The position numbers were made by a program, and so were the translations under genes. The notes under the pieces are model-generated. The model worked only from the letters and a program-made list of their open reading frames with translations, had not been told where the DNA came from and did not search any database. Positions 1-64,000 of a DNA stretch of 64,000 nucleotides are shown here, in pieces. The stretch covers positions 1-64,000 of the forward strand of contig VGXF01000008.1 in NCBI GenBank assembly GCA_016873435.1, in the 5' to 3' direction. How positions within the stretch are numbered: position 1 is the stretch's first letter; every line of letters begins with the position of its first letter. This DNA is from Nitrospira sp. (lineage in GTDB: Bacteria > Nitrospirota > Nitrospiria > Nitrospirales > Nitrospiraceae).

Positions 1-83
1 GCCTTTAGGGGGCGTGCATCTTGACGGTTCATCGGGGCTCGGTCTATGCTCCCCCCTCATCTGCCTGCATAAAAGGAGGCCGT

Positions 84-317
84 ATGCGTCTGGGGCTGCT
101 GCTTGGACTGGGACTGCTGGGCTTGACGGGCTGTGCCACGACCGAATGGGTGAACCTGAACAATCCGCGGGCCGAGTATGCCACGGATTTCAATGCCTGC
201 GAGCAGAAAGCCTACAACGATCCGCGATACCAGGGTGGTATGAAACTGATCGTGGAAAAGAGCCGCGATCAGTGCATGGCCAAGCTGGGCTGGCGCCTCC
301 GCGAAAAACGCGACTAG
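84..317 (+). CDS. small lipoprotein of unknown function
   Basis: The 77-residue product begins with a hydrophobic signal ending in a lipobox-like LTGC (Cys about residue 18), so it is probably a lipid-anchored envelope protein. The mature part is short and charged, with two further cysteines (in NACEQKAY and DQCMAKLGW) that could form a disulfide. The ATG at 84 was chosen over the upstream in-frame start at 21 because AAAAGGAGG lies just before it and because it puts the signal peptide at the N-terminus. It lies directly upstream of the PstS-like gene, but an operator of its own precedes that gene, so co-transcription is uncertain. I do not recognise a family. Confidence 0.7.
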   Translation: MRLGLLLGLGLLGLTGCATTEWVNLNNPRAEYATDFNACEQKAYNDPRYQGGMKLIVEKSRDQCMAKLGWRLREKRD

Positions 318-330
318 CCCACGCCAGAAT

Positions 331-374
331 TAACAGATCCGTAACAACACGATCATTCTTCCGCAACCTCCCGC
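331..374 (+). promoter_or_regulatory. Pho-box-like operator upstream of pstS
   Basis: Four direct repeats lie at an exact 11-nt period, with cores TAACA (331), TAACA (342), TCATT (353) and CAACC (364). This is the geometry of PhoB binding sites, where tandem 11-bp repeats are bound by PhoB dimers. The same order of cores (TAACG, TAACA, TCATT, TCACA) with the same period occurs upstream of the porin gene at 3814-3857. The sharing between two phosphate-uptake genes is seen directly. The identity of the regulator is inferred. Confidence 0.65.
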
Positions 375-425
375 GCCTATCGTCTAGGGCAGTTTAGTGA
401 TCTGCTCGAAAGGAGGCGCGTGCTC

Positions 426-1514
426 ATGACACACATCGTGCGCATTTTCACTGTGGGCTTGCTGGCCCTGACGGGTCTGGTGGCGACTGGCAGGGCTGCC
501 GATCCGCCCGCCCCGCGGCCGGTTGTCGACGAGGCGATCCCGGCCTATGCTGCGAAGGGGAGCGTCACCGGGGCCGTGGCCATTGCCGGGTCCGACACCA
601 TGCAGCCGATCGTCGCAAAGCTCGCCTCGGCATTTCGTCAGTGGCAGCCGAATGTGAAAGTTGCGGTCCAGGGCGGCGGTTCCGATGCCGCCTTGGGAGC
701 CTTCCTCCAGGGGCTTGCAGGCTCTCGGCGTGGCGATGGCAATGTGCGGGGGCATCTGAGCTCGAACGACGTGGCACTGCTGGCCTCCTCGCGTCCGCTG
801 TCGGAGGGCGAGCGCAAGGATTTCCGGTCCCGGTATGGCTTCGAGGTGACGGAAATCCCCATCGCTATGGATGCCATCGCGCTCTATGTCCACCGAAGCA
901 ATCCGATCGAGGGGGTGACGCTGGAGCAGCTGGACGCGATGTTCGGACGAGACCGCAAGCGGGGCGCCGGACGCGACATCGTAACCTGGGGACAAGCCGG
1001 TCTGAAGAACGAGTGGGAGGAACAGCCCCTCCATCTGGTCGGGCAGGATCTCCGGTCCGGCACGCGCACCTTCTTCAAACAGACTGTCCTGCGCGATGGG
1101 GAGTTCAAGGGGACGATCAAGGAGGAGATTGGCTACGCTACCGAGATTCTGACGATCAGCCGCGATCCCCTGGCCATCGGCTATGCGGGCATTGGTTTTC
1201 AGTCCACCTACGTGCGGACGCTGCCCATCGCCGGACGGGCCGGTGCGCCGTTTGTCATGCCGTCCGCGGAGTCCTCAGCCGACGGAACCTATCCGTTGAA
1301 CCGGCAGCTCTATTTGTACGCGAAACGGGATCCTCGAACCGGGCTGGAACCGGCGATCCGGGAGTTTTTGATATTCATTAACAGCCGGGAGGGGCAGGCC
1401 CTCGTCGCAAGGGCCGGCGCCTATCCGTTGCCGGCCTCTCAGGTGCAAAAAAACATTCACGTGCTGACCGGCGGCCCGCAGGCCGCTTCGCTGACCACCC
1501 GCGAAGCGTCCTGA
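426..1514 (+). CDS. pstS: PstS-like phosphate-binding periplasmic protein
   Basis: This is a 362-residue substrate-binding protein of the phosphate ABC transporter family. A signal peptide covers about residues 1-25 (ending GRAAD). It is followed by the PBP-like motif AGSDTMQPIVAKLASAF, which in the family forms part of the phosphate pocket, and by GGGSDAALGAF and LRSGTRTFF. The protein probably captures phosphate in the periplasm for a PstCAB permease, which is not in this window. ATG at 426 has AAAGGAGG nine bases upstream; an in-frame GTG at 420 is too close to the same Shine-Dalgarno sequence. The Pho-box-like repeats at 331-374 suggest induction by phosphate starvation, and a terminator follows at 1535. 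Confidence 0.85.
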   Translation: MTHIVRIFTVGLLALTGLVATGRAADPPAPRPVVDEAIPAYAAKGSVTGAVAIAGSDTMQPIVAKLASAFRQWQPNVKVAVQGGGSDAALGAFLQGLAGSRRGDGNVRGHLSSNDVALLASSRPLSEGERKDFRSRYGFEVTEIPIAMDAIALYVHRSNPIEGVTLEQLDAMFGRDRKRGAGRDIVTWGQAGLKNEWEEQPLHLVGQDLRSGTRTFFKQTVLRDGEFKGTIKEEIGYATEILTISRDPLAIGYAGIGFQSTYVRTLPIAGRAGAPFVMPSAESSADGTYPLNRQLYLYAKRDPRTGLEPAIREFLIFINSREGQALVARAGAYPLPASQVQKNIHVLTGGPQAASLTTREAS

Positions 1515-1534
1515 CAGGCGTCAGGCTCAGCCGA

Positions 1535-1573
1535 ACGCGCGGGAGGTCTCAGACTTCCGCGCGTTGTCTTTTT
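1535..1573 (+). terminator. rho-independent terminator after pstS
   Basis: An inverted repeat (ACGCGCGG ... CCGCGCGT, with AG/CT extending the stem towards the loop) is followed by TGTCTTTTTG. It lies 21 bases after the pstS stop and before the next gene's ribosome-binding site. Confidence 0.75.
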
Positions 1574-1589
1574 GTGGAAGGAATCTGGC

Positions 1590-2282
1590 ATGATGTGCGG
1601 TATGACCGCGCTTCGTCGCTTCATGGCTTGGAGCCTGCTGCTCGCCGGATGCAGTCTCGCGCCGGCCCCGATTCTAATTCACGACGACGCCAACGACTCC
1701 GTCTGGCTGATGTCCGATCCGGAAGCGGGAGCTGGACACAGCCATCCGGCGGTAGTGAGTCCGGAGCAGCTCGCGGCTGTCTTGCAGGGGGTCCGCATCC
1801 AAAAACGGGATGCGCTCGGATTAGGCGGGCTGTTTCAACAGACCGGCAGCGCGCCGGCGTTCACGGCCCGTGAAATCGCTCTGCTCACCCGCCATCTTCC
1901 GCAGGCGCTTCGAAAAGCCTCGCCCAGGGATCTGGCCACCTTCTATCTGATCAGCACCGATCCCGTGCTAGGCCGTGTGGTGACGTCGGGGGGGCTGTTT
2001 GTCCGGCAGGGACGCTGGTATCTGATTCTGGCCAATGCCAAAACGTCGCCGCATGCCGTCCAGTACGAAAACACGTACGCCATCGACACGCGCGACCGGC
2101 CGCTCCTGCCCATCGTGCCGCTGAAATTTGTTGTCGGATTCAGCCCGGCCGGAGCCTGGATTCCCAACCGCGACATGCGCGGAAAGGACGGCTACGGAGG
2201 GTATCTAGACGACTCGAAGCTCCTCGTGATCGATCCGGCCCGCCTGGCGGAGCGGGCGCGTCCCGCGGCGCCGCAGCCCTGA
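1590..2282 (+). CDS. lipoprotein of unknown function
   Basis: The 230-residue product has a signal sequence with lipobox LAGC (about residues 20-23) and is probably anchored to a membrane. The rest is soluble and has no family I recognise. It contains a central helical segment (TAREIALLTRHLPQALRKAS) and a beta-rich second half with NAKTSPHAVQYENTYAIDTR. ATG 1590 is preferred over the TTG at 1572 because GGAAGGAA precedes it at normal spacing. It lies between pstS and the convergent phosphate porin, which makes a role in phosphate acquisition possible but unproven. Confidence 0.65.
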   Translation: MMCGMTALRRFMAWSLLLAGCSLAPAPILIHDDANDSVWLMSDPEAGAGHSHPAVVSPEQLAAVLQGVRIQKRDALGLGGLFQQTGSAPAFTAREIALLTRHLPQALRKASPRDLATFYLISTDPVLGRVVTSGGLFVRQGRWYLILANAKTSPHAVQYENTYAIDTRDRPLLPIVPLKFVVGFSPAGAWIPNRDMRGKDGYGGYLDDSKLLVIDPARLAERARPAAPQP

Positions 2283-2288
2283 TGGCGG

Positions 2289-3761
2289 TCAGTTCCAGAA
2301 CCAGATCACCTGAAACCGCAACAGATTGCCGTAATTGTCGAACTGCTGGCCCGGCGTCGAGGCCGTGCCCGCGGTGGTCGTGAACACGTTTTTCCGCTGC
2401 GTGAAGGTGTAGGCGGTCGTGAATTCCCATTGTGGGTCCGGCTGCCAGGCGATGCCGAGCTCCAGTTCCTTCATTTCGTCGTTGGGGGCGCCGGTCTGGA
2501 ACTTGAGTCCGCCGTAATATTCCTGCCAACGGGCATAGAGGTTGGCCAGTCCCACGTCAGAATATTTCCACTGATAGTGTCCCTGCACGTAGCCGCCGTA
2601 GAGGGCTTCCGTGCGGACGACGCCGTTGGCGTCGCGCTGCGGCCCGCGCCCGGCGGTATATTCTGCGATGAATCCCCAGGGTTGGGGCGGATAGTACACG
2701 TAGAAATTCGCCCGCTCGTCGCGGTAGCTGCGGTCGGCGGTCGTCCCGCTCTGGTTCAAGGAGTAGAGCGTCGTGCCCGCCGCCGCGGTGCCGTGGCTGA
2801 CGACATACTGGCCCTTCATGGCGTTCATGCCGACTTCCATCAGCCGCCCGCCGGGCAACTCGAAGGGCCAGCTCAGGCGCAGGCCGACGTGCTTGTCGGC
2901 GTTCTTTTCGACATTATTCAGGCCCTGTCCGTTATGGACGGTCAGATTGACCACGCCGTAGTCGCCGGGGCCGTACATATAGTCGAGCATCTGCTTGTAG
3001 CGGGCCTGCGCGCTCTTGGGCGTCCACATGAAGCTGACGCCCATGTCGCGCTCGCTGGGCGCGCAGGAGTTAGTCGCGTCGGCCCGGTCAATCGCCATGC
3101 GGACGCGGCTGGCCTGCCAGTTGTCGAAGGAGCAGGGGACACGCTGGAGGCCGACCCGCAGCCGGTATTCCTTGTTCCGGTCAAAATTCCAGTCGCCGTA
3201 GGCATCGCGCATGGTCAGCGTGTGCGTGTTACCGCTGAGATTACTGGCCAGGTCCGGCTGGAAAAAGACCGAGACATGGTCGGAGATCTGCCCGGTCACC
3301 ACCCAGCGGACCCGGCGGAAGAAGAAGCCGGGCTGGGCGCCCGAATTCTTGTCGCCCACGGAGGCGTCGTGATAGGTCCGCAGCAGCCCGTTCGACGCGC
3401 CCAGATTGTTGTAGCGGAACATGCCGTAGCCGAACATCGTCAACCGCTCGTACCAACGCGGGCTGCCCGTGAACTCCGCCACAACGGCCCGCTCGCTCTG
3501 CCGCTGCTCCTCCTCGGCCTTGATTCGGATCCAGTCGTCCATGGTAATGACGCCCTTTTCGAGCAGCAAATCCTCGATGGAGGTGCTCGTCGGTCCCTGG
3601 GGACTCAGCCGCGGCGGTTCCACGGCCGGAGGCGGCTGATTGGCCGCCGGATGGGCCGCCGCCTGCGGTTCTCCGGCAATCGCCGGCATGCCGGCGATCA
3701 GGCCCAGCGCCGCTACTGCCAGCAACCTCGTCAGAGTCATCGTTAGTTGCCGAGTCATCAC
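2289..3761 (-). CDS. phosphate-selective porin (OprP/OprO family)
   Basis: This 490-residue outer-membrane protein has an N-terminal signal peptide (about 1-29, ending in AIAG). A short helical stretch follows (DLLLEKGVITMDDWIRIKAE), typical of the N-terminal coiled-coil region of porin O/P proteins. A long beta-rich barrel alternates aromatic and polar residues and ends in a C-terminal aromatic strand (VIWFWN). The family forms trimeric anion channels favouring phosphate. A good GGAGG lies before ATG 3761. The gene runs towards the lipoprotein at 1590, leaving only six bases between stops. The repeated operator at 3814-3857 lies upstream, matching that of pstS. Substrate preference is inferred from family and context. 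Confidence 0.85.
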   Translation of the reverse strand: MMTRQLTMTLTRLLAVAALGLIAGMPAIAGEPQAAAHPAANQPPPAVEPPRLSPQGPTSTSIEDLLLEKGVITMDDWIRIKAEEEQRQSERAVVAEFTGSPRWYERLTMFGYGMFRYNNLGASNGLLRTYHDASVGDKNSGAQPGFFFRRVRWVVTGQISDHVSVFFQPDLASNLSGNTHTLTMRDAYGDWNFDRNKEYRLRVGLQRVPCSFDNWQASRVRMAIDRADATNSCAPSERDMGVSFMWTPKSAQARYKQMLDYMYGPGDYGVVNLTVHNGQGLNNVEKNADKHVGLRLSWPFELPGGRLMEVGMNAMKGQYVVSHGTAAAGTTLYSLNQSGTTADRSYRDERANFYVYYPPQPWGFIAEYTAGRGPQRDANGVVRTEALYGGYVQGHYQWKYSDVGLANLYARWQEYYGGLKFQTGAPNDEMKELELGIAWQPDPQWEFTTAYTFTQRKNVFTTTAGTASTPGQQFDNYGNLLRFQVIWFWN

Positions 3762-3813
3762 ACCGCCTCCTTCGTTGGTTTTTTATGATCCTTACGCTAC
3801 CAGTTGTACGGGG

Positions 3814-3857
3814 GGGCTGTGACGCGGGAATGACCGGCATGTTACGGGCACGTTAAT
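3814..3857 (-). promoter_or_regulatory. Pho-box-like operator upstream of porin
   Basis: Read on the minus strand, four 11-nt repeats carry cores TAACG, TAACA, TCATT and TCACA. They are in the same order and register as the repeats before pstS. The porin start lies about 50 bases downstream. This is a likely binding site for a PhoB-type regulator that switches on the porin under phosphate limitation. Confidence 0.65.
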
Positions 3858-3910
3858 ATTCGGGCGGGGGGCTGCGCGACAGGCCGGATTGACAGGAATA
3901 TCACACGCGG

Positions 3911-4184
3911 TTGACGGGCAGACATGAGGTCACTGTCGACGGGAAACCGGTGGCCCTGCCCCCCCAAGGAATTTCAGATTCTGCTGCACTTCATGCAATA
4001 TCCGACCCGGGTCTTTTCGCGCGATGAGCTGCGGAACGGGATCTGGGGGGAGGGCTATGCGCTCGAGCAGCATACGCTCGACGTGCACATCCACTCGCTG
4101 CGCCATACGATCGAGCCGGACCCCGCCAACCCCTCACATCTCGTCACGGTCCGTGGCATCGGGTACAAACTCGCCCGGTCCTAG
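3911..4184 (+). pseudogene. PhoB/OmpR-type effector domain remnant, frameshifted
   Basis: From about 3926 the DNA encodes a winged-helix effector domain of the OmpR/PhoB class. It reads EVTVDGKPVAL in one frame and, after a run of seven C at 3959-3965, continues in another frame as KEFQILLHFMQYPTRVF and on to [11 protein letters not shown]. Removing one C restores a continuous domain. The phosphoacceptor receiver domain that normally precedes it is absent, because a stop lies at 3890 and the porin operator lies beyond it. It is therefore either a relic of a response regulator or, if the frameshift is a sequencing error, a stand-alone DNA-binding domain. Its position beside a Pho-box suggests it derives from a phoB-like gene. 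Confidence 0.7.
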
Positions 4185-7100
4185 CTTCCCGGGGAGGCGG
4201 AACGCAGCGCCTCATAGACGCGGCGCGCATCCGAAAGCGGTTCCCACCGAAGGACGGCCAGCGAGTCCTTTACATAGGCCGGTGTGCGCATCCCGTTGAG
4301 CACACAGGTGACGCCGGGCGTGGAGACCAGCACCCAGAGGGCCTTGCGGGAGAGAGATTCGCCCAGCCTGGTCGGGGGCAGAAAAGGGGCCAGTTTTTTA
4401 GCAATCGATGCGGTCGTTTCGCGGCTCTTCATGCCCGCGTCGTGGCGCAGCGTTTTCAGCAACAGGAGCAATTGGGGCAGGTAGCGTGCCTGCCATTGCT
4501 GCCAGGGTTCCGCTCGTGTCTGCTTGAACAGGTTCGTGAGCGCGCGCAGGATTTGATGGAGCTGTGGCGCGATCATCTGGTTCTCGATCTGGTCCCAATG
4601 CTCGAGACCCTGCACGTGCGGACGGATGCGGGTGAGCTCGTCCGCCCAGCGGAAATAATCGTGCGGCGACAGTCCCTGGCCGGACCATGGGACGTGCGGC
4701 GCGAAGTCGCGCCGGTAGTCTGCCTCGATCGCCGCCACCGCCGTGCATTGCGCCTCAAACGCCACGCCGGCTGCTTCGACCGGCATGTCGGCCAGCCGGA
4801 TCATGCCGGCCTCGTTCGACGCCATGGCGTTGAGCGGACGGTTCAGGAGCACTGCGAGCTGCTCCTCGCGGGCTAGGTCCAGCAGTGTTTGTTTTGAATG
4901 TGCGCCGGTGTTGGGCGTCAGCAGGGCGCCCGATTCGAAGAGATTCATGGGGCATTGCACGACGCGGAAATGATGTGGCGCATTCGTCGCAGCCATCCGC
5001 GCGGCTTCGATCATTGATGAGAGCGACGTCGCCTCCGGATCGTTCGAATCTGCTGTGGCGGTGTTGGAGGAGACGCCATACCACCGAATGCGTCCCGCGG
5101 CCACCTGTGTTTCAAGCCAGGCAAAGGCGGCGTGCAGACGCCGATAAAATTCCTGTCGCAGGGCCGGGAGATCTTTGCGACCGCGATGCGCGGCATCAGA
5201 GAGGAAATACTCGGCATTGTGAAGCAGCAGGCCGTCCAGTGTCTGGAGGCCCAGCCGGTCCAGTGACAGATCCAGCTGATCGGCCAGAAACTCTGGATGG
5301 AGACAATGCCAGATGCCGTCTCCGTACTTGACCATCTCAGGGTACGGCGTACCGGCTTGTTCGCGTGCCTCGGCCGTCTTGAGATTCTGTCCCTGCACAT
5401 AGCCGATCTTGGAGACGATAATAACTTCGTTACGCTTTAGTTCGCCGGCGCGGGTCAATTCGGCCAGCACCGAACCGATGAGACGCTCGCTGTCGCCATC
5501 CAGATAATTGGTGGAGGTATCGATCAGGTTGCAGCCCTGCCGGAGCGCGTCGAGCAGAGCCTGGCGGTGGTCGGCGTCGTCCGTCTCGGTTCTGTACCCG
5601 CCAAAGCCCAGCCGGCATACAGTGAGTCCGGTCGAACCGAAGGGCGTGAAGCCGCGTGCCAGATCGGAGTCCTGCCGGGCGATCATGCGCGCCGCGTAGC
5701 CGGCCGTGCCGTCCGGCGTCGCTGCGCCAACCAGCCGCGAGTCGGACAGCGATGTGGAGGGGGACTCCTGTTGCCGGGTGTGCTGTGCCCGCAGGGCTGC
5801 ACCAACTGTTGCAGGATCGGTGAGTGGTGCTTGGCAGGAAAAGTTTCGGCACACATAGAGCGCCGGGGTGCTGTTGACCAGCGATTTGCCGGCCGTCAGT
5901 GGATGCTCTGGCTCGGGTCCCTGCGGATCGTGGTGGGCGATGATCCGGAGGGGGAGGTACCAGCGGTTTGCTTCTGCGCGGAGGGCTTCGTACCGCGACT
6001 CGGCCGGACTGCCGATGAACGCCAGTTCGACCGGTCCACGCAACAAGAGATCGATCACGGAGAGACTCTTGGCAAAGGCGCGGGGATAGCGCGTCATCTG
6101 GCGGCCATAGGCACGGACCGCACGGGCAGCTTCGTCACGAAAATCCTCGCGGGAGAAATGAAAGGACAGACGCGCCAGCACCGACGCCGCCACGGCGTTG
6201 CCGCTCGGCGTGGCGCCGTCCGGACCTTCGCGGCTGCGTAGGATGAGCGATTCATGATCCTTTGACGTGGTGAAGAATCCTCCCTGCTGCGCGTCCACAA
6301 AATCGACCAGGATGCGCTCGGCCAGCCGGACGGCTTCCTTGAGATAACCTTCGTGGGCGCCCGCTTCGTAGAGGTCGATCAAACCCTCGGCCAGCCAGGC
6401 ATAGTCTTCAAGACAGCCATCCAGATGGGCTTTCCCTGCTCGATACGTTCGATAGAGCCCCCCGTCAGGGCGCTGCATGGTGCGGAGCAGAAACTCCGCC
6501 GCCTCTTCTGCCGTCTCCAGATAGCGGCTGTCGCCCAGCACGCGCGCGCCTTCCGCCAGGGCGCTGATCATCATGCCATTCCAAGCGGTGAGAATTTTAT
6601 CGTCCAATCCAGGGGGGACACGCTTGGCACGAGCAGCGTAGACAAGCGGTTTGACCCGCTCGAGTGTCATCTGCAGCTCATTCGGCGTGATATGGAGCCG
6701 CGTCGCCACGGCGTCCAGCGATTCTGGCGTGTTGGGAATGCTGGCGTGCTCCCAATTGCCGCCGGGCGTGATGTCGTAATAGGCGCAAAACCGTGCGGCA
6801 TCCTCTTCGTTCGGCACTGCCGCGCGGATCTGCTCCGGCGTCCAAACGAAGAATTTCCCTTCAACGCCTTCTGAATCCGCGTCGGTGGCGGAATAAAACC
6901 CGCCTTCCGGCGAGGTCATTTCCTTCAGGATGTAATCGAGCATCTCGGTGGCGACGCGGCGGTAGCGATTAAGGCCGGTCGCCTGACAGGCTTCGAGATA
7001 GGTGCGGGCCAGTAGCGCATTGTCGTAGAGCATTTTTTCAAAATGCGGGACCAGCCAGCGGTCGTCGGTCGAATAGCGGGCAAATCCGCCGCCAACATGG

Positions 7101-7855
7101 TCGTACATACCGCCGGCCGCCATGGCATCGAGCGTCGTCGTGACCATCGTCAGTGTGTGCGGATCGCCGGTCCGGTGGTGATGCCGCAATAGAAACGACA
7201 GGCCGGTGGCAGGCGGAAACTTCGGCGCCTGGCCAAAGCCGCCGTACCGCGCGTCGAAATCCTCGGCGAACTCGTTGACGGCCGTGTCCAGTTCCGCTTC
7301 GCCAACAGCGGCCGACGAGGCCACGCGCAACGACTGGTGAAGCTGGCGGGTCACGTCGCCGGCTTGGCGGCGCAATCCGGTCGGGTCCCGTTTCCAGGCG
7401 TCGGCGATTTTCGTCAGGAGCGAGGCAAATCCGGGGCGCCCCCACCGGTCGGCAGGGGGGAAATAGGTGCCGGCAAAGATCGGTTCCTGCTCCGGCGTGA
7501 GAAACACCGTCATCGGCCAGCCGCCCTGGCCATGGTTTAGGGCCAGTGTGGCCTGCATGTAAATTTCATCGAGGTCGGGCCGTTCTTCACGGTCCACCTT
7601 CACGCAGATAAAATGCGTGTTCATGATCGTGGCGATGTCGTTGCTCTCGAACGACTCGCGCTCCATGACGTGACACCAGTGGCAGGCTGAATACCCGATG
7701 GACAACAGAATGGGCGTATTCGTCGCCCGCGCTTTTGTTAGCGCTTCAGGTCCCCACGGATGCCAGTCTACGGGGTTATAGGCGTGCTGGAGCAGGTAGG
7801 GGCTGGTTTCCTGAATCAGACGGTTGGGCGGACGTTGGCTTGTGCGATCGGACAT
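4181..7855 (-). CDS. DUF255 thioredoxin-domain protein fused to aldo/keto reductase
   Basis: This is one uninterrupted 1224-residue reading frame with two unrelated halves. Residues 1 to about 700 match the YyaL/SPATA20 family: a thioredoxin-like domain with active-site CHWC in [15 protein letters not shown], then an alpha/alpha-toroid region ([22 protein letters not shown]). Residues from about 735 form an aldo/keto reductase, with [16 protein letters not shown], the Asp/Tyr region [15 protein letters not shown], the Lys in VSKIGYVQG and the His in LLLHNAEY. The two enzymes are normally separate, so either the fusion is a genuine bifunctional oxidoreductase or it reflects an old gene joining. 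A promoter at 7863-7892 suggests the mRNA begins almost at the ATG. The substrate is unknown. Confidence 0.85.
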
Positions 7856-7862
7856 AGCGGGC

Positions 7863-7892
7863 AGGCTACCATCGCATTGAAAGAACGGTCAA
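7863..7892 (-). promoter_or_regulatory. sigma70-type promoter of DUF255-AKR gene
   Basis: The minus strand shows TTGACC (7892-7887), an 18-base spacer and TAGCCT (7868-7863). The expected transcription start is about one base before the ATG at 7855, and no Shine-Dalgarno sequence precedes that ATG, so the transcript may be leaderless. Confidence 0.5.
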
Positions 7893-8129
7893 CCCACGGC
7901 AAACGCTTGCGGCGCCTGGCTACCCCGCAGACGTTCGGTTACGGAGGGAGGTTGTCCTTTGTCTCCTTCGTGTGGTCGTGCCCCGTCATTTTTCGTGCTT
8001 GGTCGCACTCGGCATTGTGGGACAAGCGGGGGGCAGGCGGTGCGTCTGCGTCAGGCACGAGGCGTCACAGCACGCCGACCACGAGAGTCGGCAGTAGGAG
8101 GGCTGCGGACAATCGGCGTCCCTGTTCGT
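7893..8129. other. intergenic region without a recognisable gene
   Basis: I see no ORF with a ribosome-binding site, no RNA gene and no strong repeat here. It separates the divergent promoter of the DUF255-AKR gene from the terminator of the small secreted-protein gene. Confidence 0.5.
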
Positions 8130-8168
8130 GAAAAAGAAACGGCCCGCGCTCGTGAGAGCAGCGGGCCG
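8130..8168 (-). terminator. terminator of small Lys-rich protein gene
   Basis: A strong hairpin (CGGCCCGC / GCGGGCCG with inner GCTC/GAGC around a GTGA loop) is followed on the minus strand by TTTCTTTTT. It lies about 40 bases after the stop of the gene at 8206-8346. Confidence 0.8.
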
Positions 8169-8205
8169 GTCGAACACCGATCGTCAGCCGACTGGCTGAA
8201 ACGGC

Positions 8206-8346
8206 TTACTTCTTCTTTTCGTCCTTCTTCTTCTCTTCCTTCTTGCCCTTATCAGCCGGAGCAGCCTTGTCGTCACCGGCGAAGGCCACGCCCGTGATGG
8301 AGACCAGGAACATCGCAAACATCATTGCGCTCAACAGCTTCTTCAT
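8206..8346 (-). CDS. 46-residue secreted Lys/Glu-rich peptide
   Basis: A signal peptide of about 23 residues (MKKLLSAMMFAMFLVSITGV, cleavage after AFA) precedes a mature tail of about 23 residues. The tail is made almost only of Asp, Glu, Lys, Ala and Gly, and ends in repeated KKE/KKD runs. AAAGGAGG lies at ideal spacing before ATG 8346. The gene is a complete single transcription unit with a strong promoter (8408-8435) and terminator (8130-8168), which argues that it is real. The mature part is probably unstructured and highly charged. I cannot assign a function; binding to metals, nucleic acid or the cell surface is only a guess. Confidence 0.75.
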   Translation of the reverse strand: MKKLLSAMMFAMFLVSITGVAFAGDDKAAPADKGKKEEKKKDEKKK

Positions 8347-8407
8347 TTGGACCCCTCCTTTAAAGTGATCGCCTGGCAAAGGGACAATTCCCTTTTGACC
8401 CTTTCAA

Positions 8408-8435
8408 TCTATATTGAACAGTTGAAATAAGTCAA
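8408..8435 (-). promoter_or_regulatory. sigma70-type promoter of small secreted peptide
   Basis: The minus strand carries TTGACT (8435-8430), a 16-base spacer and TATAGA (8413-8408) in an AT-rich island that stands out in a GC-rich region. The predicted start near 8400 gives a leader of about 55 bases. Confidence 0.65.
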
Positions 8436-8525
8436 TTAAAAAGGCAACCCCAAGTGCCTCCTTTTTATCGACTCTTCGACCCGGGGCGGGAGACACCGGG
8501 GGTGATTGAATGCGGGCGGCGGGCG

Positions 8526-8719
8526 TATAATCGGGTGTGCCCCCCCCGCAGTGCGTTGGGCTAGGGGCCCCAAGCCAAGACCACGGTCCGCCCATAGTCA
8601 GAGGGCTGGCGGTGGCGTGGGGACACGGTCTCCGTGACAGGGCAGGGGACATCGATGATTGTCGCCGAACCATTGGAGATGCACAGACTATCCGACAGCC
8701 AGAGAAGTCAGTAAGTACT
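8526..8719 (+). promoter_or_regulatory. -10 element and long leader of malic enzyme gene
   Basis: A consensus TATAAT at 8526-8531 lies in a G-rich stretch. The best -35 (TTGAAT, 8506) is only 14 bases away, so the promoter is atypical. If it is used, the malic enzyme mRNA has a leader of about 180 bases. That leader contains a possible hairpin around TTGGG...CCCAA at about 8558-8574. I recognise no riboswitch in it. Confidence 0.35.
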
Positions 8720-10120
8720 ATGCGCGTGCCGACATTCAAAGTAACCGTTCGGGTAGCTCTCGACGACCGACCGGGCGTCTTTGCCCAGGTAGCGGCGGCA
8801 CTGGCCGCTGAAGGTGCCAATCTTGGCGCAGTGGACATGGTCACGGCCGATGGAGCCCAAATTGTTCGTGACATCACCTTTGAAGTGCAGAACGAAACGC
8901 AGCGCAGTCGTGCCACAAAGCGGTTGCAGTCCCTGCCGAACGTTCGGCTCCTGCCGGCGCCAGAGAGCGTTTTCGAGGTTCACGAGGGCGGGAAAATCGG
9001 CATTCAAAACAAGGTGCCGGTCACTTCGCACAGCGTGCTGTCGTTTGTCTACACGCCGGGCGTGGGGCGTGTCGCTGCCGCAATTGCGCAGGATCCTGCC
9101 CAAGTTTACACGTACACGATCAAGCGCAATGCCGTGGCTGTGGTGACGGACGGCTCCGCCGTGCTGGGGCTGGGCAATCTGGGGCCGGAGGCGGCGCTGC
9201 CGGTCATGGAAGGCAAGGTTATGCTGTTCAAGGAGCTGGCCGGCATCGATGCCTGGCCGATCTGCCTGAAGACGCAGAATGTGGATGAGATCGTGCGGGC
9301 CGTGGAACATATCGCGCCGGGATTTGGGGGCATCAATCTCGAGGACATCAGTGCGCCACGCTGCTTCGAGATTGAACGGCGCTTGAGACTCTCGCTGGAT
9401 ATTCCGGTCATGCATGACGACCAGCACGGCACCGCGGTCGTGATTCTGGCCGGGCTGCTCAACGCCGTGCGGGTGACACAGAAGAAACTGGAGGACATTC
9501 GCGTCGTGGTGAACGGACTGGGCGCGGCGGGTGTTACGTGCTGCCAGATGCTGCTGAAGGCCGGCGTGCGGCACATCATCGGCTGCGGGCGGCAGGGGAT
9601 CATCCTAGCGGCGCCGCCCCAACAATTGTTCGCCCACCGCGAAAACCTGACGGCGCTGATCGATCGCGAGAACCCCAAGGGCTCCCGGCAGGATGCCCTA
9701 CACGGCGCCGATGTGTTTGTTGGATTGTCGAGCGCAAATCTGCTCACGCCGGAGGATTTGGCGCTGATGGCATCGGACCGCATCGTGTTCGCAATGGCCA
9801 ATCCGGACCCAGAGATCACGCCGGAGTTAGCGGTGGGGCGCTGCCGGGTCTTTGCCACTGGCCGGTCGGATTACCCCAACCAGATCAATAATGCGCTGGC
9901 CTTTCCGGGCATGTTCCGCGGCGCCCTGGATGTGCGCGCAACGGAGATCAACGATGCGATGAAGATGGCGGCCGCCCACGCGATCGCCAGGATTATTCCG
10001 GCGGACGCGCTCAGCGCGGACTATATTATCCCGAGTGTGTTTGATCGGCAGGTCGTGCCGCAGGTGGCCCAGGCCGTGGCCCAAGCCGCGAGGGACACAG
10101 GCGTTGCGCGGAAACAATAA
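8720..10120 (+). CDS. NAD(P)-dependent malic enzyme with N-terminal ACT domain
   Basis: The 466-residue product has an ACT domain in residues about 1-80 (TVRVALDDRPGVFAQVAAAL), often an amino-acid sensor. A malic enzyme core follows, with the tyrosine region SFVYTPGVGRV, the metal/substrate segment HDDQHGTAVVILAGLLNA and the Rossmann motif NGLGAAGV. The enzyme would oxidatively decarboxylate malate to pyruvate, linking the C4 acids made by the nearby fumarase to pyruvate. The ATG at 8720 starts exactly at the ACT domain. The longer frame from 8537 is not supported by any Shine-Dalgarno sequence. Regulation by a small ligand through ACT is an inference from the domain. Confidence 0.88.
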   Translation: MRVPTFKVTVRVALDDRPGVFAQVAAALAAEGANLGAVDMVTADGAQIVRDITFEVQNETQRSRATKRLQSLPNVRLLPAPESVFEVHEGGKIGIQNKVPVTSHSVLSFVYTPGVGRVAAAIAQDPAQVYTYTIKRNAVAVVTDGSAVLGLGNLGPEAALPVMEGKVMLFKELAGIDAWPICLKTQNVDEIVRAVEHIAPGFGGINLEDISAPRCFEIERRLRLSLDIPVMHDDQHGTAVVILAGLLNAVRVTQKKLEDIRVVVNGLGAAGVTCCQMLLKAGVRHIIGCGRQGIILAAPPQQLFAHRENLTALIDRENPKGSRQDALHGADVFVGLSSANLLTPEDLALMASDRIVFAMANPDPEITPELAVGRCRVFATGRSDYPNQINNALAFPGMFRGALDVRATEINDAMKMAAAHAIARIIPADALSADYIIPSVFDRQVVPQVAQAVAQAARDTGVARKQ

Positions 10121-10167
10121 GTCGCGCGCAACGCAAGTGCCAAGGGTCTCTAATAACGGACGGTTCG

Positions 10168-10656
10168 TTACTGCGACTCGCCGAGGCTCCGCTCGTAGAG
10201 CAGCACCTTCCAGCCGTCCTCTTCGCTCAAGAACTGGCCAACAATCGGGAGCATGCCCGTGCCCGGCACCTTGCCGGACTGGCCCATGCTACCGTTCTTC
10301 AGGACCCACATCATCTCGCCCGGCGTGCGGACCTTGTTGAATTTCGGATTCGTGAAATTACGTGGCTGAATCGGCAGCACTTTGGCCGCGCCGCCATCCC
10401 CTTTGCCCTCGGGCCCATGGCATTGGAAGCAGGTACCACGGCCGAGAAAGATTTCCTTGCCTTCCTTCAGAATCTCAGCTGTTGCCGCAAATGGCGGCTT
10501 CAGCGCCTTGGCCTCCGACAGTTGATCGGCCGGCACGCGCGGAATCTTGATGTCGAATTCGCCGCCTGCCTGGCCGTACCCAGACGGATTCTCCGCCCAA
10601 CCGGCACCCGGGGCGAGCAGCAGCACCGCATAGAGCATCACGACAACACGCCACAT
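10168..10656 (-). CDS. periplasmic mono-heme cytochrome c
   Basis: The 162-residue product has a signal peptide (MWRVVVMLYAVLLLAPGAGW, cleavage near AENP) and one heme-binding motif CFQCH at about residue 90. A downstream Met in GMLPIVGQFL is the probable sixth ligand. It is therefore a class I cytochrome c working as an electron carrier outside the cytoplasmic membrane. The start at 10656 is set by GGAGGG upstream; a longer frame exists but would bury the signal peptide. Its redox partner cannot be told from the neighbours, as it stands alone and diverges from the J-domain gene. Confidence 0.85.
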   Translation of the reverse strand: MWRVVVMLYAVLLLAPGAGWAENPSGYGQAGGEFDIKIPRVPADQLSEAKALKPPFAATAEILKEGKEIFLGRGTCFQCHGPEGKGDGGAAKVLPIQPRNFTNPKFNKVRTPGEMMWVLKNGSMGQSGKVPGTGMLPIVGQFLSEEDGWKVLLYERSLGESQ

Positions 10657-10705
10657 AAATCTCACCCTCCGTATATGAAAATGGGGCCAAACCAAAACGG
10701 CGCGG

Positions 10706-10734
10706 AGTATACCATGCCCGTGCATTCGTTTTCA
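10706..10734 (-). promoter_or_regulatory. promoter of cytochrome c gene
   Basis: The minus strand shows TGAAAA (10734-10729), a 17-base spacer and TATACT (10711-10706). The start codon lies about 45 bases downstream of the predicted transcription start. Confidence 0.5.
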
Positions 10735-10793
10735 TCCGATTTGCCGGCTATGTTAAGATGCCAACCGTTTCGAGCCTGCGAGCGACCTGCGCC

Positions 10794-11426
10794 ATGCCAT
10801 TTGACTTTAGAAAATTAGGGAAATACCGCGTCGGCATGCTTCGGCGCATCGCCGATCTGAAGGTCAAGTTTGAAGACAGTCTGGAATTCGCCGTGGACAC
10901 GATGATGGAAGAACGCGTCGACAGTTTTTTTCGGGTCGAACAGGGGTTTGCCGAGATCGAGCATTCGTTACAGACTATCGAAGCAGAGCTATCGCTTATC
11001 GGTGATCTGACGACTGCCCAGCGCCTGGAGGCCCGCTTGGAATTCGTCGAGGACCGCTACGACGAGCTCGACAGCGAGGTCCGACAGCGTCCGCGACGAA
11101 GACGGCGCAAGATCAACCTGGCCGATTTTCTCAAGGCGGCCGGCGGGACGCGCGATCCGCGGAACGACTCGCGGGGAGAGGTCAATACCGTTGGCGAAGC
11201 CTACGACGTGTTGGGGGTGGAGTTTGGCAGTTCCCTGTCAACCGTAACGAAAGCGTTTCGCGCAAAAGTGAAAACCTTCCATCCCGACGTTCGCAAGGGG
11301 GACCGCAGCTCCGAGCCTGAATTGCGACGCATCCTCGAGTCTTATCAGATGCTCAAGGAATATCTCAGCCTAAGCAACGTAGACCCAGTGACCGGTAAGC
11401 CCGGCACCTATACGCCAGCCGAATAA
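10794..11426 (+). CDS. J-domain protein with N-terminal coiled coil
   Basis: The 210-residue soluble protein has a helical, Glu-rich first half (likely coiled coil, residues about 20-95), then an Arg-rich patch RQRPRRRRRK. A C-terminal J domain follows (EAYDVLGVEFGSSLSTVTKAF) with the diagnostic HPD in FHPDV. J domains stimulate DnaK-type Hsp70 ATPase, so this is probably a specialised co-chaperone. The ATG at 10794 (MPFDFRK) is my choice. An in-frame ATG at 10758 lies within a possible -10 region and lacks a Shine-Dalgarno sequence. RNase D starts five bases downstream, so the two are probably co-transcribed. Confidence 0.75.
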   Translation: MPFDFRKLGKYRVGMLRRIADLKVKFEDSLEFAVDTMMEERVDSFFRVEQGFAEIEHSLQTIEAELSLIGDLTTAQRLEARLEFVEDRYDELDSEVRQRPRRRRRKINLADFLKAAGGTRDPRNDSRGEVNTVGEAYDVLGVEFGSSLSTVTKAFRAKVKTFHPDVRKGDRSSEPELRRILESYQMLKEYLSLSNVDPVTGKPGTYTPAE

Positions 11427-11430
11427 TCTA

Positions 11431-12621
11431 GTGACGAAACACGTCCCCGCACATCTTTATATTGCTGAGCGCCGACAATTCGAGGACTTGTGCCGGCAGC
11501 TCCGGCAGGCCGACCGTCTTGCGCTGGACACAGAGTTCATCGGCGAAGACCGGTTTACCCCCCGGCTTGAAATTATTCAGATCGCCGCTGCCGGGGTGTG
11601 TGCGATCGTGGACGTGCCGGCGCTCGGTACGCTGGACGGATTCGCCGAAGTCCTAGCCAATCCGGCTATCGAGAAAATATTTCACGCAGGCCGCCAGGAT
11701 CTCGATCTGCTCGCCGCTCACACTGGGCAAGTGCCGCTACCATTCTTCGATACGCAGGTGGCCGCCTCGATGGTGGGCTACGGTGTGCAGATCGCCTACA
11801 GCCAACTTGTGCAACGCGTCTTAGGGCACAAATTGGAAAAGGCGCAGACGTTTACCAACTGGAGCCAGCGCCCGTTGCTGCCGGAGCAACTCCGGTATGC
11901 GGCGGAAGATGTTGAGTACCTGTTTCCGCTCCACGATCATTTAAAGAAAAAACTTGCCTCGCACGGACGACTGGAATGGGTGCAGGAAGAATTCGCCCGG
12001 TTGCGTGCAAACGTGGGGGCGCACGCGCACGACCCCCGCGAGCGCTATCAGCGTATCCGCGGGTGGGACAATCTCAAGCCGCAGTCGGCCGCCGTCCTGC
12101 GCGAATTGGCGGCCTGGCGAGACGAGGAGGCCCAGCGGCGAAACATTCCGCGCGGGCGCGTGATCCGTGACGAAGTACTGGTCGAATTGGCGCGGCGGCC
12201 ACCGCATACGGTGGAGGCGATGAAAAGCGTTCGCGGGCTGCATGGGAACGAGGTGGACAAGCGGGGAGACGCTATTCTCGCCGCTATTCAACGCGGGCTC
12301 GCTCTTCCCGCCTCCGACTGGCCGGAGGTGTCACCTGCCAAACGGTCCGAACCCGAGTCCGCTGGCCTTGTCGATTTACTGCAGGCGGTGCTCAAGGCCC
12401 GTGCCACCGATGAGCGTATCGCCCCTACATTGCTGGCCACCTCAGCCGATCTGCAGGCGCTCGTCGAAGCTACGCGCGAGGGGGACAAGCTGGACCTGCC
12501 GATTCTCTCCGGCTGGCGCCGCACCCTGGTGGGGGAATTACTGCTGCAGGTGTTGGATGGACAGGTGCGGGTCAGTGTAGATCGCAAAACCGGACAGCTA
12601 AAAGTCGTTCCTAATTCTTAG
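11431..12621 (+). CDS. rnd: ribonuclease D
   Basis: The 396-residue product has a DEDD-type 3'-5' exonuclease domain at residues about 1-190: Asp-Thr-Glu in LDTEFIGEDRF, Asp in HAGRQDLDLLA, and Tyr...Asp in YAAEDVEYLFPLHDH. HRDC domains follow (RYQRIRGWDNLKPQSAAVL and a second, weaker copy near the C-terminus). RNase D trims the 3' ends of tRNA precursors and other small RNAs. The start is GTG at 11431, five bases after the J-domain gene. The stop overlaps the convergent ArsC-like gene by four bases. Confidence 0.9.
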   Translation: MTKHVPAHLYIAERRQFEDLCRQLRQADRLALDTEFIGEDRFTPRLEIIQIAAAGVCAIVDVPALGTLDGFAEVLANPAIEKIFHAGRQDLDLLAAHTGQVPLPFFDTQVAASMVGYGVQIAYSQLVQRVLGHKLEKAQTFTNWSQRPLLPEQLRYAAEDVEYLFPLHDHLKKKLASHGRLEWVQEEFARLRANVGAHAHDPRERYQRIRGWDNLKPQSAAVLRELAAWRDEEAQRRNIPRGRVIRDEVLVELARRPPHTVEAMKSVRGLHGNEVDKRGDAILAAIQRGLALPASDWPEVSPAKRSEPESAGLVDLLQAVLKARATDERIAPTLLATSADLQALVEATREGDKLDLPILSGWRRTLVGELLLQVLDGQVRVSVDRKTGQLKVVPNS

Positions 12622-12968
12622 AGCAGCTTCTTCACCGTCTCCGCCGGCCTCGCCAACATCGCCTGCTCGCCTTTTTCAACCACCGGCCGCTGAATTAGAT
12701 CCGGATGCGTGAGCATCAGGTCAATCAACGCATCTTCGGACACCTGCTTCCTGGCTAACCCCAGTTCCCGATAGATGTCGTCTTTGACCCTAAGAATATC
12801 TTTCGCTGCCAGGGTAGCTTTCTTCAACAATTTGTTTAGCTGTGCCTTCGTAAAGGGCTGTTCATAATAGTTTATAACCGTAAAGGCCTGCCCGCTCTCC
12901 TGCACGAGTTGAATTACCTCACGGCAAGTCGAGCAGGTCGGTTTGGCATAGATAATGATTTTGGCCAT
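12618..12968 (-). CDS. ArsC/Spx-family thioredoxin-fold protein
   Basis: The 116-residue product starts with the thioredoxin fold and active site KPTCSTCRE (CxxC). It continues with the ArsC-family pattern (INYYEQPFTKAQLNKLLKKA, then HPDLIQRPVV). ArsC-like members are glutaredoxin-dependent arsenate reductases or redox regulators. Here the CxxC instead of the single cysteine of classical ArsC leaves arsenate reduction uncertain. No ars genes are nearby. It is convergent with rnd and overlaps its stop by four bases. Confidence 0.75.
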   Translation of the reverse strand: MAKIIIYAKPTCSTCREVIQLVQESGQAFTVINYYEQPFTKAQLNKLLKKATLAAKDILRVKDDIYRELGLARKQVSEDALIDLMLTHPDLIQRPVVEKGEQAMLARPAETVKKLL

Positions 12969-13140
12969 TCGATGGGATCCTCCTGCTGGCCGCCTTGACG
13001 ACCTTTTTCTCGCGTGATAGATACACGCACGACACGCGCGCGCCGCCTGCGACTTGCGTGAATCGCCCGAAGGCCGGAATGCTTCCGCGGGTTCGCTGGT
13101 CCCAACAGTCGCGTGGTTCGTTCGCCTGCGTCAGGAGCCT

Positions 13141-13509
13141 ATGCCGACAGCCGGGACTAGTTCAAGCGGGAATTTTTTGGTGGCAAACGCCACCCAGCGG
13201 ACGCTCAAGGATCTGCGAACCAAGCGGAAGGGCCAACCGCTCTTTGTGGTCGGGCATCTGCCTGACCGAAAGGGACAGGAGGCGACTTTTGAAGTCTTCA
13301 ACGAACGGCTGGCGCTGGTCAAATTTCCAGACGGGGTGGTCCTGGGCTATGACCCGCTGGAATTGTTGTTGCCGACCGAAATTGATGAGAAGGGCGTGGG
13401 GTTCTTCGAAATCCGCCAGTGCAAACAGTGTGAGCAACTCTTTCCGCTCACCGCCGCCGAAGCCGACGCCGAGCAGGAGCCGGCCACTTGCCCGGTGTGC
13501 ACGTCCTGA
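13141..13509 (+). CDS. small zinc-ribbon-like protein of unknown function
   Basis: The 122-residue product has a beta-rich body (VGHLPDRKGQEATFEVFNER, DGVVLGYDPLELLLP). Two CxxC pairs lie near the C-terminus (IRQCKQCEQLFP and ATCPVCTS) and would bind one zinc. ATG 13141 follows CAGGAG at good spacing and is preferred to the longer frame starting at 13054. I recognise no family. It is flanked by convergent and divergent genes and stands alone. Confidence 0.6.
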   Translation: MPTAGTSSSGNFLVANATQRTLKDLRTKRKGQPLFVVGHLPDRKGQEATFEVFNERLALVKFPDGVVLGYDPLELLLPTEIDEKGVGFFEIRQCKQCEQLFPLTAAEADAEQEPATCPVCTS

Positions 13510-13614
13510 CTCATGAACACTAGATGCGGATCGATGCCCTAGCCAAGCGGGTCCTTCCAGAGTGCGTTCCCAGCTCCCGTTCCGCGTTCATCTGTCCAGG
13601 CGCACACGTACGAG

Positions 13615-14028
13615 TTAGTCTACCAACGGCGCCACATCCAAGGCCTTGCGAATCAAACAGTCGCCCGCCACACCTTGGAGTTCCATTGGCAGCATGCTGG
13701 GGTCCAGCACTCTGACCGACGCCAGGCGATAGCCGTCCGGCGTTTTCCAGGCATCTGCTTTCAGCGAGTGGCAGAGTTCCAGTGCGCGCCAGATCGGGTT
13801 GGTGACGATGTGATCCGGAACGATGAGGACGCTGTCCAAAGCCTGAGTGCCGACCAGCACGCGCGCGGGCACACGGCTGCGATCGCGCGGTACCTTGGTT
13901 ACGACGGCAAAGATCGTGGACGGATCGCTTTGCGCCCAGACCGGTTCCGCCGCCACCAGCACACTGCCGCAGAGTAGGTAGCAGACAGCCACTGCCCGAT
14001 GCCACGTAAGTTGCATGACTGACGCCAT
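13615..14028 (-). CDS. secreted protein of unknown function
   Basis: The 137-residue product has a signal peptide (AVAVCYLLCGSVLVAAEPVW, cleavage after VWAQ). The short mature domain contains GTQALDSVLIVPDHIVTNP and three Cys in all. CGGAGG lies ten bases before ATG 14028. It diverges from citrate synthase. No family recognised; the location is probably periplasmic. Confidence 0.6.
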   Translation of the reverse strand: MASVMQLTWHRAVAVCYLLCGSVLVAAEPVWAQSDPSTIFAVVTKVPRDRSRVPARVLVGTQALDSVLIVPDHIVTNPIWRALELCHSLKADAWKTPDGYRLASVRVLDPSMLPMELQGVAGDCLIRKALDVAPLVD

Positions 14029-14066
14029 CTTAGCATACCTCCGTCGATCTGCCGCGCGGACGTGGC

Positions 14067-14096
14067 TTGACTCCGTCGCGCGCCACCCCATAGTAT
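14067..14096 (+). promoter_or_regulatory. promoter of citrate synthase gene
   Basis: TTGACT (14067-14072), an 18-base spacer and TAGTAT (14091-14096). The predicted start near 14103 leaves a leader of about 28 bases before ATG 14131. Confidence 0.6.
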
Positions 14097-14130
14097 CTCG
14101 TACACGAGTAGTGAATCTACGCGGGGACGC

Positions 14131-15264
14131 ATGCCGCACGATTTCATGCCGGGCTTAGCCGGAGTACCCGCTGCCAAATCCTCGATTAGCGACGTCGATG
14201 GGGACCGCGGTATTCTCGAATACCGCGGCATCCGCGTCGAGGACCTCTGCGCACGATCCTCCTTTCTCGAGACCGCCTCGTTGCTGCTCTTCGGCGGCCT
14301 GCCCAGACAGCACGAACTGGCCCAATTCGTCAGCGACATCACCCATCATCGCCGAATCAAGTTCAAGATCATCGATCTGCTGAAATGCCTGCCGGCGCAG
14401 GGGCATCCGATGGATGCGCTCCAAGCCGCCGTCGCCGCGCTGGGCATGTTCTACCCTGGGCGGAATGTCAAAGACATCGAGAACAACTACTGGTCGGCCA
14501 TCCGGCTGATCGCCAAGGTGCCAACAATTATTGCCGCGTCTGCCCGCATCCGACGCGGCGACGATCCCATTGAGCCCCGCGACGACCTCGATTTCTGCCA
14601 GAACTTTCTCTACATGCTTACCGATCGCGTCCCTGAGACGGTCGTCGCCTCCACGCTGGATACCTGTCTGATCTTGCACGCCGAGCATACGATGAATGCA
14701 TCCACGTTCACGGGGCTCATCACCGCCTCCACGCTGGCCGATCCCTATACCGTCGTCGCCTCGGCCATCGGATCGTTGAAAGGTCCGCTGCATGGGGGCG
14801 CCAACGAAGAAGTGGTCAGCATGCTGCGCGAAATCGGTGCGCCTGAGAAAGCGAAGGCGCATGTCGAACGCAAAATTGCCGCTAAGGAAAAACTCATGGG
14901 GCTGGGACATCGGGTTTACAAAGTGAAAGACCCACGCGCAGTCATCCTGCAGACGCTCTGCCAGCGGCTGTTCAAGGAATGCGGCTCGTCGCCGCTCTAC
15001 GACACAGCCGTGGAGGTTGAGCGGGTGGCTGCAGAGATGCTGCACAGCAAGAAGGTCTATCCCAACGTGGATTTCTACTCAGGTATCATCTACGACAAGA
15101 TGGGCATCGAGGTGGACTGCTTCACGCCCGTCTTTGCCATGGCGCGCGTGGCCGGCTGGTTGGCCCACTGGTTTGAGCAGTTGCGTGAGAACAAATTGTT
15201 TCGACCCGATCAAATCTACTCCGGCGAACACAACCGGCCCTACGTTCCCATTGACGAACGCTAA
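14131..15264 (+). CDS. gltA: citrate synthase
   Basis: The 377-residue product fits the shorter citrate/2-methylcitrate synthase type. It shows the catalytic-histidine regions LHAEHTMNASTF and GPLHGGANEEVV, GLGHRVYKVKDPRA, and the Asp segment NVDFYSGIIYDKMGI. It condenses oxaloacetate with acetyl-CoA. The N-terminus (MPGLAGVPAAKSSISDVDGD) is the usual entry of this subfamily. With the fumarase and malic enzyme close by it forms part of the C4/C6 acid metabolism. Whether the organism runs an oxidative or a reductive TCA cycle cannot be told from this window. The TTG of the next gene overlaps its 3' end. Confidence 0.88.
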   Translation: MPHDFMPGLAGVPAAKSSISDVDGDRGILEYRGIRVEDLCARSSFLETASLLLFGGLPRQHELAQFVSDITHHRRIKFKIIDLLKCLPAQGHPMDALQAAVAALGMFYPGRNVKDIENNYWSAIRLIAKVPTIIAASARIRRGDDPIEPRDDLDFCQNFLYMLTDRVPETVVASTLDTCLILHAEHTMNASTFTGLITASTLADPYTVVASAIGSLKGPLHGGANEEVVSMLREIGAPEKAKAHVERKIAAKEKLMGLGHRVYKVKDPRAVILQTLCQRLFKECGSSPLYDTAVEVERVAAEMLHSKKVYPNVDFYSGIIYDKMGIEVDCFTPVFAMARVAGWLAHWFEQLRENKLFRPDQIYSGEHNRPYVPIDER

Positions 15265-15754
15265 GTTCAGCGTGCTGTTGGCAGCCTGTGGGGGCCTGCT
15301 ACTGGGCGTGGTGGTGGCGGACGCGCAGAATCCCCCCCGCACAATCGTGCAGTTTGCAAGTGGCGAGATTCGATTCGCGCAGCGCGGCAAGGCCTACGTC
15401 GCGCATCTCTCATCAGGACGTATCGAGGTGTCGGAAGAGCTGGCTGGGGAAGCGCCGCTGGAGGTCCGCACGGTGGATCTGCAATTCACGTTTCTCAAGG
15501 GAGGGGCGACCGCCACGCCCGACGTGCAGCTCATTCTGACTAATGCCGACGGTCCGCGGACCTACGACGGCTCAGATCTGCTCGCATTTACCATTCAGAC
15601 CAGCGAGGGGGGACTGTGGGATCTTCGGACGGGAAACGGACGCTGTGTCTTTACGCTGAGCCGTGTGTCGCGCGGCGGCGTGGAGGGGACAGCAAAATGT
15701 GAGGATGGCCTAGACACGCCTGTGACGGACATCTCGTTCGCCGCCAGCCCTTGA
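15251..15754 (+). CDS. secreted protein of unknown function
   Basis: The 167-residue product has a signal peptide (about VLLAACGGLLLGVVVADAQN) and a mature beta-rich domain with LEVRTVDLQFTFLKGG and LWDLRTGNGRCVFTLSR. Two cysteines in the mature part could pair. TTG 15251 is the first start in frame and overlaps the citrate synthase end by 14 bases, suggesting translational coupling; GTG 15272 is an alternative. There is no clear Shine-Dalgarno sequence. I do not recognise the family. Confidence 0.6.
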   Translation: MTNAKFSVLLAACGGLLLGVVVADAQNPPRTIVQFASGEIRFAQRGKAYVAHLSSGRIEVSEELAGEAPLEVRTVDLQFTFLKGGATATPDVQLILTNADGPRTYDGSDLLAFTIQTSEGGLWDLRTGNGRCVFTLSRVSRGGVEGTAKCEDGLDTPVTDISFAASP

Positions 15755-15919
15755 GCTGACTGTTGGGTTAATACATTAAACAGATAATTCGCGTTACTGC
15801 AAAGTCAAGGTCGCCGGTCTCAGTGCGCAGAAAAAATACCGCCGTCTCGTTCTCTTGACCAGTGATGAGGCGACCTTACCTCTTGGCTGTGAGCGGACAC
15901 CCTAACTAGGAGGCTTGTT

Positions 15920-16372
15920 ATGACAACCTTGATGCGTTGGGATCCCTTCCGTGAATTAGAAGACATGTCCGAGCGGCTCAGCCAAGTGTGCAACCGGCCG
16001 GTGCTCCGGGCCCCCGACGGCACGAAGACCAGCACGGTGGCCGACTGGGTTCCGACCGTGGATATCGCTGAGACGGACGCGGAATATTTGATCAAAGCCG
16101 AGCTACCGGAAGTGAAAATTGAGGACGTGAAGGTGACGGTCGAAGACGGCGTCCTGTGCCTCTCTGGCGAGCGGCGCCACGACACGGGGGAGAAGAGTAC
16201 GAAGTATCATCGAGTGGAGCGATCCCACGGCCGCTTTGTTCGGAGCTTCACACTTCCCGATCATGTGGATGAAGCCAAGGTGAAGGCTGAATACAAGGAC
16301 GGGGTGCTGAACCTGCATCTGCCCAAGGCCGAGAAAGCCAAGCCGAAAGCCATCGAGGTCAAAGTCGGCTAA
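15920..16372 (+). CDS. Hsp20-family small heat-shock protein
   Basis: The 150-residue product opens with LMRWDPFRELEDM, the typical start of bacterial Hsp20 proteins. The alpha-crystallin domain runs from about residue 40 to 135 (VPTVDIAETDAEYLIKAELP ... FTLPDHVDEAKVKAEYKDGVL) with the A-x-x-x-G-V-L signature and a C-terminal Lys/Glu tail. It holds unfolding proteins in a refoldable state. AGGAGG precedes ATG 15920, and a strong terminator follows. It is a single-gene unit. Confidence 0.92.
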   Translation: MTTLMRWDPFRELEDMSERLSQVCNRPVLRAPDGTKTSTVADWVPTVDIAETDAEYLIKAELPEVKIEDVKVTVEDGVLCLSGERRHDTGEKSTKYHRVERSHGRFVRSFTLPDHVDEAKVKAEYKDGVLNLHLPKAEKAKPKAIEVKVG

Positions 16373-16398
16373 ATCACCGGCCGACGGTCCCCACAACG

Positions 16399-16432
16399 GA
16401 GGGCCTGCTGTAGCGGCAGGCCCTCTTTTTTT
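16399..16432 (+). terminator. terminator after hsp20
   Basis: A perfect ten-base stem (GAGGGCCTGC / GCAGGCCCTC) with a seven-base loop is followed directly by a run of seven T. Confidence 0.9.
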
Positions 16433-16496
16433 GTCTTGTCGGAGCGCCCATGCTGACGCTAAGATGCCGCCCTGAGTCAGGAAGGACAAGGCAGCC

Positions 16497-17942
16497 ATGA
16501 AAAAGAGCGCAGAGAAGACCTCACCACCTGCCGAAGCCACCCGCGTCGAAAAGGACACGATGGGCGAATTGGCCGTGCCAGCCGACGCCTATTATGGTGT
16601 CCAGACTGCCCGCGCCATCGAGAATTTTCCGATCAGCGAGCTGCGGTTTCCGCGTGCATTCATCCGCGCGATGGGGCTGATCAAACACGCGGCAGCTTCA
16701 GCCAACCAGTCCCTGGGCCTGCTGAACAAGAAACAGGCGGAGGCGATTAGGCGGGCGGCAGCCGAAGTCATCGCCGGCCAACTGGACGCCGAATTTCCCG
16801 TCGACATTTTTCAGACTGGCTCCGGCACCTCCACAAACATGAATACCAACGAGGTGATTTCGAATCGTGCGACCGAACTTGTGGGCGGGGCGCGCGGCAC
16901 GAAGCTGGTGCATCCCAATGACCACGTGAATCTGGGCCAGTCGAGCAACGACGTCATTCCCACGGCCATTCACATTGCGGCTACGGAGATGATCCAGCGA
17001 CAGCTCATTCCCGCGCTGACCCGCCTCCACAAGGCGCTCAATCGTAAGGCGCGCGAGTTTAACAAGATCGTCAAAATAGGACGGACTCATTTACAAGATG
17101 CCACGCCGGTCCGATTGGGCCAGGAGTTTGGCGGCTACGCGCGTCAGATCGAGCTGGCCATCGTACGCGCACGGCGGGCACAGGAGGCCCTGAGGGAAGT
17201 CGCACTCGGCGGCACGGCCGTGGGCACGGGGCTTAACGCCCATCCGGACTTCGCCCGAAAAGTACTGGCACTTGTCTCGAAGGAAATCGGCTGCACGGTC
17301 CTGGAAGCGGTCAATCACTTTGAAGCGCAATCCACGCAGGATTCGGTCGTGGAAGCCAGCGGGGAGTTACGAACACTCGCCGTCAGTCTGATGAAAATTG
17401 CCAACGACGTGCGCTGGCTTGGCTCCGGTCCCCGCTGCGGGCTGGGTGAAATCACCCTGCCTGAGACGCAGCCGGGTTCCTCGATTATGCCGGGCAAGGT
17501 CAATCCGGTGATCGCGGAGTCTGTCACGATGGTCTGCGCGCAGGTGATCGGAAATGACGTGACCGTCACTGTCAGCGGGCAGGCCGGTAATTTCGAGCTG
17601 CTTGTCATGCTGCCGGTCATGGCCTACAACTTGTTGCAGTCCATCGAATTGCTGGCAGCAGCGGCCGACAACTTTGCCGCCAGGTGTATTGAAGGCATCC
17701 AAGCCAACGAGCAAAAGTGCAAGGATACGATCGAGGGCAGTCTGGCCATGTGCACGGCGCTAGCGCCGGAAATCGGCTACGACGCTGCGGCAAAGCTGGC
17801 CAAGGAGGCCTACAGGACCGGCAAGACCGTACGGCAAGTTGCCAAGGAACATAAAGTCCTCTCCGAGACGCGTCTCGACAAACTGATGGACCCCTGGCGA
17901 ATGACGAAATCGGGGGGGCCGGTGGGCTCCGCCGGCGGGTAA
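16497..17942 (+). CDS. fumC: class II fumarate hydratase
   Basis: The 481-residue product belongs to the aspartase/fumarase superfamily. It shows GSGTSTNMNTNEV, the conserved GRTHLQDATPV and the signature loop GSSIMPGKVNP with its catalytic serine. It interconverts fumarate and malate without an iron-sulfur cluster. The T and N residues of GTSTNMN and the lack of aspartase-specific features favour fumarase. ATG 16497 lies downstream of CAGGAAGGA. It fits with malic enzyme, citrate synthase and the SdhB-like protein in the same window. Confidence 0.9.
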   Translation: MKKSAEKTSPPAEATRVEKDTMGELAVPADAYYGVQTARAIENFPISELRFPRAFIRAMGLIKHAAASANQSLGLLNKKQAEAIRRAAAEVIAGQLDAEFPVDIFQTGSGTSTNMNTNEVISNRATELVGGARGTKLVHPNDHVNLGQSSNDVIPTAIHIAATEMIQRQLIPALTRLHKALNRKAREFNKIVKIGRTHLQDATPVRLGQEFGGYARQIELAIVRARRAQEALREVALGGTAVGTGLNAHPDFARKVLALVSKEIGCTVLEAVNHFEAQSTQDSVVEASGELRTLAVSLMKIANDVRWLGSGPRCGLGEITLPETQPGSSIMPGKVNPVIAESVTMVCAQVIGNDVTVTVSGQAGNFELLVMLPVMAYNLLQSIELLAAAADNFAARCIEGIQANEQKCKDTIEGSLAMCTALAPEIGYDAAAKLAKEAYRTGKTVRQVAKEHKVLSETRLDKLMDPWRMTKSGGPVGSAGG

Positions 17943-17994
17943 TTCCGGCTCGCCTCGTCTCCTCATTGCCGTCGTGTTGTACTATCTCGAAGTT

Positions 17995-18024
17995 TTGACA
18001 ATTCGCGGTGCTGTGTGCTAGCGT
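17995..18024 (+). promoter_or_regulatory. possible promoter of FAD reductase gene
   Basis: A perfect -35 TTGACA (17995-18000) is followed after 18 bases by TAGCGT (18019-18024). That -10 is poor but is preceded by TGC, an extended -10 element. Confidence 0.4.
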
Positions 18025-18067
18025 CCGCACGTTTTTTGAACTTTTTCCACGCAAATTAACGAGGACC

Positions 18068-19429
18068 ATGAGCGGATCAACGGGACATGTCATTGTCGTC
18101 GTCGGGGCCGGGCCAGCCGGCCTGGCGCTGACCAATATGATGGTTAAGGCCGGCCATGAAGTGATCGTCCTGAACCGCGACATCAAGTTCGGCGGCCTTG
18201 CCGAATACGGGATTTTCCCCAGCAAGTTGAAGCTCCGCGGCGGGCTTAAGAAACAGTACTGGGACATGCTGGAGCAGCCGAACGTCCACTATCTGGGCAA
18301 CGTGTCAGTGGGCACAGGCAAGGATCTGACGGTGGAGCAGTTGCGGGGGCTCGGTGCCAGCGCCGTGGTATTTTCCATCGGTGCGCAGGGCACCAAGGCC
18401 ATCGGCGTCGAGGGTGAGTCGGCCCAGGGGGTCTTTCACGCAAAAGATGTCGTCTATCATTTCAACCGTCTGCCGGGATTCGGCGACCGGCCCTTCGACA
18501 TGGGCAGGCACGTCGCCGTGATCGGGGCGGGCGACGTGATGGTGGACATCGCGCACTGGCTCATCGGCTATAAGAAGGTGGAGCGGGTGACGGCAATCGT
18601 GCGTCGCGGACCGGTCGAGCGCAAATACAATCCCAAGGAAATTCGAGCCGTTTGCTCCAATATGGACATTGCCGGCATCACGCAGGAGTTTGAGCGTATC
18701 AAGGACCGCATGGTGGCGGTGGGGCAGCAGCCGGACGAGGTCCTCAAGGGGTTGCTGGATGAGTTTACCAAATGCGAGCCGAAGGTCAGCAACACTCAGA
18801 TGGGCTTCAAGTTCCTCGCCTCGCCGAAGCGCATTCTGGTGGATGCCAACAATCGTGTCCGCGCACTGGAGATGGAAGACAACAGGCTGGATCCAAAAGG
18901 TGAGGATACGGTTGCGGTCGGACTCAAACAGTACTACGAATTTCCCTGCGATGCGGTGGTCTTTGCCGTCGGCGACAAAGTGGACGAATCGGTCGGTCTC
19001 CCGTTCAAGGGCGGCGTGTTCGTCACCAATCCCTCCAAGACGAACAACGATCCGGATGATGCGCTGTTCCAGGCGTACGATGAGGCCAGCGGCAAGGTGG
19101 TGGACGGCGTGTTTCTTGCTGGCTGGGCGCGCAAGGCCAGCGAAGGGCTCGTCGGTGTGGCCAAGCGCGACGGGGAATGGTGTGCGGAGGTCGTCACTCG
19201 CTATCTGAATGGCAAGGCCCCGCTGGGCAAGAGCGCCGTGGGTGATGTCCTCAAAAAACTTCAGCAGGCGCTGGCCGAGCGCGGTGCGCGTCCGGTGGAT
19301 ATCAAAGGGCTGCGCGTGCTGGAGTCAGCCGAGAAGACTCACAAGAGCCACGATGATGGCGCGATCGGCGAGTTCAAGTTCCGTACGAACACGGACATGC
19401 TGGCGAAGATTCAAGCCGGCAGGAAATAG
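18068..19429 (+). CDS. FAD/NAD(P)-dependent oxidoreductase (adrenodoxin reductase/GltD-like)
   Basis: The 453-residue flavoprotein has an FAD-binding GAGPAG at residue about 14. Next come a GGLAEYGIFPSKLKL segment typical of the glutamate synthase beta/adrenodoxin reductase group, a second dinucleotide motif VIGAGDVMVD, and a C-terminal FAD contact near VFLAGWARKASEGLVG. It probably moves electrons between NAD(P)H and a ferredoxin or a partner enzyme. No glutamate synthase large subunit is adjacent, so a GltD role is unlikely. ATG 18068 was chosen because the nucleotide-binding motif starts close to it and GAGG precedes it. Confidence 0.8.
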   Translation: MSGSTGHVIVVVGAGPAGLALTNMMVKAGHEVIVLNRDIKFGGLAEYGIFPSKLKLRGGLKKQYWDMLEQPNVHYLGNVSVGTGKDLTVEQLRGLGASAVVFSIGAQGTKAIGVEGESAQGVFHAKDVVYHFNRLPGFGDRPFDMGRHVAVIGAGDVMVDIAHWLIGYKKVERVTAIVRRGPVERKYNPKEIRAVCSNMDIAGITQEFERIKDRMVAVGQQPDEVLKGLLDEFTKCEPKVSNTQMGFKFLASPKRILVDANNRVRALEMEDNRLDPKGEDTVAVGLKQYYEFPCDAVVFAVGDKVDESVGLPFKGGVFVTNPSKTNNDPDDALFQAYDEASGKVVDGVFLAGWARKASEGLVGVAKRDGEWCAEVVTRYLNGKAPLGKSAVGDVLKKLQQALAERGARPVDIKGLRVLESAEKTHKSHDDGAIGEFKFRTNTDMLAKIQAGRK

Positions 19430-19435
19430 TCCGGG

Positions 19436-20287
19436 TTACTCATCCCCCCACTTTAGCTTCTGCCTCAATACATCGTAGTAGGTCTGCTCGGGAAAGCGGA
19501 TCAGCTTCGTCGCATGCGACGACGGCGTGATCGTGACGGTATCGCGCTCCCGCAGGGCCACGCCGATCTGCCCATCGAAGGTTACCATAGCGCCCTTGTC
19601 ATGCGTCGTCAGCGTCACCGCCAATGTGGCCGTACCAGGCACGAGCAAAGGACGATGCGTGAGCGTGTGCGGACTGATCGGCGTGACGAGCACGGCCTTG
19701 ACCGCGGGGCTGACAATCGGCCCGCCAGCCGACATCGAATAGGCGGTCGACCCGGTCGGCGTGGAGAGAATCAAGCCGTCGCCGCGCAGCCTCGTTACGA
19801 ATCGCCCGTCGATGTCAATTGTCATCCCGATCATGCGCGAGAGCGTCCCCTTTGTTATCACGACGTCATTGAGCACGGTCGCCTGGGCGAACCGCTTGCC
19901 GCCGCGATTCAGCCTAGCCTTTAGCATCAACCGTTCTTCGATCTGGAAATCTTTAGCGAAAACGCGTTCGAGCGTCTCGTAGAGATGCCCGCTGCCGGTT
20001 TCGGTAAGGAAACCCAGGCCGCCCATGTTGATGCCGAGAATAGGCACCCCGTGTTCTTCGACCATGCGTGCGGCACGGAGCATCGTGCCGTCACCGCCCA
20101 GCACCAACACCATGTCCGCCTTTTCGGCCAGCCGTCCAGCATGCTTTGTGGCCAACACGGCGGCGGCGGCCGTTTTAGCATCCAGCACGACATCTTTTCC
20201 GCGCGCACGCAACCAGGCGACGAGATTGGCGAGCGTCGCCTTCATCAGGGGGAGTTTGGGCTTGGTCAGAATGCCGATAACTTGCAT
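19436..20287 (-). CDS. nadK: NAD kinase
   Basis: The 283-residue product has the GGDG motif in LVLGGDGTMLRAAR. It also has the NAD-binding segment GDGLILSTPTGSTAYSMSAG and the late FDGQIGVALRERD. It makes NADP from NAD using ATP or polyphosphate. The ATG at 20287 (MQVIGILTKP) matches the usual N-terminus; the longer frame to 20491 lacks support. It is convergent with the FAD reductase. Confidence 0.92.
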   Translation of the reverse strand: MQVIGILTKPKLPLMKATLANLVAWLRARGKDVVLDAKTAAAAVLATKHAGRLAEKADMVLVLGGDGTMLRAARMVEEHGVPILGINMGGLGFLTETGSGHLYETLERVFAKDFQIEERLMLKARLNRGGKRFAQATVLNDVVITKGTLSRMIGMTIDIDGRFVTRLRGDGLILSTPTGSTAYSMSAGGPIVSPAVKAVLVTPISPHTLTHRPLLVPGTATLAVTLTTHDKGAMVTFDGQIGVALRERDTVTITPSSHATKLIRFPEQTYYDVLRQKLKWGDE

Positions 20288-20443
20288 GAATGGCCGGTCC
20301 TCACCCGGCATGCGCAACGCGAATTTTCGAGCGCGTAGTGGAGGCAGATTGTACGGGGCACCAAAATTTCTGTCAACGAGTGGTGCGCATGTACAATTGA
20401 GGTTGCACGACGGAATTTCGGTACTGCCAAGCGGCCGCCGCTC

Positions 20444-20472
20444 TTGACAGAGCAAGAAATGACGGATAGAAT
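20444..20472 (+). promoter_or_regulatory. sigma70-type promoter of clpC
   Basis: TTGACA (20444-20449), a 17-base spacer and TAGAAT (20467-20472), a near-consensus vegetative promoter. It predicts a leader of about 57 bases. I see no CIRCE or CtsR-like repeat. Confidence 0.75.
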
Positions 20473-20535
20473 TAGCACAGTTTTTCGACAACTTCCGTCA
20501 TTCCACAGTATCACTAAGTTGCCAAAGGAGGCGGG

Positions 20536-22962
20536 ATGTTCGAACGATTCACGGATAAGGGTCGGAAGATCATCATCCTGGCGCGCGAGGAAGCCGAACG
20601 CCACCAGAATGACTACCTCGGGACGGAACACCTCGTTCTGGCCATACTTCGTGAGACAGACGGGATCGCCCTGACCATTATTAAGAAGATGGGGCTCTCG
20701 TCCGAACAGATCCATCTCGAAATCGAGCGCAATCTCCCGGGTGGCGGGACCACGATGACGTTCGGGGAAATTCCCTTTAGCCCGCGCGTGAAGAAAGTTA
20801 TTGAGTATGCGGTTGAGGAAGCACGGCTCCTGGGCCATAATCACATTGGCAGCGAGCATCTGCTGCTCGGTCTCTTGCGCGAAGAGGAGGGCATCGGCGG
20901 CAAGATCCTCCGCAGCCTTGGCGCGAACCTCCTAACCGCGCGTCAGCTCACCGTCACGTTTCTGCGCAAATCCGCGCCCCGCGAGCGGGATCGCAAATCC
21001 ACCACGCCCGCGCTGGATGAATTCGGCCGCGACCTCACCGCGCTGGCTCAAGAGGGGCAGCTTGATCCGGTGATCGGGCGGGCAGACGAGATCGAACGCG
21101 TCCTGCAGATTCTCAGTCGCAGAACCAAGAACAACCCGGTGCTAATTGGGGAATCCGGCGTCGGCAAGACGGCCATCGTCGAGGGGCTCGCCCAACGCAT
21201 CGTTGCCTCGGAGGTGCCCGACAATCTTTTGTCGCGCCGCGTGATCGCGCTCGATTTGGGCTCGCTCGTGGCGGGCACGAAGTACCGGGGGCAGTTCGAG
21301 GAGCGCCTGAAGGTGGTCATGAAGGAGATCGCGCAGGCGGGAAACATCATCATCTTCATCGATGAGCTGCACACGCTCGTCGGCGCGGGCGCGGCGGAGG
21401 GATCGATCGACGCCTCCAACATGCTCAAGCCGGCTCTCTCGCGCGCGGAGATTCAGTGTATCGGCGCCACAACGCTGGACGAGTACCGGAAACATATCGA
21501 GAAGGATGGTGCCCTGAAACGCCGCTTCCAGCCGATCTATGTGCAGCCGCCGTCGATTGACGAAACAATCCGAATCATCCATGGCCTGCGCGACCGCTAC
21601 GAGGAGCACCACGGCGTGGAGATTACCGAAGAGGCGATCGAAGAGTCCGTGAAGCTTTCGGACCGCTATATCACTGACCGGTTCCTGCCGGATAAGGCGA
21701 TCGATTTGATTGACGAGACCGGTTCGCGCGCCAAGCTGCAGACCTATGCGCTGCCGGGCGAGCTCAAGGCGATGGAGCAGGAGCTCAAGAAGGTCTCGCG
21801 CGAGAAGGAAACGGCCATCTCGCTCCAGAATTTTGAAGAGGCGGTCAAGTTCCGTGAAGAAGAGGAACGCCTGCGGAAGCTGCTCGAGGAATCTAAGCGG
21901 GAATGGAAGAAGAATCAGGAGAAGAACAAGCCCGTCATCTCTAAGGAGGACGTGGCCTATGTCGTCTCCAAGATGACCGGCATTCCGCTCTTTAAGCTCG
22001 AGGAGGAGGAATCCCAGAAATTGCTTCACATGGAGGAATTTCTCCATAAGCGGATCGTTGGACAGGAAGAAGCAATCTCGGCGGTCTGTCGTGCGATTCG
22101 CCGCTCGCGGGCCGGGCTGAAAGAAGCCAAGAAGCCGATCGGTTCGTTCATCTTCCTCGGCCCTACCGGCGTCGGGAAGACGGAGTTGGCGCGCGCCCTG
22201 GCGGAGTTCCTCTTCAACTCGGAGGATGCGCTAATTCGCGTGGACATGTCCGAATATCAGGAAAAGTTTACCAGTTCGCGCCTCTTCGGCGCTCCTCCGG
22301 GCTACGTCGGGTACGAGGAGGGTGGCCAGCTCACGGAGAAAGTCCGCCGCCGCCCCTACTCGGTAGTTTTGTTCGACGAAATTGAAAAAGCCCATCCGGA
22401 CATCTTCAACGTGATGCTGCAGGTCCTGGATGACGGCGTCCTGACGGACAGCCTCGGTCGCAAGGTGGACTTCAAGAACACCGTCGTCATCATGACGTCG
22501 AATCTGGGCACAAAGCTCATCCAGAAGGGTGTAGCACTGGGCTTTCAGCAGGAAGAGGCCGCGCAAAATCGGAAGATCAAAGAAGACGTGCTGGCGGAGC
22601 TACGCCGTTCGTTCAGTCCGGAGTTCCTGAACCGGATCGACGAAGTGGTCGTCTTCCATCAGCTGGAGAAGATCCATCTCGTCAGCATCGTCGACATTCT
22701 CATCAAGGAGCTCAACGCGCGGCTGGTCGAGAAGGGTGTGCAGCTTGATATCACCGAGGAGATCAAGCAATGGCTCATCAAGGAAGGCTACCAGCCGCTC
22801 TACGGCGCACGCCCGATGCGGCGGGCCATCCAGAAGAGCATCGGCGATCCGTTGTCGGAAGAGCTCATCAAGGGCCGCTTTAAGGATTCACGCCGGATCA
22901 AGGTTGTGCTTAAGGATAACGCCCCGGCTTTCATCGAAGCGGAAGTCCTGGCTGAGGTGTAG
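20536..22962 (+). CDS. clpC: ATP-dependent Clp protease ATP-binding subunit ClpC
   Basis: The 808-residue Hsp100 unfoldase has two N-terminal Clp-N repeats ([40 protein letters not shown]). The first AAA+ module carries Walker A GESGVGKT and Walker [12 protein letters not shown] middle domain with a UVR motif follows ([19 protein letters not shown]), then a second AAA+ module with GPTGVGKT. It feeds proteins to ClpP. The UVR motif and length place it with ClpC rather than ClpB. AAAGGAGG precedes ATG 20536. Confidence 0.93.
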
Positions 22963-23039
22963 AACTCCCTCCGCGGGACCCTTGTGACGATAACTCCGCA
23001 CATTCATATCCACTGTCGGTTGAGCCCCACGTTGGCCCT

Positions 23040-24125
23040 TTGACGTTGCCCCTCCACACGTCGTCGCCCCTCATTCTCGCGCTCGAAACGTCCTGTGACG
23101 AAACGGCCGCCGCAGTTGTCACCGGCGAGGGCCGCGTCGCGGCCAGCGTGCTGTGCTCGCAGCACGACGTACATGCGCGCTATCAGGGCATCGTCCCTGA
23201 ACTCGCTGCGCGGCGGCACATCGAAACCGTCGAGACCATCGCGGCTGAGGCCATGACCCAAGCCGGCCTGGAGTGGTCCGATCTGGGGGCCATTGCTGTC
23301 ACGCAGGGGCCGGGGCTTGCTGGAGCGCTGCTGGTCGGCGTCAGCGTCGGCAAGGCGCTGGCCTACGCGCTGAAGCTGCCGTTAGTTGGTGTCAATCATC
23401 TGGAAGGACACATCGCCTCGGCCTGGCTCGATCAGCGGGATTTCCCACTGCCCTGCGTCGTCCTGGTTGTTTCGGGCGGGCACACCCATTTGTATCTGGT
23501 GTCGACGGATGACCGGCTCGAGCTGCTGGGAAAGACGCTGGACGATGCCGCGGGCGAAGCGTTCGACAAGGCCGCCGCCGTGCTCGGCCTCGGATTTCCG
23601 GGAGGGCCGGCCATCGACAAGCTGGCCCGAACCGGCACCCCCGACGCGGTTAAGTTCCCCCGACCGCTGTTGAGCGCGGGGAATCTGAATTTCAGTTTCA
23701 GTGGGCTGAAAACGGCGTTGCTGTATCACTGGCGTGATCTGAATGACGCGCAACGGTCACGGGATAGGGCGAATGTCGCCGCCAGCTATCAGGAAGCCAT
23801 TGTGGACGTGCTGGTTGAGAAAGCATTCCGGGCCGTACGCCGCATGCAAGTCAACTCGCTCGCCGTGGTAGGCGGCGTCTCGGCTAATTCGCGGTTACGC
23901 GTAAAATTGACGGCGCGGGCAGGGGAGGCCGGCATCCGGCTGGCCATTCCACCACTGACCTTGTGCACGGACAACGCCGCTATGATCGCACTCGCCGCGC
24001 AGCGCGCTTACCGTGCCGGCCGACTGGCAGCGTGGAACTTGGAGGCGGTGGCTGATCTGCCACTGCAGACCGCAGGGGAGGCACGTCTATCAGCCTCACG
24101 CATTCTGGCGGGAAGGCGAGGCTGA
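23040..24125 (+). CDS. tsaD: tRNA N6-adenosine threonylcarbamoyltransferase TsaD
   Basis: The 361-residue ASKHA-fold enzyme has LALETSCDETAAAVV near the N-terminus, the Kae1/Qri7/YgjD iron ligands in VNHLEGHIAS, VSGGHTHLY and later LCTDNAAMIA. It transfers threonylcarbamoyl to A37 of ANN-decoding tRNAs with TsaB/E, which are not seen here. The start is a TTG at 23040 with no strong Shine-Dalgarno sequence. It heads a run tsaD-hflX-nth-yicC-gmk-rpoZ-coaBC with spacing from overlap to 23 bases. Confidence 0.93.
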   Translation: MTLPLHTSSPLILALETSCDETAAAVVTGEGRVAASVLCSQHDVHARYQGIVPELAARRHIETVETIAAEAMTQAGLEWSDLGAIAVTQGPGLAGALLVGVSVGKALAYALKLPLVGVNHLEGHIASAWLDQRDFPLPCVVLVVSGGHTHLYLVSTDDRLELLGKTLDDAAGEAFDKAAAVLGLGFPGGPAIDKLARTGTPDAVKFPRPLLSAGNLNFSFSGLKTALLYHWRDLNDAQRSRDRANVAASYQEAIVDVLVEKAFRAVRRMQVNSLAVVGGVSANSRLRVKLTARAGEAGIRLAIPPLTLCTDNAAMIALAAQRAYRAGRLAAWNLEAVADLPLQTAGEARLSASRILAGRRG

Positions 24126-24126
24126 C

Positions 24127-25800
24127 ATCCCGACACTCCACGGCTATACGAACGGACTCAAGGCCGGCCAAGTACTTCGATTGGAGCATCTCTACCGACG
24201 GCGCGTGCCGGTGACGGCTGTCGTCAGCGCGGAACTGGCCCGATCCTGCACGGAACTCTCGCATGAGATTCACCGTGAAATCGCCCTGCTGATCAACCGA
24301 CGTGGGGCCGTCCAATACGTCTGCGTCGGACAAGGGCGGGACGTGGCGCTACCGGACCTCTCCCGGTTCCGGTCAGGTCCGCGCTCGTTGCGCGGTCTGC
24401 GATTGGTCCGGACCTATCTGCACAACGAGCCACTGACTAAGCAGGACCTGACCACCTTGGCGCTGCTCCGCCTGGATCTTGTGGCCTCGATTGTTGTGGG
24501 GGAACACGGACTGCCGGCCCAGATGGCTGTGGCGCATATCATACCGCCGAACCCGCGCACTCAACTCTATGTGGCGCTGCCGCCTAAACCCTTCCATGCC
24601 TGGGATCTGGATTGCCTGGAGTTGATCGAGTCCATCGAGGACGAACTGGCTAGGGCCGATGTCGGACGCGAAGTGTCGCATGCCTCCGATGCGGCCATCC
24701 TGATCAGTGCCTCGCAGGCCAGTCGGATTGTGCAGGAGGACCGGATGGAAGAGCTGGTCGACTTGGCGCGCTCGGACGATCTGGATGTGCGTGATACCGT
24801 CGTCCAGCGTTGTCAGACCATCAATCCAAAATATTTGATGGGAAGTGGCAAGCTCAAGGATGTTGTGATGACGGCGCTCCATAAGGGCGCAAACCTTCTG
24901 GTATTCGACCAGGATCTCACGCCGGCCCAAGCACGGGCGATCGCGGATGTCACCGACATGAAAGTCATTGATCGGACGCAATTAATCCTCGACATTTTCG
25001 CGCGGCGGGCGCACAGCCGGGAAGGGAAGATTCAGGTCGAACTGGCGCAGTTGCGTTATCTGCTGCCCAGACTGTCCGGGTCCACCGGGACGTCGTTGTC
25101 GAGGCTGGGGGGCGGCATCGGCGGCCGCGGGCCGGGTGAAACGAAACTGGAAACGGACCGCCGGCGCGTGCGCGACCGCATCGCGCATCTAGAAAAGGAG
25201 TTGCACGCCTTTGCGCGCCACCGGGACCAGCGTCGCGCGCGCCGGTTCCGGTACAAGATTCCCACGATTTCAATTGTCGGCTATACAAACGCGGGCAAAT
25301 CCACGCTGCTCAATGCGCTGACAGGTAGTCGGGTCGCGGCCGAGGACCGGCCGTTCGAAACGCTCGATACTGCTAGCCGCCGGCTACGGTTTCCGCATGA
25401 CCGCGATGTGATTGTCACGGACACAGTCGGGTTCATTCGCGATCTGCCGAAGGCCCTCGTGGGCGCTTTCAGGGCTACGCTCGAGGAATTGCGCGATGCC
25501 GACTTACTGCTCCATCTGATCGATGCCAGCAGTCCACGGATTGACGCGCAGATCGACGCGGTCGAAAAAATTCTACGCGAGCTCGGGCTGACGCATTTCC
25601 CGTCCATCCGGGTGCTTAATAAATGCGACAAGCTGTCGTCAGGAGAAATTGGCGGTCTGTGCCGGCGATATAGTGCCGTCGCCGTGTCCGCGTTCACGCC
25701 TGCCACGCTCGCGCCGCTGGTGGATGCTGTGTCAAATGCACTGGACGAACAGACGCGCCTGCCGCAGGTCGCATCCGCACTGGCCGTGCCTGGATTCTGA
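24127..25800 (+). CDS. hflX: GTPase HflX, probably starting at AUC
   Basis: This is a long-form HflX of about 557 residues. It has an N-terminal extension starting near GYTNGLKAGQVLRLEHLYRR, the HflX domain (MGSGKLKDVVMTAL), the Gly-rich linker GGGIGGRGPGETKLE, and a G domain with G1 GYTNAGKST, G3 DTVGF and G4 NKCDK. HflX splits stalled ribosomes. The conserved N-terminus begins right after the tsaD stop. No ATG, GTG or TTG is in frame there. An ATC at 24127, one base after that stop and six after GCGAGG, is the best-placed start. The nearest canonical upstream start (GTG 24013) would overlap tsaD by 113 bases and add unrelated sequence. Confidence 0.85.
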   Translation: MPTLHGYTNGLKAGQVLRLEHLYRRRVPVTAVVSAELARSCTELSHEIHREIALLINRRGAVQYVCVGQGRDVALPDLSRFRSGPRSLRGLRLVRTYLHNEPLTKQDLTTLALLRLDLVASIVVGEHGLPAQMAVAHIIPPNPRTQLYVALPPKPFHAWDLDCLELIESIEDELARADVGREVSHASDAAILISASQASRIVQEDRMEELVDLARSDDLDVRDTVVQRCQTINPKYLMGSGKLKDVVMTALHKGANLLVFDQDLTPAQARAIADVTDMKVIDRTQLILDIFARRAHSREGKIQVELAQLRYLLPRLSGSTGTSLSRLGGGIGGRGPGETKLETDRRRVRDRIAHLEKELHAFARHRDQRRARRFRYKIPTISIVGYTNAGKSTLLNALTGSRVAAEDRPFETLDTASRRLRFPHDRDVIVTDTVGFIRDLPKALVGAFRATLEELRDADLLLHLIDASSPRIDAQIDAVEKILRELGLTHFPSIRVLNKCDKLSSGEIGGLCRRYSAVAVSAFTPATLAPLVDAVSNALDEQTRLPQVASALAVPGF

Positions 25801-25801
25801 C

Positions 25802-26449
25802 ATGCCGACGGCCGTGCTCCGTCAACGAGCCCGACGCATCCTGCAGGGGCTAGCGAAAACCGACCCCGTACCGGGAGTGGAGCTCCATCATCGCTCGCCG
25901 CTCCAGCTCCTGATCGCAACGATTTTGTCCGCGCAGTGCACGGACCAGCGGGTGAATATGGTGACGCCGGCTCTGTTCCAGCGGTACCAAACGGCTGGGG
26001 ACTATGCCGCCGCCGATCAATCCAAATTAGAAAGCCTGATTCGCTCAACCGGCTTTTATAAAAGCAAGGCTAGGAGTATCATCGGCTGCTGCACAGTACT
26101 GACGCAGCGATTCGGGGGGCGCGTACCGGATAGGATGGACGATCTGGTGACGCTCCCAGGAGTTGGCCGCAAAACCGCAAACGTCGTGCTGGGAAACGCC
26201 TTCGACAAGCCAGCCGTTATCGTAGACACCCACGTCACGCGCGTTGCGCAGCGGCTGGGGCTGGCAAAGAGTAACGACGCCGGGCGGATCGAGCTAGATT
26301 TGCAGAGCTTGATGCCGGAGAAGGACTGGACCGTCAATTCGCAGCGCATCCTGCTGCATGGCCGCTACATTTGCCTGGCCCGCAAACCACGCTGCGCAGA
26401 CTGTTCGATCTACGCGCTGTGTCGCTGGAAGGGGAAACTGAAAACATGA
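25802..26449 (+). CDS. nth: endonuclease III (DNA glycosylase/AP lyase)
   Basis: The 215-residue product has a helix-hairpin-helix with LPGVGRKTANVVLGNAF and the catalytic Asp in VIVDTHVTRVAQRLGL. The 4Fe-4S cluster has pattern C-x6-C-x2-C-x5-C in CLARKPRCADCSIYALC. It removes oxidised pyrimidines and cleaves AP sites. ATG 25802 lies one base after the hflX stop. Its end overlaps the yicC start (ATGA). Confidence 0.93.
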   Translation: MPTAVLRQRARRILQGLAKTDPVPGVELHHRSPLQLLIATILSAQCTDQRVNMVTPALFQRYQTAGDYAAADQSKLESLIRSTGFYKSKARSIIGCCTVLTQRFGGRVPDRMDDLVTLPGVGRKTANVVLGNAFDKPAVIVDTHVTRVAQRLGLAKSNDAGRIELDLQSLMPEKDWTVNSQRILLHGRYICLARKPRCADCSIYALCRWKGKLKT

Positions 26450-27324
26450 TCCGCAGTATGACCGGTTATGGGCGGAAGGAAGCCGCCTGGTCAGGTGGTA
26501 CGGTGGTCGTGGAAGTCCGGTCGGTCAACAACCGATTCTGCGAAGTCAGTGTGCGCCTTCCCCGCGGACTCACGGTGCTAGAAGATCATCTCAAGGGTCT
26601 AGCGCAAAAGCAGTGTGCGCGCGGGCGTGTTGAACTCACGGTCTCGATTCCGGGAGGGCGCGAAACCAAGCGGACGCTGCAGGTTGATCGTCTGCTGGCG
26701 AAGCAGTACCACGGCCTGCTTCAGCAGATACAGCGGGAACTCAAGCTGGGCGGGACGATCGACGTGTCGCTCGTGGCCGGCATGAAAGATGTGCTCTACG
26801 TCACGGAAGAGCCCGTGGATGATTCGGGTCTTCAAACGCTCATCAAGAAGCTGGCGGCGGGGGCATTGGCTGATTTAGACCGCATGCGCCGGCGCGAGGG
26901 GAAGGCCTTGGCGGCGCATCTGGAGGCATTGCTGCGAACACTTGAACAGGACCGCCAGGCCGTGGCCGTGCGTGTACCGCAGGCCCAGCAGGAGCACCTG
27001 GCCCGCATGCGGGCACGCGTCGAGAAGCTACTGGAATCTGGTCGCGCCGATGCCGGACGGCTAGAGCAGGAGCTGGCAATCCTGGCTGACAAGAGTGATA
27101 TCAGCGAAGAAATCGCCCGGCTGGATTCTCATCTCGCACAATTCCGGCAGACTCTGAAAGTCGCGGCGCCAGCCGGCAAGACACTTGACTTTTTGACCCA
27201 GGAGATGGGACGAGAGATCAATACGATGGGTTCCAAAGCTAACGACAGCCAGCTTTCCCAGCACGTGATCCGCATGAAGGGGGGCCTGGAAAAGATCCGG
27301 GAGCAGACGCAAAATGTCGAGTAA
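26446..27324 (+). CDS. yicC: YicC-family endoribonuclease
   Basis: The 292-residue product starts with the family signature MIRSMTGYGRKEA and includes EVRSVNNRFCEVSVRLPRGL. It ends with DFLTQEMGREINTMGSKAND, close to the family's usual 290 residues. Members are reported to cleave RNA and influence small-RNA turnover. It is translationally coupled to nth by a four-base overlap and followed by gmk, an order common in bacteria. Confidence 0.92.
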   Translation: MIRSMTGYGRKEAAWSGGTVVVEVRSVNNRFCEVSVRLPRGLTVLEDHLKGLAQKQCARGRVELTVSIPGGRETKRTLQVDRLLAKQYHGLLQQIQRELKLGGTIDVSLVAGMKDVLYVTEEPVDDSGLQTLIKKLAAGALADLDRMRRREGKALAAHLEALLRTLEQDRQAVAVRVPQAQQEHLARMRARVEKLLESGRADAGRLEQELAILADKSDISEEIARLDSHLAQFRQTLKVAAPAGKTLDFLTQEMGREINTMGSKANDSQLSQHVIRMKGGLEKIREQTQNVE

Positions 27325-27347
27325 CCGACCAGAGGGCGCCACCCGCC

Positions 27348-27965
27348 ATGGCTGTTGAACAACGGGGAGTCCTGTTCGTCGTCTCCGCTCCCTCAGGAGC
27401 TGGCAAGACCACCTTGTGCAAGGGGCTGGTGGCGGCGGTCCCGGACCTGCATCCCTCAGTGTCGTATACGACGCGCCAGCCGCGCCCGGGCGAGATCCCC
27501 GGACAAGACTACTACTTTGTAGACGAGGCGGTCTTCCAAGCCATGGCTGACCGCAACGACTTCGCCGAGTCCGCGCGGGTCTACGACCAGTTGTACGGCA
27601 CGCCGCGGCAGGCGCTGACCGACATGATGGAGCAGGGCCAGGACGTGCTGCTGGAAATCGACCCGACGGGAGCCATGCAGATCAAGAAGAAATTTTCTGA
27701 CGGGGTCTACATCTACATCCTGCCGCCCTCGATCGAGGCCCTTAAGGCCCGACTGACCCAGCGGGGGGATGCGCCAGATGAAATCCAGCGGCGCATGCAA
27801 AAGATCCGGCAGGAAATTCTGAGTTACCGCGAGTATGATTATATCGTCCGCAACGAGAATCTAGCGCAGGCCTCGCAGCAGCTGCTGGCCATCGTGCACG
27901 CGGAACGGGCCAAGATGAAACGCATTGATATCACCTGGCTAGAACACAACTTTCTGACCGAGTAA
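27348..27965 (+). CDS. gmk: guanylate kinase
   Basis: The 205-residue product has P-loop SAPSGAGKTTLCKGL, the GMP-binding segment SYTTRQPRPGE and the ENNxF-like region DRNDFAESARVYDQLYGTPR. It converts GMP to GDP. It lies between yicC and rpoZ in the classic arrangement. Confidence 0.94.
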   Translation: MAVEQRGVLFVVSAPSGAGKTTLCKGLVAAVPDLHPSVSYTTRQPRPGEIPGQDYYFVDEAVFQAMADRNDFAESARVYDQLYGTPRQALTDMMEQGQDVLLEIDPTGAMQIKKKFSDGVYIYILPPSIEALKARLTQRGDAPDEIQRRMQKIRQEILSYREYDYIVRNENLAQASQQLLAIVHAERAKMKRIDITWLEHNFLTE

Positions 27966-27988
27966 CCTTCTTCTGAAAGGAGCAGAGC

Positions 27989-28351
27989 ATGATCGACGCA
28001 TTGTCCCTGTTACCCGAATACGACCCGGCGCGGACCGATTCGCGCCATCGGCTGGTCGTCGCCACGTCCCAGCGCGCCAAGCATCTCATGCAGGGCGCCA
28101 AGCCGATGGCCGCGCCCCGTTATGCGAAGGCGACCTCGGTGGCCCTCGACGAGATGCTCCACCACAACATCGAAGTTGTGATTGGGAAGGAGGCGCGCCA
28201 GGCAATCAAGGAAGTCAAGCGTGGGAAGGACAGCGAGATGGAGCGGATGGCCGCCACCGCCCTCCGGGAGGATGCTCGCGAGATCAAGAAAGAACTTAGC
28301 GTCTTTGTGGATGACTCCGTGAAGCCGTCGGTGAAGGACCGAGAGGAGTAG
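27989..28351 (+). CDS. rpoZ: RNA polymerase omega subunit
   Basis: The 120-residue product contains the omega core (SRHRLVVATSQRAKHLMQGA, then KATSVALDEMLHHNIEVV). It stabilises the beta' subunit during assembly. GAAAGGAG precedes ATG 27989. The location between gmk and coaBC supports the call. The C-terminal tail is Lys/Glu-rich and longer than in E. coli. Confidence 0.88.
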   Translation: MIDALSLLPEYDPARTDSRHRLVVATSQRAKHLMQGAKPMAAPRYAKATSVALDEMLHHNIEVVIGKEARQAIKEVKRGKDSEMERMAATALREDAREIKKELSVFVDDSVKPSVKDREE

Positions 28352-28355
28352 CGCC

Positions 28356-29588
28356 ATCGAGTCCATCGAATCTGAAGTCCCAGTCCGCCGTTTTTGCGGG
28401 AAGCGTATTCTGCTTGGCGTCAGCGGAAGCATCGCTGCCTACAAGGCAGTTGAACTGCTGCGCGCGCTGACGCGAGAAGGCGCCGACGTCCACGTGGCTA
28501 TGACTGAGTCGGCCACGAAGTTCGTAACTCCGCTGACGTTTGAAGTCCTCTCGAAGCATTCCGTCGCTAGGGGACTTTATGCGACCCATCAGGAAATGCT
28601 GCACCTGACATTGCCCGAGGAGGCGGATGCCTTTCTCATTGCGCCCGCTACAGCTAACACGCTAGCCAAATGCGCGCTCGGCTTGGCCGACGATCTGCTA
28701 AGCACTATGGTCCTGGCAGCTTCTTGCCCGCTGATTATTGCGCCGGCCATGGATGGTGGTATGTGGGACCATCCGACAGTGCAGGAACATGTGGCGCTGC
28801 TGCGGCAACGCGGCGTGACGGTGCTGGATCCCGTTGAGGGACCGCTGGCATCAGGGAAAATTGGCACGGGTCGCCTGACGGATGCCGTGACGATGCTAGC
28901 CGCTCTTGAAGCCCGGCTGAACCTTCGGCGTGATTTCGTCGGCCAGCGTATTCTTGTGTCTGCCGGACCAACGCAGGAGGCCATCGATCCGGTCCGATTC
29001 ATTTCCAACCGGTCCTCTGGGAAAATGGGCTATGCAGTTGCCGCAGCGGCGGCCGAGCGGGGCGCCTCCGTCGTGCTGGTCAGTGGTCCTACAGCTCTGT
29101 TGCCTCCGGCCGGCGTCGAATGTGTCCGCGTTGAAACGGCGGACGAAATGAACAAGGCCCTGCAAATTCGTTTCAACTGGTCCACGTTGGTCGTCATGGC
29201 GGCGGCCGTGGCCGACTACCGGCCCGTGGAGCGCTTCGGACGCAAGATCAAGAAGGGCACCGCCGCACGCGCACTTCCTCTAACGCCCACCGACGACATC
29301 CTCGACGGTCTCTCGAAGCGCCGGACTCATCAAATCCTGGTGGGGTTTGCGGCCGAGACCGACGATCTGGTCGGCCAGGCCAAGGACAAGCTGCGCCGGA
29401 AGGGGCTGGACCTGATTGTCGCCAACGACGTGACGCGCGCGGGGGCCGGATTTGGCTCCGATTCCAATGCGGCCATCATACTAGACCGGGCAGGACATGA
29501 AACCCGGCTCGCACTAATGCCCAAGCGAGAGATGGCGGACCGCATTCTGGACGCCGTTCTGTCCCTGCCGCACCGGCCTCGTTCCTGA
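28356..29588 (+). CDS. coaBC: bifunctional CoaBC, probably starting at AUC
   Basis: The frame encodes about 410 residues. The CoaC flavoprotein half begins with RILLGVSGSIAAYKAVELLR and includes APAMDGGMW. The CoaB half starts with ILVSAGPTQEAIDPVRFISN and includes VVMAAAVADYRP. Together they make 4'-phosphopantetheine from 4'-phosphopantothenate and cysteine. The essential N-terminal GSIAAYK segment lies upstream of the first ATG/GTG/TTG in frame (GTG 28494). The only suitable start is ATC 28356, eight bases after AGGAG and four after the rpoZ stop. Initiation at AUC, or a sequence error, is therefore implied. Confidence 0.85.
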   Translation: MESIESEVPVRRFCGKRILLGVSGSIAAYKAVELLRALTREGADVHVAMTESATKFVTPLTFEVLSKHSVARGLYATHQEMLHLTLPEEADAFLIAPATANTLAKCALGLADDLLSTMVLAASCPLIIAPAMDGGMWDHPTVQEHVALLRQRGVTVLDPVEGPLASGKIGTGRLTDAVTMLAALEARLNLRRDFVGQRILVSAGPTQEAIDPVRFISNRSSGKMGYAVAAAAAERGASVVLVSGPTALLPPAGVECVRVETADEMNKALQIRFNWSTLVVMAAAVADYRPVERFGRKIKKGTAARALPLTPTDDILDGLSKRRTHQILVGFAAETDDLVGQAKDKLRRKGLDLIVANDVTRAGAGFGSDSNAAIILDRAGHETRLALMPKREMADRILDAVLSLPHRPRS

Positions 29589-29625
29589 GCCGTTCGCCTG
29601 CTAGGCGCCCGGTTCGGCCCTTTGT

Positions 29626-29654
29626 TTGACCCCTTTGCCCAAGCCTGATACAAT
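29626..29654 (+). promoter_or_regulatory. promoter of aroQ-efp-acc-thiE run
   Basis: TTGACC (29626-29631), a 17-base spacer and TACAAT (29649-29654), with a leader of about 45 bases to aroQ. Confidence 0.7.
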
Positions 29655-29705
29655 GCCCGCGTTTTCTAAGGTTTTTCAGAGGGATCGCACGATCACGCGA
29701 GTAGA

Positions 29706-30173
29706 ATGAAGCGCACACCCCAGGTCCTGATCCTGCATGGGCCCAATCTGAACATGCTGGGCACCAGGGAAAAAGCCATCTACGGGAAAGTCTCGCTTAG
29801 CACGATCAATGCGGCGATCCGGAAAGCGGCCACGGCCCACAAGGTCAAGGTCGACATCCGGCAGTCTAATTTGGAAGGGGACTTAGTGAATTGGATCCAG
29901 CAGGCCAAGGCGAAGTTCGACGGGATCGTCATCAACCCTGCTGGCTACACCCATACGAGCGTCGCTATCCGTGACGCCATTGCCGCCGTCAGCATCCCCA
30001 CCGTCGAGGTACATTTGACGAACATCTACAAGCGGGAGGAGTTCCGTCACCATTCCTATATCGCCGGTGTGGCGGTGGGTCAAATTTCGGGCTTCGGCCC
30101 GTCCGGCTACGTGCTGGGGCTACATGCTCTCGTGGAGCATCTCAAAACCGCCCACGCCGCAACGACCCGCTGA
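29706..30173 (+). CDS. aroQ: type II 3-dehydroquinate dehydratase
   Basis: The 155-residue product has the signature [20 protein letters not shown], the [11 protein letters not shown] segment, the catalytic-His region [17 protein letters not shown] and [14 protein letters not shown] with [17 protein letters not shown]. It dehydrates 3-dehydroquinate in the shikimate pathway. Its order before efp and accBC is a widespread operon arrangement. Confidence 0.94.
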
Positions 30174-30210
30174 GAGACGGATTCGGTACAACGTAGGGAG
30201 GACAGGGTTC

Positions 30211-30771
30211 GTGATTTCGACGGCAGATTTTCGCAACGGTGTTCGCTTGGAGATTGACGGCCAGCCGTTCTATATCGTGGAATTTCAGCACGTCAAGCCT
30301 GGCAAAGGCGGTGCGTTCGTTCGGACCAAGCTCAAGAGCTACACCACCGGTAGTGTCATCGACCGGACTTTCCGGTCGGGCGAGAAGTTTGATGAGCCCG
30401 ATCTTGAGGAACGCGAGATGCAGTTCCTCTTTGCAACGGGCGATGCCTACACCTTCATGGACGTGAAGAACTACGAGCAGTTGGAATTTGAGAAGAAACA
30501 GCTTGGTGACAATGCCGATCTACTCAAGGAAAATATGACGGCCAAGATTCTGATCTTCCAGCACCGTCCGATCGCCGTCGAACTGCCCATCTTCATTGAG
30601 CTCAAGATCGTAGATTCAGAGCCAGGCGTGCGCGGGGACACGGCCTCAGGCGGCACCAAGCCGGCCACCTTGGAAACCGGTGCGGTTATCAAGGTGCCTC
30701 TGTACATGGAAGTCGGGGAAACCATCAAGATCGACACCCGTACCCGCGCCTACGTGGAGCGTGTCCGATGA
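30211..30771 (+). CDS. efp: elongation factor P
   Basis: The 186-residue product has an N-terminal KOW-like domain (MISTADFRNGVRLEIDGQPF) with the modifiable lysine in VKPGKGGAFVR. Two OB folds follow, ending in VGETIKIDTRTRAYVERV. It relieves ribosome stalling at polyprolines. GTG 30211 follows GGGAGG; an in-frame extension back to 30067 overlaps aroQ and is not homologous. No EpmA-type lysylation gene is seen nearby. It overlaps accB by four bases. Confidence 0.94.
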   Translation: MISTADFRNGVRLEIDGQPFYIVEFQHVKPGKGGAFVRTKLKSYTTGSVIDRTFRSGEKFDEPDLEEREMQFLFATGDAYTFMDVKNYEQLEFEKKQLGDNADLLKENMTAKILIFQHRPIAVELPIFIELKIVDSEPGVRGDTASGGTKPATLETGAVIKVPLYMEVGETIKIDTRTRAYVERVR

Positions 30772-31271
30772 AGAAGCGAGCCAAACACGGGGGGGCATCC
30801 AAAGCGACGGCGAATAGCGATCCGCTCGCTCGGGATGTGCAGCGACTGGTCGATCTAATGCGGCAGCACGAGCTGTCCGAACTGGAGGTTGAGCAGAAAG
30901 GCCTTCGCATCCGCGTCCGGAACGGGCAGGGCGGCGACGACGCGCCCCCTGACATGCCCCGCCAGGGGGCCCCAACCCAGCGAGAGGTCAGCGAAACGGC
31001 TGAACCGGATATTGATCTAAACTCGCTCGTCACCGTGACCTCGCCAATCGTCGGGACGTTCTACCGATCACCCTCGCCTGACGCTGCGTCTTATGTTGAG
31101 GAGGGGGACGTCGTGAAGAAGGGGCAGGTCCTGTGCATCGTCGAAGCCATGAAGCTCATGAATGAGATCGAGGCAGAAACGGGCGGCACGATCCACAAGG
31201 TACTGGCAGAAAGCAGTAAGCCAGTCGAGTACGGCCAGCCGCTCTTCCTGATTGATCCGACGGCATCCTAA
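30768..31271 (+). CDS. accB: biotin carboxyl carrier protein of acetyl-CoA carboxylase
   Basis: The 167-residue product has an N-terminal helical part ([20 protein letters not shown]), a linker, and a C-terminal biotinyl domain with the biotinylated lysine in [13 protein letters not shown]. It is coupled to efp and followed by accC, forming the first half of acetyl-CoA carboxylase. Confidence 0.94.
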
Positions 31272-31296
31272 TCGTCCCCGCATAAAGGGGTCGCTT

Positions 31297-32646
31297 GTGT
31301 TCAAAAAAATTCTCATAGCCAATCGCGGTGAAATTGCCCTTCGGGTGATTCGGGCCTGCAAGGAGCTCGGCATTCGTACGGTGGCAGTGCACTCCGAGGT
31401 GGATAGCAATGCGCTGCACGTCCATGCAGCCGACGAGCATGTCTGCATCGGACCGGCAGAGAGTTCGCTCAGCTACCGCAACATTCCCAATGTGTTGAGC
31501 GCTGCGGAAGTCACTGGCGCTGACGCCATACACCCCGGCTACGGCTTTCTGGCCGAGAACGCACATTTTGCCGAAGTCTGCGAATCGCTCGGCATCCGTT
31601 TCATCGGGCCCACGTCCGATCATATCGCGACGCTTGGCGACAAGGCTAAGGCGCGGGAAATCATGAGCCGCAAGGGGTTGCCCCTTACGCCCGGCAGCCA
31701 GGGCGAATTGAAGACCGATCAGGATGCGCTGGAGGCCGCCAGGAAGATCGGCTTCCCGGTCATCATCAAGGCCTCGTCGGGCGGGGGCGGGCGCGGCATG
31801 CGCGTCGTCAACAAGCCGGAGGATCTCCCTCGTGCGTTCCAGACGGCCCAGGCGGAAGCCAAGGCCAACTTTGGCGACGAGAGCGTCTATCTCGAAAAGT
31901 TCTTCATCGAGCCGCGCCACATTGAAGTGCAGATTCTGGCAGACGAAAAAGGGCGCACGGTCTTTTTGGGTGAGCGGGACTGCTCGATCCAGCGGCGTTA
32001 CCAGAAACTGGTCGAAGAATCGCCGTCGCCCGCCATTGACGAGCGCCTGCGGCGCGAAATCGGTCGCGTGGCCGTCGAAGCTGTCCGTGCCGTACATTAT
32101 CGAAACGCCGGCACGGTCGAGTTCCTGCTTGACAAAGACCACAATTTCTATTTCATGGAAGTCAACACGCGGATCCAGGTCGAGCATCCGGTCACGGAGA
32201 TGGTCACGGGAATCGACCTGATCAAGGAGCAGATCCGGATTGCCAACGGCCAGCCGCTCTCCGTCCGCCAGCAGGACATCCAGATCACCGGCCACAGCAT
32301 CGAATGCCGGATCAACGCAGAAGACCCCGAGCGGTTCACGCCGTGCCCGGGCACCGTGACGCGCTTCCGTCCGCCGGGGGGACTGGGCGTCCGGGTGGAT
32401 TCCGCGATTGAAAGCGGCAGCATCATTGCTCCGCACTACGATTCACTGATTGCTAAGTTGATCACCCACGGCCAACACCGGGACGAAGCCATGGCCCGGA
32501 TGCGACGAGCGCTCGATGAATTTGTCATCGAGGGCATTAAGACCACCATCCCGCTCCATAAACGAATTTTGAATGACGCCGAGTTTCAAAAGGGCCGTGT
32601 CTCCACTAGCTTCCTGGAACGGTTCATGACAACGGCGGCTTCCTGA
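31297..32646 (+). CDS. accC: biotin carboxylase
   Basis: The 449-residue ATP-grasp enzyme has [20 protein letters not shown], the glycine-rich [11 protein letters not shown], the catalytic [20 protein letters not shown] and [16 protein letters not shown]. It carboxylates biotin on AccB. GTG 31297 is chosen for its AAAGGGG upstream and because family members start [12 protein letters not shown]. Confidence 0.95.
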
Positions 32647-32659
32647 CGGAGGCCGACCC

Positions 32660-33301
32660 GTGGTTGCCGCCGCATTTCCACAAACCGATCTCCGCGGCCT
32701 CTATGTGATTCTCGATCCCGACGCAGCGCACGGCCGTTCGCTCATCGACCTGCTCAACGCTGCTGCCGCTGGAGGCGCGACGCTTTTTCAGTACCGCGCC
32801 AAGCGCGTTGCCCTGAGAGACGCCTACCGGCAGGCACAGGCCCTGCGTCAGGCGGCAGCCGATGCGGGCGGACGGCTGATCGTCAACGACCGCTGCGATC
32901 TCGCGCTGGCCGTGGAGGCCGATGGGGTCCATCTCGGGCAGGATGATCTGCCGGTTGAGGAAGCCCGGGCACTTCTGGGAAAGGGGAAGCTGATCGGCCT
33001 CTCCACTCACACTGCGGCGCAGGTGAAGAGGGCGTCGACGCTGGACGTCGATTATCTCGGGTTCGGGCCAATTTTCACACCGTTCTCGAAACGCGATCAC
33101 GACCCTGTGGTTGGCCTCGATGGCTTGCGGACGATTCGTGCGCTCACGGCGAAGCCAATCTTTGCCATCGGTGGCATTGCCGTTGACTCCGCCGGAGAGG
33201 TCATCCGCGCTGGTGCGAATGGCGTGGCCGTCATCAGTGCAATCGCCCAGGCCCCCGACGTAACCGGAACCGCTCGCGCGTTCGTGGCGCTCTTCCGATG
33301 A
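32660..33301 (+). CDS. thiE: thiamine-phosphate synthase
   Basis: The 213-residue TIM-barrel has LYVILDPDAA at the start, GVHLGQDDLPVEEAR and the phosphate-binding IFAIGGIAVDSAGEV. It joins the thiazole and pyrimidine moieties of thiamine. The GTG start has GGAGG upstream. Its last 68 bases overlap the end of the convergent bioD gene. Confidence 0.9.
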   Translation: MVAAAFPQTDLRGLYVILDPDAAHGRSLIDLLNAAAAGGATLFQYRAKRVALRDAYRQAQALRQAAADAGGRLIVNDRCDLALAVEADGVHLGQDDLPVEEARALLGKGKLIGLSTHTAAQVKRASTLDVDYLGFGPIFTPFSKRDHDPVVGLDGLRTIRALTAKPIFAIGGIAVDSAGEVIRAGANGVAVISAIAQAPDVTGTARAFVALFR

Positions 33302-34073
33302 TCAAGTCGGCCAACGCGCCGATTTCTTTGCTGTTGGCGACGGTCGCCAGTCCTTCCGCCCACGCTCTCTGCACGTGGGCATGAAAGGCCAGGGGGCCAA
33401 TCACCGGAATTTTTCCCCATGCCTTCAGAAGCGACAGAGCCGAGGCTTCCTGGAGCCGTTCCGTCGCCGTCGCTGGCTCCGCGCTGGATCGGTTCAGCAA
33501 CAGTCCGAGAACGGGCAAGTCTCTTTGCGCGAGCGCATCGAGCGTCAGCAGTGCGTGGTTGATGGCGCCGAGCCTGGTGCGTCCAACCACGACGGACGGA
33601 AGGCCGAGCCGGCGGATCAACTCGCTCACATCGGCCTGGGGCGTTAACGGAACGCGTACGCCGCCCACACCCTCGACCAGTACGATCTGATAGCGCGAGG
33701 CCAGCGCACGATAGGCGCGCGCAATGTGCGCCAGCATGATCGTCTGACCGGCCCGGCGGGCGGCGTCGGCTGGCGCCAGCGGCTCGGGGAATCGGCAGGG
33801 GCTGATCGCCTCAACCGCCTCATCCAGACCGGCTGCCGCACGCAATCGGGCTGCGTCGGAGGCGGCCGCGCCCTCATCGCGCAAGCCCGTTTCCACAGGT
33901 TTCATCACGCCGACCGAAAAACCGCGCTGCTTCAGACACACGGTCAGTGCCGCCGTCACCAGCGTTTTTCCCACGCCTGTGTCCGTACCGGTGATAAACA
34001 CGCCACGGTGTGACGGGGGGCGAGTACGGGGGGGCGGGTGTACGGAGGATTTGTTCTTCCGTGCGGTATTCAT
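33234..34073 (-). CDS. bioD: dethiobiotin synthetase
   Basis: The 279-residue product has P-loop TGTDTGVGKTLVTAAL, VMKPVETGL, and the second substrate loop VLVEGVGGVRVPLT. It closes the ureido ring in biotin synthesis, feeding biotin to the AccB encoded nearby. The N-terminus carries about 22 Pro/Arg-rich residues before the conserved start; a GTG just before VFITGTD would be an alternative. The C-terminal about 20 residues (Arg-rich) overlap thiE and may be non-conserved. Confidence 0.9.
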   Translation of the reverse strand: MNTARKNKSSVHPPPRTRPPSHRGVFITGTDTGVGKTLVTAALTVCLKQRGFSVGVMKPVETGLRDEGAAASDAARLRAAAGLDEAVEAISPCRFPEPLAPADAARRAGQTIMLAHIARAYRALASRYQIVLVEGVGGVRVPLTPQADVSELIRRLGLPSVVVGRTRLGAINHALLTLDALAQRDLPVLGLLLNRSSAEPATATERLQEASALSLLKAWGKIPVIGPLAFHAHVQRAWAEGLATVANSKEIGALADLIIGRAPRTRERFRLRRGPGRLH

Positions 34074-34084
34074 ATTTCATCGTT

Positions 34085-34837
34085 TCAGAGGATGCGGCTG
34101 TCGAGGTTCCAGACCTGCCCGGAGACATCTTCAAGCTGCGCCAGATGGTAAATCGAGTCGGCTACTTTCTTCAGATCAGGGGTGCAGCCCACTGTATGGG
34201 CCTCGGGTACGCTTGGAAATGCACTGCCAGCCAACGCCGTTTTGTGCCAACCAGGGAAGACCACGTTGACGCACACACTGTGCGGACCCCATTCTTTCGC
34301 CGCCGTTTTCATCAGCCCCAGCAGGCCCGCTTTCGCCGCTGCGTAGGCTGCTTGGCCTGTTTGTCCCTGTAGGCTGGCGAGGGAACCGACAATAATAATC
34401 GCGCCATGTCGTTTCGACACCATCACGGCTCCCGCTGCCTGGAGACAGTGGAAGGTTCCGGTCAGGTTCACAGCCACCTTATCGATCCAATCCTGAAATG
34501 ACATGCGCACAATCAGGCCGCTGGAAGCTTGCCCGGCACAGCAGACCAGCACATCGAGCCGGCCCCAGCGATCCAGCAGGCGGGCAACCATCTCCTGCAC
34601 CTGTTTGCCGTCACAAATGTCTGCCTGGAGAGCCAGGCCGTGGCCACCCCGTATCCTTACCGCAGACACAACCTGCGCCGCCATCCGCGCGTTGGTTCGA
34701 TAGTGCACGCCGACGTTCCAGCCGGCTTGCGCAAAGGCCAGGCAAATCGCGCGGCCGATGCCGCCGGAACCGCCGGTCACTAGAACAGCGGGCCGAGGTG
34801 TCGTTGTGCGCCGGGTTTGTTTTCGAACAGTCGGCAT
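34085..34837 (-). CDS. short-chain dehydrogenase (FabG-like)
   Basis: The 250-residue product has a Rossmann motif TGGSGGIGRA, the NAG-like CCAGQASSGL, the catalytic serine in IIIVGSLAS and YAAAKAG with Tyr/Lys. It is probably a 3-oxoacyl-ACP reductase or related enzyme. It lies 11 bases before bioD on the same strand. A role in biotin precursor (pimeloyl) elongation is therefore possible, but housekeeping fatty-acid reduction cannot be excluded. The CCAG variant of the usual NNAG is notable. Confidence 0.8.
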   Translation of the reverse strand: MPTVRKQTRRTTTPRPAVLVTGGSGGIGRAICLAFAQAGWNVGVHYRTNARMAAQVVSAVRIRGGHGLALQADICDGKQVQEMVARLLDRWGRLDVLVCCAGQASSGLIVRMSFQDWIDKVAVNLTGTFHCLQAAGAVMVSKRHGAIIIVGSLASLQGQTGQAAYAAAKAGLLGLMKTAAKEWGPHSVCVNVVFPGWHKTALAGSAFPSVPEAHTVGCTPDLKKVADSIYHLAQLEDVSGQVWNLDSRIL

Positions 34838-34922
34838 GCACCATTATCCGCAATCGTTTCTGGCGATAGCAAGGTACGCAATCTTGCGGCCTCTTTCGGC
34901 GATGTGATACGGTGACTCATTG

Positions 34923-35753
34923 ATGGTAATTCGCATACTAACAATTGCGGTCGCACTGACTGGAGCGCTGGGTATGGCTCCAGAATTTGCGTTGGCCCAG
35001 TCCGACTCGCGGCTGGAGATGATCCCGGACGGGCCGCTCTATTTTCCGGACGCCATCGGCAGCCGGTGGCGCTATCGTGGTCACATCGAAACCCTGCCGC
35101 TCCAACAAATCTCTGAGCGCAAGACCTTCGTCAACATTTCATCAGTGACAGGCACGCAGACGATCAATGGCGTCCCCGTCAAAGTCTTTCATGACACCAA
35201 TCCGGGCAACCACGGCGCGACAAACAGTTACTACCGGCGCGATGCAGTCGGCATTATCTACTACGGCTCCTCGCCCGGCACGCCGGTGGAGCGGCAGGTC
35301 ACGCCGTACCAGATTGTGCACTTTCCCATCGATGTCCCGTCCTCCTTTCAGCAATTTGAGCGGAAGGGTATTGATTTCGACAACGACCTTGATGGGGATG
35401 GTTCGCCGGAAAAAGCGGACGTGGAGGCCTCGGTGACGGTGGTGGGGAAAGAGTCGGTCACTGTGCCAGCTGGTACCTACGCTGATGCCCTCAAGCTCGA
35501 AGCGCGGATGAGCATGCGCATCCATTTATCGAAGACGAAACGTTCTGTGGTCAGCACCGACCTGCTGACGGCATGGTTTGCGAAGGGAATCGGACTGGTG
35601 AAATACACTGAGCACCAGGAAATGCCGCCCGCCGCAACCGATCGGGGCGGGATCACCAACATCACTGAGGAGTTGGAGGGGGCGGACATCAAGACCGTCG
35701 AATCTCCGGTGAGTCAGGACGGGCGAATCCGCGCCGCAGCTTATGCTCGCTGA
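34923..35753 (+). CDS. secreted protein of unknown function
   Basis: The 276-residue product has a signal peptide (LTIAVALTGALGMAPEFALA, then Q). The mature domain is beta-rich, with FPDAIGSRWRYRGHIETLP, a DxDxDG-type acidic segment DFDNDLDGDGSPEKADVEA (possible calcium site), and VTVPAGTYADALKLEARM. The layout resembles periplasmic proteins with a lipocalin- or DUF3108-like fold, but I cannot name the family. ATG 34923 is taken over TTG 34920. A hairpin without a T run follows at 35799. Confidence 0.65.
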   Translation: MVIRILTIAVALTGALGMAPEFALAQSDSRLEMIPDGPLYFPDAIGSRWRYRGHIETLPLQQISERKTFVNISSVTGTQTINGVPVKVFHDTNPGNHGATNSYYRRDAVGIIYYGSSPGTPVERQVTPYQIVHFPIDVPSSFQQFERKGIDFDNDLDGDGSPEKADVEASVTVVGKESVTVPAGTYADALKLEARMSMRIHLSKTKRSVVSTDLLTAWFAKGIGLVKYTEHQEMPPAATDRGGITNITEELEGADIKTVESPVSQDGRIRAAAYAR

Positions 35754-35798
35754 CCCCGCGGCTGACCTTGAACAACTGCAACGACTCCGTGCCGCCTA

Positions 35799-35819
35799 AC
35801 TTGGCCCCCCGCGCCAAGT
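35799..35819 (+). terminator. weak terminator-like hairpin
   Basis: ACTTGGC and GCCAAGT form a seven-base stem around a C-rich loop, followed by CTTGTTC. The T run is poor, so function is uncertain. Confidence 0.35.
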
Positions 35820-35884
35820 CTTGTTCAGAGGGGGCCGCAGCATCCATCCCAACTCCCTCGATCAGCATAGACCACTGAAATTAC

Positions 35885-35913
35885 TTGAAAAAGTGTTGTT
35901 TGGCTGGTATGCT
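35885..35913 (+). promoter_or_regulatory. promoter of fatty acid desaturase gene
   Basis: TTGAAA (35885-35890), a 17-base spacer and TATGCT (35908-35913). The predicted leader is about 30 bases and contains GAGGGGAAA as ribosome-binding site for GTG 35949. Confidence 0.65.
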
Positions 35914-35948
35914 GGGACATCCGGTAACAATGCCAGTAAGAGGGGAAA

Positions 35949-36785
35949 GTGGAAGCAAGCCAGCGTCCGCGGGATTATCCGACTATCGTCATCTTTTCCT
36001 TCGTGACCATCGGGGCCATGATCGGCGTGCCGACCTATGCCTACTACTACGACTTCACGGCCTTTGACTGGACGATGTTCGCCATTCTCTACGTCGTCAC
36101 CGGCCTCGGCATCACGGTCGGTTATCACCGCATGATTTCGCACCGCGCCTTTGACGCGCCAGATTGGGTCCGGGCCTGCTTTCTGATTGCTGGTGGCTGG
36201 GCGCTCCAGAATTCCGCGCTCAAGTGGTGTGGGGATCATATCCGCCATCACGCGGTCTGCGACAAGGACGACGATCCCTATAACGCCCTGCGGGGCTTCT
36301 GGTACAGCCACTGCGGCTGGCTCTTCGAATTGTCGGCCTCGGATGACAACGCCAAGTACGACGGCAAGCTCCGTAAGGACCCACTGATCATGTGGCAGCA
36401 CAAATACTACGTCCCAATCATCCTGTCCGGCCTGGCGCTCCCGTTTGCGCTGGGCGTGGCGGTCAACGGAAGCTGGATGGGCGGCCTGAGCTGCTTTCTG
36501 CTGGCAGGCGTCTGCCGGATATTCCTCGTTCTGAATTCGACCTTCTGCATCAACTCGATCTGCCACATCTGGGGCAGCCAGCCTTATGGCACGAAGGACA
36601 GCAGCCGGGACAGCTGGTGGGTGTCGCTGATCACCTTCGGCGAGGGATACCACAACTACCATCACATGTATTTGCGCGACTACCGCAACGGGCCGCAGTG
36701 GTATAATTTCGATCCATCCAAATGGCTGATCTTTTCGCTCTCCAAAGTCAGACTCGCGTCCAACCTCCAGCGCCGGTCAAATTAA
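35949..36785 (+). CDS. acyl-CoA/acyl-lipid delta-9-type desaturase
   Basis: The 278-residue integral membrane diiron enzyme has the three histidine boxes: HRMISH in GYHRMISHRAFD, HIRHH, and HNYHH in EGYHNYHHMY. About four hydrophobic segments surround them. The family introduces a cis double bond into saturated acyl chains using O2, adjusting membrane fluidity. The start is GTG 35949, supported by promoter and ribosome-binding site. It is a single-gene unit. Confidence 0.9.
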   Translation: MEASQRPRDYPTIVIFSFVTIGAMIGVPTYAYYYDFTAFDWTMFAILYVVTGLGITVGYHRMISHRAFDAPDWVRACFLIAGGWALQNSALKWCGDHIRHHAVCDKDDDPYNALRGFWYSHCGWLFELSASDDNAKYDGKLRKDPLIMWQHKYYVPIILSGLALPFALGVAVNGSWMGGLSCFLLAGVCRIFLVLNSTFCINSICHIWGSQPYGTKDSSRDSWWVSLITFGEGYHNYHHMYLRDYRNGPQWYNFDPSKWLIFSLSKVRLASNLQRRSN

Positions 36786-36893
36786 CCCGACTGGGTCTTT
36801 TTCCCTCCGGCCGTAGGCCTACGAGCCACTTGTCAGCGCAGGAAGCCATCGGCTAGCATGGGGCCGGCACAGTCGTCACCACACGAGGTTGGC

Positions 36894-37766
36894 ATGGCAG
36901 ACACTCCCCATCAGCACGGACACCAGGAACAGGCCAGGCCCAATCTGCTGCCTGACGTGAAGCACATCATCGCGGTTAGCAGCGGCAAGGGCGGAGTGGG
37001 TAAATCCACAGTCGCGACGAACCTTGCCGTCGCATTGGTTGTCTCCGGTGCCAAGGTCGGCCTGCTCGACGCTGACATCTACGGTCCCAACATCCCGCTG
37101 ATGCTGGGCGTGCGTACGCCGCCTGAGCAGAAGGACGGCAGGTTGCTCCCGGCCGAAAGCTATGGCGTCAAACTCATCTCCATGGCCTTTTTCGTTCCGG
37201 AGGACAAGGCCATTGTTTGGCGTGGACCGATGGTTCATACCGCCATCCAGCAGTTCTTCCGTGACGTTGTCTGGGGCGAGCTCGACTATCTGCTCATTGA
37301 TCTGCCGCCCGGCACTGGCGACGCGCAGCTCTCCATCTCGCAATTGGTCACGCTGGCGGGCGCCATCACCGTCACCACGCCACAGGAAGTGGCCCTGCAC
37401 GACGTCCGCAAGGGCATGACGATGTTCCAGAGCGTGAACGTGCCGCTGCTCGGCGTTATCGAGAACATGAGCTACTTCGTCTGCAAACATTGCGGCGAGC
37501 GGGAGGAGATCTTCTCGCATGGCGGAGGGGCCCGCGCAGCGGAAACACTGGGGGTGCCGTTTCTCGGCGCCATCCCAATCGATACGGCGATCCGGGCGGG
37601 CGGGGACGAAGGCATGCCGATTGTCGTCGCGCAACCCGATTCGGAGCAGGCCAAGGCTTTCATGGGGATCGCCACAAAAGTTGCAAATAATCTTAAGACG
37701 AAAACTGCCGGCGCCCCGGCAGGTGGTATCCAGAGTTTGCTGAATAAAATCAAACGTCCTGCATAA
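36894..37766 (+). CDS. apbC: Mrp/ApbC-family iron-sulfur carrier ATPase
   Basis: The 290-residue product has the deviant Walker [46 protein letters not shown], and the CxxC in FVCKHCGE that carries a 4Fe-4S cluster at the dimer interface in this family. It loads clusters onto apo-proteins. The N-terminus is His-rich (PHQHGHQEQ). ATG 36894 follows GAGG. The Rieske-type protein 10 bases downstream is a plausible partner or client. Confidence 0.9.
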
Positions 37767-37776
37767 CGGGGAGCAC

Positions 37777-38082
37777 ATGGCGGAACTAGTGCGGGTAGCA
37801 GGCACGGCAGACATCAAACAGGGTAATGGCATTGTGGCCGAGGTAAACGGCAAGTCACTGGCTATCTTCAACGTCAACGGCACATATCACGTCATCGACA
37901 ACGACTGCGTGCATCGCGGTGGCCCATTGGGCGAGGGCGAGCTGGATGGCGAGGTTGTCATGTGCCCCTGGCACAACTGGACTTTTAACGTCATCACGGG
38001 CCGCGGTGTCAGCAACCCGGCCGCCTGCGTAAAGTCTTATCCGGTGACCGTCGAGGGAAGCGACATCAAGGTCGCGCTGTAA
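37777..38082 (+). CDS. Rieske-type [2Fe-2S] ferredoxin
   Basis: The 101-residue soluble protein has the Rieske ligands: Cys/His in DCVHRGGPLG and Cys/His in MCPWHNWTF. It resembles the small ferredoxins of dioxygenase systems and NirD, and it lacks a membrane anchor. It follows the Mrp gene, which could supply its cluster. The electron acceptor is not evident. Confidence 0.9.
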   Translation: MAELVRVAGTADIKQGNGIVAEVNGKSLAIFNVNGTYHVIDNDCVHRGGPLGEGELDGEVVMCPWHNWTFNVITGRGVSNPAACVKSYPVTVEGSDIKVAL

Positions 38083-38110
38083 CGCCTAATCCTCAGCCAC
38101 AGAAGGGCTT

Positions 38111-38464
38111 ATGGCGACGCCGAACCACATCGAGACAACGGAACTGCTGGTTCGCCTCTACGTTTTTCTGACGCAATACCTCGACCGCTGTATCAACGAA
38201 GCAGCCCATCGGTCCTATCCCGAATCCGAACTCAAGAAACATCTGAGTGAGACCCGCGCTACGCTGGCCAGCATTTTGACCATCAATCGTGTTGTCAAAA
38301 CCAAAGTCGAGGAAGAATGTGACCGCGTGATCTCGCTGGCCGACTCCTGCCTGAAGAATGGGGGCACCATGGCCGATATCGAACGCCTGAAGGTCGAACA
38401 GGGGATTTTGCGTAACAAGACCATCGTCCTGAGCGATCTGTTAGCAGTTTTTCGTTCTGTCTGA
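38111..38464 (+). CDS. alpha-helical protein of unknown function
   Basis: The 117-residue product is predicted to be almost wholly helical (ETTELLVRLYVFLTQYLDRC, LSETRATLASILTINRVV, IERLKVEQGILRNKTIVL). It has three cysteines and no signal peptide. Its stop overlaps the next gene's start, and both precede lipA, so the genes from the Rieske protein to lipA may form one transcript. No family recognised. Confidence 0.65.
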   Translation: MATPNHIETTELLVRLYVFLTQYLDRCINEAAHRSYPESELKKHLSETRATLASILTINRVVKTKVEEECDRVISLADSCLKNGGTMADIERLKVEQGILRNKTIVLSDLLAVFRSV

Positions 38465-38817
38465 TGAGTGTCGAAAAACATCAACTGGCGGGGCTTGATG
38501 GCCGGGCCAGAGGATTTAACCGCGTAGTGGAGATCGAACGGGGGGCAGCCGGCTGCTGCGCGATGCTTCGATACGAACAGACCGTGATTGGTGTCGAGGG
38601 ACATCCGACAGAAGCCGCCGCTTTACACGGATTGGTCGTGCGCCTTCAATCGCAAGGCTACACGCAGCTTCGCAGCCAACTGAGTTTTCAGGGGTCGGCC
38701 TATCTTGGCTCGCGGGAACCCTGGATCGAATATCCCGATCCGAGTCAACCATCGTTTCTGGGCCGGTTGTTCGGGAAGCTCTTTGGCCGCAGGGGCACAG
38801 GACCGATAGCCGCATGA
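38464..38817 (+). CDS. protein of unknown function upstream of lipA
   Basis: The 117-residue product has an alpha/beta N-terminal part (FNRVVEIERGAAGCCAMLRY) and a tail containing the basic, hydrophobic stretch FLGRLFGKLFGRRG, which could touch a membrane. It overlaps the genes on both sides (by one base upstream, four bases with lipA downstream), so translation is probably coupled. I do not recognise it. Confidence 0.65.
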   Translation: MSVEKHQLAGLDGRARGFNRVVEIERGAAGCCAMLRYEQTVIGVEGHPTEAAALHGLVVRLQSQGYTQLRSQLSFQGSAYLGSREPWIEYPDPSQPSFLGRLFGKLFGRRGTGPIAA

Positions 38818-39695
38818 GTTTGATTCCTGTCCATGCCATCACGCGTCCACACCAACGTCTGCCCCCCTGGTTCAAGGTCGATCTTAAGACCGGAGCAGAC
38901 TATCAGCATCTCCGACAGACAATGGATCAGCTGGCCCTGCATACGATCTGCGAAGAAGCCCGCTGCCCTAATCAATGGGAATGCTGGAACAACCGGACGG
39001 CCACGTTCCTGATTCTTGGCGACATCTGCACTCGCCGTTGCCATTACTGCGCAGTGACAACTGGCAAACCGCGTCCCGTCGATCATACGGAACCACAGCG
39101 GGTAGCTCAGGCGGTTCGACTGTTGGGCCTTCGCCATGCCGTTATCACATCCGTGAATCGCGATGAATTGCCGGACGGAGGGGCTTCCGTATTTGTGGAA
39201 ACGATCCAACAGATCAAACTGGCACAGCCGGAGTGCACGATTGAAGTATTAATTCCTGATTTCGACGGCAATAAAGCAGCCCTGGCGGTGGTTGCGGAGG
39301 CGAAGCCGGACATTCTCAATCACAACATTGAAACGGTCCGGCGGCTGTTTCCTACCATCCGGCCACAGGGTAAATACGATCGCTCCGTTAAGCTGCTAGG
39401 CTGGGCCCAGCACATGGGACTCGTCACCAAGTCAGGCCTAATCGTCGGCATGGGGGAAACGGATAAAGAAATTCGGGAAGTCATGCTCGACCTTCGCTCT
39501 GTCGGTTGCGACATTCTGACAATCGGCCAGTACCTCCAGCCCACAAAAGAGCACCTACCGGTTGCCCGCTTTTACCACCCGGATGAATTTGCCGGCTTTA
39601 AGCAGGAAGGTCTAGCGCTGGGGTTCCGTCACGTTGAATCGGGACCGCTGGTCCGCAGTTCCTACCACGCTGAACAGCAGATTGGTGGGCGCTAA
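38814..39695 (+). CDS. lipA: lipoyl synthase
   Basis: The 293-residue radical SAM enzyme has both clusters visible. The auxiliary cluster is C-x4-C-x5-C in CEEARCPNQWECW, and the SAM cluster is C-x3-C-x2-C in CTRRCHYC. The C-terminal RSSYHAEQ contributes the conserved Ser ligand. It inserts two sulfurs into octanoyl groups on lipoyl domains. Coupled to the preceding unknown gene by ATGA. Confidence 0.95.
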   Translation: MSLIPVHAITRPHQRLPPWFKVDLKTGADYQHLRQTMDQLALHTICEEARCPNQWECWNNRTATFLILGDICTRRCHYCAVTTGKPRPVDHTEPQRVAQAVRLLGLRHAVITSVNRDELPDGGASVFVETIQQIKLAQPECTIEVLIPDFDGNKAALAVVAEAKPDILNHNIETVRRLFPTIRPQGKYDRSVKLLGWAQHMGLVTKSGLIVGMGETDKEIREVMLDLRSVGCDILTIGQYLQPTKEHLPVARFYHPDEFAGFKQEGLALGFRHVESGPLVRSSYHAEQQIGGR

Positions 39696-39820
39696 CGACC
39701 ATAGTGTTGGCCATAGGGGCCGTGAATATTCGCCAGTGGATAAATTGGATATCAGGTCTTCGCGCATCTGAGTGCCCAGATTCTTTCTCGCCACCCCGCT
39801 GGGGGAGGGGAAGCGATAAA

Positions 39821-39850
39821 TTGACTCTCCTTTCGACCGCCCCCTATAAT
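39821..39850 (+). promoter_or_regulatory. strong promoter of the MutL-MEMO cluster
   Basis: TTGACT (39821-39826), an 18-base spacer and a perfect TATAAT (39845-39850). It lies about 27 bases upstream of ATG 39884, the first gene of an eight-gene run extending to 48144. No other good promoter was seen inside the run. Confidence 0.8.
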
Positions 39851-39883
39851 GCGTCTGCGAATTACGCGCGCGGCATTGTCGCA

Positions 39884-40237
39884 ATGCAAACACGCAGTTT
39901 GATTCACCAACTCCAGGCCTCCTTGCAGCAAGCCTTTGCCATCAAGCCTGATGGCTTACCGCTAAATTCCGACGATCAGGCGCTGCTTGAAAAAGTGGCT
40001 ACGGCTATCGTCGATCGGCACATGGCCGAACCGGCTATTCTGTTCCTAGAATCAGCGGGGCCCATGAACTTTCTGAGTAGTCAGGCGCTGCATTTCCTGG
40101 CACCTATTCTGGATATGGCCTGCGATGCCCATGATATCCAGCAGGTAGCCACTCTCCTCGAACGCCGTGATGCCATCCCTTGCTTGATCGAGCGTATCGG
40201 CGCCAGGTCCGCTGCGGCCGGAGCACCGGTGCGATGA
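39884..40237 (+). CDS. small protein heading the MutL-MEMO cluster
   Basis: The 117-residue product is helical at the N-terminus (LIHQLQASLQQAFAIKPDGL). Its second half contains the striking segment PAILFLESAGPMNFLSSQAL then HFLAPILDMACDAHDIQQVA. I recall similar PAxxFLE...NFxGSQAL segments in small proteins next to MutL homologues in other phyla, but cannot confirm it here. ATG 39884 is placed just downstream of the promoter; an upstream in-frame start at 39704 lies before the promoter and is rejected. No clear Shine-Dalgarno sequence. Its stop overlaps the MutL start (ATGA). Function unknown. Confidence 0.7.
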   Translation: MQTRSLIHQLQASLQQAFAIKPDGLPLNSDDQALLEKVATAIVDRHMAEPAILFLESAGPMNFLSSQALHFLAPILDMACDAHDIQQVATLLERRDAIPCLIERIGARSAAAGAPVR

Positions 40238-42087
40238 CGGCATCCGCCTCCGTTCCAGACAGGAAACCGTTCGACTCGCTCTCTGTCATTGTCGCGACGG
40301 ATTGCGGCAGCACTACCACCAAAGCCATTTTGATCGAAAAGAAAGACGGTATTTACCGTCAGACCTTCCGCGGGGAGGCACCGACCACCGTTGAAGCGCC
40401 TTTTGAAGATGTTACACGCGGTGTGCTGAATGCGCTGGCTGAAGTGGAAGAACTATCCGGACGGAAAATCCTGGACGGCGAGAAAATCATCACGCCGGCC
40501 GGCGCGGGCGGCAATCCCAAGGCCGGTGTAGATATTTACGTGTCCACGAGTAGCGCAGGTGGCGGTCTTCAGATGATGGTGGCCGGGGCCGTCCAGAGCA
40601 TGACGGGCGAAAGCGCCCAGCGCTGCGCGCTAGGCGCTGGTGCGATCGTAATGGACGTGCTGGCCTCCAACGACGGCCGGCTGCCGCATGAAAAAATCGA
40701 ACGCATCCGCTCGCTACGCCCGGATATGATCTTGCTCTCCGGAGGAACGGACGGCGGGACGGTGACGCACGTCGTCGAAATGGCTGACTACATCGCGGCC
40801 GCGGCGCCTCGGCCGCGGCTAGGCATGAGCTACGACCTGCCGTTGATCTATGCTGGCAACAAGGACGCCCGTGAGCGGGTGACGGACATTCTGGGCACTA
40901 AGACTGCGCTGACGGTCACCGACAACATCCGTCCTTTGCTGGAAAAGGAAAATCTGACTCCGGCTCGGAACAAAATTCACGATCTGTTTCTTGAGCACGT
41001 CATGGCGCAGGCACCCGGTTACAAAAAACTCATGTCCTGGGCAGGTGCCCCCATTGTCCCAACGCCCGCGGCAGTCGGATTCATCATGGAAGCTCTGGCT
41101 ACGCGTGACAAGATCAATCTCATCGGCGTGGATATTGGCGGTGCCACGACTGACGTCTTCTCCGTCTTTGGCGGAATCTTCAACCGGACGGTCAGCGCTA
41201 ATCTCGGGATGTCCTATAGCATCTCGAACGTGCTGGCGGAAGCAGGACTCGCCAACATCATGCGCTGGGTGCCCTTCAACGTCGATGAGCAGACAATCCG
41301 TAACCGAATTAAAAACAAGATGATTCGGCCGACGACGATTCCACAGACGCTCGACGAGTTACAAATCGAGCAGGCGATCGCTCGCGAGGCCCTCCGACTA
41401 GCGCTGATCCACCACAAGTCACTGGCTACCGGGCTGAAAGGCGTGCAGCAGGAGCGGACGATCTCAGACATTTTCGATCAGAAAACATCTGGTGCCACAC
41501 TAATTGATATGCTCAAGCTAGATTTAATTGTTGGCAGCGGTGGCATCCTCTCGCATGCGCCGCGGCGCGTACAGTCCATGCTCATGATGGTCGATGCCTA
41601 CGAGCCGCTGGGCTTCACGACGCTTTCTGTCGACAGCATCTTCATGATGCCGCACCTTGGCGTACTCTCGACGATCAATGAGAAAGCGGCCACGGAGGTA
41701 TTCGTTAACGACTGCCTGGTCTATCTCGGTACCTGTATCGCACCGATCGGACAGGGGATTAATGGCCAGACATGCGCCGACTACGTGGTCACCTTCCAAA
41801 GCGGACAGACGTCGGTACAAGGTACGCTGGCATTCGGTGAATTGAAACTGATCGCGCTTGGTAACACTGAACGGGCAACCGTCACAATGAGGCCGGTGAA
41901 GTCGGTGGATCTTGGGGAAGGGAAGGGCGTGGCTGTAACGAAGAATGTCCGTGGGGGCGCCGTCGGCTTGCTGCTGGACGGCCGTGGCCGTCCGCTCCAG
42001 TTGCCCACTGATGCCACTGCGCGCGTCAAAGCGGTAACACGCTGGAATCGCGCAGTGGGCCTTTATCCAACAACTGACCATAGCTGA
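40234..42087 (+). CDS. MutL-family (glutamate mutase L-like) actin-fold ATPase
   Basis: The 617-residue ASKHA ATPase has phosphate-1 TDCGSTTTKAILIEK, LLSGGTDGGTVTHV, phosphate-2 GVDIGGATTDVFSVF and adenosine motif GSGGILSHAPRR. The family (GlmL/MutL) is thought to protect or reactivate B12-dependent mutases. However, no GlmE/GlmS or other mutase lies in the window, and the protein is about 150 residues longer than the roughly 460 of glutamate mutase-linked MutL. The extra C-terminus is beta-rich (VTKNVRGGAVGLLLDGRGRP). Its neighbours encode membrane proteins, suggesting it energises or regulates a membrane-linked complex instead. That role is inference. Confidence 0.85.
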   Translation: MTASASVPDRKPFDSLSVIVATDCGSTTTKAILIEKKDGIYRQTFRGEAPTTVEAPFEDVTRGVLNALAEVEELSGRKILDGEKIITPAGAGGNPKAGVDIYVSTSSAGGGLQMMVAGAVQSMTGESAQRCALGAGAIVMDVLASNDGRLPHEKIERIRSLRPDMILLSGGTDGGTVTHVVEMADYIAAAAPRPRLGMSYDLPLIYAGNKDARERVTDILGTKTALTVTDNIRPLLEKENLTPARNKIHDLFLEHVMAQAPGYKKLMSWAGAPIVPTPAAVGFIMEALATRDKINLIGVDIGGATTDVFSVFGGIFNRTVSANLGMSYSISNVLAEAGLANIMRWVPFNVDEQTIRNRIKNKMIRPTTIPQTLDELQIEQAIAREALRLALIHHKSLATGLKGVQQERTISDIFDQKTSGATLIDMLKLDLIVGSGGILSHAPRRVQSMLMMVDAYEPLGFTTLSVDSIFMMPHLGVLSTINEKAATEVFVNDCLVYLGTCIAPIGQGINGQTCADYVVTFQSGQTSVQGTLAFGELKLIALGNTERATVTMRPVKSVDLGEGKGVAVTKNVRGGAVGLLLDGRGRPLQLPTDATARVKAVTRWNRAVGLYPTTDHS

Positions 42088-42151
42088 GCACGAGTTGCGA
42101 TTGCCACGTACCGTCGCCCACGACTCAACCGTAACCTAATCAAACCTCTCA

Positions 42152-43279
42152 ATGGGACACGCGTACACACCAGGTTTGACCGTGACCGAACGCACCACCG
42201 TGCGTAAGCGCCGTCTCCTTCCGATTCCCGGCACAGTGGCAGTGACAGCAGGCGACCGCGTGAAGCCTGATTCCGTTGTGGCCCATGCGGAACTGCCTGG
42301 CAAAGTCCACTCGATCAATGTTGCGAATCTGTTGGGCGCGGCGCCCGATGAAGTTCCCGAGTATATGCACCACAAACAAGGTGAGGTGGTCCAAAAAAAT
42401 GACGTCATTGCCGAAAACAAGCCCTTCATCAAATTGCTCAAAACTGTAGTACGATCACCCGTGCAGGGCACGGTGGAGGCTGTCTCCACCGTTACGGGGC
42501 AGGTGTTACTGCGCGAACCGCCGAGACGGCTCGAACTGCTGGCTTACGTTGAGGGACACGTAACGGATGTGCTGCCGCAGCATGGCATCATCGTTGAAAC
42601 GGACTGCACCCTGGTCCAAGGCATCTTTGGTGTAGGTGGGGAAACCTGGGGTGAACTCACGATGGCAGTCCAATCTCCGGACGAGTTGCTGACCGCTGAC
42701 CATCTGATGCCTGCCATGGCCGGTCAAATTGTAGTTGGCGGTTCTTTTGTCACTGCTGATACCTTGGGTAAAGCGAAAGCTCTGGGCGTGGCAGCTCTTG
42801 TCGTCGGCGGTATGCATGACAAAGATTTGCGCACGCTCCTGCGCTATGATCTCGGTGTGGCCATTACCGGAACGGAGCAAATCGGCTTTACGTTAATTCT
42901 CACGGAAGGGTTCGGGACGATCCCGATGGCCGCCAAAACCTTTGCGTTGCTGTCGAAACATGCAGGTCAGAATGCGTCGGTATCGGGTGCAACGCAGATT
43001 CGGGCGGGAGTGATCCGCCCGGAACTCATCATTCCCGCATCGCAGCAGTCTGCCGCAGCCAGCGCGAGACCGAAAGCGGAGCGGGAGGGTATTGTAGTCG
43101 GCGATCAGGTCCGAGTCATCCGCGATCCCCTCTTCGGACGTATTGGTACGGTTAGCGATCTGCCACCTGACTTGCGCCAAATTGAGACCGAAAGCCGCGT
43201 CCGCGTGCTGGAAGTGACCTTTGCTGATAACACCCGCGCGGTCATTCCGCGCGCTAACGTGGAAATTATTGAAGGATGA
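42152..43279 (+). CDS. barrel/hammerhead and KOW-motif protein of unknown function
   Basis: The 375-residue soluble-looking protein begins with a biotinyl/RnfC-like beta-barrel region (RRLLPIPGTVAVTAGDRVKP, HAELPGKVHSINV; TVVRSPVQGTVEAVS, residues about 15-140). An alpha/beta middle follows (AMAGQIVVGGSFVTADTLGK, LGVAALVVGGM). A C-terminal KOW-like module comes last (VVGDQVRVIRDPLFGRIGTV). The mixture resembles barrel-sandwich adaptor proteins such as RnfC or NqrA N-termini, but lacks Fe-S or quinone motifs. It starts 64 bases after the MutL stop and overlaps the next gene by four bases. Function unknown. Confidence 0.75.
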   Translation: MGHAYTPGLTVTERTTVRKRRLLPIPGTVAVTAGDRVKPDSVVAHAELPGKVHSINVANLLGAAPDEVPEYMHHKQGEVVQKNDVIAENKPFIKLLKTVVRSPVQGTVEAVSTVTGQVLLREPPRRLELLAYVEGHVTDVLPQHGIIVETDCTLVQGIFGVGGETWGELTMAVQSPDELLTADHLMPAMAGQIVVGGSFVTADTLGKAKALGVAALVVGGMHDKDLRTLLRYDLGVAITGTEQIGFTLILTEGFGTIPMAAKTFALLSKHAGQNASVSGATQIRAGVIRPELIIPASQQSAAASARPKAEREGIVVGDQVRVIRDPLFGRIGTVSDLPPDLRQIETESRVRVLEVTFADNTRAVIPRANVEIIEG

Positions 43280-44583
43280 CAACTGCACCAAAGGCCGTTG
43301 CGTGTAAAAGCATGAGCCGACGAGGTCGGTTCCGATCACTACGACGTTGTGGCTCAACTTCAGCAGTCATGCTTCAAACGGTACTCGTGCTCGGATGCCT
43401 ACTTTTGCCACGACTCGCGCATGCGGATGACCTGGCCTCCCCACAAAATGTTCGTGTCTTTGACACGCCAAATGATGGGGGGGGCAGTCTCACGGTTGTC
43501 TGGGATAAGGCGGCCGGCGAGACCAAGGACGGGCGTTATCAGGTACTGCTCCATCAGCCAAGTGCCGCTGACCCCAAAGTCATCGCTGAGTTTGCAGCCA
43601 ACTCGCGTTATGTCAAAGATGCCAAAATTCCCTGGTGGACCCGATCCGTGCCAAACACTAATCATTTTATTACAATCAGAACAGGCAAGGGCCTTGAACT
43701 GAAAGACGGCACATTGTATGGCGTGACGGTCGTCGCTGTGTCGGGTGAGCACAGGGCGCCCGCCGCCACTGTGCAGGCGACGCCGGAGCCCAACTGGTTC
43801 AATTGGAACCAGATTAACAATTTGGCCATTGTTATTATTTTCGTATTGATTGTCTTCGGTTCGATTCACGTCGCTAAAACGAAGGATATTTTTCTCCGTC
43901 GTATTGCCGGATTAGATGCTGTCGATGAAGCTATCGGCCGTGCCACTGAATTGGGTAAGCCCATTCTCTATCTGACCGGCGCCGGTGACATGAGCGAGCC
44001 ATCCACCGTGGCGGCAGCGGTGATTCTTGGACGGGTGGCCAAACGGGTAGCCGCCTACGAAACCGACCTCTTGGTACCGCACCGCGATCCCATCGTCATG
44101 GCCGTGTGCCAGGAAATCACCAAGCAGTCATATCTCGAAGCGGGGAAACCAGATGTCTTTAAAGAGGACTCCAACTTCTTTATTACGACCGACCAGTTTA
44201 GTTATACCGCGGCAGTAGACGGCATCATGTTGCGCAAAAAGCCCGCGGCGAACTTTTTTATGGGCTCCTACTTTGCCGAGTCACTACTGCTAACCGAAAC
44301 CGGGGCGAGCACCGGGGCGATCCAGATCGCGGGCACCGACTCAGACCATCAATTGCCGTTTTTCGTAACGACCTGTGATTACACACTGATCGGGGAGGAG
44401 CTCTACGCCGCCAGCGCCTATCTCTCACGCGAGCCGATCCAGCTTGGAACCCTCCGCGGGCAAGATATTGGCAAGGCCTGCATCCTAGGCACCATCGCTG
44501 TGGGTACTGCGGTTGCGACCGTTGCCGTTCTGTTCGGTGTGGACTTGTCGCCGATCATCGACCTCATGCGAGATTTAAAATGA
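43276..44583 (+). CDS. FN3-like membrane protein (DUF6754-type)
   Basis: The 435-residue product has an N-terminal signal/anchor (about 32-50, LQTVLVLGCLLLPRLAHA) and a fibronectin type III-like extracytoplasmic domain (SPQNVRVFDTPNDGGGSLTV). A transmembrane helix follows at about 177-197 (LAIVIIFVLIVFGSIHVA), then a soluble alpha/beta domain (LGKPILYLTGAGDMSEPSTV, LTETGASTGAIQIAGTDSDH). A C-terminal helix lies at about 405-425. I recall this layout under the name DUF6754, of unknown function. It overlaps both neighbours by four bases, so it is firmly part of the cluster. Confidence 0.75.
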   Translation: MTTAPKAVACKSMSRRGRFRSLRRCGSTSAVMLQTVLVLGCLLLPRLAHADDLASPQNVRVFDTPNDGGGSLTVVWDKAAGETKDGRYQVLLHQPSAADPKVIAEFAANSRYVKDAKIPWWTRSVPNTNHFITIRTGKGLELKDGTLYGVTVVAVSGEHRAPAATVQATPEPNWFNWNQINNLAIVIIFVLIVFGSIHVAKTKDIFLRRIAGLDAVDEAIGRATELGKPILYLTGAGDMSEPSTVAAAVILGRVAKRVAAYETDLLVPHRDPIVMAVCQEITKQSYLEAGKPDVFKEDSNFFITTDQFSYTAAVDGIMLRKKPAANFFMGSYFAESLLLTETGASTGAIQIAGTDSDHQLPFFVTTCDYTLIGEELYAASAYLSREPIQLGTLRGQDIGKACILGTIAVGTAVATVAVLFGVDLSPIIDLMRDLK

Positions 44584-45230
44584 CTTTTCTACGCCGCCAA
44601 CTGCCGCTGTTTATTACCTTCGCAACCGGTATTCTCTTTGCTGCGCAGTACTATGTGCCGCATCCGGACTCCGAGCTCATGCTGACAACCACGACGAAGT
44701 GGCTGCAGATCATCGGCGGATTCGCGCTGGTGCTAGGCGTGACGAGTCTGTTCCACCTCCATGCCGTGAAAATCCGTCGCCAGGAAGCGGGCTGGGGCTA
44801 CAGCTTTGTGCTCTATGCCGGAATGCTTGGGACGATCGTCATCGGACTCTGGCACAACGGCAAAGAAACGACGGAGGGTGTTACCACTGCCTTCGGCTGG
44901 ATCTACACCTACATGATGGTGCCGCTCCAGGGAACGATGTTCGCGATTCTTGCGTTTTTCATTGCCTCCGCTGCGTATCGTTCGTTCCGTGCGCGCAGCC
45001 GTGAGGCCGCTGTGCTCTTAATCGCCGCTGTGATCGTGATGATGGGTCGCGTCCCGCTCGGCGAGCATCTGATTCCTTTAAGTGGCGACGTGACACAGTG
45101 GATTCTCAACGTACTAAACGCTGCGGTCCGCCGTGCCATCTTGATCGGCATTAGTCTTGGCGCGATCGCCCTGTCACTGAAAATTATCTTTGGAGTTGAG
45201 CGGGCCTACCTGGGTGGAGGCAAAGAGTAA
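44580..45230 (+). CDS. six-helix membrane protein of the MutL-MEMO cluster
   Basis: The 216-residue protein has about six predicted transmembrane helices (around residues 8-26, 38-58, 73-95, 107-130, 138-157 and 180-205). Charged loops include KIRRQEAGW and RSFRARSREA. It has no motif I recognise. It is coupled to the FN3-membrane protein by a four-base overlap and probably assembles with it. Confidence 0.75.
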   Translation: MTFLRRQLPLFITFATGILFAAQYYVPHPDSELMLTTTTKWLQIIGGFALVLGVTSLFHLHAVKIRRQEAGWGYSFVLYAGMLGTIVIGLWHNGKETTEGVTTAFGWIYTYMMVPLQGTMFAILAFFIASAAYRSFRARSREAAVLLIAAVIVMMGRVPLGEHLIPLSGDVTQWILNVLNAAVRRAILIGISLGAIALSLKIIFGVERAYLGGGKE

Positions 45231-45304
45231 CGTGATGCAGGCCTTCTATCTCGTGAAGTGTATCGTCAAGTACACGGACCGCGCTACGAGCAACGGAGTT
45301 GGGA

Positions 45305-46147
45305 ATGACCTTCGCTGAGCGCATGCTCAAATTAGATCGGAGGGTGATCTTTATTGTGATCGGGCTCTGCACGCTCATCCCGCTACTTTATCCGGTCGGT
45401 CTAGCTATCAAAATTTCACCGGAAGTGCAGGCTGTCTACGATTACATGGAGTCGTTGCCGGAGGGATCGGTTTTTCTACTCTCGCTGGATTTCGATCCGG
45501 CCTCCAAGCCAGAACTCTATCCGCAGGCCGTGGCGCTCTTAAAGCATGCGTTCAAGAAAAACCTCCGCGTGATCGGCATGACCCTCTGGCTCCCCGGCAC
45601 CGGCATGGCCGACGAAGTCGTCTCGCGCGTCGCACGAGAATCCGGCAAGACTGCTGGCAGGGACTACGTGTTTCTTGGCTGGAGCCCGGGCAGCGGCTCG
45701 GTCATCATCAATATGGGGCAGGATCTCTATAAGGCTTTCCCGACGGACTACCACAACCGCCCGACCAAGGATCTCGAGGTGCTCAAGGGCGTGCAGAGCC
45801 TACGGGATGTGGCCTACGTCATCAGCCTCGCGGCTGGCACAACAGGCATTGAAACCTGGTATGTGTTTGGGAAGGACAAGTACAAGTTCGAACTAGCTGG
45901 CGGCTGCACCGGTGTCATTGCGCCCGGCCTCTATCCCTTGTTGCGCAGCGGGCAGATCAATGGGCTGATTGGCGGGTTGCGCGGCGCAGCGGAGTATGAA
46001 GTTCTCATTGGCCAGAAGGGACGAGCGGTGGCCGGCATGGACGCTCAGTCCGCCACGCACGTTGCGATTATTCTTCTGGTTATCCTGTGCAACACGTTTT
46101 ATTTTCTGCGTCAGACATCACGCGGCAAGGCCGCGCAAGATCAGTAG
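45305..46147 (+). CDS. double-anchored protein of the MutL-MEMO cluster
   Basis: The 280-residue product has a transmembrane helix at about 18-38 (VIFIVIGLCTLIPLLYPVGL) and another near the C-terminus (VAIILLVILCNTFYFL). A soluble domain of about 210 residues lies between them. It contains SVFLLSLDFDPASKPELYP, VIGMTLWLPGTGMADEVV and YVFLGWSPGSGSVIINMGQD, suggesting an alternating alpha/beta fold. ATG 45305 follows GGAG; TTG 45299 is an alternative. It lies 74 bases after the six-helix gene. Family not recognised. The topology mirrors that of the protein at 43276. Confidence 0.75.
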   Translation: MTFAERMLKLDRRVIFIVIGLCTLIPLLYPVGLAIKISPEVQAVYDYMESLPEGSVFLLSLDFDPASKPELYPQAVALLKHAFKKNLRVIGMTLWLPGTGMADEVVSRVARESGKTAGRDYVFLGWSPGSGSVIINMGQDLYKAFPTDYHNRPTKDLEVLKGVQSLRDVAYVISLAAGTTGIETWYVFGKDKYKFELAGGCTGVIAPGLYPLLRSGQINGLIGGLRGAAEYEVLIGQKGRAVAGMDAQSATHVAIILLVILCNTFYFLRQTSRGKAAQDQ

Positions 46148-46156
46148 GAACATACC

Positions 46157-46903
46157 ATGTCGGTTGAAGCAATACTCGGAGCGTGGGTGGCAACAGGATT
46201 GACCTTGTTCATCCTGACGTTTCTCTACCAAGACAATGCGCTGTTTAAATTTGCCGAACATCTCTACGTCGGCGTCTCAGTCGGCTACACGATCGTCAAA
46301 ACCTATGACACCGTACTAGTGCGCCTGATCTACGAGCCGATGGTTAAGCAAGGAGACTGGTCGCTCCTCATTCCGCTTTTCATCGGTGCACTCATGCTGA
46401 CCCGCTATGTACCGAAGGCTGCCTGGATGTCGCGTATTGCCTTTGCGTTTATCGTCGGGGTCGGAACGGGACTCGCGATACCGCGGATCATCTCGTCATA
46501 CATTCTTAAGCAGATTGAAGACACGGTCAGGCCGCTGGTCACAATGACGGCGGAGGGCGTGACGTTCACCGCTAGCCTCCTCAATCCCGCGAGCAACTTG
46601 AACGCGATCGTGCTCCTAGTCGGTGTCGTCTCCGTGCTCTTCTACTTTTTCTTTTCAGTCGAGCACACCGGAGTTGGAAAAGCGGTCGCACGGACAGGCA
46701 TTTTCTTCCTCATGGTCGCGTTCGGCGCAGCCTTTGGCTACACGGTCATGGCCCGCATGTCGCTACTGATCGGTCGACTCACTGACCTGATTGAGTTCTC
46801 CCGTTCCGATTACGGTTGGGCCACCTGGTGCCTGCTCGCACTCACGGTGAGCACATTGATCGTCTTGGAATGGTACAAAAAAGGAATTGAGCCTCCTCAA
46901 TGA
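46157..46903 (+). CDS. polytopic membrane protein of the MutL-MEMO cluster
   Basis: The 248-residue product has about six or seven transmembrane helices, including AWVATGLTLFILTFLY, LIPLFIGALMLTRYV, FAFIVGVGTGLAIPR, NAIVLLVGVVSVLFYFFF and WCLLALTVSTLIVLEWY. A conserved-looking loop FAEHLYVGVSVGYTIVKTYD follows the first helix. It overlaps the MEMO gene by four bases. Family unknown; probably a channel, scaffold or sensor subunit of the same complex. Confidence 0.75.
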   Translation: MSVEAILGAWVATGLTLFILTFLYQDNALFKFAEHLYVGVSVGYTIVKTYDTVLVRLIYEPMVKQGDWSLLIPLFIGALMLTRYVPKAAWMSRIAFAFIVGVGTGLAIPRIISSYILKQIEDTVRPLVTMTAEGVTFTASLLNPASNLNAIVLLVGVVSVLFYFFFSVEHTGVGKAVARTGIFFLMVAFGAAFGYTVMARMSLLIGRLTDLIEFSRSDYGWATWCLLALTVSTLIVLEWYKKGIEPPQ

Positions 46904-48144
46904 CATCCATTAAGAACACGCACCAGTTTCCACTGCTCCGCAATCTCCAGTTCTCGCCATTGAAACAGGGCGAGGACCAATACATCGTCCTTTGGGACCC
47001 CAGCGGCTTGAGCGCTGAGAAGCTCATTGTCCCGCTGAGCTATTTCTATTTGCTGCAATTTTTCGACGGTGCACATTCACTTGAACAGATGGCCGCTGAG
47101 TACCTGAAAAAATTTGGCGAATTTCTGGTGCCGGACCAGATTCAACGGTTGGTTACTGATCTTGACGCTCGGCTTTTCCTGGAAGGGGAGAAAGCTGCGG
47201 AGGCGCATCGGGAGGCACTGGCGATCTACCGTAACGCGTCAGTCAGGCCCGCCGTTTTTGCGGGCAAGGGGTACGAGGCAGATGCCAAAAAGTTGGCCGC
47301 TCAGATTGCCGGCTGCTTCAGTTCGAAGGAAGGCCCGCCGAAAAAAGAATCTGCGCGCAAGGGCCAGCTAATTAAAGGGTTGGTCGCGCCGCATTATCCA
47401 GTCAACGAGGCCGGTCCGGTCTATGCCTGGGCATACAAAGAACTTGAAGAATCGCAGACGCCGGACTGCTTCGTCATTTTCGGCACCTGCCAGGCCGGGT
47501 TGAACCAGGCCTTTGCCGTAACCGATAAGGATTTTCAAACACCGCTCGGCATTGTCAAGACCGATCGGGCCATCGTCGACGCACTCCGCGCAAAGGCTAG
47601 TGTCTATTTCGAGGAAGAACTCGCGCATAAGCACGAGCATTCGATCGAGTTCCAATTGCCGTTTCTGCAACAGGGCGTCGGCAAGGTCAAGCCCATCACT
47701 ATCGTGCCGATACTCTGCTCGTTTCCTGCCGCCTGCCTCTTTGATCCCTCGATGACAGATGTACGTGACCACGTTCAAACGTTTCTTGCGACGCTGCGGG
47801 AAGTTCTGGCGTCGTCTGGGAAGTCTGCCTGCTTTGTCGCGAGTGCGGAACTAGCCCACATTGGCCTCCGCTACGGTGATTCCAAACCGCCTACGGACTT
47901 TTCGTTCCATCGTTGCATGCAAACTGACATGGCCATGTTAAAACATACGGAAGAGATCAATGCTGACGAATTCGCCAGGTTTGTTGCTAAGGAAGAGGAT
48001 AGCCGGAGGATTTCCGGCTTCGGGGCCATTTACAGCGTGCTGGCAATGATCGGGCAGGGAAAGGGTGAAGTCCTCAGATACGACCGAGGTATTACTGACC
48101 AGTTCAACTCGACGGTGACCTACGCCAGTATCACAATGTTCTAG
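46900..48144 (+). CDS. MEMO-family protein with N-terminal PqqD-like domain
   Basis: The 414-residue product has residues about 1-110 resembling a small winged-helix/PqqD-type module (LSAEKLIVPLSYFYLLQFFD, LVPDQIQRLVTDLDARLFLE). Residues about 150-414 form a MEMO domain (AmmeMemoRadiSam protein B), with GLVAPHYPVNEAG, HEHSIEFQLPFLQQ and SAELAHIGLRYG. MEMO proteins resemble nonheme iron dioxygenases. Here the usual GPNHxG histidine segment reads GTCQAGLNQ, so one metal ligand appears replaced. The AMMECR1 and radical-SAM partners of the usual set are absent. It ends the eight-gene cluster. Confidence 0.8.
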   Translation: MTSIKNTHQFPLLRNLQFSPLKQGEDQYIVLWDPSGLSAEKLIVPLSYFYLLQFFDGAHSLEQMAAEYLKKFGEFLVPDQIQRLVTDLDARLFLEGEKAAEAHREALAIYRNASVRPAVFAGKGYEADAKKLAAQIAGCFSSKEGPPKKESARKGQLIKGLVAPHYPVNEAGPVYAWAYKELEESQTPDCFVIFGTCQAGLNQAFAVTDKDFQTPLGIVKTDRAIVDALRAKASVYFEEELAHKHEHSIEFQLPFLQQGVGKVKPITIVPILCSFPAACLFDPSMTDVRDHVQTFLATLREVLASSGKSACFVASAELAHIGLRYGDSKPPTDFSFHRCMQTDMAMLKHTEEINADEFARFVAKEEDSRRISGFGAIYSVLAMIGQGKGEVLRYDRGITDQFNSTVTYASITMF

Positions 48145-48150
48145 CAGGGT

Positions 48151-48672
48151 TTATTCCTTTACAGTCACGGTCATTGTCGGAGGGTCGAGCGGATTATCCC
48201 GCTCATCACGTGGAAGCGCCACGATCGTGTCTAAAATCTCAACCCCACGGACAACTTCCCCAAATACTGTATAGCGTCGATCAAGCCCGCTGGAATCCGC
48301 CACGCAGATAAAAAACTGTGAGCCATTGTCGTCGAAGCTGCGCGTGCTGTTGCTCTCGCGCGGCATCTTGGCCATGGAGACGGCCCCGCGCTTGTGGGGA
48401 CGGTCGTTCGGCTCAGGCGGCAGAGCGTAACCGGGCTCGCCAGTACCATGCAGACTGCGGTCCGGTTTCTTGCTGAGGGGGTCGCCGCCCTGGATGAGAA
48501 AGCCCGGCACGATACGGTGGAATGTCGTGTCGTCATAAAAGCCCATCTTGGCCAGATTGATAAAATTTTCAACGTGGCGCGGTGCCTCGTCCGGAAAAAA
48601 CCGGATGTGAATCTCGCCAAACCTGGTCGCGATGATGGCCTTCGGATTCTTTTTTTGGAATTGCACGGTCAC
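48151..48672 (-). CDS. cyclophilin-type peptidyl-prolyl isomerase
   Basis: The 173-residue product has the cyclophilin core: TTFHRIVPGFLIQGGDP, AVSMAKMPRESNSTRSF, NGSQFFICVADSSGLD and YTVFGEVVRGVEILD. It has no signal peptide, so it acts in the cytoplasm on prolyl bonds. The GTG start overlaps the upstream MFS gene's end by four bases, forming a two-gene unit. It is convergent with the MEMO cluster, leaving six bases between stops. Confidence 0.9.
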   Translation of the reverse strand: MTVQFQKKNPKAIIATRFGEIHIRFFPDEAPRHVENFINLAKMGFYDDTTFHRIVPGFLIQGGDPLSKKPDRSLHGTGEPGYALPPEPNDRPHKRGAVSMAKMPRESNSTRSFDDNGSQFFICVADSSGLDRRYTVFGEVVRGVEILDTIVALPRDERDNPLDPPTMTVTVKE

Positions 48673-49931
48673 AACGCGACTCTACCAAGCTCTTCGCCTG
48701 GCCGCAACCCGTCGCCGGGCTTGATTCTGATCCACATAATTCCACCTGCCAGCGCCACCAGCGCCGCTACGCCAAGCGCAGCGGCCCAGCCGACCTGCTC
48801 GGCCAGCCAGGGCGTCAATATCGGCGACACACTACCGCCGACATTGGCCCCCGTGTTCATGACGCCGGACAGTGTCCCGGCGTGGGCTTTTGAGAGATCG
48901 GACGTGCAGGCCCAGTAGGCACCGACTGTAAAATAGAGGAGGCCAGCTCCGAGCGACAGTAGGACAATGGCGAACAGCGGCGAGTCGCTGTATGCACCAA
49001 GGCAAATGGCGAGCGCGGCCAATCCCATACCGGCCGCGCCGGTATATTGCCGTCCCGCATTGAGTCCAACGCGAACAACCAACCGGTCAGTCACCCAGCC
49101 GCCCAGCGGGCAGAGCAGCGCCATGGCCAGAAAAGGCGCTGAGGCAAACCAGGCGCCTTGCAGTTCGTTAAATTCGCGCACGGTGACCAGGTAGAGATAA
49201 AACCACGACATATAAATGTAGGCGACATACCCAAGACAGGAGTAGCTCAGCACCAGCCAGCAGACCGTTGGCGTGCGCACGAACCGGCGCCAGGGCACAG
49301 GGGCCGCGGCATCGGCTCCGGACGGACGATCCACGGCATAGCCGTACCAGAGCGCAGCAATCAGCAGCCCGATAGCACCCGCCACGTAGAAGGTCATCTG
49401 CCAGCCGTAATTCACCATGATCCACGCGGTGAGGGGGGGGGCGACGGCCGCGCCGACACCGATCCCGCCGATGGCAATGCCGAGGCCGAGTCCTCGCTCG
49501 TCCGAATGCAGCCACGTGGTTACGGCCCGATTGAAGTTCGGCAGGGCCGCGGCTTCACCCACGCCCATTAGAAACCGGACCGTCATCAGTGATCCGAGGA
49601 TACCGATCACGCTGGCCAGCGGCACTGTCGCAGCCACAGCAGTGAGCGCCGTGAATACCGACCACCACACGATCGCACCAGCTAACACGAGCCGAGCGCC
49701 CCAGCGGTCGCCCAGCCATCCGCCGGGAATCTGGCACAGCGCATAGCCGACTACGAAGGAAGAAAAAACCTGCCCCATCTGCACATCGGTTAGCCCGAGC
49801 GCCGGCATCATCTGTCGGGCCGCTACCGAGATGTTCACACGATCCAAATAGGTCACGACGCTGATGGCAAAGAGTAGCGTCAGGATCATCCAGCGGGAAC
49901 GGGCGACGGTGGGGCTGTCGGAATGGTTCAC
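48669..49931 (-). CDS. major facilitator superfamily transporter (ACS-type)
   Basis: The 420-residue protein has about 12 transmembrane helices. The loop motif GGWLGDRWGARLVL after helix 2 and the opening SVVTYLDRVNISVAARQMMP are characteristic of the anion:cation symporter group (glucarate/phthalate transporters). It probably imports an organic anion; the substrate is unknown. The GTG start at 49931 lies two to three bases from the transcription start predicted from a consensus -10, so the mRNA may be leaderless. Confidence 0.88.
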   Translation of the reverse strand: MNHSDSPTVARSRWMILTLLFAISVVTYLDRVNISVAARQMMPALGLTDVQMGQVFSSFVVGYALCQIPGGWLGDRWGARLVLAGAIVWWSVFTALTAVAATVPLASVIGILGSLMTVRFLMGVGEAAALPNFNRAVTTWLHSDERGLGLGIAIGGIGVGAAVAPPLTAWIMVNYGWQMTFYVAGAIGLLIAALWYGYAVDRPSGADAAAPVPWRRFVRTPTVCWLVLSYSCLGYVAYIYMSWFYLYLVTVREFNELQGAWFASAPFLAMALLCPLGGWVTDRLVVRVGLNAGRQYTGAAGMGLAALAICLGAYSDSPLFAIVLLSLGAGLLYFTVGAYWACTSDLSKAHAGTLSGVMNTGANVGGSVSPILTPWLAEQVGWAAALGVAALVALAGGIMWIRIKPGDGLRPGEELGRVAL

Positions 49932-49939
49932 GGGGCGGC

Positions 49940-49969
49940 ATTATACGTTGCCGTCAGCGTGCTTGCCAG
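49940..49969 (-). promoter_or_regulatory. promoter of MFS-cyclophilin unit
   Basis: The minus strand shows CTGGCA (49969-49964), an 18-base spacer and a perfect TATAAT (49945-49940). The predicted start near 49933 almost touches the GTG codon. Confidence 0.55.
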
Positions 49970-50086
49970 CCTCGACGGTCCGCTGGATTTCCGAAGGGTG
50001 TTTTTGTAAGATGGCGCAGGTGCGTGGCGCCCAACGTGCCCACCGAATCGCAGGCGCGCACAGTTACTGCTCGGCAGGGAGAGGGA

Positions 50087-53000
50087 GTGGCTGTTCGTCT
50101 TCAAACTTTTGTCTCTCGGCTTCTCCTCGTCGTTCTAATCGGCTTCATCATTCTCCTACTTCTGATTCTCTCCAATCCTGAACGCCTGAAGACTTTCGTC
50201 ATCCAGCAAATCGAAACGAGCCTCGGGCGGAAGATTGAGGTAGGGGAGGCCACAATCGAATTCATTCCGCGTCCGCGGCTGATCCTGTCCCACGTCATCA
50301 TCCGCGACACGGACCCCTCGCGGGTGTTCATCCAGACCGATCGGTTCGACCTGACCCTGCGCGCCACACCGCTGCTCCAAAAGCACGTCGTCGTCAAGCG
50401 TATGAGTATCGACCGCCCGCAGATCACGCTGCGCCGTGACCGAGCCGGCCAGTGGAATTTTCTGACCGCGGGGACTTCAGCAACCGACTCGACCGGTCTG
50501 ATCGGCAATCCTTTGAATCTTCTCCTGATGGTACAGGCCACTGCGCTCACCGGGGGAGTGGTTACTGTGGTCGATGACTTTCGTGCGGATGGCCTGCGAA
50601 CCCTGGACCTCACTGATCTGGACCTGACTGTAACCGCCAAGCCAGGAATGCCCGTCGACGTGCGCCTGGTGGGAAAAATTCCGACCGGCGCGACTGACTC
50701 CTTCTTCTCGCTAGCCGGCACCGTCACCCGGGCTGCGTCGAATCCTGCCATCGCACCGGAAGCTCATAAGCTGTCGATGCAATTTCAGGGTGCGCTGGAA
50801 CTGCAGCAGGCCGACCTGCGTCAGATGATGGATTTTTTCGGGCCCCGGCCGATTCCCGACCACTTGCACGGCATGGCTACACTCAAGAGCCACCTGCGGC
50901 TGTTCCCAGGAGTTTCCGGCTACGACATGGTGCTCTCCGACATGACGGCCTCGGTGGAGGAGCTTGGCATCACTGGACAGGCCAGCATGTCCGGCATCAT
51001 GACCTCCCAGCCGACCTTCGCACTGACCGTGTCCGCTACGCCGGTCAGCCTGGACGAATTACGGTCTCGTTTCCCGGCTGAATGGCTGCCTCCGGATCTG
51101 CATCGCATGCTGCTTGAGCGGGACATCAAAGGCCGCGTGGAAGTCGTGACAGCGACCGTCACAGGCTCCACAACACCGGCTCCGCACGCGTCGGTCAGCG
51201 GGGAATTTAAAATTCGGGACGGCGAGGCGTTGCTTGGACAAAACAGGGTACCGGCGCGGAATCTCTCGGGCACAGTCCGTCTCGATCCGGACCGCCTCCG
51301 GGCCACTGATATCACGGGGGAGTACGGCCCGCTGCAGATCACAACCGGCAAACTCGCCATCGTTTATTTGGATGCAGGCCCCTCCCTCGAACTGGATGTC
51401 AGTGGCACCATGCCCGCTGCCGATCTGGTGGCAATGCTGGCAAAATCTGCGTCCCTCAAACCCGCGCTGATGGAATTGCGTGATATGAAAGGGCAATCGG
51501 CCGTCTCCTTTCAACTGTCCGGACTGATGAACAGCCCCGAGGGGCTGACGCTGTCTAAGGCTGAAATTGCTCCTCAGGGAGTAAGCTTTGCTAGTCCGCG
51601 CATCAAGGCCCCCGTGACTGGCGTGGAAGGGCGGCTGGTCTACACGAACTCAGCTATTAACTTCGACCGCGTTACCGGCCGGCTTGGCGGGTCACCTTTC
51701 GAGGTCCACGGCGTGATCACGAAGGGGGAGCCAGTCTTATTCAAGGACTTCAGCCTTTGGTGGCAGACGACTGCCGATCAAATCGGCGCCTTACTAGGCG
51801 TGTCGGACAAGAGCAAACCGGGTATCCCGGAACCGATCATACTGGCGGTCTCGCTCACTGGACCCGTAACGGCGCCGCAAGTGAAAGGGGTGGCTCACTT
51901 AGACCAATTAACGGTATCCGTACCGGGTATGCTGCAGAAACCGGCCGGGTTGCCGGCTACGATCGAATTCGATGCTACCTGGTCGCGCGAGCGCACGCTG
52001 ACTGTCTCCCGCGTGGACGTCAGTATGCCGCCGGTCCGTCTGTCGGGGCGCGGTACCCTGCGCTTCACACCCGCGTTGCGCGTTGAGAGTTCCTGGGTCG
52101 CCGGACCGATTCCCCTGGCAGAATTGCCGGCTGGCATGACACTGGGAGGATTGGATTCCGGCACGCTGGAAGTCTCGCTTGATTTGAAGGGACGGGGGGC
52201 CAACTGGAAGCAATGGGCGCTGACCGGATGGGTTGCCCTAACCGACGGACGACTGGCCAGCAAAATCTCCGGGCATACCATCAGCGATATTTATCTCCGC
52301 CTACAACTACTGAAGAACGGCGGCAATGTGAAGCGACTGGAATTTCGTGTCGACGACAGTTCGGTTCGTATCGCGGGCACACTCCGTGATTGGCAGACGA
52401 CACCCGTCGTGACTGCGACCGTCGAGTCGACGTATTTGGATGTTGAGTTGCTGATTCCAAAGGGTGAACGGTCGCCTGCGCGAGACTTTCTGGAGGATCT
52501 GGCTGCCACCAGCCGTGTCACGGCCTCGGTTGACATCACGCGGGCACACTACAAGCAGTTCAGGCTCGGCGAGTTGTCCGCTCACGTGGTCATCGGCAAC
52601 GAACTCATTGAGGTCAGCCGCATCAGCGGGCAACTTGAGGAAGGCACCCTCGCCGATAGCCGCCTGCTGGTCCGCCTGCCACGGCGCAAACCGGCCGAAG
52701 GGGAACTCAAGCTGCGAATGACCGGCTTCCCGTCCGAAAAAGTCTTCCGTTTATTTAAGGACGACCAGCGTCTCATCACCGGCGACCTGACGATCGAGGC
52801 AACCCTCCAGGGAAACGGGAAGCATCCACGCGGCATGGCCAATACGCTTAACGGATTGGTCTCGTTCCGGGTCGATCAGGGCCACATCGAAAAGGGGACG
52901 ATCGTCCCCAAGATCCTCATGATACTAGACATTCCCAACCTGCTGCAGGGAAAGATCGACTTATCTAAAGAAGGAATGCCCTTCGACTCATTTCGCGGCG

Positions 53001-53434
53001 GGTTGACGATCGAACAGGGGATTGTGACGACCAACAATTTGCTGATCGACAGTCCCGTGCTCAAACTCAGCGCCGCGGGCTCCTACGATATACCGGCCGA
53101 TCAACTCAACCTCGCTGTAGTCGTTAGCCCCTTCGGCTCCTACACGAAACTGCTGCAAGACATCCCACTGTTCGGCCGGCTGCTGGCCGGTGAGCGCACA
53201 GGATTCACGACGGCCTTCTTTGATGTCCAGGGCTCGCTTAAAAATCCGCAGATCATCAATCAACCGCTCAAATCCGTCGGCGCTGGTCTCGTCGGACTGG
53301 GGAAGTTGGCCTTTGACGTTCTCAAAAACACTCTGACGCTCCCGGCCGAGCTCTTTTCGTCCGAAGAGGAAAAGCCCGCTTCACCGGAGACGCTGGCTCC
53401 AGTTATCACACCAGCGCCACCCACGTCGCCTTGA
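50087..53434 (+). CDS. large AsmA-family envelope protein
   Basis: The 1115-residue product has a single N-terminal transmembrane helix (about 8-30, LLLVVLIGFIILLLLILS). The AsmA entry motif follows (NPERLKTFVIQQIETSLGRKIEVGEA). A long repeating beta-strand body comes next, and the C-terminal AsmA domain (FDSFRGGLTIEQGIVTTNNL, LNLAVVVSPFGSYTKLLQDI) is near the end. Large AsmA-like proteins form hydrophobic grooves that bridge the periplasm and move phospholipids. This one is long enough to span it. The tail is rich in Pro and Thr. GTG 50087 follows GGGAGAGGGA. Confidence 0.85.
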   Translation: MAVRLQTFVSRLLLVVLIGFIILLLLILSNPERLKTFVIQQIETSLGRKIEVGEATIEFIPRPRLILSHVIIRDTDPSRVFIQTDRFDLTLRATPLLQKHVVVKRMSIDRPQITLRRDRAGQWNFLTAGTSATDSTGLIGNPLNLLLMVQATALTGGVVTVVDDFRADGLRTLDLTDLDLTVTAKPGMPVDVRLVGKIPTGATDSFFSLAGTVTRAASNPAIAPEAHKLSMQFQGALELQQADLRQMMDFFGPRPIPDHLHGMATLKSHLRLFPGVSGYDMVLSDMTASVEELGITGQASMSGIMTSQPTFALTVSATPVSLDELRSRFPAEWLPPDLHRMLLERDIKGRVEVVTATVTGSTTPAPHASVSGEFKIRDGEALLGQNRVPARNLSGTVRLDPDRLRATDITGEYGPLQITTGKLAIVYLDAGPSLELDVSGTMPAADLVAMLAKSASLKPALMELRDMKGQSAVSFQLSGLMNSPEGLTLSKAEIAPQGVSFASPRIKAPVTGVEGRLVYTNSAINFDRVTGRLGGSPFEVHGVITKGEPVLFKDFSLWWQTTADQIGALLGVSDKSKPGIPEPIILAVSLTGPVTAPQVKGVAHLDQLTVSVPGMLQKPAGLPATIEFDATWSRERTLTVSRVDVSMPPVRLSGRGTLRFTPALRVESSWVAGPIPLAELPAGMTLGGLDSGTLEVSLDLKGRGANWKQWALTGWVALTDGRLASKISGHTISDIYLRLQLLKNGGNVKRLEFRVDDSSVRIAGTLRDWQTTPVVTATVESTYLDVELLIPKGERSPARDFLEDLAATSRVTASVDITRAHYKQFRLGELSAHVVIGNELIEVSRISGQLEEGTLADSRLLVRLPRRKPAEGELKLRMTGFPSEKVFRLFKDDQRLITGDLTIEATLQGNGKHPRGMANTLNGLVSFRVDQGHIEKGTIVPKILMILDIPNLLQGKIDLSKEGMPFDSFRGGLTIEQGIVTTNNLLIDSPVLKLSAAGSYDIPADQLNLAVVVSPFGSYTKLLQDIPLFGRLLAGERTGFTTAFFDVQGSLKNPQIINQPLKSVGAGLVGLGKLAFDVLKNTLTLPAELFSSEEEKPASPETLAPVITPAPPTSP

Positions 53435-53459
53435 GCCTCCAGCACCCCTATGTTAGAAT
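53431..53459 (+). promoter_or_regulatory. promoter of Xaa-Pro peptidase gene
   Basis: TTGAGC (53431-53436, overlapping the AsmA-like stop), a 17-base spacer and TAGAAT (53454-53459), about 40 bases before ATG 53499. Confidence 0.6.
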
Positions 53460-53498
53460 CTTCCTAGCGAAAACTCTGATTAGCCACCGGAGTCTGCA

Positions 53499-54632
53499 AT
53501 GAGCACCCCCGAACGCGCCACCGTCATGATCGCGGCGAGCGAGACAGACTCCAATCTCTATTACGCGACGAAATTCATCGCACCTGATCCCTTTATCTTT
53601 TTGGACGTGCGCGGACAGCGCCTGCTAGTCATGAGCGATCTGGAAATGGATCGAGCCCGCAGCCAGGCGTCAGGGACCGAGGTGCTCTCCTATTCCGAGC
53701 TTGAGCAGCAGGCCAAGGCACAGGGCGTGGCCGCCCCCGGGCCGGTCGATGTCATTCACCTAGTGCTTCAAAAGCACGGCATTAAGCAGTTGTGGGTACC
53801 GGGAAATTTCCCTTTCACTCATGCCGACAAGCTACAGGCACTTGGGTATCAGCTGGAGACGAGGCAAGAACCGTTCTACAAAAGCCGGTCCATCAAAACG
53901 CCCGCTGAGGTTCGCTGCATCGAGGCGGCGCAGCGCGCCACTGAAGCGGCGGTCGCCGTGGCACACGAGGCGCTCCGACGGGCAGCCATTCATGAGAACA
54001 CGCTTGAGCTAGACGGCGCCCCGCTCACGTCTGAGCGGATCAAGAAGATGATCAATGTCGCGCTCATGGAGCGTGACTGCGTCGCCCAGCATACCATCGT
54101 GGCAGGCGGCGATCAGGCCTGCGATCCCCATAACGAGGGCAGTGGACCGCTTCCGGCGCACCGTAGCATCATCTTCGATGTCTTTCCACGATCCTCCACG
54201 ACACGCTATTTCGCTGACATGTCGCGCACGGTCCTGCGCGGCGTCGCTTCACCGGAGCTCAAACGTCTCTATCGCGCGGTGAAAGACGCACAAGAAGAAG
54301 CCATCAGCAAGATCAGGGCCGGCGCGGACGGTGCGCGCATTCATCAGGGCATTTGCGAGCGCTTCGAGCAGGCCGGCTACACAACCGGCTTTGTCAACGG
54401 CCGGATGCAGGGCTATTTCCACGGTACCGGACACGGCGTCGGTCTGGACATTCACGAACATCCGCGCATCAGCCGCACCGGCTCCATCCTTCAGGAGGGG
54501 GAAGTCGTCACGGTTGAGCCCGGCTTGTACTATCCCGGCCTCGGTGCAGTTCGTATCGAGGACATGGTGCTCGTCACCAGAGACGGCTGTCGAAATTTGA
54601 CTGACTACCCCAAGACCTTTGAATTGGGGTAA
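53499..54632 (+). CDS. M24-family Xaa-Pro aminopeptidase
   Basis: The 377-residue product has an N-terminal creatinase-like domain (about 1-135) followed by the pita-bread fold. The five metal ligands are visible: Asp in IFDVFPRSS, Asp in YFADMSRTV, His in GTGHGVGLDIHE, Glu in TVEPGLYYPG and Glu in VRIEDMVLV. It probably removes N-terminal residues before proline in the cytoplasm, with two Mn or similar ions. The short length fits bacterial PepQ/PepP-like members. Confidence 0.88.
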   Translation: MSTPERATVMIAASETDSNLYYATKFIAPDPFIFLDVRGQRLLVMSDLEMDRARSQASGTEVLSYSELEQQAKAQGVAAPGPVDVIHLVLQKHGIKQLWVPGNFPFTHADKLQALGYQLETRQEPFYKSRSIKTPAEVRCIEAAQRATEAAVAVAHEALRRAAIHENTLELDGAPLTSERIKKMINVALMERDCVAQHTIVAGGDQACDPHNEGSGPLPAHRSIIFDVFPRSSTTRYFADMSRTVLRGVASPELKRLYRAVKDAQEEAISKIRAGADGARIHQGICERFEQAGYTTGFVNGRMQGYFHGTGHGVGLDIHEHPRISRTGSILQEGEVVTVEPGLYYPGLGAVRIEDMVLVTRDGCRNLTDYPKTFELG

Positions 54633-54713
54633 CGGAACGTTCCCAGCAAGCCGTCGTCAGTGTTCGGTGCGGTCCAACTGATCACTCAGTACTGATAACT
54701 ACCAACTACCCGC

Positions 54714-55676
54714 ATGCGCCTGTCGTTCACGATCAGCCGATTCAATCCTGAAACTGATACGCAACCCCGAACCGAATCCTTTCGCCTAGACGTCGGGCGA
54801 GGAACGACCGTCCTGGATGCGCTGTTGCGCCTTAAGCAGGAGCAGGATGGCAGCCTGGCCTTCCGGCATTCCTGTCGATCGGCCATTTGCGGGTCCTGCG
54901 CTATGGATATTAATGGATCCGAAAAGCTAGCTTGCCGGACGTCGGTCTGGACAGAATGGGAGCGGCACAGCGCCATAACAGTGGCGCCGCTACGAAATTT
55001 CCCAGTCATCAAGGATTTGGTCGTGGATATGTCGTCATTCTGGGGAAAAATTCGTGACATTACTCCCTGGCTCTCGGCGTCGACCCAGCGGCAGGCTTCT
55101 GAGTTGCAGGGGCTCCGGTCGAGCGCTTCCGGGTTTCACAACGTGGATGCTTGTATCATGTGTGGTGCGTGCGTAGCCGCCTGCACAGTTCTTGAAGTGT
55201 CGAAGGGATTTCTTGGACCGGCGGCGCTGGCTAAGGCCGATCGGTTTATGGCCGATGCGCGCGAGCCGGCTGCAGCCCGACAGGGCCGGCTGATGGTCCT
55301 GGAGCAGCCTGACGGCATCTGGGACTGCACGCGGTGCAATTACTGTGTCGAGGTTTGTCCCAAGGATGTCCGGCCAATGGAGGCCATCATCCGCCTGCGC
55401 CGGGCTGCGCTCGACGCCGGGATGACGGCTACCGGCGGCGCACGTCACATCACCGGCTTCACCGATCTGATCCGGAGCCAGGGACGGCTGAACGAAGCAC
55501 TGATGCCGCTTAAGATCGTGGGCCTCCGTCTGACGCAGGTGCTTCGCGTGCTGCCGCTCGGCTTGGCCATGCTGCGGCGAGGCAAGGTGCCCAATCCGTT
55601 CGGCCATGCGATCCCCGGCATGGCCTCCGTGCGGCAGATCTTTGCCGCCACCAGCCGAACCGCCGGCCGTTCATGA
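54714..55676 (+). CDS. sdhB: succinate dehydrogenase/fumarate reductase iron-sulfur subunit-like protein
   Basis: The 320-residue product has a [2Fe-2S] domain with CRSAICGSCAMDINGSEKLAC (residues about 60-80). A ferredoxin-like domain follows, with Cys patterns CIMCGACVAAC and CTRCNYCVEVCP for further clusters. The tail of about 90 residues is longer than in classical SdhB (about 240 residues). No flavoprotein SdhA or membrane anchor is adjacent. The HdrB-like CCG protein at 57914 is a plausible partner, as the two modules are fused in thiol:fumarate reductase TfrB. Its stop overlaps the start of a decayed archease-RtcB relic. Confidence 0.85.
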   Translation: MRLSFTISRFNPETDTQPRTESFRLDVGRGTTVLDALLRLKQEQDGSLAFRHSCRSAICGSCAMDINGSEKLACRTSVWTEWERHSAITVAPLRNFPVIKDLVVDMSSFWGKIRDITPWLSASTQRQASELQGLRSSASGFHNVDACIMCGACVAACTVLEVSKGFLGPAALAKADRFMADAREPAAARQGRLMVLEQPDGIWDCTRCNYCVEVCPKDVRPMEAIIRLRRAALDAGMTATGGARHITGFTDLIRSQGRLNEALMPLKIVGLRLTQVLRVLPLGLAMLRRGKVPNPFGHAIPGMASVRQIFAATSRTAGRS

Positions 55677-56255
55677 CCGCCTCATTCCGGTTGCCGGACG
55701 ATATCGTGCCGGCCGACCCCGCCTTTGAGGCTTACGGCCACACGTCCCTCGCCCGCGCCACGGCGTCGACACAGATGGTAATCGACACGTATCCTGTGGC
55801 CCAGACTATCCCCACGGTCACGCGGTATCCTGAAGGTGAGCGGATCATGCCTTGCAAGGGCTCGCCGCGACCTTTCGGGCCGGGCAGCCCGGGGCTTCTG
55901 AAAATCTATCGGGGGACCGTCCAGTCGGTCATTTGCGGCAGGGCGATGGAACCTGGCTTCTATCAGCTGGTTGGCGCAAAACAGGCCATGCCGCAGCCGT
56001 TTAGGTTTACCGTGCCTGGATTCGGGCAAACCATGGTACGCGCGGGCAGGGGCCAAGCAACCGGTCCGAGGCGAGCAGGTGCAGCGTCAGATGGCGCAGC
56101 AAGGCATCATCCTGAAAGCCGTGTCCATGAGCGGGCTGGCGTCGGAAGCGGGATTCGCGTACAAGAACATCTCCGACGTTGTGGCACTCGTAAATCGGCC
56201 CGGCATCTCGAAAAGAGCCACGGAACTTCGGCCCGGTAAACATATCACAAGATAG
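55673..56255 (+). pseudogene. decayed archease-RtcB relic
   Basis: The first frame starts with an archease-like segment (FRLPDDIVPADPAFEAYGHT; compare the archease pattern DxxxADxAFEAxGxT). It runs straight into a segment like the RtcB ligase C-terminal half (CKGSPRPFGPG, then YQLVGAKQAMPQPF). After GQTMVRAG near 56046 the similarity moves to another frame (VRGEQVQRQMAQQGIILKAV ... AYKNISDVVALVNRPGISKR) up to 56255. The RtcB active-site CHGAGR is not seen. I interpret it as an archease-rtcB operon with an internal deletion and a frameshift, now non-functional. The match is from recalled motifs, not a search. Confidence 0.65.
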
Positions 56256-56266
56256 GACGCAGACAC

Positions 56267-56722
56267 ATGGACGTCACCATCGGCTCAAACAGTTTCCGCA
56301 ACACCAACGGTGTGCTGGCCATCCACGGCAAGGAACAGGTCGTCATCGAGTTCGTGCCGGATGCGGATCAATTGCTCCTGACGATGGATTTGTACAGCGC
56401 GGCAGGCCGGCAGGTGGCGCATCTCAGACGAAATGCCTGGAAGTTCAATCTGGATGAGCGATTCGTGTTCAATGCCACAGCGCCGTCGCCCTCGCTCTAC
56501 GGCGGCGCGCCCTGGCTGAAACTGGTCGATCAGGAAACAGGCGATGTCGTGCTGGAAGCCAGCGTCACGGACAGCGACAAACTGCAGATCGTCCAAGGCA
56601 AGTTCTACACGCACAAGGGACAGCTGCTCGAAATCACATCCCACCTGTGCCGCATTGCCGGTGTCACCACGCTCTTCGGGGACGTGCGCGACTTCCGCGG
56701 CGGGGCCATCGTCATCGGGTAG
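56267..56722 (+). CDS. beta-rich protein of unknown function
   Basis: The 151-residue product has no signal peptide. It alternates polar and hydrophobic residues typical of a beta-sandwich (VLAIHGKEQVVIEFVPDADQ, LLLTMDLYSAAGRQVAHLRR, LKLVDQETGDVVLEASVTDS). GATAGGACG lies upstream of ATG 56267. A lipoprotein gene starts seven bases after it and may be co-transcribed. No family recognised. Confidence 0.65.
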   Translation: MDVTIGSNSFRNTNGVLAIHGKEQVVIEFVPDADQLLLTMDLYSAAGRQVAHLRRNAWKFNLDERFVFNATAPSPSLYGGAPWLKLVDQETGDVVLEASVTDSDKLQIVQGKFYTHKGQLLEITSHLCRIAGVTTLFGDVRDFRGGAIVIG

Positions 56723-56729
56723 CGGGACC

Positions 56730-57119
56730 ATGCGTGCCGCGACGGCCGTGCTTGCGCTTATTCTCCTGGCAGCCTGTACACGGACGCTCGAACTTACGCG
56801 CCTGACCGACGGTGCGACGGGAACCGGCACGCTCGATCTCAGCGCCCGTTCCGTGACAGTGATTCTTCCCTCAGGCGAAACCGCTCGGGGGGCCTACACA
56901 AAACTCACGACCGACGACATCAGATCGGATTCACTGTTTCACGGCGCCAACCTGGCCGACTTGCTGGGCACACATCAGACAGAGCGACTCTACGTTTACG
57001 CGCAGTTGACGGGAGAGCAGGGAACAAAGGTTGAGATGGTGCTGACCGTCGACTGGCTGGGGCACGGGTTTGGCGTGGCGCGGGCGGGCGGCCGCGAAGA
57101 CTGCCGGGTGACGTTTTGA
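56730..57119 (+). CDS. small lipoprotein of unknown function
   Basis: The 129-residue product has a signal peptide with lipobox LAAC (about residues 13-16, TAVLALILLAACTRT). The mature domain includes TVILPSGETARGAYTKLTTD and ends VARAGGREDCRVTF. ATG 56730 is set by the signal peptide and its position seven bases after the previous stop. Unknown family; probably membrane-anchored in the periplasm. Confidence 0.65.
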   Translation: MRAATAVLALILLAACTRTLELTRLTDGATGTGTLDLSARSVTVILPSGETARGAYTKLTTDDIRSDSLFHGANLADLLGTHQTERLYVYAQLTGEQGTKVEMVLTVDWLGHGFGVARAGGREDCRVTF

Positions 57120-57575
57120 GTGCCGTTCCTTGTGTGCGATGGTATGCGGACTCCTGTCATCTGATTTCCTCGGAAATGACCAAAGTTGATCGGACGGCCG
57201 AGTCACACCGGTGGCAGGGGGGTGGCAAAGGAGACCACCGTCCGGACGATGGCCTCCTTCGGGCGTTTGGGGCGCCTGTCCCATGCGTATGGGCGCCTGT
57301 GGAACCCGCCGGTCAGGACGGGCAGAAAATCGGACGGTCGTACCGGTCAGGCCTGACTTACAGCAGGCTGAGACGGCGCTCCGCGGCTCGTGATTCCGCT
57401 GGAATCCAAGGCTGGCAGCCTTGCCGGGGTCGCCATCGCTGTTCGGTGCTATCCGATCAGTCTGTCCGTGCTCCGCATGTCACTGCCGGCGGGGTTGTGT
57501 GATCCGGTGGAGTCAGGTCATTCATAAATCCCCCTCCTTGTTATCGCCCGGCGAGCCCGAGCGGCGTGTCTGCTG
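57120..57575. other. intergenic region without a confident gene
   Basis: Open frames here have random-looking composition (rich in Arg, Ser, Gly) and no ribosome-binding sites. No terminator or repeat of note is seen. It may be decayed coding sequence, but I recognise nothing in it. Confidence 0.5.
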
Positions 57576-57698
57576 TCAGCGCGACACACGACGGTGATAG
57601 GCCATGTGCCGGAGAGGCTTCGCCTCGGCCCAGGACAGGACTTCAGCCCAGTCTGTATCGGGGATCCGGTTGCCCAATCGATGGCTGGCACAGGCCAT
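57576..57698 (-). CDS. possible 40-residue protein
   Basis: A short frame starts at ATG 57698 with an ideal CGGAGG seven bases upstream. The product has a basic, aromatic composition (NRIPDTDWAEVLSWAEAKPL, then HMAYHRR). It is soluble and has no signal peptide. The Shine-Dalgarno sequence is the main support; codon pattern over such a length is weak evidence. Confidence 0.35.
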   Translation of the reverse strand: MACASHRLGNRIPDTDWAEVLSWAEAKPLRHMAYHRRVSR

Positions 57699-57831
57699 GA
57701 TGCACCTCCGTGCGAGGTGAGAAAGTGCGCGCACCCTACGCCTTTTGTCGAATTGCTGCAAGATCCCATGAAAAATATTTTTCGCATGGTCCGGCAACTG
57801 CCATGCCAGTTTCGCAAGTCATCGGATGGCC

Positions 57832-57860
57832 GTGACTTTCGGTACGGTCAACGTTATACT
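57832..57860 (+). promoter_or_regulatory. promoter of HdrB-like/cupin unit
   Basis: GTGACT (57832-57837), a 17-base spacer and TATACT (57855-57860) in an AT-rich stretch, about 47 bases before ATG 57914. Confidence 0.6.
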
Positions 57861-57913
57861 TTTAATGAGCAGGGACCTGTGGATAACATCGCTCAAACGA
57901 CAAGACGCATGAT

Positions 57914-58816
57914 ATGGCATTGAAGTTTGCGCTCTATCCGGGGTGTGCGGCGCAGGGCGCGACACCGGAGCTCTATCAATCCAGCAAAGCCGTGCTGGAC
58001 CGGTTGGGCATCGACGTAGTCGAACTTGGCGCGGCAACCTGTTGCGGTGCCGGCGTCGTCACGGAAGCCAATCCCGACACGGCATTAGCCTTGAATGCGC
58101 GAACCCTGGCGCAGGCCGAGGCGCTCGGCCTCAACGTCATGACGATCTGTGGAACCTGTCAGGGCGTGTTGGGCGCCGCCAATAAACGACTCAAGGAGGA
58201 ATCCGGCCTCCTCGACCGTATTAACTCATTCTTGCAGCCGGAAGGTTTAACCTATCGAGGCACCGTGCAGGTGAAGCATCTGCTCTGGATCATCGTTCGC
58301 GATATCGGGTTGCAGGAACTGAGAAAGCATATCCGGGTGCCGTTCAAGGATTTCCGCGTGGCGCCGTTTTACGGCTGCTACATTCTACGCCCCTCCTGGG
58401 ACCTCGGCTTTGATGATCCGGAGAACCCGACGTCGCTTGAAAAGGTAATTCAGGCAGTGGGCGGAGAGACGGTGGCCTACGCGGGACGGACCAAATGCTG
58501 CGGGTTTCCGATCATCCTGGAAAAGGAACCGATCGCCATCGGCATGGCGGGCGCCAATATGAAGGAAGCCAAGGAGCAGGGTGCGGACTTTATGGTTACG
58601 CCCTGTCCACTCTGCCATATGAGTCTGGACATCTATCAGGAGCGGGCGGGGAAAGCCGTCAACGCGACGCTGGATCTGCCGATTTTACACTTACCCCAAC
58701 TGATCGGCCTGGCCATGGGCATTTTACCACGCGCATTGGGGCTCGGTCGGCATTTGATCCCGGTGGATTCGATTCTGAAACGGTTGCACAAAGCGGAGGG
58801 AGTTCGCGCATCATGA
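57914..58816 (+). CDS. HdrB-like CCG-domain protein (SdhE/TfrB type)
   Basis: The 300-residue product has two cysteine-rich CCG domains. The first comprises Cys in LYPGCAAQG, CC in ATCCGAG and CxxC in ICGTCQG. The second comprises FYGCYILRP, TKCCGFP and TPCPLCHM. In heterodisulfide reductase HdrB and related quinone-linked subunits these bind noncubane [4Fe-4S] clusters. With the SdhB-like protein 2.2 kb upstream it could form the reductase arm of a succinate dehydrogenase or related complex that lacks cytochrome b. A cupin gene follows, overlapping by four bases. Confidence 0.85.
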   Translation: MALKFALYPGCAAQGATPELYQSSKAVLDRLGIDVVELGAATCCGAGVVTEANPDTALALNARTLAQAEALGLNVMTICGTCQGVLGAANKRLKEESGLLDRINSFLQPEGLTYRGTVQVKHLLWIIVRDIGLQELRKHIRVPFKDFRVAPFYGCYILRPSWDLGFDDPENPTSLEKVIQAVGGETVAYAGRTKCCGFPIILEKEPIAIGMAGANMKEAKEQGADFMVTPCPLCHMSLDIYQERAGKAVNATLDLPILHLPQLIGLAMGILPRALGLGRHLIPVDSILKRLHKAEGVRAS

Positions 58817-59130
58817 ACGTCATTAATCTTTCTGATTTTCAAGTGTTTAGCGCTGAGAAGCTAAAGAAGAACAACATTTTCCAAACGCCCCGGTTTTTCT
58901 GTGACGTCTATTGTTTCGAACCGGGCCAGGAGCAAAAGGGCCACATCCACGGCGACCAGGACAAGGTCTACCTGGTGCTCGAGGGGCAGGGCACCTTCCA
59001 GGTCGGCAGCGAGAAAAAAGTCCTCGGGCAAGGCCAGGGCACCATGGCGCCGGCTGGCGAGGAGCATAGCGTGAAGAATCACACCGGCCAGCGACTTAAA
59101 GTGCTCGTCTTCGTCGCACCCAACCCCTGA
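58813..59130 (+). CDS. small cupin-domain protein
   Basis: The 105-residue single cupin barrel has motif 1 in GHIHGDQDKVYLVLEGQG (His, His, Glu as potential metal ligands) and motif 2 around PAGEEHSVKNHTG (His). Function is not predictable. The tight coupling to the HdrB-like gene suggests that it senses or binds a metal or small ligand connected with that protein. ATG 58813 is preferred over the longer out-of-family frame from 58495. Confidence 0.82.
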   Translation: MNVINLSDFQVFSAEKLKKNNIFQTPRFFCDVYCFEPGQEQKGHIHGDQDKVYLVLEGQGTFQVGSEKKVLGQGQGTMAPAGEEHSVKNHTGQRLKVLVFVAPNP

Positions 59131-59135
59131 CCGGA

Positions 59136-59179
59136 CAAAATAAAAACCGGCGGACCGGAGGAACTCCGATCCGCCGGTT
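59136..59179 (-). terminator. terminator of nirK (possibly bidirectional)
   Basis: A ten-base stem (AACCGGCGGA / TCCGCCGGTT) lies between the convergent cupin and nirK genes. On the minus strand it is followed by TTTTTATTTTG, a good T run. On the plus strand the tail GGTTTG is poor. Confidence 0.75.
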
Positions 59180-59195
59180 GGTTTGTACTCGACGT

Positions 59196-60131
59196 CTACT
59201 GTGCTGGTTTTGGCGCCAGCACCCAGGGCGTCATCGGCATCAACGGCGCCGGCTTGGCATCCGGACCAACCAACAACACCGCGATGGCTCCTCGTAGCGC
59301 ACCGGTCAGCGAATGGGTGACGAGGGGATAGGCACCGGCCGATTCTACGACTACGTCAAATGTCGCCGCGCTGCCGGGCCCGACCACGTAGGTCTGCACG
59401 CCTTTCAGATTGTTGGCCGGATTCCCGCTTTCGTATACGTTGTCCCAGATCTCGCCGATGGGATGGAAGGACGAGAATTCGTTTGGCCCCGCGTTTACAA
59501 AATAAATGCGGACCCGCTCGCCCGGCTTGGCATCCAGTTTCCCTCCGCCGCTGACAAACGGGTGGTACTTGAAGATGCCGCCGTTGAACACGATATTGTC
59601 GAATTTCCGGTCGAACATCGTCTGCACGTCGTCCGGATTCTTGAAGAACTCAGACTGCACCAGCACGTATTCGCGATCCGCCTTAGCCCAGGCCTTGGCA
59701 TTTTTCGGATCCACGATGATGGCGCCGAACATCCCGCGCGCCACATGCTGAATCATCGGGGGCGCCCCGCAATGGTAGAAAAACACGCCGGGCTTCTTGG
59801 CCACGAAGGTGTACTCAATCGTTTCACCCACATTGATGGCCTTGTAGTTTTTCAGAAAATCGATCTCCGCAGCGTGGAAATCCATCGCGTGGGGGTGCTT
59901 GTTTTCGGCCGGATTGACGAGCTTGAACTTTACCGTGTCGCCCTCGGTTACCCGAACGACCGGACCGGGGACCTGCCCGTTGAATGTCCAGGCGGCGTAG
60001 GTCGTGCCGTTGCCGTCGACGACAACGTCTTTTTCGACAGCGGTCATTTCGACCGTGTGGGTTTTAGCCAACGCCGGAGCGGTCGTAAACGCCATGATGC
60101 CGGCCAGTACAATTGTAATCAGGGTCCGCAT
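59196..60131 (-). CDS. nirK: copper-containing nitrite reductase NirK
   Basis: The 311-residue periplasmic enzyme has signal peptide residues 1 to about 22 (ending APALA) and two cupredoxin domains. Type 1 copper ligands are visible in HAMDFH (first His) and in YHCGAPPMIQHVARGM (Cys, second His, Met). Type 2 copper ligands are the second His of HAMDFH, the His of YHC and the His in LVTHSLTG; FHPIGEIWDN supplies the catalytic His region. It reduces nitrite to NO. AAGGAGG precedes ATG 60131, correcting a longer frame. A Crp/Fnr regulator is encoded just upstream, and a perfect palindrome lies in the promoter. Confidence 0.92.
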   Translation of the reverse strand: MRTLITIVLAGIMAFTTAPALAKTHTVEMTAVEKDVVVDGNGTTYAAWTFNGQVPGPVVRVTEGDTVKFKLVNPAENKHPHAMDFHAAEIDFLKNYKAINVGETIEYTFVAKKPGVFFYHCGAPPMIQHVARGMFGAIIVDPKNAKAWAKADREYVLVQSEFFKNPDDVQTMFDRKFDNIVFNGGIFKYHPFVSGGGKLDAKPGERVRIYFVNAGPNEFSSFHPIGEIWDNVYESGNPANNLKGVQTYVVGPGSAATFDVVVESAGAYPLVTHSLTGALRGAIAVLLVGPDAKPAPLMPMTPWVLAPKPAQ

Positions 60132-60159
60132 AAAAGCCTCCTTGTGTAACGCCTGCACA

Positions 60160-60165
60160 AGGATA
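60160..60165 (-). promoter_or_regulatory. -10 element of nirK
   Basis: The minus strand reads TATCCT. The predicted transcription start near 60153 puts the palindrome's centre about 42 bases upstream, the position used by class II Crp/Fnr activators. No good -35 is present, as expected for an activated promoter. Confidence 0.45.
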
Positions 60166-60183
60166 GTCCTTCAGCGAACGATA

Positions 60184-60207
60184 GAAACATGATCTATATC
60201 ATGTTTC
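60184..60207. promoter_or_regulatory. perfect palindrome, Fnr-type operator of nirK
   Basis: GAAACATGAT, a CTAT centre and the exact inverse ATCATGTTTC form a 24-base perfect palindrome. The core TGAT-N4-ATCA matches the Fnr/Nnr/Dnr half-site spacing. It lies between the regulator stop (60213) and nirK. The regulator's recognition helix (VTVETATRIMSR) has the Glu-x-x-Thr-Arg pattern fitting a TGAT half-site. Confidence 0.75.
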
Positions 60208-60212
60208 TGAAA

Positions 60213-60938
60213 TTAACCGGCGTGGGCGTGTCTGGGAGAAGTGGGCGGACAGGGGGCGTTGGACGCCATCTGTTGCAGGCGGGGCAAATTGCAAATAGTC
60301 AGGGATTTCGCAGTCCCCGCGACCAGCTTGTCGCGCTTGAACCGGCTCATGATCCGCGTGGCGGTTTCAACAGTGACGCCGATCATATCGGCCAGATCCT
60401 GGCGGGTGAGCCGCACGGTCAGACGGACCTGCTTATCGTCCTTCAGTCCAGCGCGGGTTGCAAATTTGACAAGCAATGCGGCCATCCGCTGTTCGGCCGG
60501 ATTGAGCGCAAGCACCTTGGCGGTTTCCTGCGCTTCGCTGAGACGGGCGCCGAGGTATTGGATGATTTCAATGGCCGCATCGGGATTCCGGCGCAACAGT
60601 TTCAAATAGGCGTCCTTGCTGAGGGTCAGGACGCTGACATCGCCCATCGGCTGGGCGCAGCCCGGATGTGTGCCGTCGTTCAGCGCCGCGGCGTCGCAGC
60701 AGAACAGATCGCCCGGCATTAGGACCTTCAGCGTGACCTGTTTGCCTTGCGGCGACGTCTTGACGCACTTGACCGTGCCTTCCTTCAGGATGTGAAAGCA
60801 GTTGGCGGGATCGCCTTCGCGGAAAATGAACTGATCCTTGCGATACCGCGTTTCGACGATGTCCCCGGCAATCTTGCGCCGCTCGGTCGGGCTTAAGTGC
60901 TCAAAGAGGGGAAGCCTGGAGAGTGGATCGGGCTTCAT
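60213..60938 (-). CDS. Crp/Fnr-family transcriptional regulator
   Basis: The 241-residue product has an N-terminal cyclic-nucleotide-like sensor domain (DQFIFREGDPANCFHILKEG, VLMPGDLFCCDAAALN), a dimerisation helix and a C-terminal winged helix-turn-helix (LTRQDLADMIGVTVETATRI). The N-terminal cysteine cluster of Fnr is absent, so it is more like the NO- or redox-responding NnrR/Dnr branch, though the effector is not proven. Four Cys in the sensor domain could be redox active. It lies directly upstream of nirK on the same strand and probably controls it through the palindrome at 60184-60207. Confidence 0.88.
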   Translation of the reverse strand: MKPDPLSRLPLFEHLSPTERRKIAGDIVETRYRKDQFIFREGDPANCFHILKEGTVKCVKTSPQGKQVTLKVLMPGDLFCCDAAALNDGTHPGCAQPMGDVSVLTLSKDAYLKLLRRNPDAAIEIIQYLGARLSEAQETAKVLALNPAEQRMAALLVKFATRAGLKDDKQVRLTVRLTRQDLADMIGVTVETATRIMSRFKRDKLVAGTAKSLTICNLPRLQQMASNAPCPPTSPRHAHAG

Positions 60939-60943
60939 GGGTC

Positions 60944-62800
60944 CTAGAGCAGTTTTTTGACGGCATCCACAATCGAACGCGCACCAATGCCAAAGTGATC
61001 GACCAATTCGTCGGGCTTGCCGCTGTGGGGAATATCCCGCACGGCGATCTTGTGCACACGCACGCCCTCGCTGCCGACGGCGCTCAGCACAGCATCACCG
61101 AGACCGCCATGCTCGTAGTGGTCCTCGACAGTTAACAGACGGTTCTTGGTCGCGCGAGCGCTTTCCAGCAAGGTCAGCCGGTCGATCGGCCTCACGCTAT
61201 AGAGATCGACCACGCGGATCCGGATGCCAGCCGATTTCAACTGATCGTACGCCTTCAAGGCTTCGAAGAGCGTCACGCCGGCGGCCACGATCGTGATCTG
61301 ATCAAGCGCACTCTGCCGCAGCACCTTGCTGCCGCCAATCGTGAACGTGTCATCGTTACCATAGAGCACTGGCGCTTTCGGTCGGCCGGCCCGGATATAG
61401 ACCATGCCGCGATGCACGGCGGCGGCCTCCACCAATTTATACGCGCAAACCGCATCGGACGGGTATAGAACAACCACACCCGGCTGCGCAGCCATCATGG
61501 CGATATCCTCCAGTCCCATCTGCGAGGCTCCGTCTTCGCCGATGCTCACCCCCACGTGCGTGCCGACCAACTTAATGTTCGACTGGCTGATGGCCGCCAT
61601 GCGGATGAAGTCGTAGGCCCGAGTGAGAAATGCCGCGAAAGTCGCCGAAAAGGGGATCTTGCCGGAAGCGGCGAGCCCGATCGCCGCACCGATCATGTTC
61701 TGTTCGGCGATGAAATTCTCGAAGAACCGATTGGGGAACTGCTTGCCAAACTTGTCCGTGAAGGTGGAGTTCTTGACGTCGGCGTCGAGCGCAACGACGG
61801 AGGGATTGGCGTCGCCCAGCGCGGCCAGCGCTGCGCCGAACGCCTCGCGCGTGGCCACCAGCTCGCCAGCCTTATAGGCGGGCGGGGCCATCGGCCTGGC
61901 TGATCTGGCACTGGCGGCCGGCGCCGCGGGCAGCTTGAATTTTGGCACGGCGGTCGTCGGCTTGATCTGCTTCGTGAGATCGTTGATGGCCGTTTGCATT
62001 TCCTCGCCCTTCTTGAGGGCTTTGCCATGCCAGTCCATTTTGTTTTCGGCAAAGGAGATGCCCTTGCCCTTGAACGTCTTGGCCAGCAGGACTGTCGGCC
62101 TGCCCTTGGCCTTGGCCGCATTGGCAAAGGCCTTGAGCAGGGCCGCATGATTGTGTCCGTCCACGATGATCGCGTTCCAGCCGAAGCCGGCCCAGCGGGA
62201 TTTGTAAGCCTTCATGTCGTGTTGCAGCATCGTCGGATCGCTCTGGCCGAGGCCATTGACATCGACGATAGCGCAGAGATTGTCGAGCTTGAACTGCCGT
62301 CCGAGCTCAACAGCTTCCCACACCGAGCCTTCCACCGATTCGCCGTCTCCCATCATGACATAAACCCTCGCGCCGTTTTTCTCGAGCCGCTTGGCGTTGA
62401 GGGCGAGTCCGACGCCGGCGGCTAGCCCCTGGCCCAGCGAGCCAGTTGCGACATCGACGAACGACAAACGCGGCGTAGGGTGGCCTTCGAGATCGGACTT
62501 GAGCGTACGCAATTTGATCAGGTCCTGCATGGGGAACAGCCCGGCTTCCGCCCAAGCGGCATAGAGCACTGGCGCCGCATGGCCTTTGGAGAGAACGAAC
62601 CGGTCATTGTTGGGGTGGCGCGGATTTTTCGGGTCATACCGCATCACCGAGAAGAACAAGGTTGCCACGATGTCGGCCGCCGAGCAGCAGCTCGTCGGAT
62701 GGCCGGTCCCGGATTCCGAGGTGGACCGGACGCTCTCGATGCGGAGCGTCGCCGCCTTGTTTTTCAGCAGGGTGATCAGTGCCGCATTCGCCGAGGCCAT
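60944..62800 (-). CDS. tkt: transketolase
   Basis: The 618-residue thiamine-diphosphate enzyme has the N-terminal TPP-binding part (GTGHPTSCCSAADIVATLFF, GSLGQGLAAGVGLALNAKRL, MMGDGESVEGSVWEAVELGR). The pyrimidine domain includes FIAEQNMIGAAIGLAASGKI, and the C-terminal domain completes it. It transfers two-carbon units in the pentose phosphate pathway or a pentose cycle. It starts a minus-strand run with the crp/fnr gene five bases later. AAAGGAG precedes ATG 62800. Confidence 0.92.
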   Translation of the reverse strand: MASANAALITLLKNKAATLRIESVRSTSESGTGHPTSCCSAADIVATLFFSVMRYDPKNPRHPNNDRFVLSKGHAAPVLYAAWAEAGLFPMQDLIKLRTLKSDLEGHPTPRLSFVDVATGSLGQGLAAGVGLALNAKRLEKNGARVYVMMGDGESVEGSVWEAVELGRQFKLDNLCAIVDVNGLGQSDPTMLQHDMKAYKSRWAGFGWNAIIVDGHNHAALLKAFANAAKAKGRPTVLLAKTFKGKGISFAENKMDWHGKALKKGEEMQTAINDLTKQIKPTTAVPKFKLPAAPAASARSARPMAPPAYKAGELVATREAFGAALAALGDANPSVVALDADVKNSTFTDKFGKQFPNRFFENFIAEQNMIGAAIGLAASGKIPFSATFAAFLTRAYDFIRMAAISQSNIKLVGTHVGVSIGEDGASQMGLEDIAMMAAQPGVVVLYPSDAVCAYKLVEAAAVHRGMVYIRAGRPKAPVLYGNDDTFTIGGSKVLRQSALDQITIVAAGVTLFEALKAYDQLKSAGIRIRVVDLYSVRPIDRLTLLESARATKNRLLTVEDHYEHGGLGDAVLSAVGSEGVRVHKIAVRDIPHSGKPDELVDHFGIGARSIVDAVKKLL

Positions 62801-62855
62801 GAGACTCCTTTCAAAATTGTAAATCGATGGGCCGGAACGGAGTGATGACGCGGCG

Positions 62856-62885
62856 AGCCTAACAAATGGCTGCGCGGGGAGTCAA
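62856..62885 (-). promoter_or_regulatory. promoter of transketolase gene
   Basis: The minus strand shows TTGACT (62885-62880), an 18-base spacer and TAGGCT (62861-62856), giving a leader of about 50 bases. Confidence 0.5.
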
Positions 62886-63015
62886 TGAGCGGCAGCCCGC
62901 CACCACGAGCAGCTGAACAAGGGAGAGCGGAGCGCTCACAGTTGCACGTTCTACCGGTATACGGTGAACAGTAGAGCGTGGAGGGAAGCTGAGAGCCGAG
63001 GGGCAATGACTGCGA

Positions 63016-63858
63016 TCAACCCGACGGCGCGCGCCGGAGAAAAAACTGTCGCAACAGCCAGACGTTGAGCACCGCGACGGTGGCAAGCACGCCGTAGGCG
63101 GCCGGACTGGGCACCATCTGCAACTCGACCAGCACGCGGGACATGCCGAAGCCCACCACGAGCGCATCGAAGCTCATGCAGACGCGGCGGAAGGTTTCAG
63201 GGTCCATCCAGCTGATCAGGACAGTCCCCAGCGGAATGCCCACCAGTACGCTCGGCACGATGTAGGTCAGGATGCCGACACTGTCGGCATTATGCAAATC
63301 GAGAAACAGATAGGCGACAGCGGTCAGCGAGGACTCGACCACGCGGATGAGCGCTAGCGCCGCACGAAAATCCTGCTTAGCGTAACCTTGATTGTTGAAG
63401 AGCAGCGCGAGCGGGGGGCCGGAGATCGTCGTAACCGAATAGAGCGTGCCGATGCCGACACCGAACGGCACGCCAATGGCCCTCTCGGCGCGCACGGGCT
63501 TACGCACCCCGGCGAGTTGCAAGAGAATCAAGGGGAGCAGCAGCGCATAGGTCACAAACTTAATCCACCCAGGATGCACGACAAACAGGATGTAGCTGCC
63601 AATCGCGATACCCGGCAGCAGGCCGAGTAGAATGGGCAGGACGCGCTTCCAGATGTGCGGCACGCTCGCCCGGTTGATGAACAGGACATACCAATTGATC
63701 ACAACTTCGACCAGCACCAGCGCCGGGTTTAAGACACGATTGGTGTAGAAGAGCAGGGCAACGGGCACCGTCAGCGACGAAAAGCCGTATCCGAGCGCCC
63801 CGTTGACGGTGGCGGCAAACAGCGTGATGGCGACGAGAACGAGCTGGTCAGTGCTCAT
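63016..63858 (-). CDS. TSUP/TauE-SafE family membrane permease
   Basis: The 280-residue protein has about eight transmembrane helices. The two repeated halves show the family's glycine-rich signature in AATVNGALGYGFSSLTVPVALL and in TTISGPPLALLFNNQGY. Members export sulfite, sulfoacetate or related anions. Its ATG overlaps the stop of the Rrf2-type gene upstream (ATGA), so the permease is probably co-transcribed with, and perhaps controlled by, that regulator. Substrate unknown. Confidence 0.85.
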   Translation of the reverse strand: MSTDQLVLVAITLFAATVNGALGYGFSSLTVPVALLFYTNRVLNPALVLVEVVINWYVLFINRASVPHIWKRVLPILLGLLPGIAIGSYILFVVHPGWIKFVTYALLLPLILLQLAGVRKPVRAERAIGVPFGVGIGTLYSVTTISGPPLALLFNNQGYAKQDFRAALALIRVVESSLTAVAYLFLDLHNADSVGILTYIVPSVLVGIPLGTVLISWMDPETFRRVCMSFDALVVGFGMSRVLVELQMVPSPAAYGVLATVAVLNVWLLRQFFLRRAPSG

Positions 63859-64000
63859 CGCACGCGCTTCTTCCGACTGGCGACGAAATCGCTCAGGGTG
63901 TGGTGATCGAGAATGTCCGCGATGGCGTCCCGCACCGTGCCCATCACTTGCTGCACCGGACACCGCGGCTTGTTAGCGTAGGGGCAGTCACCACACTTTT
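63855..64000 (-). CDS. Rrf2-family regulator, C-terminal part (runs off the window)
   Basis: Only the last 47 or so residues are present. They contain the Rrf2 cysteine pattern: KCGDCPYANKPRCPV carries three Cys that in IscR/NsrR/CymR-type members bind an Fe-S cluster. The closing helix is HHTLSDFVASRKKR. The N-terminal DNA-binding domain lies beyond the window edge. It is coupled to the TSUP permease by a four-base overlap. Confidence 0.75.
   Translation of the reverse strand, partial: KCGDCPYANKPRCPVQQVMGTVRDAIADILDHHTLSDFVASRKKRVR

Follow-up and report, generated by a model that had tools for sequence, protein, structure and literature searches.

Tandem 11-bp repeats of the Pho-box type precede pstS and a porin gene in a Nitrospira genome

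The pstS-porin locus and its repeats

The window analysed here, a 64-kb stretch of DNA to which all coordinates refer unless another contig is named, is contig C8 of a Nitrospiraceae genome (label G000; 1.72 Mb, 98.5% complete). It encodes a PstS-family phosphate-binding protein at 426-1514 (+; TIGR02136, E 3.9e-48; PF12849, E 5.2e-30), for which GTG 420 is an alternative start. The TIGR02136 score of 164.1 bits is under the curated cut-off of 206.6. Upstream of the pstS promoter lies lp77 (84-317, +), a small lipoprotein-like gene with homologues 5' of pstS in several relatives, and downstream of pstS lies lp230 (1590-2282, +), a conserved lipoprotein-like gene whose synteny is kept in relatives. 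Neither lp77 nor lp230 has a family match in Pfam or NCBIfam. An outer-membrane porin of the Porin_O_P family is encoded on the opposite strand (2289-3761, -; PF07396, E 1.2e-21), and the gene order lp77, pstS, lp230 and opposed porin is wholly or partly kept in relatives. Divergent from the porin is the remnant of a PhoB-type regulator (3924-4184, +), which consists of the winged helix only (PF00486, E 2.2e-22), has no receiver and shows an apparent one-base frame shift at a C7 run (3959-3965). Next to it, an ORF of 1224 aa (4181-7855, -) looks, by eye, like a fusion of a thioredoxin-domain (YyaL-type) protein and an aldo/keto-reductase-like part.

The four repeats predicted before pstS are borne out by the sequence. 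The site (330-368, +) consists of the units TTAACA, GTAACA, ATCATT and GCAACC, separated by gatcc, acacg and cttcc; the cores TAACA (331), TAACA (342), TCATT (353) and CAACC (364) follow each other in steps of exactly 11 bp. Upstream of the porin gene (3818-3856, -) the units are TTAACG, GTAACA, GTCATT and GTCACA, with tgccc, tgccg and cccgc between them, and their cores have the order and phase of the pstS site, as had been claimed. The 44-base architecture of the original prediction is likewise common to both genes, but its frames, 330-373 and 3813-3856, are shifted by one base from the positions given. Both sites are followed by a -10-like element 9 nt past the fourth 6-mer, TATCGT before pstS (378-383, +; read from the sequence) and TACAAC before the porin (3803-3808, -), where the same spacing is found in porin orthologues. 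TACAAC has the TA of a TAN3T/A element, but its last base is C.

Occurrence of the box in the genome and in relatives

The genome-wide tests were pattern searches. A pattern covering both boxes matched twice in the window, with 0 matches expected from 100 shuffles; since it was written from the two boxes, this expectation is not independent. A 54-column matrix was built solely from boxes of other genomes, which had been gathered with a pattern shaped by the same cores, so that its independence concerns the sequences and not the idea behind them. The matrix scores the pstS box 42.8 bits and the porin box 42.7 bits, the next-best site in the window reaching -2.9. When a looser four-unit pattern was run over the whole genome, the two boxes were the only exact matches and the next best had 2 mismatches; at 3 mismatches there were 46 matches versus 28 in the reversed control, mostly background. 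Two of the 2-mismatch matches, C1:95906 and C6:110137, were considered as further boxes and rejected, as they do not score on the matrix. A pattern derived from relatives and including the -10 element found only the two boxes at up to 3 mismatches, with 0 matches in the control. The whole-genome scan proposed with the original prediction thus yields two promoters and no random scatter of the motif. Before another PstS-like gene of the genome (C12) the matrix finds no box.

In many Nitrospira-family loci a box stands upstream of the porin or PstS orthologue. An exact three-unit pattern gave 47 matches in 40 of 100 relatives' genomes and 0 in the reversed control. Directly 3' of the box lies PstS or the porin in 28 of the 30 loci fetched, lp77 in one and a DUF47/PhoU-like gene, which is Pit-associated, in one. 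Members of a sister family (G070, G073, G080, G083) carry the box before pstS, with PstC following on the same strand after some 2.5-2.9 kb. Boxes before pstCAB or phoU genes, which had been proposed as a check, were found in relatives, as pstS heading pstCAB regions and as the DUF47/PhoU-like gene; matches at pstCAB could be found in relatives only, because the genome studied here is without detectable PstC and has no PstB above cut-off. Across 57 boxes from other genomes TAnnnT is conserved at the fixed -10 spacing, and columns left unconstrained by the collecting pattern (G and A of unit 4, TAnnnT) are nevertheless conserved. The claim that two independent genes sharing the box indicate a regulon is supported as to the regulon, but the two loci are not independent, being neighbours in one conserved cluster.

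Putative regulators and alternative explanations

A PhoB/PhoR-like pair is present in the genome. The PhoB-like regulator (232 aa, C1:224775-225470) reaches 240.6 bits on TIGR02154, under the cut-off of 296.2. Its closest relative among solved proteins is RegX3, a mycobacterial phosphate regulator (SenX3-RegX3 in PMC4415409). With this score and this closest relative, the name PhoB rests on family, neighbours and context. A histidine kinase of 494 aa, named PhoR-like by eye, adjoins the gene on its 3' side, and beyond it, on the other strand, lie Pit and a DUF47/PhoU-like gene (DUF47 named by eye). Most of the relatives searched have an orthologue of the PhoB-like regulator, at about 67-81% identity.

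Anatomy, conservation and context are seen in the sequences, and the two sites are very probably Pho boxes of PhoB-type activated promoters; the binder, its phosphorylation and the dependence on phosphate we infer as follows. The likely binder is the PhoB-like regulator of contig C1. Phosphate scarcity would lead the PhoR-like kinase to phosphorylate this regulator, dimers of which would bind the four 11-bp units head to tail, replacing a -35 element. With PhoB bound, RNA polymerase would be positioned at the -10 element, 9 nt past the box, and both the porin gene and pstS, the latter probably together with lp230, would be switched on. Some findings count against this explanation. Sister-family genomes with the box have no close orthologue (E <= 1e-70) of this PhoB, and the matrix finds no box 5' of phoB-phoR or of Pit-DUF47 in the genome studied here. 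Furthermore, PstC and PstB are undetected here, though in E. coli the control of PhoR runs through Pst-PhoU.

A chance or neutral sequence resemblance is barely credible. Even though the motif was originally picked by eye and its 6-mers are degenerate, a fitted null for the matrix from other genomes predicts only about 4e-5 sites scoring above 40 per genome, and the box is kept before porins that are just ~40% identical in protein sequence. Conservation in relatives and the matches of the three-unit pattern over its empty control contradict such a resemblance as well. It is also very improbable that a different member of the OmpR/PhoB family, e.g. a cell-envelope response system, uses these sites and only by coincidence has a PstS-like protein and a porin under its control. 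The family scores of PstS and porin are indeed modest, and a second full-length family member (C4:8597-9256) has an 11-bp repeat of its own nearby; that repeat, however, is of the TTAAT type and scores 1.8 on the Pho-box matrix, and the box found here also stands before the pstCAB-region pstS and the Pit-DUF47 gene of relatives. The C4 repeat itself (TTAACG/TTAATC/TTAATC/TTCATC, 11-bp period, G000:C4 ~7044-7086, equal to L100 ~2545-2587, -) overlaps the end of a kinase gene, just before a gene for a DegP/HtrA-like protease and beside the second regulator.

Alternatively, but improbably, the box may serve as operator for the orphan PhoB-type regulator beside the porin and not for the genome's PhoB. 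Many relatives encode such a regulator divergently from the porin, and the tandem-repeat format is common to OmpR/PhoB-family proteins (PMC4832192). In the present genome, however, it is reduced to the apparently frameshifted winged-helix remnant while the boxes are intact, strong boxes occur without such a regulator within ~1.5 kb (L019, L024, L026), and porin boxes are often weaker at loci that retain it. Its recognition helix also reads HIHSLR versus HVRRLK in PhoB. Intact orthologues of the regulator in relatives have a receiver-like domain in which, by alignment, the aspartate at the phosphorylation position is kept and the acidic pair and lysine of PhoB are absent, so that the regulator may be independent of phosphorylation. 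A 350-bp scan in one direction had left weak porin boxes at several regulator loci; when the scan was widened, several of these loci proved to have two boxes in opposite orientation, one towards the porin and one towards the regulator. Opposed Pho-like boxes between porin and regulator, scoring about 15 to 39, are present in L016, L033, L034, L036, L037, L039 and L041. One box pointing towards each gene suggests that the Pho regulon of several relatives includes the pseudo-receiver regulator itself.

Under the preferred reading of PhoB-activated promoters, the box-defined regulon comprises two promoters, as PstC (E <= 1e-20) and PstB (above cut-off) are undetected in the genome; the search covered these two components. 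A complete PstSCAB was not found and PstS is not counted in a complete Pst system, while a Pit carrier is present. PstC is undetected here and in several relatives with the close porin type, in which PstS, porin and PhoB are kept. Among 37 same-family genomes (G000-G036), some of them incomplete, PstC is missing in 8 of the 9 genomes that have the close porin type and in 9 of the 28 others (p 0.005, Fisher test, which ignores relatedness). As a tentative and rather doubtful proposal, some Nitrospiraceae may have lost PstCAB and kept a Pho-controlled PstS and phosphate porin together with low-affinity Pit. Phosphate sensing by PhoR would then have to work independently of the Pst complex, perhaps via the DUF47/PhoU-like protein encoded beside Pit and PhoBR, and the decayed pseudo-receiver PhoB paralogue, Pho-boxed in relatives, would form a second layer. 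Genomes with PhoBR and without detectable PstC and PstB offer a setting to probe Pst-free sensing by PhoR. The Nitrospirales Pho-box matrix with its -10 spacing is well supported and lets phosphate-regulated genes of nitrifiers be predicted.

Relation to known Pho boxes

PHO boxes are tandem 11-bp direct repeats with a conserved core of ~7 bp and a spacer of ~4 bp, and their consensus differs between species (PMC4415409). In E. coli, the repeats are placed ~10 bp 5' of a TAN3T/A -10 element (PMC1906773). Both Nitrospira promoters have four units in exact 11-bp steps and lie in a phosphate-acquisition context, PstS and Porin_O_P here, pstCAB-region pstS and DUF47 in relatives. Taking together the 11-bp layout, the E. 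coli-like -10 spacing and a consensus that varies between species, the best reading of both sites is therefore a canonical Pho box of mixed consensus, an already well-known kind of switch by which many bacteria activate genes on running short of phosphate. Pseudomonas oprP and oprO belong to the Pho regulon. New here is a Nitrospirales member of the canonical Pho boxes, and it is unexpected to find them where neither PstC nor PstB is detected; a search of the open literature on Nitrospira and the Pho regulon returned no title describing a Nitrospirales Pho-box matrix.

The pstS promoter of E. coli, controlled by PhoB, is alike in having four direct repeats with an 11-bp period, the last unit lying 9 nt before the TA of TATTTT in this register. 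It has CTGTCAT-like units throughout, whereas in Nitrospira GTCA-like cores are found in units 3-4 only, and it scores just 1.9 on the Nitrospirales matrix, in the same register. The original prediction of a consensus unlike CTGTCAT accordingly holds for units 1-2 (TTAACA/GTAACA, with TAACA cores), but not for units 3-4 of the porin box, where GTCATT and GTCACA keep the GTCA core. PhoP boxes of Bacillus subtilis, the sites of a firmicute regulator, are TTAACA-type repeats with N5 spacing, as in Nitrospira, a likeness at the level of the consensus; a literature search for TTAACA with PhoP found no paper. The cyanobacterial SphR box, CTTAACCT, in which 8 bp and a 3-bp linker form at least 3 equivalent repeats, was predicted by similar footprinting (PMC1906773). 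It shares with the Nitrospira sites the 11-bp period and, in units 1-2, the TTAAC core; its consensus is one of equivalent CTTAACCT repeats, whereas the four Nitrospira units are non-equivalent and of mixed consensus (PMC1906773).

Follow-up and report, generated by a model that had tools for sequence, protein, structure and literature searches.

Candidate AUU/AUC start codons of hflX, rsfS and infC in Nitrospirota, and a proposed AUC start of coaBC in a single Nitrospira genome

The coaBC gene and its proposed start

The gene coaBC (phosphopantothenoylcysteine decarboxylase / phosphopantothenate-cysteine ligase) lies on the forward strand of a 64,000-nt stretch of Nitrospira sp. DNA, the whole of which we analyzed and refer to as the window. 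From its proposed start, ATC 28356-28358, it extends to a TGA stop at 29586-29588 (28356-29588 in all). The gene 5' of it is rpoZ (omega subunit; forward strand, 27989-28351), named by its position and by the model that wrote an earlier note on this DNA. The coaBC ATC begins 4 nt after the rpoZ stop (TAG, 28349-28351), and the end of rpoZ contains a Shine-Dalgarno (SD)-like AGGAG (28344-28348) with a 7-nt spacer to ATC 28356; these coordinates bear out the earlier note, which had placed the ATC near AGGAG and four nucleotides past the rpoZ stop. The coaBC frame is open from 28335, directly after the in-frame TGA 28332-28334, and between that stop and GTG 28494 it contains no ATG, GTG or TTG. 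From 28352 to 28493, no ATG or GTG is found in any frame of the forward strand, and the only TTGs there (28394, 28414 and 28450) are all out of the coaBC frame. A second ATC in coaBC (28365) stands 16 nt from AGGAG and is placed worse than ATC 28356.

It had also been claimed that the CoaC core, GVSGSIAAYK, lies 5' of the first canonical in-frame codon, GTG 28494-28496, and on this the sequence and the Pfam profile agree. Started at AUC, the protein carries both Pfam domains (PF02441 and PF04127), with the Flavoprotein match beginning at residue 16, scores 443.4 bits against NCBIfam TIGR00521 (cut-off 219.7), and has as its best PDB match 6tgv, itself a CoaBC (E 2e-84). The N-terminal flavoprotein segment with GVSGSIAAYK is complete only if translation starts at or near 28356; with GTG 28494 as the start, the motif is dropped, the Flavoprotein match begins at profile position 33, so that positions 1-32 are lost, and the truncated form scores 386 bits against TIGR00521. 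Compared with each of five relatives, the segment 5' of the GTG shows 26-32 identities over 34-36 aligned residues. On the grounds of this identity, the coverage of the Flavoprotein profile and the TIGR00521 scores, the stretch before GTG 28494 is coding. A start at GTG 28494 has in its favor that this is the first canonical codon, but it would turn into a dead remnant a stretch that is this similar to relatives and whose codon usage scores as coding, at the cost of those 32 profile positions; we consider it very improbable. When the window and a further 300 kb of its genome (fifteen 20-kb stretches; 333 genes called in all) were screened by codon usage, with training on the window's genes other than coaBC, coaBC was the top one of 6 flags. 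Four flags were discounted: L431, L433, window 374 and L420, a DUF4321 frame whose domain is preceded by an ATG. This screen is insensitive, as hflX went unflagged because a GTG lies 5' of its start.

To place the coaBC start among relatives, we scored as canonical any gene with an ATG, GTG or TTG between codons -24 and -5 relative to the GVSG motif. We searched 118 genomes of the same order and read the start in 95 of them; the 23 genomes left out (no match, partial, or not fetched) include the three genomes of family f4 that belong to the hflX set described below. A canonical start was found in 94 of the 95, the sole failure being the window's own genome. The starts of the relatives fall at about the same place and in the same frame, contrary to the case that the earlier note had named as refuting it, namely relatives with an upstream start and a change of frame. 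Because the relatives' genes are canonical there, the AUC is private to this assembly, and may be either a recent mutation that is tolerated or an error in the consensus; it is known from one assembly, and the genomes searched include no second member of the genus. The lack of a canonical codon before GTG 28494 thus bears out the observation in the earlier note, while for coaBC the suggestion of tolerated AUC initiation is drawn from this one assembly. We regard it as moderately probable that the start is truly AUC.

Two further explanations bear on the same evidence. The AUC might stem from a faulty consensus or assembly, or from a minority variant, with the living organism having an ordinary start codon, which we hold to be possible but doubtful. 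The canonical start in 94/95 genomes, the single base by which AUC differs from AUG and the reliance on a single assembly in 33 contigs all fit such an error; however, the assembly is 98.5% complete and 0.77% contaminated, and AUC starts appear to be used elsewhere in the lineage (hflX, infC and rsfS, see below). In addition, 20 pairs of window frames that share one relative frame yielded by eye no convincing split gene, the pairs being shadow frames or, in one case (43273-45227), due to a fusion in the relative, and this lack speaks mildly against a poor assembly. Alternatively, rpoZ and coaBC could be fused by +1 frameshifting of ribosomes that reach the end of rpoZ, given that coaBC is in the +1 frame of rpoZ and is open from 28335. 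This we judge to be extremely improbable, as the gene has its own canonical start near here in 94 other genomes, and a slippery site of the prfB type was not seen at the rpoZ stop.

Start codons of hflX in the window, the order and beyond

The earlier note referred to a second AUC case in the window without naming the gene. By our identification, the best match is the long form of hflX (forward strand, 24127-25800), with its start at ATC 24127-24129, as placed by an alignment of 104 genomes, and its stop at TGA 25798-25800. The protein scores 437.5 bits against NCBIfam TIGR03156 (cut-off 216.75) and carries the Pfam domains PF13167, PF16360 and PF01926; ATC 24127 is the first codon of its conserved N-terminus, I-P-T-x-x-G-x-x-x-G-L-K. 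A 4-nt SD-like match, GAGG (24118-24121), weaker than that of most relatives, lies 5 nt before the ATC, with AAGG (24113-24116) just 5' of it; hflX (5 nt) and coaBC (7 nt) thus both have an SD-like match at 5-10 nt. One nucleotide 5' of the hflX start is the TGA stop (24123-24125) of the upstream gene, presumably tsaD, judging by its ALETSC motif. We took 59 window frames as genes based on their match to syntenic stretches of five relatives (a few of them look like shadow frames), and among these only coaBC and hflX were, by eye, convincingly without a canonical start at the conserved N-terminus. No Rfam family reached its gathering score in the window.

The tsaD frame has no ATG at its own conserved N-terminus (23040-23061). 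Its nearest codons are TTG 23040 and 23046, 7 and 5 codons before SSPLILALETSC, and in the relative frame that matches best, GTG stands 9 and 19 codons before SSPLILALETSC.

All 118 genomes searched contained a match to hflX, and the full N-terminus was obtained from 104 of them, spanning 31 genera (for the other 14 no full N-terminus was fetched). In the one alignment column that is homologous to ATC 24127, the codon is ATT in 85 genomes, ATC in 16, ATG in 2 and TTG in 1; ATT or ATC is thus found in 101/104, and the three exceptions in the order have ATG or TTG at the very same codon. In one test applied alike to several genes, hflX fails in 71/104 genomes, versus 94/95 passes for coaBC. The same test found canonical starts for rpoZ in 95/95 genomes, for gmk in 94/95 and for yicC in 97/98, the single missing rows of gmk and yicC being unaligned. 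Amino-acid conservation of HflX begins at this homologous codon and is lost 5' of it, apart from the purine-rich SD. The residue entropy is 0.22 bits at the start codon versus 2.2-3.9 bits at the twelve positions upstream. Among the 101 genes with ATT or ATC there (codons that we group with ATA as AUH), 85 have ATT where 38 would be expected from each gene's own ATT:ATC use, an excess that was reached in 0 of 20,000 simulations (a statistic that ignores relatedness); such a preference would not be expected of a codon that simply encodes isoleucine. An SD match of at least 5 nt is present in 78/104 genomes (75%) versus 21% in shuffles, the window's own gene having 4 nt, while matches of at least 4 nt at 5-10 nt occur in 101/104, 4-nt matches being found in 63% of shuffles as well.

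HflX could instead be translated from an ATG, GTG or TTG inside tsaD, with an unconserved N-terminal tail. By a looser rule, some such codon lies within 25 codons 5' of the core in 33/104 genomes, in the unconserved part, and in the window the frame is open from GTG 24013 through to the core. In 66/104 genomes, however, no ATG, GTG or TTG at all occurs from the in-frame stop up to the GLK motif. The lack of residue conservation 5' of the AUH codon, the position of the SD before the ATT or ATC and the excess of ATT over internal isoleucine codons speak against it as well, making an upstream start very unlikely. Some genomes (G065, G068, G057 and others, from genera g6, g9 and g18) have a second hflX-like frame, with about 45% identity from about residue 250 of the query, which stands beside the long AUH-start copy.

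Outside the order, we read 22 other Nitrospirota loci, hand-picked to span families from outside the order or via named records (20 of them from 245 genomes of the phylum): 19 have AUH alone near the site, 2 have a canonical codon and 1 has neither. For the Desulfobacterota, a phylum assigned from the title of a Desulfobulbus record, the set consists of G341 and the best 30 loci from a search of 79 genomes. Here, AUH alone was found in 22 of 31 loci, AUH together with a nearby canonical codon (codons -14 to -4) in 4, a canonical codon in 4 and neither in 1. In the Bacillota (the phylum of a Desulfosporosinus record), 30 loci of 81 genomes included many short HflX proteins; none of the six long-form loci used has AUH, and all have ATG or GTG near the site. 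An ATT-started hflX is present in two genomes named 'Nitrospirae bacterium NC_groundwater' (L385 and L386), and in L373 the stop codon TAA directly abuts the ATT of hflX. At two long-form loci, L363 and L285, the homologous site is neither canonical nor AUH. A FastTree phylogeny of HflX (163 rows) requires 8 changes between AUH and canonical starts; given its long branches and the 28 rows that are under half filled, it indicates only that canonical starts are scattered.

rsfS, infC and the wider genome

A search of the genome for other conserved genes lacking AUG, GUG and UUG, which the earlier note had called for, added hflX and rsfS to coaBC: comparison of 180 of the genome's own genes (444 kb) with relatives flagged 17, of which these three were judged to stand. 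The other flags were false by eye, their cores already having an ATG or GTG, or the frames being shadows of overlapping genes or antisense. In this comparison infC went unflagged, since a GTG 5 codons downstream satisfies the test.

The rsfS gene had surfaced through a flag of the codon-usage screen in the window's genome. Its product (L422) scores 117 bits against TIGR00090 (cut-off 56.9) and matches Pfam PF02410, and its ATC start (G000, C1, 80503) lies 6 nt after AGGAGG. We read 30 loci of the window's family and 20 of other families, out of 111 matching genomes. At the homologous codon, as anchored by the alignment, ATC is found in 27/30 family loci and GTG in 3/30; 20/30 have no canonical codon within 30 codons 5' of the KK motif, and AGGAGG occurs within 18 nt upstream in 14/30. 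The 20 loci of other families have, by eye, AUH in 9 cases, a canonical codon in 8 and possibly CTG in 3, with six of the nine AUH loci also having a canonical codon further downstream. The loci L482-L484 (family f4, genus g25) may use CTG as the start of rsfS: all three share a CTG followed by AAT CCT AGA TCC and have no canonical codon nearby. A TATATAAT-like stretch before rsfS was considered as a promoter, and rsfS as uncoupled from its neighbor; both ideas were dropped, since the stretch lies within the end of the upstream frame.

For infC, 30 loci of 60 matching genomes were read. All 22 loci of the window's family have their start at ATC after AGGTG. By eye, the N-R/H-E-I-R core is preceded by no canonical codon in 9 of them, while 12 offer a GTG or TTG a few codons 3' of the ATC, a possible alternative start, and one has canonical codons only far upstream. 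In family f3, infC has ATG in 7/8 loci, with one unread. Given this ATG, the GTG in 3/30 rsfS loci and the mixed rsfS starts in other families, the AUH starts of infC, hflX and rsfS do not, by these comparisons, always travel together. What sets infC-type genes apart, i.e., genes with a near-cognate start under the control of IF3, is a conserved AUH at the homologous start, mostly without a canonical alternative. We find this pattern in hflX, rsfS and infC; coaBC, canonical in 94/95 genomes, lacks the conservation. The hibernation factor gene hpf, read in 30 of the 55 matching genomes at a single locus per genome (second copies left out), is canonical at 30/30 loci, one of which (L503) is mis-anchored.

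The initiator tRNA, suggested earlier as a possible site of unusual residues, turned out to be ordinary by eye in its CAU anticodon and in the GGG/CCC pairs of its anticodon stem, with nothing that would read AUC. The first acceptor pair of this tRNA (L304) is U1-A72; the E. coli initiator tRNA has a C1-A72 mismatch.

Operon position and possible control by IF3

All four AUH starts of the window's genome (hflX, coaBC, rsfS and infC) lie close to where an upstream frame ends. That of rsfS falls within the final 17 nt of a frame with a match to a cytidylyltransferase family, as would be expected of nadD; in most family loci the rsfS start overlaps the 3' end of an upstream frame of 229-270 aa, and in the others it lies 10-11 nt past it. 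The infC start of the window's genome follows a 487-aa frame by 20 nt. For hflX, the distance from the upstream stop ranges from -128 to +25 nt in the 68/104 genomes in which one was located, with AUU or AUC kept throughout. Coupled reinitiation may help AUH starts; since the hflX codon is retained over so wide a range of distances, it calls for more than coupling.

The alignments establish the start sites, their conservation and the absence of alternative starts. From these we infer AUC/AUU initiation in these cells, control by IF3, low output and, for coaBC, a correctly called base. We think it fairly probable that a few genes of this lineage start at AUC or AUU, with hflX, rsfS and infC doing so through long-standing selection and coaBC as a private addition. 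The suggestion that AUC initiation is tolerated or used in the lineage is well supported, by comparison, through the conserved AUC/AUU codons of hflX, infC and rsfS, while coaBC itself, from which the suggestion arose, is read from a single assembly. AUC and AUU pair with the initiator anticodon CAU at two of three positions. In the mechanism that we propose, IF3 would reject such starts, keeping output low, and output would rise when free IF3 is short. The three products all hold the two halves of the ribosome separate, IF3 on the 30S subunit, RsfS on the 50S subunit and HflX by splitting 70S ribosomes, so a single brake could adjust infC, hflX and rsfS together. Translation of coaBC would most likely begin at AUC 28356, aided by the AGGAG 7 nt away and by ribosomes terminating on rpoZ 4 nt before it, with little enzyme made.

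The sources cited here describe several elements of this scheme. The AUU/AUC start of infC in E. coli and the GTC start of Streptomyces sigR are described as repressed by IF3, forming a regulatory switch (PMC5472188), and in a reconstituted system the full-length fraction from AUU with the CAU anticodon drops as IF3 rises (PMC10158994; AUU, not AUC). In S. aureus, reporter output from AUU and AUA starts was about 10% of that from AUG, in poor medium (PMC13009471). IF3 blocks re-association of the subunits and HflX splits 70S ribosomes (PMC9067457), and RsfS blocks the joining of 50S and 30S (PMC10917681). According to PMC5472188, very few genes under start-codon control by IF3 have been characterized.

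Known systems offer partial parallels. Autoregulation of infC in E. coli and Streptomyces (PMC5472188) likewise combines a near-cognate start, an SD and an anti-association factor, whereas hflX and rsfS would be targets of IF3 other than its own gene. The sigR GTC of Streptomyces is, like the hflX codon, a conserved non-canonical start outside infC, with a strong ribosome-binding site, but concerns one genus, a sigma factor and GTC, while hflX has AUU, AUC or AUA in two phyla (PMC5472188). The cvfC1 (AUU) and ccpN (AUA) genes of S. aureus have conserved AUH starts with an SD, as here, but are unrelated genes of Staphylococcus/Bacillus (PMC13009471). The AUU of lepA in Borrelia burgdorferi and B. 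licheniformis was, like ours, inferred by comparison and also belongs to a ribosome-associated GTPase, but it covers two species, and conservation is not claimed for it (PMC1780047). The UUG start of E. coli rsfS is a minor codon, as here, but one that is among the three accepted starts (PMC10917681). In the literature that we searched, which leaves most subscription journals outside its coverage, hflX was not found paired with AUU or another non-canonical start.

The weak starts of hflX and rsfS could also do no more than limit expression, or be tolerated through termination-reinitiation coupling, without any link to the level of IF3. We consider this quite possible, if somewhat short of probable. 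It is consistent with hflX and coaBC starting 1 and 4 nt past a stop codon, with rsfS and infC starting at or near the end of an upstream frame, and with the AUU of E. coli pcnB, which has been described as simply lowering expression (PMC1780047). However, the hflX codon stays constant over distances of -128 to +25 nt from the stop, the set consists of infC and two functional partners and not of random genes, and IF3 is a known discriminator against such codons (PMC5472188).

Going further, we put forward tentatively, and as a rather unlikely proposal, that the Nitrospirota (for hflX also the Desulfobacterota) have an IF3-sensing regulon of infC, hflX and rsfS, which coaBC has newly entered in the window's species. 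A fall in free IF3 would then raise infC, hflX and rsfS together and so restore the pool of free subunits. Where gene callers accept only ATG, GTG and TTG, the N-termini of hflX and rsfS are likely mis-annotated. If these starts are controlled by IF3, the conserved AUH of hflX in two phyla, together with rsfS and infC in one family, would form a regulon with a clear logic; and the entry of coaBC, if true, would place this gene under IF3-sensing control and tie coenzyme A synthesis to ribosome status.
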